From a virus: DNA of 24,320 nucleotides. The translations under genes were made by a program, and so were the position numbers. Location of the stretch: positions 1 to 24,320 of the IMG/VR virus record IMGVR_UViG_3300010354_000634, one strand, 5' to 3'. Of this stretch, positions 1 through 24,320 are shown piece by piece. The notes beneath the pieces were generated by a model. It was not told the origin of the DNA. It searched no databases and saw only the letters and a program-made list of their open reading frames with translations. How positions within the stretch are numbered: the first letter of the stretch is position 1; each line of letters begins with the position of its first letter.

Positions 1-68
1 CCACTAGTATTGGGATTATCTAACTCATCATGATCATCATTAATATGTTGTTGAATTGTTCTGCTCAT
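1..68 (-). CDS. Small hypothetical protein, 3' end outside window
   Basis: An ATG at position 68 opens a frame of 22 codons that runs off the left edge without a stop. The visible part is hydrophilic and rich in Asp, Asn and His, beginning MSRTIQQH. I do not recognise a domain. It follows the hub protein gene on the same strand after a 30-bp gap that contains a GATAAATA motif, so it could be the next gene of the tail operon or have its own late promoter. No clear Shine-Dalgarno sequence is visible. The frame is open, but too little is seen to say more. Confidence 0.5.
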   Translation of the reverse strand, partial: MSRTIQQHINDDHDELDNPNTS

Positions 69-92
69 AATGAACAAGAAGTTAATTATGAT

Positions 93-100
93 TATTTATC
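93..100 (-). promoter_or_regulatory. Candidate late promoter (GATAAATA)
   Basis: Minus-strand GATAAATA overlaps the stop codon of the hub gene and lies 24 bp upstream of the ATG at 68. It fits the NATAAATA pattern seen upstream of gp26, the gp54-like gene and the homing endonuclease here. A single 7-8 bp match in AT-rich DNA is weak evidence. Confidence 0.35.
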
Positions 101-1406
101 ACATTTTCATTGGTTTTCTTCCATAAGCCTCACGAATCAATTCTAATGAGGTAAAACATTGTTGCTGTGGGTCTATTCTATGGCATAAACTTGAAATTAA
201 ATATATTCCACTAATTCTCGGATCATAAGTTGGATTTGGTTTAGTTGATTGTTCTGGAAAATCACAATAAATTAATTGTCCTGCTTCTAAACTAAAATCT
301 CCAGCAATAGTAATATTAAGTTTTACTGTAAATGCTTGATTATATCTAGATGATGATGCAGAAAGATAATCTTCTTTAATAGTATCTAATTCTTTTGACT
401 GCTCAACTGGTTTAAGATTTCCAATTGATTTTGATCCAGTAAAAAATCTGGATGGATTGGAAATAAAATCTTGATTTAAATTTTTTCCAAATTCAGATGC
501 CAATGAAGATACTGATGATAATTGAGATCCAATATCTAAAGGATTACAATTATAAACACTTTCTTGAGTACTGAATAAATTTACAGAAGAATTAAAAGTA
601 CCCATTTGAAGTTGATTCTTAAAATCAGAATCATCAACTACTTGAGAACTTAATATTTTTCCAGTATATCCTGGTGGGGGATCTGAAACTGTATTATTTT
701 CGATATATTTTTTTGTATATTCTTGTTCAAATAACCCATCAATAGATTTAAATCTATAACCACTTTTAGTTTCAAAGAAAAAGTACCCAGCAATCAATCC
801 AAGAGCACTTGTTCCTTCTTTAATTGATTGTGATGCTAACCACATAATAAAATAGAAAGGTTTTTTGATAGTTGCAATAAATGACCTTTCATTTTTAGTT
901 GGTTCAATATCTATTTTCTTAGGTGTTTTTAATCCCTCATCTCCAGTTTTAATAATTTTAGTTACTGAATCTGAAATTTTTCCGTCATATCTTTTCTTTA
1001 TTCTAACACTTTCATTCAATAAAAATTCTTTTGATACTAATTCAATAATTTCAAATTCTCTTAGTTTATCATTACCTTTATCTCTTGCACCAATATACAA
1101 AGCAGTATCATCTGTCTTAAAAGATATCTTTTGTTTCAAAGCATCTTCAATTTCAATATAAACTTTTTCACCACGACTAATTTTTATTTTATTTGATGCA
1201 GTAATATTTCCGCCAGTTCCATCATCTCCACTAACTGCATTTCCAGTATCTACAAAAGCAATTGACATTCTCACAGTTTCGGAAAGAATATTTTCATAAT
1301 AATAAAGTTCAGCAATACCTCCATTAAACGCAAGAGGTTTACCTCCAGCATTAGGAAATATTTCAAATATAGGAACATTACTGCTATTGAGTTCGTTTAA
1401 AGACAT
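99..1406 (-). CDS. Baseplate hub protein, gp27-like
   Basis: 435 residues, acting in the virion tail. The N-terminal half is beta-rich and reads like the first hub domain of gp27-type proteins (residues about 30-150, with the segment IIELVSKEFLLNESVRIKKR). The C-terminal part (about 365-425) has the pattern 'GDFSLEAGQLIYCDFPE' followed by 'GIYLISSLCHRI', typical of hub proteins that form the ring above the central spike. T4 gp27 is of similar length (391 residues). The gene starts one base after the stop of the 1090-residue hydrolase gene, in the tail operon led by gp26 and gp51, which agrees with a hub role. The assignment rests on pattern and gene order rather than a diagnostic motif; 'virion structural protein' is the safe call. 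Confidence 0.65.
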   Translation of the reverse strand: MSLNELNSSNVPIFEIFPNAGGKPLAFNGGIAELYYYENILSETVRMSIAFVDTGNAVSGDDGTGGNITASNKIKISRGEKVYIEIEDALKQKISFKTDDTALYIGARDKGNDKLREFEIIELVSKEFLLNESVRIKKRYDGKISDSVTKIIKTGDEGLKTPKKIDIEPTKNERSFIATIKKPFYFIMWLASQSIKEGTSALGLIAGYFFFETKSGYRFKSIDGLFEQEYTKKYIENNTVSDPPPGYTGKILSSQVVDDSDFKNQLQMGTFNSSVNLFSTQESVYNCNPLDIGSQLSSVSSLASEFGKNLNQDFISNPSRFFTGSKSIGNLKPVEQSKELDTIKEDYLSASSSRYNQAFTVKLNITIAGDFSLEAGQLIYCDFPEQSTKPNPTYDPRISGIYLISSLCHRIDPQQQCFTSLELIREAYGRKPMKM

Positions 1407-1407
1407 A

Positions 1408-4400
1408 TTACAGCATTTCTAGAGTATCGAATAAATGTGAAGTATTATTAATTGATGGTGATGAAGCTACTAGTGTTCTTCTATCTATAACAGTTGTACC
1501 TCCCATATCACTATCACTACTATCATCTATTATTACAAGTAACTCTTCATCTTTCTCATAAGAAGCATATTTGGTCAAAGAATCAATAATTCCAGGAACA
1601 TTCTTTTGTAGTGATGTTCTATCATTAATTTTATAGTTAAGAATATCCAGCAATCCAGGTGTAAATTTTTCAACGGTTTTATATGAACCAGAATCAATTA
1701 CATATTCCTTACCCTTTTCTCCAATCAAAGCCATATGAGGTCCATCTAAAGTTTCTCCACCTTTTTCATATGCAACGTGAACGTGGTCATAATGAATAGC
1801 ATTTGTCCCATTTCCACCACCAGCCCACTTAGATTTTGTAACTGGACCCCAAGTAGTTAAAGGAACTTTTTTGCCCTTCTTAACTCCAAATCCTAAAGGA
1901 GTATAAATTAATTCTTTTAATTTTGATCCATAGTTTTCATAAACATGTTTTGCAAATGCTAATTGTTGAGGAGTGCCTAATCCAACTCCATCATTTGAAT
2001 AGTCTCTTGCTCTATCAACACCGTGCCATCCACGAGATCCTTGTCTATATCCAGAGTATAAAGATAATCCAAATTTTTTAGCTATAGGGTTAAAATCATC
2101 TACGGATCTAACAGATTTAGATCCTATTTTTTCATCTTTTCCACTATAACTTTTATTCTCAGATTTTACACTTTCAGATTTTGCACGTTCTCGTGCAACT
2201 CCAAGTTCTTTATTATAAAGTGTTATGAGTTTATCTGGATTCTTATATGCCTGCCCATAATAACTCTTACCACCTTTTGGCGAATATGGAATAGATGCCC
2301 AAATAGGTGCTAATTTATCAAGAACTTTTGTTGTCAGTCCATTTTTTTTAAGCATCTCAGTGGTAACACCAGCCCTTTCAATTTCTTTAATGGCCATTTT
2401 ATCTTGATTAGCAGGACTGAATAAATCATTACCACGTAATCCTGCCTGCTTTGCAAAATGATCCCTTAAATCTTTGAACTGATATCTACCAACAACTGCA
2501 GATCCAGTGGCTTTAGTTTTGCCTGCCCTCATAAATGATGTCTGCAAATCATGAACTTGTTGTATAGTTTGAGTTGTTAAATCAGTTGGTCCATGTATTT
2601 GATATCCTGCCCAAGTACTATATCCAGGTGGACCAGTTGCTCCCCCACTATTTTTACTAGTTCCTTCAGCATAAGCAAGAACTTCCAAAAGGGCTCTCAT
2701 TTCTGGAGTGCCGTATTGTGATCCTCCACCACCCCCACCTCCACCTCCACCACCTTCATCTACTCCTGCTTCAGTACCCTTTTGAATATTTTCTTGAGTC
2801 ATCTCTTCTCTACCAACAGGTCTTTGTAGAGACAATTCTCTAGATAAATTTCTAAGTGTTGCGTTCACTCCAGTAGAAGTAGAATCTTCAATAGATTTTG
2901 CTATAACATCAGTATAATCTTCGCCCGCAAAAAACTCACGAACATCAACTTCTCCACCACCAGCAAATCCAAGTGTTCCTGTTTGGAATGTTGTATTAAT
3001 CCAACCATTTAAACCCTTTCCCGCATTTTTATAATCTAACTTATCGGGTCTCTGCCCTAACACTGTCTTAATTGCAAGAGTAAAGAATGGTCCAAAGAAA
3101 TCAGATCTTCCTAGAATATCATTACTTTTAACTAAAAATTCTTGTGGATTTGAAACTTTACCCTTTAACTTTTCTGGTTCAGGTTGTGTTTGTGTTTGTT
3201 GTTCAGATTGTTTATTTTGTCCAAATAATCCTCCCAACCAACCAAGAAATCCTTTTGGTTTTTCTGGATTTGGGAAGACCTTTTGAACCTTATCTTCACC
3301 ACCAACAGAAAGACCGGGTTTTAATTTTCTAGGAACAATAGATAAAGATCTTTTTTGTTTCTTTTTCTTTATGCTTCTTCTTGGAGAACTTTTTGTTGAA
3401 GGTCTCCCACCTTCAGCAGCCTTTACAGTTTTACCACCTTTTGACTGAGGTTTTTTACCAGTAAAGAACATATCATATAATGCTCCGCCAATTGCATCCC
3501 CAGCAATTCCACCAATCAATCCTCCAATAAAATTACCAGCAACTGGAACAACAGTTCCTGCTGCGGCACCAATAGCAGCAAGAATTCCTGCACCTATTGC
3601 TCTAAATGCTGCTCTACCTGGATTTTCTCCCAGAGCAACAGATAACCCAAAATCAATTAAAGCGCCAATAACGGGGAGTGGAATTCTTTTTAGAAATGGT
3701 CTTACTGAAGAAAGTAATGCTTTTCCTTTAAGTGCCCCACCAGATGTAGTTACTGTAGGTCTTTGTCTAAGTGGATTTCTTATATCTGGTCTACCAGCAG
3801 TTCTACCACCAGAGGTAGTTACTGTAGGTCTTTGTCTAAGTGGATTTCTTATATCTGGTCTACCAGCAGTTCTACCACCAGATGTGGTTATTGAAGGTTT
3901 TCCTCCAGCAATAGATCCAGTTTTTGGAACATTTCCACCTTTACCTTTACTTAACCCACCAGATCCTGCAGCAACCATTCCGGCGATAATGGCAAGATTT
4001 AAAAACTTATTCAGTAATCCAGAAAGTTGATCAAATTTGTTTACACCATCTTCACCAAAAATATTTTTGATAAACCCACGACTAGAATCATATGCTTTAT
4101 ATCCCCAATCAATAAATGTTACTAATCCATCCAATAATTTTCCACCAGTATCAATAATAAAATCACTAACTTTTATGATAACTGGAAGTATTTTTAAAAG
4201 TTGTGGAAGAAAATCAAGTAATCTAACCGCAATAAATCCTAGAAAAGTTTTAAAAATAAAATTCTTAATCCTATCAAATAAACTCAATTTTGGTAGTTCT
4301 GGTAATTTAATACCTTCCACTTTTGGATCTTTTTTCTTTTCTAATTCTTTTTCTCTTTTTTTAAACTTATCATTTTCAGATTGTAATCTAGAAATTTTAG

Positions 4401-4680
4401 ATCTTTTTAATTTAAGTAAATATGATTGATTTAAAAGTTTATCAACTTTAATAACCTTATCTTTTATTACAGAACAGCAATCATTTTTCTTTTCTTGATT
4501 TTGTTTTGAAGAAGTTGATGTAGATGAAAAATCACTAAAAATTCTTTGAGGTTTTGTAATAGAAAAATTTTTAGATTTTGTTTTTGGATTACTACTATTC
4601 AATAACTTATCAGGTTTTACTAAATTACCTTTTGAGGATTTTATTAGTGAAGATTTTGAAAAAGGTATTAATTTAGACAT
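1408..4680 (-). CDS. Large tail/baseplate protein with lytic transglycosylase and peptidase-like domains (functional analogue of gp5)
   Basis: 1090 residues. In order: a charged N terminus with a Cys-Cys pair (68-69) and a Lys/Glu-rich coiled-coil stretch; amphipathic helices at about 137-170; a 23-residue tandem repeat; a Gly/Ala-rich 'glycine zipper' at about 361-400; a basic linker; an 11-Gly run near 645; then a domain at about 661-825 resembling lambda endolysin R, with AYAEGT (putative catalytic Glu672), VVGRYQF and APIWASIPY. A last domain at about 860-975 has HGVDRARDY and HYDHVHV, like ARB_07466/VanY-type peptidases. T4 gp5 also carries a muramidase in the baseplate spike, so local digestion of peptidoglycan during DNA entry is inferred. 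The gene lies 6 bp after the 1102-residue structural gene. The transglycosylase call is strong; the peptidase call is moderate. Confidence 0.8.
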   Translation of the reverse strand: MSKLIPFSKSSLIKSSKGNLVKPDKLLNSSNPKTKSKNFSITKPQRIFSDFSSTSTSSKQNQEKKNDCCSVIKDKVIKVDKLLNQSYLLKLKRSKISRLQSENDKFKKREKELEKKKDPKVEGIKLPELPKLSLFDRIKNFIFKTFLGFIAVRLLDFLPQLLKILPVIIKVSDFIIDTGGKLLDGLVTFIDWGYKAYDSSRGFIKNIFGEDGVNKFDQLSGLLNKFLNLAIIAGMVAAGSGGLSKGKGGNVPKTGSIAGGKPSITTSGGRTAGRPDIRNPLRQRPTVTTSGGRTAGRPDIRNPLRQRPTVTTSGGALKGKALLSSVRPFLKRIPLPVIGALIDFGLSVALGENPGRAAFRAIGAGILAAIGAAAGTVVPVAGNFIGGLIGGIAGDAIGGALYDMFFTGKKPQSKGGKTVKAAEGGRPSTKSSPRRSIKKKKQKRSLSIVPRKLKPGLSVGGEDKVQKVFPNPEKPKGFLGWLGGLFGQNKQSEQQTQTQPEPEKLKGKVSNPQEFLVKSNDILGRSDFFGPFFTLAIKTVLGQRPDKLDYKNAGKGLNGWINTTFQTGTLGFAGGGEVDVREFFAGEDYTDVIAKSIEDSTSTGVNATLRNLSRELSLQRPVGREEMTQENIQKGTEAGVDEGGGGGGGGGGGSQYGTPEMRALLEVLAYAEGTSKNSGGATGPPGYSTWAGYQIHGPTDLTTQTIQQVHDLQTSFMRAGKTKATGSAVVGRYQFKDLRDHFAKQAGLRGNDLFSPANQDKMAIKEIERAGVTTEMLKKNGLTTKVLDKLAPIWASIPYSPKGGKSYYGQAYKNPDKLITLYNKELGVARERAKSESVKSENKSYSGKDEKIGSKSVRSVDDFNPIAKKFGLSLYSGYRQGSRGWHGVDRARDYSNDGVGLGTPQQLAFAKHVYENYGSKLKELIYTPLGFGVKKGKKVPLTTWGPVTKSKWAGGGNGTNAIHYDHVHVAYEKGGETLDGPHMALIGEKGKEYVIDSGSYKTVEKFTPGLLDILNYKINDRTSLQKNVPGIIDSLTKYASYEKDEELLVIIDDSSDSDMGGTTVIDRRTLVASSPSINNTSHLFDTLEML
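3737..3890 (-). repeat. 69-bp in-frame tandem repeat (2 full copies plus a partial third)
   Basis: Copies begin at 3737 and 3806 with a partial third from 3875. They encode a 23-residue unit containing SGGRTAGRPDIRNPLRQRP. The two full copies differ at about one base (gat/gag near 3745 and 3814), so the duplication is recent or kept uniform by recombination. The repeat lies in the basic linker before the glycine-zipper region. Confidence 0.95.
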
Positions 4681-4686
4681 TATTTT

Positions 4687-7600
4687 TTACCTATAAATTC
4701 CATATGCTGAAACGGATTTTACAACTGGTTTTGGATGTTTAGGTGAAAAATTAGGAACATTTTGAGTTGTTTGGCGACTGCTTCCAGAACTTCTTCTTGA
4801 TGATGAATTTGTTTTTACAACTACAGTTTTTGGACCGTTAGATTTAACCGGACCTGGCGGTGCTTTTGAAACTGGCTTTGCTTTTGCTATTTGTGCTTTT
4901 TTTGCTTGTTGTTGGGCAATTCTAGATCCACCGCCAAACGCTCCCATCTTATCCCACCAAGGACGTTTTGCTTCCAATCTTTGTTGATTCGTTGTTCTTT
5001 GTGATTGCCCTCTACCAGTTCCTCTTGGATCTCCACCAGGACCATAAGGTTGGTTTTTATTCTTTGGTAATGATGATGGAGCATATCTTCCATATCCACC
5101 AGAATTAGCGAAATCTTCTGCTTGTTTTCTTTGCTGCCTCTGTATCGCAGCAGAACTACCACCAAATACTCCCATCTTATCCCACCAAGGACGTTTTGCT
5201 TCTAATGCTTTTTGATTTAATGCTTTCTTTTGCTCTTCTTTTTGTCGTTTTACATCTTTTTCATTTCTTCTATTAGCTTCATTTAAGGCAGCTCTTTGAT
5301 TAGATTGCAATTGTTCTTTCCCCAATGAAAGAAGCATCTTAATTTCTTCAGGCTTCATATATTTTCTTAAGTCATCAACTTGAACTTTTGTTTTAAATCT
5401 CATTGCAAGTTTTGACATTGCTTCTCTTTCAGGATCATAACCAAATATCTTATTTCTTAAAGATAATGCAAACTGAACTTTTGGACCACCTTCAGTAGCA
5501 TCAGCCAAAGGTTTGAGATTAAATTTTTTGGCCCACCATCCCAAAGACTTTATACCTTTACTATCATCCTGAAATGTTTTAAGTTGTTTATCATATTCTG
5601 CCTGAGCAGATCCTAAATTAATTTGATTTTTTCCTTTCCCTCCCTTTTGTGGATCAAATCCATAAGTATCCATTAAATATGGAGATCCATCCGGTCCAAC
5701 GAAAAATCTAACTGTACCTTGCTCTCTTCTGATAGGGTTTTTGCTATCTAGATCATATGCATCAATCATATCTCCACTTTTTAATGTACCAGCAGCCAAT
5801 CCTGCTTTTACTTTTTTGAGGTAATAAGCACGAGATTCATTACTCATTTTATTGACTTGCAATTGTCCTACATTATATGCCCTATCAATTCCAGAAGCAC
5901 CACCATAAAAAGCAGAAGTAAAATTTTCTCCTTTTTTATTAATATTTCTAGTACTTCTTCCCATTCCAATTTTAGTCAAATAATTCTCAGTTAGTGCTTT
6001 ATTAGCAGTACTTATTCCTGGAAGATTTGGCAACATATCACTTAAAAAATTAGTAGCCTGAGATTTAGCAGCGCCTTCAAATCTACCTCTTTTACTTAAA
6101 TATCCTTCTTTAATTCCATAGTTAACTGCTCCATCTTTTAATCCACCTACGAATTTTGCACTTTTATTATAAACTTGCTTTGCTGCATCTATACCTTGTT
6201 TTACATATGGATCATTTATAATCCTATTATAGGTATCTCCTGCAAGTTCTTTAGCTCTGTTGATTTCTCTTCCAGCAGAATTTATTCCTTGTCCTGCAAG
6301 TTCTTTAGCTCTGTTGATTTCTCTTCCAGCAGAATTTATTCCTTGTCCTGCAAGTTCTTTAGCTCTGTTGATTTCTCTTCCAATTTCAGGTAACAATCCT
6401 GAAGTGTTAGATCCACCGCCACCCCTTCGATTACCCTGATCATATCCACCACCAGATCCTTTAGGTGGCCATGTTCTAGGATCTCTAATATCAATATCTC
6501 TGCCAAAAAAATTATCAAAAAACTTATCCACTTGATATAAAGGATCTTTATTACTTCCCCCATAATCACCACTACCAATACGTCCTCCAGTAGCAGCATA
6601 AGTTACTCCATTGGTAATGGTAGGATTATTTGTTCCACCCCCAGAAGCGTTCATTGCTTCAAGAGTATCTACACCATACTTATTTACAGCACCTACCGAC
6701 ATTACAAATTCACCATCAGTAAGCATTGCAGGAACCTTATCTGTTCCCTTTTTGCCTTTTACAACTCCACTTGAAAGATTAAATCCACTCGCAAATCCCC
6801 CACTAGAAAATCCATATGCTTTAGTTTTTCCAGATTGTATGAAACTTATCTGCTCATCTATTTCAGAACCTTTATTTTGAAGTTTTTCAAATAAATTAAG
6901 ATTTGCTTTTTGTTGTTGAAGTTGTCTTATTTTATCTTCTGCAGTTCCAGGTGCTTTTTTAGTTTCTCTTTCCTTTTCGTTTACTGTTCCAGGAAAGATT
7001 GCTGGTACAGTTGCCCCAGCAGTAAATAAAGCAATTCCCGCACCTATAGGAGTTTTTATGAATTTTAGAAGTTGAGGTATTGCAACCTTTCCAATTTGAA
7101 ATATAAATCTACCAACTATTCCAGTAGTTGATCGAACGAGTTTACCGAAAGTTGTTCCAAATAAAACATATCCGCCAAGTAAGGCAGGCCACCAATCCTT
7201 AAAAAATCTAATTAAACTTTTAATCTTACCTTGATTTTTTGGATCAGCAATCCAATTTATTAACTTAACAAGTATTCTACCAAAAATTATAGTAGTAATG
7301 TACTTTATTATTCTATCAAATATAGATTGAAATGGTTTTGTAATTGCAGCAAACGCTTTTTTAATTCCTGAGAATGGTGATGTTTCTAATGATTTTTCTC
7401 TTTCTTGTCTACTTTGAGTTTCTCTATTTTTTCTTTCTTTTTCAGATTGCTTCTTATCAAAATCATTGATATTAGTTAATGTTTTTAAAATAGAATCTAA
7501 TTTTTTTCCAATTTGCTCACAGCAAGTTGGTTTTTTTTGTTTAGTAACCTTTGTCGTTTTTTCCGTAATATCTCTTACATTTACCTTTTCAACCTTGGGT

Positions 7601-7995
7601 TGATAAAAGAATTTTTCTGTTGATAATTTTCCTTTTGTGGATTTTACAATTGCACCAGTTTTTGGAAAGTTGCCATCCTTATCTTTTGGTGGTCCTCCGG
7701 ATGGATCTTTTCTTGAAGATTGTGGAGTTGCTCCAGAAACTTTTACTTTTTTTTGTTTAATCTTAACTCTTTTATTTGTTCTATCTTTTATTTTCCATAC
7801 TCTCTTAAGTTCTTCCTCTAAAAGATTTTGTTCCTCTATAGGAAGTTGATTCCCAACTAAACGATGAGAAGCAAGTTTCTTTTTAATTCTTTCGAAGTAA
7901 GTCTGGTAATCAATTTCAGTTCCAGATTCTAATCTAAGTAATCTAAGAATTACTTCATTGATATTCTCTGTAGCAACTCCTTGATTACCAGCCAT
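4687..7995 (-). CDS. Large virion structural protein, tape-measure-like candidate
   Basis: 1102 residues from the ATG at 7995. An in-frame ATG at 8034 would overlap gp51 by 50 bp, so the shorter form with 11 bp overlap is preferred. The N-terminal part is charged, with a Cys-Cys pair at 158-159 and a coiled-coil segment. Two hydrophobic helical segments follow at about 225-285 (FGRILVKLINWI; WWPALLGGYVLFG). A 'DGEFVMSVGAVNKYGVDTL' motif lies near 425-445. After it come a Gly-rich region, a triplicated 18-residue repeat, a globular stretch and a basic, Gln-rich tail carrying two EAKRPWWDKMG motifs. The order gp26-gp51-this gene matches the T4 region that encodes hub and tape measure (gp27-gp28-gp29), so a tape-measure role is plausible but inferred. 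Structural role likely; exact role unknown. Confidence 0.75.
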   Translation of the reverse strand: MAGNQGVATENINEVILRLLRLESGTEIDYQTYFERIKKKLASHRLVGNQLPIEEQNLLEEELKRVWKIKDRTNKRVKIKQKKVKVSGATPQSSRKDPSGGPPKDKDGNFPKTGAIVKSTKGKLSTEKFFYQPKVEKVNVRDITEKTTKVTKQKKPTCCEQIGKKLDSILKTLTNINDFDKKQSEKERKNRETQSRQEREKSLETSPFSGIKKAFAAITKPFQSIFDRIIKYITTIIFGRILVKLINWIADPKNQGKIKSLIRFFKDWWPALLGGYVLFGTTFGKLVRSTTGIVGRFIFQIGKVAIPQLLKFIKTPIGAGIALFTAGATVPAIFPGTVNEKERETKKAPGTAEDKIRQLQQQKANLNLFEKLQNKGSEIDEQISFIQSGKTKAYGFSSGGFASGFNLSSGVVKGKKGTDKVPAMLTDGEFVMSVGAVNKYGVDTLEAMNASGGGTNNPTITNGVTYAATGGRIGSGDYGGSNKDPLYQVDKFFDNFFGRDIDIRDPRTWPPKGSGGGYDQGNRRGGGGSNTSGLLPEIGREINRAKELAGQGINSAGREINRAKELAGQGINSAGREINRAKELAGDTYNRIINDPYVKQGIDAAKQVYNKSAKFVGGLKDGAVNYGIKEGYLSKRGRFEGAAKSQATNFLSDMLPNLPGISTANKALTENYLTKIGMGRSTRNINKKGENFTSAFYGGASGIDRAYNVGQLQVNKMSNESRAYYLKKVKAGLAAGTLKSGDMIDAYDLDSKNPIRREQGTVRFFVGPDGSPYLMDTYGFDPQKGGKGKNQINLGSAQAEYDKQLKTFQDDSKGIKSLGWWAKKFNLKPLADATEGGPKVQFALSLRNKIFGYDPEREAMSKLAMRFKTKVQVDDLRKYMKPEEIKMLLSLGKEQLQSNQRAALNEANRRNEKDVKRQKEEQKKALNQKALEAKRPWWDKMGVFGGSSAAIQRQQRKQAEDFANSGGYGRYAPSSLPKNKNQPYGPGGDPRGTGRGQSQRTTNQQRLEAKRPWWDKMGAFGGGSRIAQQQAKKAQIAKAKPVSKAPPGPVKSNGPKTVVVKTNSSSRRSSGSSRQTTQNVPNFSPKHPKPVVKSVSAYGIYR
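4941..5202 (-). repeat. Dispersed 34-bp direct repeat (4941-4974 and 5169-5202)
   Basis: The two 34-bp stretches are identical and encode the same EAKRPWWDKMG peptide, 228 bp apart, near the C terminus of the large structural protein. Neighbouring sequence (Gln/Lys-rich, FGG motif) is also similar, so a longer segment probably duplicated and diverged. Confidence 0.85.
6242..6382 (-). repeat. 54-bp in-frame tandem repeat (2 full copies plus a partial third)
   Basis: Copies start at 6242, 6296 and 6350 and are nearly identical. They encode an 18-residue unit with INRAKELAGQGINSAGRE periodicity, predicted to be an amphipathic helix. Unit number probably varies between related phages. Confidence 0.95.
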
Positions 7996-8173
7996 TACTT
8001 TGTTGGTTTTGTTTTTGCTTTTGTTCTTCTTCATGTAAATGTTGCTTCAGCAACTCAACATAAACATCCCTCTCCCAAGGAATCATATTTTCAATTTCAG
8101 TTAATGAATATTTATGATACTGCATCAAAGAAAAATTTAACCTGAAGTAATTCTCCAGGTCCATATGACACAT
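7985..8173 (-). CDS. 51: Baseplate hub assembly protein, gp51-like
   Basis: 62 residues, starting 2 bp after the gp26 stop. The core pattern HKYSLTEIENMIPWERDVYVELL, followed by a charged Glu/Gln/Lys-rich tail, is the one I associate with the short gp51-like 'baseplate hub assembly catalyst' of cyanomyophages, which is much shorter than T4 gp51. Its place directly after gp26 supports this. A second in-frame ATG at codon 4 is possible. The protein is thought to help assemble the hub rather than to remain in the virion; that is known for T4 and inferred here. Confidence 0.65.
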   Translation of the reverse strand: MCHMDLENYFRLNFSLMQYHKYSLTEIENMIPWERDVYVELLKQHLHEEEQKQKQNQQSNGW

Positions 8174-8175
8174 TC

Positions 8176-8895
8176 CTATGCGAAAAAACTTGATAACCCT
8201 TCCAAAACAACTTCACTTTCAACATTTGTCTTTGGATTTACTACTTTAATAGTATGAGAAAGTTTAGGCATAGTCTCAAAGAACTTTTCAATTTGCTTAA
8301 ATTGAGTTGTATTCATTTGATCAAGAAATTCCATAAGTTCCTTTTTGGTCACATCAGCAGCAACCCAAACTTCATCTTCATTGTAAATCTTATCAACACA
8401 AGATGCAATCAATTCAAATGATTGATCCATTGCATTATTTGCAGAAAGATCAAAGTTATTTTTGATAAATTGATCTAATGATGGATACTTCATTTCCATC
8501 ATTAAATTGTCATCTAACTTTATTTTATTAGTATGATCTGGATTTCTTTGAACACCAATATCATCTACATTGATTTTAATTTCAACGCTAGTCTCTTCAT
8601 CATCTGGACAAATTACATTAACTTCAATTTCTTCTCCTACGGATTTTGCACGAATATTTAAGAAAAGATATTCAATATCAAATGTAGGAAGTGATTCTAC
8701 TTTAATTCCTTTGGTCTCTACACAATTTTTAATTACAGTTTTAATTGCAGTAGTAATCTGTTTAGTATCTTCTGATTCTAATGCGATAACTAAAAGTTTT
8801 TCTTCTTTAACTAGAAAAGGTCTATATCTAATAGTTTCGCCAGTAGAAGGTAATTTTAGATCGTAAGATGGTGTGGCAATTTTTGGTAAAGGCAT
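8176..8895 (-). CDS. 26: Baseplate hub subunit gp26
   Basis: 239 residues with the features of the T4 gp26 baseplate family: an N-terminal segment PKIATPSYDLKLPSTGETIRYRPF, then FLVKEEKLLVIALES and, at about 70-100, FDIEYLFLNIRAKSVGE followed by a short beta domain. T4 gp26 (208 residues) is part of the baseplate hub. This is the first gene of the minus-strand tail operon, with a CATAAATA late promoter about 30 bp upstream and a leader shared with the gene at 20167-20739. AGGA five bases before the ATG may serve as ribosome binding site. A confident call. Confidence 0.88.
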   Translation of the reverse strand: MPLPKIATPSYDLKLPSTGETIRYRPFLVKEEKLLVIALESEDTKQITTAIKTVIKNCVETKGIKVESLPTFDIEYLFLNIRAKSVGEEIEVNVICPDDEETSVEIKINVDDIGVQRNPDHTNKIKLDDNLMMEMKYPSLDQFIKNNFDLSANNAMDQSFELIASCVDKIYNEDEVWVAADVTKKELMEFLDQMNTTQFKQIEKFFETMPKLSHTIKVVNPKTNVESEVVLEGLSSFFA

Positions 8896-8914
8896 AATTC
8901 CTAAAACAATTCAG
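8891..8914 (-). promoter_or_regulatory. Conserved leader/translation start element of gp26 (copy 1)
   Basis: The minus strand from 8914 reads CTGAATTGTTTTAG and runs into the ATGCC of gp26. It matches the leader of the gene at 20739 at 21 of 24 positions. See the copy at 20735-20758. Confidence 0.6.
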
Positions 8915-8920
8915 TCGTTT

Positions 8921-8932
8921 TATTTATTTATG
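8921..8932 (-). promoter_or_regulatory. Late promoter of the tail operon (CATAAATA)
   Basis: Minus-strand CATAAATAAATA, 26-37 bp upstream of the gp26 ATG, contains a near-exact T4-type late promoter box (TATAAATA). It lies upstream of the first gene of a virion operon, as expected for gp55/gp33-dependent late transcription. Confidence 0.7.
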
Positions 8933-8960
8933 TGCCAGTTGGGGAAGTGGCACAAGGATA

Positions 8961-8989
8961 TTGACAAATTTAAAGACATGCACTATATT
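8961..8989 (+). promoter_or_regulatory. Sigma70-type promoter (TTGACA-17-TATATT)
   Basis: Plus strand: TTGACA at 8961-8966, a 17-bp spacer, TATATT at 8984-8989. The start would fall near 8996, giving a leader of about 22 bases before the ATG at 9019. The match is 11 of 12 at ideal spacing and serves a single gene. Confidence 0.85.
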
Positions 8990-9018
8990 AGTATGGTAGT
9001 CAAAACACACAAATCAAA

Positions 9019-9339
9019 ATGATTAAAAACATCGCTCTAGTTTTTGCAGGAGTAATTGGTGCAGCAGCAATTCCTTCAATTGCTTCTACTGCGTCAGAAA
9101 CTGTAACTCTAACTCCAGGTCAAATTGAATTTATTCGTCAAGTTGACAAAGAAACTAATAGCAATTTTAGTAATCTTTCTTCTAATCCTGGATCAGTTCA
9201 AATTATTAAATCTGCAAGTGTTGCTTGTGGAAATGTAGAATTTCAAAAACAATTTATCTACTCTGCAGGGGGTAGCAAAATTGACGCAGAATATGCCTCT
9301 AAAAAATTTGAAACTCTTTTCTGTGGAAATAATCCATAA
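9019..9339 (+). CDS. Exported small protein of unknown function (moron-like)
   Basis: 106 residues. The first 25 or so form a clear Sec signal peptide: MIKN, a hydrophobic core (IALVFAGVIGAAAI) and an Ala/Ser-rich cleavage region before SETVTL. The mature part of about 80 residues is polar and has two cysteines (in SVACGN and LFCGN) that could form a disulphide in the periplasm. I do not recognise the family. It is the only gene here with a signal peptide and the only single-gene transcription unit, flanked by its own sigma70-type promoter and an intrinsic terminator. It sits between two late virion operons on the opposite strand. The arrangement suggests expression by host polymerase soon after infection and action at the cell envelope; both are inferences. 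Confidence 0.85.
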   Translation: MIKNIALVFAGVIGAAAIPSIASTASETVTLTPGQIEFIRQVDKETNSNFSNLSSNPGSVQIIKSASVACGNVEFQKQFIYSAGGSKIDAEYASKKFETLFCGNNP

Positions 9340-9361
9340 TACAAATAAAAAATATTAACAG

Positions 9362-9390
9362 AGAGGGTCAAATAAGACCCTCTTTTTTTA
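9362..9390 (+). terminator. Intrinsic terminator of the exported-protein gene
   Basis: An 8-bp perfect stem AGAGGGTC / GACCCTCT with a 6-base AAATAA loop is followed by seven T on the plus strand. It lies 22 bp after the stop at 9339. On the minus strand the stem is followed by a poorer T-tract, so it may also weakly terminate the gp54-like transcript. Confidence 0.9.
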
Positions 9391-9398
9391 TGCAAAAT

Positions 9399-10298
9399 TT
9401 AAAATAAATTTAAATCGCTAGAATAAGATTTAGAAGAAAGTTGATTCAGGTCACTTTGTTGAAAAACTCTTGTTGGATCTGATGTATCAAATATATCCGA
9501 AAAATTAGTATTAGTATTAGTAAAAGTTCCAGGAGAATAATTTCCAAGATTTATATTTTGATTGAATGCCAGTTCAGTATTTAATTTTGCTTGATCAAAT
9601 GCAGTTAAGTCAAAAGGACTTTCGGGAACCCCATAAGATGTTGTTTGTCCTGGTTCTCCATAAGAACCAACTATAGAAGCATTCGATGCAACATATCTAT
9701 CATAAGTAAATCCTACAGTAATTTTCAATAACTGAGATGACTCATAAGATATAGGCATTGAATTTACTGTGATTGGAAAGGCATTAAAGAAACTATAAAC
9801 TATTTTTTTAGATTGGGTCTTTGTAGATTTTCCAATATTTCTTTCAAATTTTGTTATGAAAATTGAGGTTTTATACGCCTTTGGATATGATACTCTATAT
9901 GATTTATTTAATCTATCCGCATCAGAAATTTGCTCACCAACAATGAATCTCATCCAAGATTCAAATAATGCTATTTGAGTATAATTATAATCTACATAAA
10001 AACTGAAATCAGATTGATTGTCATATAATCTTCTATATGCATGTCTTTGAGTTACTCCAGTAAAATCATTATTAAGTTCATGAGTGGATAATGAGGATCC
10101 TGGCAAAGATGCATCCGAACATGAAATAATCAAGCTTCTGGAAATTTCTGAAGTATTAGTCAATCCACTATAACTAAAAAACTTTTCTACTCCGGACGGA
10201 TATGGAAAATAGCATTCATAGTGAGATGTTAATGCAGGTTGCATTATAAATCTTTTAATGTCACTTACAGATTTTACTGTAGGATTGGGAGCACCCAT
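9399..10298 (-). CDS. Baseplate tail tube initiator-like protein (gp54-like)
   Basis: 299 residues. The C-terminal core (about 165-205) has 'YSFFNAFPITVNSMPISYES' followed by LKITVGFTYDRYV, the pattern of tail-tube-fold proteins (gp19, gp54). The middle (ISCSDASLPGSSLSTHELNN; YNYTQIALFESWMRFI) fits the same family. T4 gp54 has 320 residues and caps the baseplate where the tube starts. The gene lies divergent from gp4-gp48-gp53, and gp48 is the partner of gp54, so context supports the role. It could instead be another tube-fold baseplate protein. Only 32 bp separate its start from that of gp4, with late promoter boxes for both. Confidence 0.6.
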   Translation of the reverse strand: MGAPNPTVKSVSDIKRFIMQPALTSHYECYFPYPSGVEKFFSYSGLTNTSEISRSLIISCSDASLPGSSLSTHELNNDFTGVTQRHAYRRLYDNQSDFSFYVDYNYTQIALFESWMRFIVGEQISDADRLNKSYRVSYPKAYKTSIFITKFERNIGKSTKTQSKKIVYSFFNAFPITVNSMPISYESSQLLKITVGFTYDRYVASNASIVGSYGEPGQTTSYGVPESPFDLTAFDQAKLNTELAFNQNINLGNYSPGTFTNTNTNFSDIFDTSDPTRVFQQSDLNQLSSKSYSSDLNLF

Positions 10299-10308
10299 CT
10301 AATAAATA
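10299..10308 (+). promoter_or_regulatory. Late promoter of gp4-gp48-gp53 (AATAAATA)
   Basis: Plus-strand CTAATAAATA just upstream of gp4; the start would fall near 10315 with a leader of about 15 bases. It touches the start codon of the divergent gp54-like gene. Confidence 0.5.
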
Positions 10309-10320
10309 CTCGGAGTGTTA

Positions 10321-10333
10321 TCATATATTTATG
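10321..10333 (-). promoter_or_regulatory. Late promoter of the gp54-like gene (CATAAATA)
   Basis: Minus-strand CATAAATA at 10333-10326 overlaps the ATG of gp4 and lies 28 bp upstream of the gp54-like ATG. With the plus-strand box at 10301-10308 it forms a pair of facing, overlapping late promoters. Confidence 0.5.
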
Positions 10334-10789
10334 AGTAGAGACGGAAAATATCAACAAGGGTATTTTCGCCCAAGAAATCCGCAAAAATATAAAGGTGATC
10401 CAAGAAATATTATCTATAGATCTTCTTGGGAATTAAAATTTTTGCAGTGGTGTGATCGTAACGAAAATATATTAGAGTATGGTTCTGAAGAATTTTTCAT
10501 TCCTTATCTTGATCCAACTACTGGGAAAGTAAGAAGATATTTCCCTGATGCTTATGTAAAAGTCAAAGAAGCGAGTGGGTATATTAAAAAATACATTGTT
10601 GAAATTAAACCCCTGCGCCAAACAAAACCACCAGTTCCAGGAAAAAAGAAAAAACAAACTTTAATTACTGAGGCACTTACTTACGAAAAAAATTGTGCTA
10701 AATGGAAAGCCGCAGAAGAATGGTGTGCAGATAGAATGCTTGAATTTAAAATTATAACAGAGAATGACCTTGGAATATCATCTAAATAG
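10331..10789 (+). CDS. 4: Head completion protein gp4
   Basis: 152 residues, matching T4 gp4 (also called gp50/65 group head completion, about 150 residues): GYFRPRNPQKYKGDP, then IIYRSSWELKFLQWCD, a beta stretch, RYFPDAYV and YIVEIKPLRQT. Gp4 joins the DNA-filled head before tail attachment. The residues E34, D73, E91 and K93 form the spacing of a PD-(D/E)XK nuclease like TnsA, so it may trim or bind DNA ends at the portal. First gene of a three-gene plus-strand unit with gp48 and gp53. No strong ribosome binding site; GGAG lies about 15 bases upstream. Confidence 0.85.
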   Translation: MSRDGKYQQGYFRPRNPQKYKGDPRNIIYRSSWELKFLQWCDRNENILEYGSEEFFIPYLDPTTGKVRRYFPDAYVKVKEASGYIKKYIVEIKPLRQTKPPVPGKKKKQTLITEALTYEKNCAKWKAAEEWCADRMLEFKIITENDLGISSK

Positions 10790-10816
10790 AATATATTATC
10801 CATCAATAAGTCTATA

Positions 10817-12193
10817 ATGGCGGAAGTAACAATACCTAATGGGTGGAAAAAAGATGGTGATCAAGGTTACTTATCTTCAAACCATAAACCTATAAAAGAC
10901 GGAATTTATTTCCAATATTCAGTAGATCCAAAAACAGGAAATAGAATAGTTTATGGAATTGCACCTCAAATATCAACAGGATTAACTAATCAAGTTACTG
11001 GACAATCATTTGATATTGGTGGAAGTAGAAAAGAAGTCATGTCAATTGATTCTAATGGAAAAATAACAAAGTTAACTTATTATGATGAGATTTCTAAACA
11101 ATATGGAAATGATGGAATAAAAAAATTAACAGATGATAGTAAACAAGCTGCAACAACTCTTTTAAAACAAACAGGAACTACAGATTCAGTAAAAAATTCA
11201 ACTGAATACAAAAGTTCTTTAGCAAATACTGAAAATGGTGATTCATCAAATATAGATACTGGAAAAGAAGGTTTATCTAAGTTTGATCAAGATAAATTTA
11301 ATCAAGCAATAAGTGATGGTGATTATAGAAAAGAATATAAAGGTGGTGTAGTAAATCAAAATTATTACATATACCCAATCACGATGAGTGGAGAACAAGA
11401 TAGAATTAAGTTCACAATGTTTAGATATCAACCTAAAAAAGTTGATATTAGTGTTGATAATTTTTCAAAAGGTCAGGCATTTTCTGGAGAAAATAGAAAT
11501 AAATCTTCCCCATTAGGAACAGCATTTTTACCAATTCAACCAGATATTTCCGATTCAAATCGTGTATCTTGGGGTGATAATGAAATGGATGCTGTTGCAG
11601 GACTAGCAGCAGCGGCAGCATATGGAACTATACTTGGTGGGGGAGAAAATCTAGAAGAAGCAGGCAAAGGAATCATAAAAGGAATTGCGGAAAACAAAGG
11701 TGATATTACTTCACTTATAGCGGGACAATTAGGTGGAGAAGCAGCAGGATTAAATAAAAATTTTCTGACAAGGGTTACTGGAGCAATTTTAAATCCAAAT
11801 CTTGAGTTACTATTCAATGGTCCAGAATTGAGAAGTTTTTCTTTTACATTCATAATGTCTGCAAGAGAACCTAAGGAATCTATAGAAATAAGAAATATTA
11901 TAAGGTTTTTTAAGCAGGGTATGTCAGTTAAAAGATCAAATACTAATTTATTTTTAAAAACACCTAATGTTTTCGATATATCTTATGAAGGAAAATGTAC
12001 ACCTTGGATTAATAAAATAAAAACTTGTGCTTTACGCGATTGTAGTGTTACTTATACTCCAGATCAAAGTTATGCAACATATGAAGATGGTGCTATGACT
12101 TCATATCGAATGACATTATCATTCACAGAAATAGATCCAATCTACGATGATAATTATGGAATTGATCCAATTACAAAAGATATAGGTTACTAA
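10817..12193 (+). CDS. 48: Baseplate tail tube cap gp48
   Basis: 458 residues. The C-terminal half carries the family signature: NGPELRSFSFTFIMSAREPK, then EIRNIIRFFKQGMSVKR and, near the end, a Cys-containing beta stretch with 'YMTLSFTEIDPIYDD'-like sequence. An Ala/Gly-rich segment at about 255-300 looks like a flexible or membrane-like linker. T4 gp48 (364 residues) sits on the baseplate and, with gp54, starts tail tube growth. The cyanophage form is longer at the N terminus. It follows gp4 by 27 bp and precedes gp53 by 1 bp, one transcription unit. Confidence 0.8.
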   Translation: MAEVTIPNGWKKDGDQGYLSSNHKPIKDGIYFQYSVDPKTGNRIVYGIAPQISTGLTNQVTGQSFDIGGSRKEVMSIDSNGKITKLTYYDEISKQYGNDGIKKLTDDSKQAATTLLKQTGTTDSVKNSTEYKSSLANTENGDSSNIDTGKEGLSKFDQDKFNQAISDGDYRKEYKGGVVNQNYYIYPITMSGEQDRIKFTMFRYQPKKVDISVDNFSKGQAFSGENRNKSSPLGTAFLPIQPDISDSNRVSWGDNEMDAVAGLAAAAAYGTILGGGENLEEAGKGIIKGIAENKGDITSLIAGQLGGEAAGLNKNFLTRVTGAILNPNLELLFNGPELRSFSFTFIMSAREPKESIEIRNIIRFFKQGMSVKRSNTNLFLKTPNVFDISYEGKCTPWINKIKTCALRDCSVTYTPDQSYATYEDGAMTSYRMTLSFTEIDPIYDDNYGIDPITKDIGY

Positions 12194-12194
12194 A

Positions 12195-12911
12195 ATGGCA
12201 TCATATTTCAGACAAGTACCAAACTTCGATTATGTTTCCAGAAATGCTGGAGACAAATACATTTCAGAATACATTGAAGTCAAAAATCTTTTCAAGCGTG
12301 GAAAGTTGAGAGAAGATATTTTTGCAAACTTACAATTCTTTGAAAAGTACTCAATTATTGGAGATGAAAGACCTGATAATGTTGCCTATAAATTCTATAA
12401 TGATGAAACCTTAGATTGGGTAATTCTTCTTTCAAATAATATATTAAACATTCAAACAGAATGGCCAATGACTCAAAGAACCTTTGATGAGATTATGTTA
12501 GATCGCTATAATTCTTATGATAATCTTTATAATGGAGTTCATCATTATGAAACAAATGAAATTAAAAACTCATTTGGAATCATAGTTTTAAGAGAAGGAC
12601 TAAAAATTAGTCCAACTTGGGAAAGTAATGGAAATTTCATAAAAGAAAATTCATCCTATTATTATGAATTTTGGGATCCCGGTCTAGAATCAAATGTTCA
12701 AATACCTTCAACAACTTTCGTAAGACCAGTAACAAATTACGAATATGAAAATAATATACAAGAACAAAAAAGAAATATCTATGTACTCAAGCCAAGATAT
12801 CTAAATGTAGTATTTAATGATATGGATAATATTATGCCATATAAAAAAGGTTCTCAGCAATATGTTACTGAGAACCTTAAGCGTGGTGATAATATCAGAA
12901 TTTATACTTGA
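12195..12911 (+). CDS. 53: Baseplate wedge protein gp53
   Basis: 238 residues with the gp53 wedge family core: YISEYIEVKNLFKRGKLRED, then FEKYSIIGDERPDNVAYKFY and LDWVILLSNNI in the first 100 residues. T4 gp53 (196 residues) joins wedges into the hexagonal baseplate. It is the last gene of the gp4-gp48-gp53 unit. Its stop (12909-12911) directly abuts the stop of gp32 on the other strand, so there is no intergenic space. The last 70 bases also contain, on the other strand, an intrinsic terminator facing gp32. Confidence 0.87.
   Translation: MASYFRQVPNFDYVSRNAGDKYISEYIEVKNLFKRGKLREDIFANLQFFEKYSIIGDERPDNVAYKFYNDETLDWVILLSNNILNIQTEWPMTQRTFDEIMLDRYNSYDNLYNGVHHYETNEIKNSFGIIVLREGLKISPTWESNGNFIKENSSYYYEFWDPGLESNVQIPSTTFVRPVTNYEYENNIQEQKRNIYVLKPRYLNVVFNDMDNIMPYKKGSQQYVTENLKRGDNIRIYT
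12843..12878 (-). terminator. Intrinsic terminator of gp32, antisense inside gp53
   Basis: A perfect 11-bp inverted repeat AAGGTTCTCAG / CTGAGAACCTT (12847-12857 and 12868-12878) encloses a 10-base loop. On the minus strand it is followed by six T (12848-12843); on the plus strand it is followed by AAGCGTGG, so it works one way only. It lies 34 bp beyond the gp32 stop, within the coding sequence of gp53. Confidence 0.85.
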
Positions 12912-13883
12912 TCACTCATTAGCAAGTTTTTGGAAATAAGAAAGAGTATCATCATCTTCATCTGAATCAGAAGAGAGATTGCTCAGTTCAGAACGAAGAT
13001 TCTCTGGTACGCTTGGAGCAGATTTACTCTTACGATATGATTCTTCTAGTTCCTGCATCACATTGTCTTCAATGTTTTGCTTAGGAGCATAAGATTCATA
13101 CTCATCTTCTTCATCAGCAGATGAAGATTTAGGAGCAACCTTACCAATACCAAGAACATTATTAAGACGCTTTTCTAGATCATCATAAGATTTAAACTGA
13201 TCAGCAGCAACAATAGCAGAAAGAGAATATTCTTTCTTCCAAATTGCTTCTAGAGCATCGTCATCATCTAGGAGAGGTTCTGGAGAATCAAATTCGGATT
13301 TATCATAGTTCCAATATCCTTCTACCTTACGGATTTTGAGGCGGAAGTTGGCACCTTTCCAGAAATCAAATGGATTGATTGGTTCCTCATCTTCAAATTC
13401 TGGTTGCATTGCGTTCAGAATCTTATCAAAGATTTTCTTACCAAATTTGAAGAGAAATACTTTACCTTCGTTTTCTGGTTGAGCAGGATCTTTCAATACA
13501 TAAATGTTTGCGTAGTATGAAAGCTTACGCTTACGTTGACGAACAATATCCTTATCGCGATCATTCCCAGAGTTCCAGAGTTCTGTGTTTGATGCACATA
13601 CTGGACACTTCTGACCAAGTGTAGTAAGACAGTTATCAATTAACCAACCACCAGTTCCTTGAAATGCGTGATTGTACATTTTTACCCAAGGTAGATCTTC
13701 ACCATCAGGAGCAGGAAGGAAACGGATGATAGCAGAACCTACATCCCCTTTACCCATTGTGGGTTTCCAGAAGCGTTCATCGGTTCCACCGGATCCACCA
13801 GTATTCATTTTTTCAACTTCTTTTACCAGTTTATCGGTAAGAGAACCAAGTTTGGATTGTTTTTTTAGAGATTCGAATGACAT
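12912..13883 (-). CDS. 32: Single-stranded DNA binding protein gp32
   Basis: 323 residues. The N terminus holds the LAST-type cooperativity segment (LKKQSKLGSL). The core has the zinc motif H72-x12-C85-x7-C93-x2-C96 (KCPVC), preceded by the conserved WKPTMGKGDVGSAIIRFLP and followed by YYANIYVLKD. The C-terminal 60 residues are acidic (EDEYES; SDSDEDDD), the tail that contacts gp59 and polymerase in T4. It coats ssDNA during replication, repair and recombination. It has its own sigma70-like promoter in the end of the DUF1825 gene and an antisense-embedded terminator beyond its stop, so it can be made alone or with gp33-gp59-DUF1825. A confident call. Confidence 0.96.
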   Translation of the reverse strand: MSFESLKKQSKLGSLTDKLVKEVEKMNTGGSGGTDERFWKPTMGKGDVGSAIIRFLPAPDGEDLPWVKMYNHAFQGTGGWLIDNCLTTLGQKCPVCASNTELWNSGNDRDKDIVRQRKRKLSYYANIYVLKDPAQPENEGKVFLFKFGKKIFDKILNAMQPEFEDEEPINPFDFWKGANFRLKIRKVEGYWNYDKSEFDSPEPLLDDDDALEAIWKKEYSLSAIVAADQFKSYDDLEKRLNNVLGIGKVAPKSSSADEEDEYESYAPKQNIEDNVMQELEESYRKSKSAPSVPENLRSELSNLSSDSDEDDDTLSYFQKLANE

Positions 13884-13946
13884 TTTAGTTAAGTACAGAT
13901 TTGGCTTTTTTGACTTAGCTTAAGGGATCGTCCAGCCCATAGTATC

Positions 13947-13975
13947 ATTTTACTCTGATTCTTCTTCCCCGTCAA
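13947..13975 (-). promoter_or_regulatory. Sigma70-type promoter of gp32 (TTGACG-17-TAAAAT)
   Basis: Minus strand: TTGACG at 13975-13970, a 17-bp spacer and TAAAAT at 13952-13947. Both boxes match consensus at 5 of 6. The -35 and part of the spacer lie in the last codons of the DUF1825 gene. The leader to the gp32 ATG would be about 57 bases, long enough for autogenous translational control as in T4 gp32, though no pseudoknot was worked out. Confidence 0.65.
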
Positions 13976-14303
13976 GTTGCTTTTTCATGATTTCAATTAA
14001 TCTAGTCATATTATTGAATATTGTATTAACATCAACATTTGGAGGCATACCCATAAGTTGAGCAGATTCAATAACCTTGTTTTTCATTTCAATCGCTTGA
14101 GGATCATCAGATAAACTCAAACGAGTATAAAGAATTTTTTGTTTATTTAGAAGTTTTTCAAGAAGAGAAATATGAAACTTTTTCTCTTCATCATTCATAG
14201 AAGAGAAAGAAAAAATATTGCGATAAACATCATCCTGCAAGATAGAGATTTCAGTCATCTCTGCACGAACTATGTCAGAATTAAAGAAACTCACAGAACA
14301 CAC
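13950..14303 (-). CDS. DUF1825-family protein (cyanobacterial family)
   Basis: 117 residues. The pattern SFFNSDIVRAEMTEI near the start, KKFHISLLEKLLNKQKILYTRLSLSDD in the middle and 'FNNMTRLIEIMKKQLDGE' at the end aligns in order with cyanobacterial DUF1825 proteins (FFDSDIVQ.., K.LFIEQMEALM.RYRIFMKRFELSDD, ..QMFDQM..TLERMK). It is predicted all-helical. The family is of unknown function and nearly confined to cyanobacteria and their phages, so host origin is likely. It overlaps the end of gp59 by 13 bp and precedes gp32, so it is co-transcribed with replication and late-transcription genes. Confidence 0.75.
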   Translation of the reverse strand: MCSVSFFNSDIVRAEMTEISILQDDVYRNIFSFSSMNDEEKKFHISLLEKLLNKQKILYTRLSLSDDPQAIEMKNKVIESAQLMGMPPNVDVNTIFNNMTRLIEIMKKQLDGEEESE

Positions 14304-14884
14304 TCCTTTAAAATTAGTTTGTATTTATTACTATCAATATGTAGGAATGGTGTATATTTTTCAATTTTCATGGATACAAATTCCCACACAGGGTCTTGAA
14401 GTTTTCTGTCAAATTGTTTTTTATATCCAAGAATTTTGTTTAAGATTATCATTGTTTCTAATGATAATTTGTTTTGAAGAAACTCTTTCAAAATCTTTGG
14501 ATGCCTATTACCTTCAATTTTAAACATCTCATCAAAGTTTTTAGAATTAAATACACTTATCTCATCTTTAAAAATATAAGCAAGTGATTGGGTCTTACGC
14601 ATCCAATTTTTATAATTAGTTTCTCCTTCTTTAATAATCTCACCCACCCATAAGGATTGAGGATCATCACAGGAAGCGAAATTAGACACAAAGAAGTTGA
14701 TGATTTCTTCGTCACTTTTCTGACGAGACATCTTTTCAAAATAGAATCTATCTTTGCGTTTATAGAAGGATTGAATATTTGCTTTTATCTTTCCGTTGTA
14801 GGTAAAGTAATTATAATTCTTATTAGTGAAATGATTCTTGATCGCCAAATATGTGGTATAGACCTGAAAGGGATTCACATTCAA
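14291..14884 (-). CDS. 59: Helicase loader gp59
   Basis: 197 residues, all-helical, aligned over its length with T4 gp59 (217 residues): PFQVYTTYLAIKNHFTNKNY at the start (T4 VYKLYLMIKQHMNGKYD), YKRKDRFYFEKMSRQ (T4 YQKRRDKYFFQKLSE), SLWVGEI, and LSLETMIILNKILGY near the C terminus. Gp59 binds forked DNA and gp32 and loads the gp41 helicase. The ATG overlaps the gp33 stop (ATGA). Position between gp33 and gp32 is typical of cyanomyophages. The gene contains a 9-bp AT-rich inverted repeat at 14445-14468, of unclear meaning. Confidence 0.9.
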   Translation of the reverse strand: MNVNPFQVYTTYLAIKNHFTNKNYNYFTYNGKIKANIQSFYKRKDRFYFEKMSRQKSDEEIINFFVSNFASCDDPQSLWVGEIIKEGETNYKNWMRKTQSLAYIFKDEISVFNSKNFDEMFKIEGNRHPKILKEFLQNKLSLETMIILNKILGYKKQFDRKLQDPVWEFVSMKIEKYTPFLHIDSNKYKLILKECVL

Positions 14885-15147
14885 AATACTAATCGTGCTT
14901 TAGATGTTTTCTTGAGAAAATTAAGTTCCATTGCCTCGAACTTAATTTTTTCTTTAAGTGGTTTTGAAAGAAGTTTAGGAACAGATTCTAAGTCAATCTT
15001 ATTGATTTCGCAGAAAGCAATGACTGCATCAATATAGGAGATATTTTCAATTACCACAAGCTTCTCAACCTCTTGGGCAAACCTTGATGGGCAAAAGAAC
15101 TTTTCTTCTAATACCTTTTCTAATTCTTGATTGATGTCAGAATTCAT
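14881..15147 (-). CDS. 33: Late transcription coactivator gp33
   Basis: 88 residues from the ATG at 15147; an in-frame GTG at 15171 would add 8. The core FAQEVEKLVVIENISYIDAVIAFCEINKI and LKEKIKFEAMELNFLKK parallels T4 gp33 (IIEKMVEEFGMSYLEATTAFLEENSI; IIEKIQSEAIDENLL). Gp33 bridges RNA polymerase, the late sigma factor gp55 and the gp45 clamp. It is the first gene behind a perfect sigma70-type promoter, which fits early or middle expression before late genes. No strong ribosome binding site is visible for either start. Confidence 0.85.
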   Translation of the reverse strand: MNSDINQELEKVLEEKFFCPSRFAQEVEKLVVIENISYIDAVIAFCEINKIDLESVPKLLSKPLKEKIKFEAMELNFLKKTSKARLVF

Positions 15148-15198
15148 TAATTGAATAAGCGTAAGAGACACAATGATTAATTTATCACGATTTCAACT

Positions 15199-15227
15199 AT
15201 TATAGGGTTTATGGTTTGGATTGTCAA
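15199..15227 (-). promoter_or_regulatory. Perfect consensus sigma70-type promoter (TTGACA-17-TATAAT)
   Basis: Minus strand: TTGACA at 15227-15222, a 17-bp spacer and TATAAT at 15204-15199. It drives gp33-gp59-DUF1825-gp32. The -35 box overlaps the stop codon of the upstream nuclease gene (15224-15226). A 12 of 12 match at ideal spacing is very unlikely by chance. Confidence 0.93.
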
Positions 15228-15892
15228 GCAATCGTCTGCAGTTTATCGTTTACAAATTTTTTGATATATTGAACTACCATTTTCATGTATTTGTTCAAAT
15301 CTCTTTCTTCATAAACAACACATTCACCATTTTCACAAGTCATAATAATTACTAGTTTTTTAATTTGAATGCCAGTCATTTCATAGAGTGCCATTCCGTA
15401 AAACATAGTTTGGACGAAATATGAATCTATCCAATCTCGCGGTTTTGGTTCTTTAGAAGTTTTATAATCGATAACAGCAAGTTCTCCATCAAACTCTGCT
15501 ATGGTATCTACAGAACCGGCAACACCAAGAATCTCACTAAACAGAGAACCTTCTAATGTGCGAATATTATTTATACGATTAAGAGTTGGTTTAGCGATAT
15601 TAAATAAATGTTCTGAAATTGGTTGAACTTCTGGAAGTTCTTGATTTAACAAATAGTTTTCAATCAGAGTATGTGCATCAGTTCCACGACTGGTTGCTCT
15701 TTTAGTAATTCGGTTTGCTTCTTCTTCACCAACTCTTTGTCTCCACTTGGCAAACTTTTCTTTATTATAATGACTAATAACGGAGGTAATAGAAACTAAT
15801 TTCTTATTTTCTCCGTTAATAGTATAATAACGAACTCCATCTATATTCTCCCTTTTAAGTTCGGGAAGATTCAAATCAACGTGAATAAACAT
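15224..15892 (-). CDS. PD-(D/E)XK nuclease (RecB/Cas4-like exonuclease)
   Basis: 222 residues with the RecB-family nuclease motifs in order: H74 in RGTDAHTLIENYL with E78; E120; GVAGSVD with D129; IDYKT with D142 and K144; and Q161-x3-Y165 (QTMFYG). The family binds Mg2+ and cuts DNA from ends. No helicase domain or Cys cluster is present, so it is a stand-alone nuclease. Its ATG follows the phoH stop without a gap. Likely roles are degradation of host DNA or processing of replication and recombination ends; neither can be chosen from sequence. Confidence 0.85.
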   Translation of the reverse strand: MFIHVDLNLPELKRENIDGVRYYTINGENKKLVSITSVISHYNKEKFAKWRQRVGEEEANRITKRATSRGTDAHTLIENYLLNQELPEVQPISEHLFNIAKPTLNRINNIRTLEGSLFSEILGVAGSVDTIAEFDGELAVIDYKTSKEPKPRDWIDSYFVQTMFYGMALYEMTGIQIKKLVIIMTCENGECVVYEERDLNKYMKMVVQYIKKFVNDKLQTIA

Positions 15893-16657
15893 TTAAATTT
15901 CAATACTTAAAGTGTGCTTTGCAATTAGATACTCCTTAACCAATCCACTTCTACAAACATCCTCAATACCAAATTCAATAAAATCAAATGAAGGCATGAT
16001 TTGAAGAATCTTTATAAAATCATGAATTCCATTTCTTTCATTCTGACGAACTAAGTCACTCTGCGAAGCATCACCGCAGAACATAATCTTACAATTTTCA
16101 CCAACACGAGTAATGATAGAATCATTTTCATGACCATTCATATTTTGAAATTCATCCACAATAAGAATGCAATTATCAAAAGTAGTTCCTCTTAAGAAAG
16201 AAGATGACCAAAAACTTATAGTTCCCTGTGTTTTCAGGTTTCCATAGAGCATTTCAAAATCTTCGTCTGAAGGAAGTTGGAACATATATTTTACCATATT
16301 CTTATATGGTATTTCAAAGAGAGCACTCTTGTCCTCATGTCCTCCGGGAAGAAAACCAATTTCTCTTGTCTGAACTAAAGAACGAATAATGTAAATTTTT
16401 TCATAAGGTGTTTTTTCATTCAAAACATCTCTCAGAGCATTATAGAGAACAATAAATGTTTTACCAGTTCCTGCTGCACCGTAAGCAACTACATGCTTAC
16501 CTTCAGAATAGGAATCAAAAAGTTTTGACTGGTTATCAGTTAAAGGTTCAATATTTAAGAGTAAATCTGTGTTAATTGGTTTTCTGCGTTTCATTTGTTT
16601 TGCAGTTAGTCCAACACCAATTGGATTATCTTGAGTGGTCCTTTTTCTTCTTGCCAT
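15893..16657 (-). CDS. phoH: PhoH-like ATPase
   Basis: 254 residues. Walker A GAAGTGKT (60-67), Walker B CILIVDEFQN (D168-E169) and sensor-like GDASQSD (195-201) are those of the PhoH superfamily, a P-loop NTPase related to superfamily 1 helicases. 'NQSKLFDSYSEGKHVVAYG' before the P-loop is also typical. phoH is one of the most common genes in marine phages; in E. coli it belongs to the phosphate-starvation regulon, but its role in phages is unresolved and may be RNA-related. It lies between the FmdB-like gene and the nuclease with no spacing. Confidence 0.93.
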   Translation of the reverse strand: MARRKRTTQDNPIGVGLTAKQMKRRKPINTDLLLNIEPLTDNQSKLFDSYSEGKHVVAYGAAGTGKTFIVLYNALRDVLNEKTPYEKIYIIRSLVQTREIGFLPGGHEDKSALFEIPYKNMVKYMFQLPSDEDFEMLYGNLKTQGTISFWSSSFLRGTTFDNCILIVDEFQNMNGHENDSIITRVGENCKIMFCGDASQSDLVRQNERNGIHDFIKILQIMPSFDFIEFGIEDVCRSGLVKEYLIAKHTLSIEI

Positions 16658-16906
16658 TTAGATTTTCTTTACACGGGACTTGGGTGCTTTTGATGCTTTT
16701 TCTAATACCTCGTTCCATCCTGGATGCTTTTTAACGAGTTTATCTTTCCATTCACCTATCTCAGCACTCGCTGGGCAAGTTGATGGATCTGACCAATCTC
16801 TTGTCCATTCAGGATTATCTTTTTTCCACTGATCCCAATCATGAACACTTATAGAAATTTCTTTTTGTTCACCCGTGACCGTATTAATAATTGGATATGT
16901 TGCCAA
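16658..16906 (-). CDS. FmdB-like small protein lacking the zinc cysteines, TTG start
   Basis: 82 residues. The shape (MxTY start, beta hairpin, 'DQWKKDNPEW' helix and a C-terminal 'HPGWNEVLEKASK..' helix) is that of phage FmdB-like proteins, but the zinc-ribbon CxxC pairs are missing and only one Cys remains. The start is TTG at 16906, fixed by GGAGGT at 16917-16912 with a 5-base spacer; no in-frame ATG would keep the conserved N terminus. It abuts phoH. Function unknown; FmdB proteins are suspected regulators. Confidence 0.7.
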   Translation of the reverse strand: MATYPIINTVTGEQKEISISVHDWDQWKKDNPEWTRDWSDPSTCPASAEIGEWKDKLVKKHPGWNEVLEKASKAPKSRVKKI

Positions 16907-16934
16907 TTTAAACCTCCATTTTATATAAGGTTAT

Positions 16935-17093
16935 TTATTCTAAAGTAATCGATGATGCGTCATCACATTCAATACAATCAATACACTCATCTACATCTGG
17001 ATTTTCTGTAAGAAACTTCCCAAAATCTTCTTCAGTGACAAAAATTTTAAAGATATGACCTGTAAGATGGTCTTTAATGCAATAAGTTTTCAT
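16935..17093 (-). CDS. Second small FmdB-like protein
   Basis: 52 residues from the ATG at 17093; a TTG at 17117 would overlap the homing endonuclease. MKTYCIKDHLTGHIFKIFVTEE and FGKFLTENPDVDE match the N-terminal half of the same FmdB-like pattern as the gene at 16658-16906. The C terminus is short and acidic with CIDCIEC, four cysteines in all in the chain counting Cys5. It lies 8 bp after the GIY-YIG stop. No clear ribosome binding site. Real but function unknown. Confidence 0.6.
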   Translation of the reverse strand: MKTYCIKDHLTGHIFKIFVTEEDFGKFLTENPDVDECIDCIECDDASSITLE

Positions 17094-17101
17094 TTTAGTT
17101 A

Positions 17102-17809
17102 TTATACATATTTCCAAATATATCCAGAGTGTGTTTTTCTTTTACCTTGACAAACTAGAGTTATTTTTGAAGTTGAAGCATTATTTTCTTTTGCTGCAAT
17201 AGTCATATTATCATATATTTGCATTAGATTATCGTATAAATCATACTTTCCCACTCTTCTAATATTATGTGATGTTCTCTTATATGCTTCAATTTTTAAT
17301 TGCGGTTCTTTACTAAAGGTTTTCCATTGATAACCACCATAAGTTTGATATTCTCCCCTAGTTACAGCATCAATACCCCTACATTCTTTACCAAAAATAT
17401 CATAAGAAGCATCTCTACAACTTTCGTATACTTGAATTAAATTTCCATCTAAATCATAACAAGCAACTTTTTTAGAGTTACTTTGTTTAATTGCATTTTT
17501 CCAATTATCTCCGTGGGTTTTGTTCAAGAATCCACCACCATCACCACCATTAGTCATATTATAATATGGTTCCAAAAGAGAAACATAATAAGTTTCTCTT
17601 TCATTTACTTGACTTTCTAAACATTCCTCTAAAATTTCAAATATAAAATTTTCTACACCGTATTTTCTCATAGCATAATGTAATTTTGTATTTCTTTTTT
17701 TAGAGTGAGATTTATGTTGTCTCCATCTAACTTTTGGATTTTTAGATTTTCCAACATAAATTTTGTGATTTAGGATATTGGTTATTTTGTAAATATAGTG
17801 TGAAACCAT
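17102..17809 (-). CDS. Free-standing GIY-YIG homing endonuclease with two NUMOD1 domains
   Basis: 235 residues. The GIY-YIG nuclease domain (1-95) has YIY (5-7), KIYVG (16-20), R28 and H32 in VRWRQH, a conserved Glu in NERETYYV (about 70-72) and NMTNGG. Two NUMOD1 DNA-binding repeats follow: VACYDLDGNLIQVYES to GGYQWKTF (about 115-165) and VGKYDLYDNLMQIYDN to SGYIWKYV (about 186-235). It is therefore complete and likely active. It sits between thyX and a small FmdB-like gene and has a TATAAATA late promoter 24 bp upstream of the ATG. Such enzymes cut cognate sites in related phages and copy themselves by repair. The likely target is the uninvaded thyX/FmdB junction or an adjacent gene. Confidence 0.93.
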   Translation of the reverse strand: MVSHYIYKITNILNHKIYVGKSKNPKVRWRQHKSHSKKRNTKLHYAMRKYGVENFIFEILEECLESQVNERETYYVSLLEPYYNMTNGGDGGGFLNKTHGDNWKNAIKQSNSKKVACYDLDGNLIQVYESCRDASYDIFGKECRGIDAVTRGEYQTYGGYQWKTFSKEPQLKIEAYKRTSHNIRRVGKYDLYDNLMQIYDNMTIAAKENNASTSKITLVCQGKRKTHSGYIWKYV

Positions 17810-17833
17810 AATATGATAGGTTTGCTCTACCCA

Positions 17834-17841
17834 TATTTATA
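17834..17841 (-). promoter_or_regulatory. Late promoter of the homing endonuclease (TATAAATA)
   Basis: Minus-strand TATAAATA is an exact match to the T4 late consensus, within the 35 bp between thyX and the endonuclease. A start about 6-7 bp downstream leaves a leader of about 18 bases. Confidence 0.75.
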
Positions 17842-17844
17842 TAT

Positions 17845-18597
17845 TTAAGGACTTAGACGAGCACGATGAAGTCTTTTCTCTTCATAATATTTCCACACAT
17901 TAGGCGCCCATCGTTGAAGTAGAGGAGCAAATTGTTCCGTAAGTGCCTGGATTTCTAATTGAGCATCCATCTTTGCTCGCAGATCCATAATATGAAGAAC
18001 AGAACGGAGGTTAAAAGAAACTACAAAGTTTTGACGAATTGCTTGCGCAAGATAATCACGAATGTGTTCTTCGCACATTCCTTTTTCATACTTTATAGCA
18101 TAACGCTTACAACCCTCAACAATCCAATTTAATTCATCTTGATAATCTTCTTCAGTCCATTCATACTTCTTACCATAACGATTGGTATAAAAACCAGCAG
18201 GACGCACGTAGAAAACATTTTCTGGTTTCAGTTCTCCACTAGCGACTTTAACAACACGCTTACCGGTATATCGTTGAGATTGAACATCAAATGTTACTCC
18301 CACCCTATGGGTTCTTGCTTGCATTGCCACATTATGTACATACCCAGAAACTGAGAATGTAATGCCAGGATGTTCTAAAGGCCCCCAGTGCCCCTTTTCA
18401 TTGCTCAGAAGACGCTCTACGATCCACTCACCACAGTCTGATGAATTTGGAATTTTCTGGGTATGAATAGGCGTCTCAGAATAGTCACACTTTGCTGCCT
18501 GATAAATGACTTGTTCTGGAATTGGATAACATTGAAGCATTACTACTTCAAGGTTTTTATCTAGTTCAAGTAGATCATGTGCTTTAATTGGTTTCAT
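17845..18597 (-). CDS. thyX: Flavin-dependent thymidylate synthase ThyX
   Basis: 250 residues. The ThyX signature appears in its cyanobacterial variant: THRVGVTFDVQSQRY (96-110), one residue longer than RHRx2Sx NExSxRY, keeping H97, R98, S107, R109 and Y110. It is preceded by HWGPLEHPGITFSVSG and followed by QNFVVSFNLRSVLHIMDLR near 195-210. The enzyme makes dTMP from dUMP using FAD, NADPH and methylene-THF, supporting phage DNA synthesis. Its ATG overlaps the stop of the 62-residue gene (ATGA). Confidence 0.96.
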   Translation of the reverse strand: MKPIKAHDLLELDKNLEVVMLQCYPIPEQVIYQAAKCDYSETPIHTQKIPNSSDCGEWIVERLLSNEKGHWGPLEHPGITFSVSGYVHNVAMQARTHRVGVTFDVQSQRYTGKRVVKVASGELKPENVFYVRPAGFYTNRYGKKYEWTEEDYQDELNWIVEGCKRYAIKYEKGMCEEHIRDYLAQAIRQNFVVSFNLRSVLHIMDLRAKMDAQLEIQALTEQFAPLLQRWAPNVWKYYEEKRLHRARLSP

Positions 18598-18782
18598 TCA
18601 TCAATCCCCCATGTTTCTTTTTCTGCTTTACGAAGTTTTTTTAGTTCCTTATACATATCTTTAATTTCTTGATATGCTTCTTCTGGAGAAATCTTATTTG
18701 AGATTTCAAGTCCAGCAATAAGAGCAACCTTGTCTCCAAAACGAGCAAGTGCTCTTTCAAATTGCGTTAGTTCGGTATACAT
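18594..18782 (-). CDS. Small helical hypothetical protein
   Basis: 62 residues, charged and probably all-helical (YTELTQFERALARFGDKV, then EEAYQEIKDMYKELKKLRKAEK). No family recognised. Its ATG shares a base with the stop of the preceding 55-residue gene (TAATG) and its stop overlaps the thyX ATG, so translation is probably coupled. Coding character and context make it a likely real gene. Confidence 0.7.
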   Translation of the reverse strand: MYTELTQFERALARFGDKVALIAGLEISNKISPEEAYQEIKDMYKELKKLRKAEKETWGIDE

Positions 18783-18949
18783 TAATCTTCCTCTTCATAA
18801 TAATCAGGATCATCGTCAATGATTTGTTGGGATACGATTAGATCTTGCAATTTAACGATGTTACTATCTTTCAGTTCCTCCTTTAAGGATTGAACAAGAA
18901 GTTCCATATTTTTGACAATTAAATTTACTTTCTCTGTGTTCATTGGCAT
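18782..18949 (-). CDS. Small acidic hypothetical protein
   Basis: 55 residues beginning MPMNTEKVNL, with a helix (NMELLVQSLKEELKD) and an acidic tail ending DDDPDYYEEED. In-frame ATGs also lie at 18961 and 18943. The predicted transcription start near 18963 favours 18949 or 18943. First gene after the composite terminator/promoter. No family recognised; stop and next start overlap as TAATG. Confidence 0.6.
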   Translation of the reverse strand: MPMNTEKVNLIVKNMELLVQSLKEELKDSNIVKLQDLIVSQQIIDDDPDYYEEED

Positions 18950-18969
18950 ATTCAATTTCATTCCATTCC

Positions 18970-18998
18970 ATTCTACATAAAAAAAGAAAGGGAGTCAA
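18970..18998 (-). promoter_or_regulatory. Sigma70-type promoter overlapping a terminator (TTGACT-17-TAGAAT)
   Basis: Minus strand: TTGACT at 18998-18993, 17-bp spacer, TAGAAT at 18975-18970; each box matches at 5 of 6. The -35 box forms the loop and adjoining stem of the terminator hairpin at 18979-19012, and the T-tract lies in the spacer. It would restart transcription for the small genes, thyX and those beyond. Confidence 0.65.
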
Positions 18999-19012
18999 GC
19001 CCCCCTTCTTTG
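18979..19012 (-). terminator. Intrinsic terminator after the speD operon
   Basis: Minus-strand stem GAAGGGGGG / CTCCCTTTC (two G-T pairs) with a CTTGA loop is followed by seven T. It lies 7 bp after the stop of the 33-residue gene and closes the unit that begins at 20790. Confidence 0.9.
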
Positions 19013-19018
19013 TTGAAA

Positions 19019-19120
19019 TTAGGCAATTTGAGATTTCATTGCCATGTTGATTTGTGCTATTTTTAAAAATTTTTTACTTTTTTCTTTTTTCTTTAAATAT
19101 TGAACGAAATAAGTTTTCAT
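19019..19120 (-). CDS. 33-residue basic peptide
   Basis: MKTYFVQYLKKKEKSK, then KFLKIAQINMAMKSQIA: short, strongly basic, with 10 Lys. It has the best ribosome binding site in the window (AAGGAGGTGA, 6 bases before the ATG), located inside the end of the DUF4278 gene, whose stop overlaps the ATG (ATGA). Immediately followed by a terminator. Such a strong initiation signal makes real translation likely. A nucleic-acid-binding role would be only a guess. Confidence 0.65.
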   Translation of the reverse strand: MKTYFVQYLKKKEKSKKFLKIAQINMAMKSQIA

Positions 19121-19248
19121 TCTTTCACCTCCTTCACAAATTTAACACCGCGATAGGTTTCATTATATTGTTGAGGTTGTTGTGTCTGCTGTTGCTGGCG
19201 ACGAATTTCGGTGTCATATTCAACACCTCTATAAACTACTTTGCTCAT
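19117..19248 (-). CDS. DUF4278-like small protein
   Basis: 43 residues from the ATG at 19248 (MSKVVYRGVEYDTEIRR), with two YRG motifs (VYRGVEY and TYRGVKF) separated by a Gln-rich linker, the DUF4278 pattern common in cyanobacteria and cyanophages. GGAG about 9 bases upstream supports this start over an ATG at 19317 that would add 23 unrelated residues. Function unknown. Host-like gene in the speD unit. Confidence 0.75.
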   Translation of the reverse strand: MSKVVYRGVEYDTEIRRQQQQTQQPQQYNETYRGVKFVKEVKE

Positions 19249-19313
19249 TGGGTTTTTCTCCAAAGAAATGAGATTTTTAATTCTCATACCATAATTAGTC
19301 GAGCAATTTTGTA

Positions 19314-19342
19314 ACATTCAATACAGTTTTATCTTTGAATGT
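19314..19342. repeat. 8-bp inverted repeat at the end of speD
   Basis: ACATTCAA / TTGAATGT with a 13-base spacer spans the stop codon of speD. There is no T-tract on either strand, so it is not a standard terminator. It could protect or attenuate the mRNA between speD and the DUF4278 gene. Confidence 0.45.
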
Positions 19343-19655
19343 AATTTAACCTATATTCGCTGGGATTAAGTTGAGCGATGATTATGTCGCAACCAATTTT
19401 TGGGTTTGCAGATCCGCAGGTATAAACATCTAATGCTGCTTTTCCTTCCTCAGGCCAAGTATGAATACTAATATGACTTTCAGATAATAGGCAAATTGCA
19501 GTAATGCCCTGAGGATCAAACTTATGAAATACCGTTTTTAGAACAGTTGCTCCTGATGCAACTGCAGAGTTTTCCATAAGATCAATAAGAAAACGCTCGT
19601 CGTTCAGAAGAACTGACGAGCATCCATAGAGGTTTAATAAGAAATGCTTACCCAT
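19329..19655 (-). CDS. speD: S-adenosylmethionine decarboxylase SpeD
   Basis: 108 residues, the short bacterial/archaeal class. The self-cleavage site is LSESHISIHTWPE: cleavage between E59 and S60 turns S60 into the pyruvoyl cofactor; H65 and C80 (DVYTCG) are the other conserved catalytic residues. The product, decarboxylated SAM, donates aminopropyl groups for spermidine. A polyamine supply may neutralise packaged DNA or support host photosynthesis; that is inference. The ATG abuts the previous stop (TAAATG). speD is a known auxiliary gene of cyanomyophages. Confidence 0.95.
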   Translation of the reverse strand: MGKHFLLNLYGCSSVLLNDERFLIDLMENSAVASGATVLKTVFHKFDPQGITAICLLSESHISIHTWPEEGKAALDVYTCGSANPKIGCDIIIAQLNPSEYRLNYIQR

Positions 19656-19844
19656 TTATTCAATTGGATTATCGTAGTATTCGCTTAAAAGTTCCGACAC
19701 AACTTTTTCTGTTCCATCAATTTTCTTTACTTCATACAAAGAAGATTTCATGTATTTTTTTATTTTTTTATATTCTTTAAGTAGTTTATCAACACCATCT
19801 GGATCCACAACCACTTTTAATTTATTGTTAAATCCTTCACTCAT
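19656..19844 (-). CDS. Small lysine-rich hypothetical protein
   Basis: 62 residues with a Lys-rich amphipathic helix (DKLLKEYKKIKKYMKSS) and an acidic C terminus (SELLSEYYDNPIE). Its ATG overlaps the upstream stop (ATGA), its stop abuts speD, and GGAGGG lies about 11 bases upstream. No family recognised. Confidence 0.65.
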   Translation of the reverse strand: MSEGFNNKLKVVVDPDGVDKLLKEYKKIKKYMKSSLYEVKKIDGTEKVVSELLSEYYDNPIE

Positions 19845-20170
19845 TTCTTTTTCTTACCCTCCGGTGGTTTATATCCCCACAATTTAGGACTAGTCCTTCC
19901 ATACCCAAAATCAATTTTTTGAACTGAACCGGGACCAAATCTATCATAATACATATCAAAAATTCTAACTCTTGTTCCGCGACACAAATCCATAAATGTT
20001 TCATTATTTACCCGATAGATCACGATATATGCATCATTGGGAAGAGATGGGTCTTTAATTTGTTGCAGAGTTGTTCTTTCAAACAAAAGTTCACAACCGT
20101 ATTGAGAAGGAATTTCTTTCTTTTCTTCTGGTGTCCATTGTGCCATTTCTTTCTCCGCAACTTTTGTCAT
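19841..20170 (-). CDS. Conserved hypothetical cyanophage protein
   Basis: 109 residues from the ATG at 20170, chosen over 20185 because of the ATGA overlap with the previous gene and GGAGGT five bases upstream. It has an N-terminal helix (AEKEMAQWTPEEKKEI), then a beta-rich domain (CELLFERTTLQQIKD; AYIVIYRVNNETFMDLCRG; RIFDMYYDRFG) and a basic tail ending KKKK. I do not recognise a domain. It lies in the operon with speD. Confidence 0.75.
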   Translation of the reverse strand: MTKVAEKEMAQWTPEEKKEIPSQYGCELLFERTTLQQIKDPSLPNDAYIVIYRVNNETFMDLCRGTRVRIFDMYYDRFGPGSVQKIDFGYGRTSPKLWGYKPPEGKKKK

Positions 20171-20739
20171 GAACGACCTCCCCAACGAATATCTGGGTAT
20201 GCTTCTTTAACATTATCCCAAGATACTTTATATTTATCTGCGAGTTTTTTATCCTTTACAAGGCAAACTAATTCTGCTTCCAGCGGATGTAATCCCTGAA
20301 GCATATTAATAAAGATAGTTTCTTTACGAATTTGAGATAATTCATTATTTCCACCTTTAATAAAAAGATAGAAATTCTTATACTCATTACGAAGAGAAGT
20401 ATGTTGCTTATTCATTACCTCATCGGTTCCAGCATAAGCACCATTTTTTAAATTAGTATTCTTTGCTCTACTGTCTATAAAATCAGTTAGATTACCCCCA
20501 ACTGAAGATTGGTCATTCGGATCAGCATAAGGAACTGCTCCGGGAGGAAGAATACTAATCACACTTTCATCAAAGTTCCAAATAAAAAGAGATACTAGAG
20601 CATCATTACGATACTCTTTTAGCACCTCTACTTTTTTTGCATTACTTCTTTGTTTTGAAGCAAGTTCCAAAATTTCATATTGAAATGGATTTGCTTGAAG
20701 TTTTGCTATAGGTTTTTCAGCGGTTTTTGTTGCAGGCAT
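20167..20739 (-). CDS. Conserved phage protein (DUF6433-like)
   Basis: 190 residues: FQYEILELASKQRSNAKKV, then VSLFIWNFDESVISILPPG and a C-terminal helix ending YPDIRWGGR. This matches my memory of a conserved T4-like phage family (DUF6433) of unknown function, often among replication and recombination genes; the family name should be checked. First gene of the operon ending in speD. It has both a sigma70-type promoter and an AATAAATA motif upstream, and a leader shared with gp26, so it may be expressed in more than one phase. Confidence 0.75.
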   Translation of the reverse strand: MPATKTAEKPIAKLQANPFQYEILELASKQRSNAKKVEVLKEYRNDALVSLFIWNFDESVISILPPGAVPYADPNDQSSVGGNLTDFIDSRAKNTNLKNGAYAGTDEVMNKQHTSLRNEYKNFYLFIKGGNNELSQIRKETIFINMLQGLHPLEAELVCLVKDKKLADKYKVSWDNVKEAYPDIRWGGRS

Positions 20740-20758
20740 AATGTCTAATACAATTCAG
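20735..20758 (-). promoter_or_regulatory. Conserved leader/translation start element (copy 2)
   Basis: From 20758 the minus strand reads CTGAATTGTATTAG and continues into ATGCC, 21 of 24 positions identical to the gp26 leader at 8914-8891. Here the AGGA of copy 1 is changed to AGAC, so conservation is not merely a ribosome binding site. Confidence 0.6.
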
Positions 20759-20761
20759 ATT

Positions 20762-20790
20762 ATTATAGTATGGTTTTATTTATTAATCAA
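20762..20790 (-). promoter_or_regulatory. Sigma70-type promoter (TTGATT-17-TATAAT) with an internal late-like box
   Basis: Minus strand: TTGATT at 20790-20785, 17-bp spacer, perfect TATAAT at 20767-20762. The -35 overlaps the stop of the upstream membrane-protein gene. AATAAATA (20784-20777) lies in the spacer and could be a second, late start. Drives the six-gene unit ending at the terminator at 18979. Confidence 0.78.
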
Positions 20791-21023
20791 TCTTCGTCTT
20801 CGGATTCTTCTTCGTCATCAAAAAATCCTTCTTCAAAACGAACTGCTAAAACTTCATCTGGAACCACATTACCATTACTATCAAAAAATTCTGGATGAAT
20901 ATTGCGAATGCCGTAAATTCGTTCTACTTGATATTGTTTAAATATCCACCCACCAATTAGACCAATAAACAAAAACATTACACAAAAAAGAGTTGTGAAT
21001 GTTAATATAATTGATAGTTCCAT
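20787..21023 (-). CDS. Small membrane-anchored acidic protein
   Basis: 78 residues. One transmembrane helix at about 4-28 (SIILTFTTLFCVMFLFIGLIGGWIF), then a short polar stretch (IRNIHPEFFDSNGNVV) and a strongly acidic tail (EEGFFDDEEESEDED), probably cytoplasmic. GGGAG six bases before the ATG supports the start. No family recognised. It belongs to a set of small membrane proteins in this part of the window. Confidence 0.7.
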   Translation of the reverse strand: MELSIILTFTTLFCVMFLFIGLIGGWIFKQYQVERIYGIRNIHPEFFDSNGNVVPDEVLAVRFEEGFFDDEEESEDED

Positions 21024-21039
21024 CGCTTTCTCCCGAGAG

Positions 21040-21255
21040 TTACTTTTTTTTCATATCAAATAAAAAATCAATTTGAAAATGTATCTCTCTTTTCAGGAGA
21101 GATAACATCTTACCAAAACGAAGTTGAAATGTTTTTGGTTCTGATGGTTCCTCCCTCCTAGTATTATGTCTTAGCATCAATTCAAATCCCCGATTAATAT
21201 GGAGATCTTCAGAATTATTTAGTTTGCTTTTTGCGCCTTCCTTTTCGTTTGTCAT
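21040..21255 (-). CDS. Hypothetical protein
   Basis: 71 residues from the ATG at 21255 (MTNEKEGAKSK); an ATG at 21273 is possible. It overlaps the end of the preceding gene by 41 bp. Mostly helical with basic segments (LMLRHNTRREE; FGKMLSLLKREIHFQIDF). An 8-bp inverted repeat (TATCTCTC / GAGAGATA, 21082-21104) lies near its end. No family recognised; the overlap lowers confidence somewhat. Confidence 0.55.
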   Translation of the reverse strand: MTNEKEGAKSKLNNSEDLHINRGFELMLRHNTRREEPSEPKTFQLRFGKMLSLLKREIHFQIDFLFDMKKK

Positions 21256-21574
21256 AATTATATTTTCGCGCATCCTCTAAGATATTGATCAAATAATCTT
21301 TGATTTTCCTTGCTTGAGGTTTTGATAGATGACCGTATGCTTCACGAAGTTGTTTATGTTGATTATCAGAACCACCTTCTAAATATGTTTCCAAATCATT
21401 TACAACTTCATTAAGATTATCGACTGTTTTACTTTCTAGAAAATCTTCAACTACTTGTTTGATTGCACCTTTGATTTTCAAATATTCATAAAAATTTAAA
21501 ACAAATTTTCCTTGAAAGGCATAATCAATTGCCCTTTCTACATCATATTGTACTTCGTTGAAAATTACGTTCAT
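21215..21574 (-). CDS. Hypothetical helical protein
   Basis: 119 residues, mainly helical: VERAIDYAFQGKFVLNFYEY, VVEDFLESKTVDNLNEVVND, then a basic C terminus (YDKRKGRRKKQTK) that could bind nucleic acid. It starts directly at the stop of glutaredoxin. No family recognised. Confidence 0.7.
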   Translation of the reverse strand: MNVIFNEVQYDVERAIDYAFQGKFVLNFYEYLKIKGAIKQVVEDFLESKTVDNLNEVVNDLETYLEGGSDNQHKQLREAYGHLSKPQARKIKDYLINILEDARKYNYDKRKGRRKKQTK

Positions 21575-21814
21575 TTAGATAATATTATTTTCCTGTAGAT
21601 ACTTAACCGTGTCAGTACATCCCCCAAGATGATCAGTATCATTCATAATTACCTGAGGAAAAGTAGAACCTTGACCAAATTCAGCATAAAACTGATCCCT
21701 TGTAAAATCTTCATCAAGTTTATAAATCTTATGCTCTAAATTCGAAAGTTGCAACACTTGTTGAACTTTTGAGCAAAAGGGGCAACCATTTTTTGAATAG
21801 ACAGTAAATTTCAT
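21575..21814 (-). CDS. grx: Glutaredoxin
   Basis: 79 residues with the full glutaredoxin fold: YSKNGCPFCSKV holds the CPFC active site (C11, C14), TFPQVI the cis-Pro (P53), and HLGGCTD the GG turn (64-65). It is a dithiol type that likely reduces ribonucleotide reductase, like T4 NrdC, with electrons from glutathione. The ATG overlaps the stop of the 31-residue membrane peptide (ATGA). Confidence 0.93.
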   Translation of the reverse strand: MKFTVYSKNGCPFCSKVQQVLQLSNLEHKIYKLDEDFTRDQFYAEFGQGSTFPQVIMNDTDHLGGCTDTVKYLQENNII

Positions 21815-21906
21815 AATAGTATTATTAACGGTATTAAAAGAGTAGATATTGAAATAATATATCCTCCAATATTGACTAGTAGAGGATGAATACTATAAGG
21901 ATTCAT
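21811..21906 (-). CDS. 31-residue membrane micropeptide
   Basis: MNPYSIHPLLVNIGGY then a hydrophobic run IISISTLLIPLIILL to the stop. One transmembrane helix fills most of the chain. The stop overlaps the glutaredoxin start (ATGA). GATAAATA at 21927-21920 on the minus strand could be a late promoter. There is no clear ribosome binding site. Short size limits certainty. Confidence 0.5.
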   Translation of the reverse strand: MNPYSIHPLLVNIGGYIISISTLLIPLIILL

Positions 21907-21925
21907 AAATTTTTATTTGTATTTA

Positions 21926-22297
21926 TCAATACCTCTTAGTTCCTCGTGGACGATAGACATAGTATTCGTTTTCAGTGATTTGCTTTTGCCATTCAATAAT
22001 AGCAGATAATTTATCGGTTGTAAAGAAGGATTGCTGCAAAAACCAATCGGACCACAATTGATGACCTTTTGATTTGTTACACTCATTACAAGCACATAAG
22101 ATATTCGTTAAACGATCTCTTCCACCTTTAGATCTTGGAGTTATATGATCTAATGTTAAATTTTCTTCAGATCCACAATATGCACATTGATTATTCCATT
22201 TTTGTTTAATAGATTGTTTCCATTTCTTTCTTGCTTCTGAACTTGTAGTTGCTTCTAGATTATACAAAAGTTCGTCTGAAGTGGAGTAAAGTGGCAT
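21926..22297 (-). CDS. HNH endonuclease
   Basis: 123 residues. The HNH domain (about 35-80) is complete: CAYC (C38, C41), LTLDHITPRSKGG with D50-H51, N65 in RLTNIL and CNEC (C70, C73) plus N74 and KSKG. This is the Cys4 zinc-stabilised type found in homing and mobile endonucleases. A tryptophan-rich helical extension (LWSDWFLQQSF) follows. It is a free-standing gene among small hypothetical genes; a homing role is likely but a DNA-processing role cannot be excluded. Confidence 0.9.
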   Translation of the reverse strand: MPLYSTSDELLYNLEATTSSEARKKWKQSIKQKWNNQCAYCGSEENLTLDHITPRSKGGRDRLTNILCACNECNKSKGHQLWSDWFLQQSFFTTDKLSAIIEWQKQITENEYYVYRPRGTKRY

Positions 22298-22406
22298 TCT
22301 TAAGATGTGTACCTAAAATATTTAGAGTTTCTTTGAGTGTTATAAAGATATAACTCAGTTGTTCTTGTAGTGTTGTTTTATGATTCATTAGATTTATTTC
22401 TTCCAT
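22260..22406 (-). CDS. Possible 48-residue protein overlapping the HNH gene start
   Basis: An open frame from the ATG at 22406: MEEINLMNHKTTLQEQLSYI, then FITLKETLNILG. It fills the 80-bp gap between the 30-residue gene and the HNH gene but overlaps the latter by 38 bp. No ribosome binding site; weak candidate. Confidence 0.3.
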   Translation of the reverse strand: MEEINLMNHKTTLQEQLSYIFITLKETLNILGTHLKNATLLHFRRTFV

Positions 22407-22470
22407 AGTTAAATCCTAACCAAATGACATAAAGAGCAAAAGCAAAGTTAAACCAGTTTACATTTTCCAT
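22378..22470 (-). CDS. 30-residue membrane micropeptide
   Basis: MENVNWFNFAFALYVIWLGF then NYGRNKSNES: one short hydrophobic helix and a polar tail. Its ATG shares a base with the stop of the upstream gene (TAATG), which suggests translational coupling. Confidence 0.5.
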   Translation of the reverse strand: MENVNWFNFAFALYVIWLGFNYGRNKSNES

Positions 22471-22742
22471 TAGATTTTTACAGGTTGTTGTTGACCTTCA
22501 GAAATTCTTTTTTGATGAGGGTTAAGTTGTTTTACTTCTCCTGCAGGCAGTCCTTGTTGACCCGGCAATTGTTTATCAACTGTAGATGTTATATCAATAA
22601 CTTGATCAAGGAGTAAGGTATTCTTTCTATATGCCCTATTTACAGGATCTATATTTACCATCATTTTTGCATCCTCCAAAGAACCAGATTCTGCAATTTT
22701 TTGTCCTGTATTGAGATTTATAATAAGATAAGTATCATTCAT
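22470..22742 (-). CDS. Hypothetical protein, Gln/Pro-rich C terminus
   Basis: 90 residues. The N-terminal half is folded-looking (YLIINLNTGQKIAESGSLED, then AKMMVNIDP); the C-terminal half is Gln/Pro-rich and disordered (LPGQQGLPAGEVKQ; EGQQQPVKI). It overlaps the end of the LOG-family gene by 8 bp. Function unknown. Confidence 0.7.
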   Translation of the reverse strand: MNDTYLIINLNTGQKIAESGSLEDAKMMVNIDPVNRAYRKNTLLLDQVIDITSTVDKQLPGQQGLPAGEVKQLNPHQKRISEGQQQPVKI

Positions 22743-23298
22743 TTAATAGACCTTTAAGTAAGTGAGTTGCTTCAGAAAATCTATCCACATAATGGATAAG
22801 TTTTATCTCTTGATTATTTAAGAAACCATTATCAAGCATTTCATCTTGAATCCAAGTTTTCAAAGTTCTCCACATTCTACCGACACAGATTACTGGTTTC
22901 TTATCCATATGCTGTGCTTGTATTAATTGATAGATGAGTGCCATCTCTAAAAGAGTTCCAATTCCACCGGGAGTTACAATGAAAGCATCACAATCAGCAA
23001 AAGTTTTAAGCCTTGAATAAAAGGTTTCATGTTGTTCATATTCTTCAACATATGGATTTACTCCATCTTCAAAAGGAAGATAAATTGCTTGAGCAATAGA
23101 ACACACTGTTTCTTTGTCAGTTTTTGCTGAAAGTGCTCCTTTATTAGCAGCAGACATTGCACCCGGACCACCTCCAGTTACAACAATCCACCCACTTTCA
23201 ACAATACTTTTTCCGAGTTTTTCTATCGCACCATAAAGATTTGTATCTTCCTTAATCCTTGCTGATCCAAAAATTGCTACTTTTTTCATCATAATCAT
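22735..23298 (-). CDS. LOG-family Rossmann-fold nucleotide-binding protein
   Basis: 187 residues (in-frame ATGs at 23298, 23292 and 23289). KKVAIFGSARI starts a Rossmann fold; TGGGPGAMSAANKGA (41-55), SRLKTFADCDAFIV (95-108) and PGGIGTLLE (110-118) are the LOG / 'lysine decarboxylase-like' motifs (PGGxGTxxE). Family members remove the base from nucleoside 5'-monophosphates (cytokinin-activating phosphoribohydrolases) or act as SLOG nucleotide sensors. A role in phage nucleotide salvage or signalling is inference. It overlaps a 55-residue frame upstream and the 90-residue gene downstream. Confidence 0.88.
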   Translation of the reverse strand: MIMMKKVAIFGSARIKEDTNLYGAIEKLGKSIVESGWIVVTGGGPGAMSAANKGALSAKTDKETVCSIAQAIYLPFEDGVNPYVEEYEQHETFYSRLKTFADCDAFIVTPGGIGTLLEMALIYQLIQAQHMDKKPVICVGRMWRTLKTWIQDEMLDNGFLNNQEIKLIHYVDRFSEATHLLKGLLNE

Positions 23299-23419
23299 TT
23301 TGATTTAATTTTATATTATTTTGAGAAGGAGGTTTATAATCCTTTGGAGGACGATAAAGATTTGGCCAAGTATCCATAATAATCTCGACAAGTTTATATG
23401 GAGTTGTTGAAGTAATCAT
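23252..23419 (-). CDS. Possible 55-residue protein overlapping the LOG gene start
   Basis: MITSTTPYKLVEIIMDTWPN, then LYRPPKDYKPPSQ and a polar end. It starts 3 bp after a terminator T-tract and overlaps the LOG gene by 47 bp. It fills the otherwise empty 120 bp before LOG and reads like a protein, but needs its own promoter or read-through. TATGAT at 23420-23415 is a possible -10 without a -35, but it contains the ATG, so it could serve only a later start (ATG at 23377). Confidence 0.45.
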   Translation of the reverse strand: MITSTTPYKLVEIIMDTWPNLYRPPKDYKPPSQNNIKLNQNDYDEKSSNFWISKD

Positions 23420-23421
23420 AC

Positions 23422-23447
23422 AAAAAAGAGGGTCCGAAGACCCCCAG
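23422..23447 (-). terminator. Intrinsic terminator with a UUCG tetraloop
   Basis: Minus-strand stem GGGTC / GACCC closed by C(TTCG)G, extended by flanking G-rich/C-rich bases and followed by six T. It ends the transcript of the Ala-rich gene 28 bp after that gene's stop. Confidence 0.93.
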
Positions 23448-23474
23448 TATATTAGATAAGTTTTATAAAGTCAA

Positions 23475-23906
23475 TCATTCAGTAACGGTTTCTTCTGCTG
23501 GTGCTTCTACAACCTCAGCGGGTGCCTCTACAGGTGCTTCTACAACCTCTGCAGGAACCTCAGCAGGTGCCTCAGGAGCAACCTCTACGGGTGCCTCAGG
23601 TGCCTCTACAGCGGGTGCTACAGACGCTTCTAGGGTGCTTAGAAGTTCCTCTAGAGCAGCATCCTCAGCGGTGTCTGCCTCTACAAGTCCTCTGAGTCTT
23701 TCTGTCTCAGCAACAGCAGCAACAGCAGCAGCAACTGCCTCTGCCGCAGCAGCTTCAGCAGCAGCAACGGTTTCTGCATCAGCAGCATCATTTGCTAAAG
23801 CAGCAGCAAGTCTACCTTTAAGGTCTGCATTTTCTGCAAGAAGTTCTTCTCTACCTACAGTGAGAAGTTCAAATAGTCTCTTAACGCGGGAAGTGAAGTC
23901 GGCCAT
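23475..23906 (-). CDS. Ala/Glu/Val/Pro-rich low-complexity protein
   Basis: 143 residues from the ATG at 23906 (MADFTSRVKRLFELLTVGRE); an in-frame ATG at 23942 would add 12. GAGGAT lies 10 bases before 23906. The N-terminal 40 residues are a charged helix; residues 40-90 are a long Ala-rich helix likely to form a coiled coil (AETVAAAEAAAAEAVAAA); the rest is a disordered Pro/Ala/Glu/Val repeat (EAPVEVAPEAPAEV). No family recognised with certainty; I recall similar proteins in cyanomyophages. A CATAAATA late promoter and a strong terminator make it a single late unit, so it may be a virion protein. Confidence 0.75.
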   Translation of the reverse strand: MADFTSRVKRLFELLTVGREELLAENADLKGRLAAALANDAADAETVAAAEAAAAEAVAAAVAAVAETERLRGLVEADTAEDAALEELLSTLEASVAPAVEAPEAPVEVAPEAPAEVPAEVVEAPVEAPAEVVEAPAEETVTE

Positions 23907-23968
23907 AATTTTTTTAATCCTCTTTATAATGGGGCATATCATTATAATACTCTTGACTCAACATTAAG

Positions 23969-23976
23969 TATTTATG
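23969..23976 (-). promoter_or_regulatory. Late promoter of the Ala-rich gene (CATAAATA)
   Basis: Minus-strand CATAAATA lies 63 bp upstream of the ATG at 23906, between the arms of a 7-bp inverted repeat (CTTGACT 23952-23958, AGTCAAG 23983-23989). A TATAAT at 23946-23941 without a -35 is also present. Confidence 0.55.
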
Positions 23977-24008
23977 AAAAATAGTCAAGAAAATTCAATG
24001 TATAAAAA

Positions 24009-24143
24009 TCATTTGTGATTATATCTTTCTGGATTTTTTAGACTATCAATTGCAAAATAAGTAAAAGGTGCTGTAATAAATCCACTAATAATAATCATAA
24101 TATACGAGTGATTAGACAACCAGTGAGAAAATATTTTAATCAT
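24009..24143 (-). CDS. 44-residue membrane micropeptide
   Basis: MIKIFSHWLSNHSYIMIIIS then GFITAPFTYFAIDSLK and a polar end. One hydrophobic helix at about 14-33. It starts 1 bp after the gnd stop (TAAAATG), consistent with coupling to gnd. No family recognised. Confidence 0.6.
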   Translation of the reverse strand: MIKIFSHWLSNHSYIMIIISGFITAPFTYFAIDSLKNPERYNHK

Positions 24144-24144
24144 T

Positions 24145-24320
24145 TTATCTTGTCAAATGCCCCCCAAACATATAACGCATTCCGTTCAAGATTTTTGCTC
24201 CGAATGATCCGAGATTGCGTGAGTTAAATCTTTCAAATAAGGCAGTAGTAATGACAGGAGCGGGAACCCCCAGATCCACAGCGGCAGAAACAGTCCAACG
24301 ACCCTCACCGCTGTCGGATA
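24145..24320 (-). CDS. gnd: 6-phosphogluconate dehydrogenase, C-terminal end (5' part outside window)
   Basis: The last 58 codons: SDSGEGRWTVSAAVDLGVPA, then ITTALFERFNSRN and ILNGMRYMFGGH. DSGEGRWT, VPAP and MRxxFGGH are the conserved C-terminal motifs of Gnd. The enzyme oxidises 6-phosphogluconate to ribulose 5-phosphate, giving NADPH and pentose for nucleotide synthesis. gnd is a well-known auxiliary metabolic gene of cyanophages, used to direct host carbon to the pentose phosphate pathway. Truncated here only by the window edge. Confidence 0.93.
   Translation of the reverse strand, partial: SDSGEGRWTVSAAVDLGVPAPVITTALFERFNSRNLGSFGAKILNGMRYMFGGHLTR

Follow-up and report, generated by a model that had tools for sequence, protein, structure and literature searches.

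A predicted two-enzyme, exchangeable wall-hydrolase cassette in a tape-measure-like tail protein of a T4-like cyanomyovirus

Tail proteins carrying several enzymes are already known from Anabaena phage A-1(L), whose recombinant hub endoglucanase and peptidase domains lysed Anabaena (PMC10966104), and hydrolase motifs are likewise known from mycobacteriophage tape measures, where motif 3 of the TM4 tape measure hydrolyses peptidoglycan and aids infection (PMC1796659). That motif gave its name to the catalytic domain (MT3) of the pneumococcal enzyme VldE, which cuts the bond between L-Ala and D-Glu and holds zinc on H301, D308 and H375, with an H373-x-H375 (HxH) motif and H370 as the proposed base (PMC11667670). 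In the same enzyme, E368 closes a multi-zinc latent state, and an E368A variant keeps activity (PMC11667670).

Here we analyze a viral DNA stretch of 24,320 bases (the window), whose genes include those for the neck and baseplate of a T4-like cyanomyovirus. We consider it likely that one of its products, P0001, is a cyanomyovirus tape-measure-like protein delivering a lambda-type transglycosylase and a VldE-type endopeptidase from an exchangeable cassette. What is new with respect to the systems above is a two-position exchange on a fixed chassis, together with an apparent shift of wall cutting away from gp5; neither is described in the literature searched, which leaves out most subscription journals.

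Gene context and tail-protein character of P0001

The window also encodes gp32, gp59, DUF1825, PhoH and ThyX, and its gp26 shares 78% identity with the gp26 of Synechococcus phage SynMITS9220M01. P0001 is the second of two tape-measure-like genes situated between gp26/gp51 and a gp27-like gene (Table 1). The corresponding order in S-SM2 and S-T4 is gp26, a small ORF, a tape-measure-like gene, the P0001 counterpart, a gp27-like gene and a gene at gp5's place; isolates present gp26, gp51, two successive tape-measure-like genes, a gp27-like gene and gp5, and related loci also contain gp5 homologs.

Table 1. Coordinates in the window of P0001, its parts and the neighboring genes
Feature	Coordinates	Strand	Basis
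P0001, 1090-aa tape-measure-like tail protein with two predicted wall-hydrolase domains	1408..4680	-	ORF call; position as in S-SM2 and S-T4
P0002, gp27-like tail protein	99..1406	-	by position (PHROG 350)
P0003, first tape-measure-like protein, 1115 aa	4687..8034	-	N-terminal part paralogous to that of P0001
Small ORF, 62 aa, where cyanophages have gp51	7985..8173	-	position only
gp26 baseplate hub assembly protein	8176..8895	-	PF12322, E=8e-77
Conserved N-terminal chassis, residues 1-642	2755..4680	-	relatives ~30-62% identical; weak tape measure family matches
11-glycine linker, residues 643-653	2722..2754	-	long run peculiar to this phage
Cassette position 1, predicted lambda-lysozyme-like lytic transglycosylase fold, residues about 656-831	2188..2715	-	1am7 match and model
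E672 codon, putative catalytic Glu	2665..2667	-	invariant in 19 relatives
Cassette position 2, predicted VldE/TM4-motif-3-like zinc L,D-endopeptidase fold (LAS clan), residues about 853-971	1768..2124	-	sequence, profile, model
Segment from H886 to D893, residues aligned with zinc ligands H301 and D308 of VldE	2002..2025	-	alignment
H963, H966 and H968, aligned with H370 (proposed base), H373 and H375 (zinc ligand) of VldE	1777..1794	-	alignment
Conserved C-terminal tail closing the cassette (GGETLDGPHMALIGEKGKEYVID), residues 972-1090	1411..1767	-	profile of 971-1062

An earlier note, made from the sequence alone, had placed two cell-wall-cutting domains at positions 1408-2720 behind an 11-glycine linker. 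These coordinates are right, corresponding to residues 654-1090 of the minus-strand ORF at 1408..4680, and the glycine run is found at residues 643-653. Junction runs of at least five glycines occur in just 4 of 78 relatives; the length of the run is therefore a peculiarity of this phage and carries little weight. The chassis upstream of it contains hydrophobic segments at about residues 150-169, 219-244 and 333-380, and 126 ORFs match both the N-terminal part and the profile of the C-terminal tail (residues 971-1062). Residues 265-285 are repeated exactly at residues 288-308 (TTSGGRTAGRPDIRNPLRQRP; nucleotides 3757-3888).

Given the gene order, the paralogy with P0003, the hydrophobic segments and weak matches to PHROG tape measure families (E-values of 1.7e-4 and 2.4e-3), P0001 looks like a tape-measure-like tail protein and not like gp5. 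The identification of P0001 as T4 gp5, implicit in the earlier note's comparison with gp5, was rejected because relatives carry gp5 as a separate gene downstream of the gp27-like gene; the note's description of P0001 as a baseplate protein is not supported either. Furthermore, Pfam found neither Gp5_OB nor the C-terminal repeats of the beta-helix in P0001, whereas the T4 gp5 control gave both, together with Phage_lysozyme. In cyanophage-type gp5 orthologs, Pfam recognized Gp5_OB in 22 of 29 sequences and Phage_lysozyme in none. T4-type lysozyme (PF00959) is found instead at the gene position of P0001 in ACG-2014f, S-ShM2, P-RSM4, S-N03, S-B68 and S-CREM2, partnered by M23 in ACG-2014f, by a C39-like peptidase in S-ShM2 and by a weak M15 match in P-RSM4. 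The simplest reading would be that the gene encoding P0001 has taken over wall cutting from the spike. The contrast with T4, which the earlier note drew as one lysozyme domain in gp5 against two activities here, is instead that the cutting function apparently resides in another gene, gp5 orthologs having no detectable lysozyme.

The lengths of counterpart proteins can be compared with tail length at two points only: S-CREM2 (1565 and 1456 aa; 418 nm) and S-N03 (933 and 722 aa; 138 nm). The S-CREM2 tail exceeds the helix span of either of its two proteins alone. Both points fit the idea of a tape measure and do not amount to proof of it.

An unlikely alternative is that P0001 acts as an endolysin, lysing the host from inside, and that only its gene lies among tail genes. 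This would agree with the RefSeq label of cyanophage orthologs ('endolysin'), with the presence of a lambda-type domain, typical of endolysins, and with the decision of the S-CREM2 authors to file the counterparts ORF208 and ORF209 as lysis proteins (PMC10665884). Purified virions nonetheless yielded 73 and 71 peptides of these two proteins (PMC10665884), counts that resemble those of structural proteins. Also against this alternative, the predicted enzymes are joined to some 590-650 residues of chassis that include hydrophobic segments, and the gene adjoins both its tape-measure-like paralog and gp26/gp27/gp5. What the S-CREM2 counterparts have in common with P0001 is position and enzyme content, their N-terminal parts giving no match to the P0001 chassis profile. 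In S-CREM2 (L249 12937-22008), whose tail is the longest of any cyanomyovirus, the first protein carries a GH19 chitinase-like domain and the second a T4-type lysozyme.

Two predicted wall-hydrolase domains

Scans of P0001 with Pfam and NCBIfam recognized neither enzyme domain, indicating that routine annotation misses both, and the domains were traced by phmmer, profiles and structure. In a sequence search, residues 661-831 matched lambda lysozyme (1am7) with an E-value of 2.4e-7. The first domain, modeled alone from a clean alignment, superposed on 1am7 with a Z of 15.2 (149 residues aligned, rmsd 3.0) and on the lysozyme domain of the A-1(L) hub (8kea) with a Z of 14.3. E672 is the Glu ending the first helix, at the catalytic-Glu position of the lambda lysozyme (gpR) family, and it is present in 19 of 19 relatives. 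By its fold and catalytic Glu, domain 1 is a putative lytic transglycosylase of the lambda lysozyme (gpR) type.

The second domain was matched to the catalytic domain of pneumococcal VldE (9flh) over residues 864-970, with an E-value of 1e-4 as a single sequence and of 3.9e-7 with an eight-member profile. The corresponding model, in whose underlying alignment ten lambda-type fragments were misplaced over domain 2, has a pLDDT above 90 across most of the domain and superposed on VldE (9flm) with a Z of 9.6 (102 residues, rmsd 3.0) and also on 1lbu and hedgehog, with a Z of 4-5. The VldE zinc ligands H301, D308 and H375 align with H886, D893 and H968, the HxH motif corresponds to H966-x-H968, and eight sequences share the H...D...HxxHxH residues without exception. 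At the position of the latch residue E368, P0001 has A961, which is compatible with membership in the VldE family given that VldE E368A is still active. The same stretch (residues 851-981) is also matched by mycobacteriophage tape measures and by the putative tape measure of cyanophage S-CBWM1. Domain 2 is a predicted L,D-endopeptidase of the VldE / TM4 motif 3 (MT3) type, in LAS clan MD.

Taken together, the invariance of E672 and of the H...D...HxxHxH residues in relatives places the two-domain match above chance. The central proposal of the earlier note, that one protein of the tail module bears two different wall-cutting domains, is borne out by the structure predictions that it had called for: both folds match hydrolases, the putative metal and catalytic residues are present, and E672, H886, D893, H963, H966 and H968 lie where it had implied. 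Its suggestion that the pair suits the thick, cross-linked wall of cyanobacteria is weakened, because some relatives that infect picocyanobacteria (S-SM2 type, P-TIM68) show a peptidase-like domain alone or no domain.

It is improbable that either domain, or the pair, lacks activity and acts purely in wall binding or as a structural part. The Pfam result would be in keeping with such a role, as would the low identity to characterized enzymes (about 20-30%), but the catalytic Glu is retained without variation, as is every residue corresponding to a zinc, HxH or base position of VldE, and the swaps for other hydrolase folds described below argue for selection on activity.

A two-position cassette in the relatives of P0001

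Among the fetched relatives, the chassis is shared by 66 complete proteins. Across these, the N-terminal part and the C-terminal tail form fixed flanks, and the interval between them spans roughly 240-730 residues, mostly about 300, with content unrelated between relatives. Whole-cassette single-linkage clustering merged everything, and the position-1 and position-2 halves were clustered apart. Position 1 is occupied by lambda-type domains, Phage_lysozyme2 (PF18013), SleB-like cell wall hydrolases (PF07486) or rarer folds. Position 2 holds about seven folds: VldE-like (B), HPEH-type, M23, Amidase_2, CHAP-like, and two His/Asp-rich types named from their sequence, YITGD and QGNSG.

A glycosidase is combined with a peptidase-like family in 62 of the 66 relatives, in 20 pairings. 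When position 2 is limited to families tied by profiles to peptidases or amidases (VldE-like B, HPEH, M23 and Amidase_2), the stricter count is 43/66. By inspection, L049 combines lambda-type and M23 domains with a third domain, raising each count by one; the other exceptions are L064 and L077, with position 2 unrecognized, and one L127 protein, with an SGNH-like domain in position 1. This one-of-each rule leans partly on position-2 families that libraries do not recognize, the peptidase assignment of YITGD, QGNSG and CHAP-like being confirmed by no library searched. The HPEH type keeps H-x6-D and HxxHxH, and profile comparison ties it to the VldE-like type and weakly to hedgehog, a LAS member. 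A separate S-SM2 type (n=13) has a peptidase-like domain only, with no glycosidase recognized.

Several features of individual relatives were also observed. In YITGD (L060 8062-8508, L028 6585-7028), YHDHIAF precedes H-x6-D, the opposite of the VldE-like order, which raises the possibility of a LAS peptidase in circularly permuted form. QGNSG (QGNSGAS...HFHIGPG...H-x9-D) occupies position 2 in L031 (8275-8766), L018 (8143-8637), L039 (8293-8817) and L047 (7794-8378); the S-T4 protein ends in a similar sequence, and the family had no match among PDB sequences. The domain order is reversed in isolates S-RIM8 and S-ShM2. Neither P-TIM68 nor Melnitz has an enzyme at this gene, as judged by Pfam and by eye; Methylophilales phage Melnitz (L250 10752-12977), a member of the Kyanoviridae with a non-cyanobacterial host, has a single tape-measure-like gene with no recognizable wall enzyme. 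L127 (366-6875) carries enzyme cassettes in both tape-measure-like genes. P0003 counterparts with an HxDHVHV or lambda-type domain occur in L069 (2315-5932), L074 (2585-5932) and L071 (2-4918), which suggests possible transfer of cassettes from one paralog to the other.

Comparisons at the DNA level reveal sharp boundaries. L012 and L015 are 94% identical over nucleotides 1-1646 and 90% identical over the last 335, and the cassette between these flanks has no match; in L037 and L039, the flanks are 95% and 92% identical. Such boundaries between near-identical flanks show that the whole cassette was replaced. On the chassis tree, at least 25 changes are needed at position 1 and at least 26 at position 2, below the values of 32.6 and 32.7 obtained with shuffles, which indicates that cassettes are partly inherited and not fully random. 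The five-member clade containing the window presents four contents: lambda-type + B (the window and L006), SleB + B (L008), SleB + HPEH (L009) and amidase + SleB + M23 (L007). A permutation test on 57 relatives detected no pairing preference between the two positions (p=0.24). The cassette is a two-position exchange site, in which the enzymes are replaced separately or together while the chassis and tail are kept. That this exchange is an artefact of chimeric assemblies is very improbable: most relatives are metagenomic contigs, but the positional counterparts in sequenced isolates likewise carry differing enzyme pairs, over 60 contigs read through the junction without a break in frame, and the junctions recur at one place.

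Proposed role and comparison with known systems

For P0001 as a tape-measure-like protein bearing an exchangeable cassette, we infer the following about its enzymatic activity, its presence and location in the virion, the timing of its action and the selective reason for exchange. An infecting particle would introduce the C-terminal cassette into the periplasm, either through the tail tip or at it, and there domain 1 would cut glycan strands and domain 2 the bond between L-Ala and D-Glu of the stem peptide. Both cuts would open a hole for the tube, a job that T4 gives to the lysozyme domain of gp5. Relatives swap the enzymes but nearly always keep one for glycan and one for peptide. As a more general and tentative proposal, to which we would give somewhat less than even chances, wall cutting in many cyanomyoviruses has moved from the gp5 spike to a two-socket cassette that tracks host wall chemistry and helps to set host range.

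The protein is a candidate for the wall breach of T4-like cyanophages, to which no enzyme would be assigned if gp5 truly lacks lysozyme. A swappable module has contents that can be compared with host range, and some 20 natural glycosidase-peptidase pairings on one scaffold would make it possible to test whether the two cuts cooperate. At present, the public labels 'endolysin', 'hypothetical protein' and 'transglycosylase domain-containing' obscure the two-enzyme cassette.

Among described systems, hub protein gp15 of Anabaena phage A-1(L) (8kea; PMC10966104) resembles P0001 in uniting several wall-hydrolase domains, among them a peptidase and one like lambda lysozyme, on a cyanophage tail protein. 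The A-1(L) domains surround the hub barrel, whereas those of P0001 lie close to the C-terminal end of a tape-measure-like protein, the gp27-like gene being a separate neighbor, and the predicted second enzyme of P0001 has a VldE-type fold, unlike the A-1(L) hub. Motif 3 of the TM4 tape measure (PMC1796659) belongs to the same predicted domain family as position 2 of P0001, but TM4 is a mycobacterial siphovirus with a single embedded motif and P0001 carries a two-position cassette. The likeness to the T4 gp5 tail lysozyme lies in the proposed opening of peptidoglycan during tail penetration; T4 gp5 combines OB and lysozyme domains, whereas P0001 matches neither OB nor beta-helix and the separate gp5 of its relatives shows no lysozyme domain. 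Streptococcus pneumoniae VldE (9flh-9fln; PMC11667670) matches domain 2 in predicted fold and in its zinc, HxH and base positions, and differs in being a cellular enzyme with E368 where the phage protein has A961. Finally, actinobacterial Sle1-type effectors (PMC13277306) share with P0001 a tape-measure-related chassis and exchangeable functional domains, but they are effectors of contractile injection systems, whereas P0001 is a phage protein with predicted wall enzymes.
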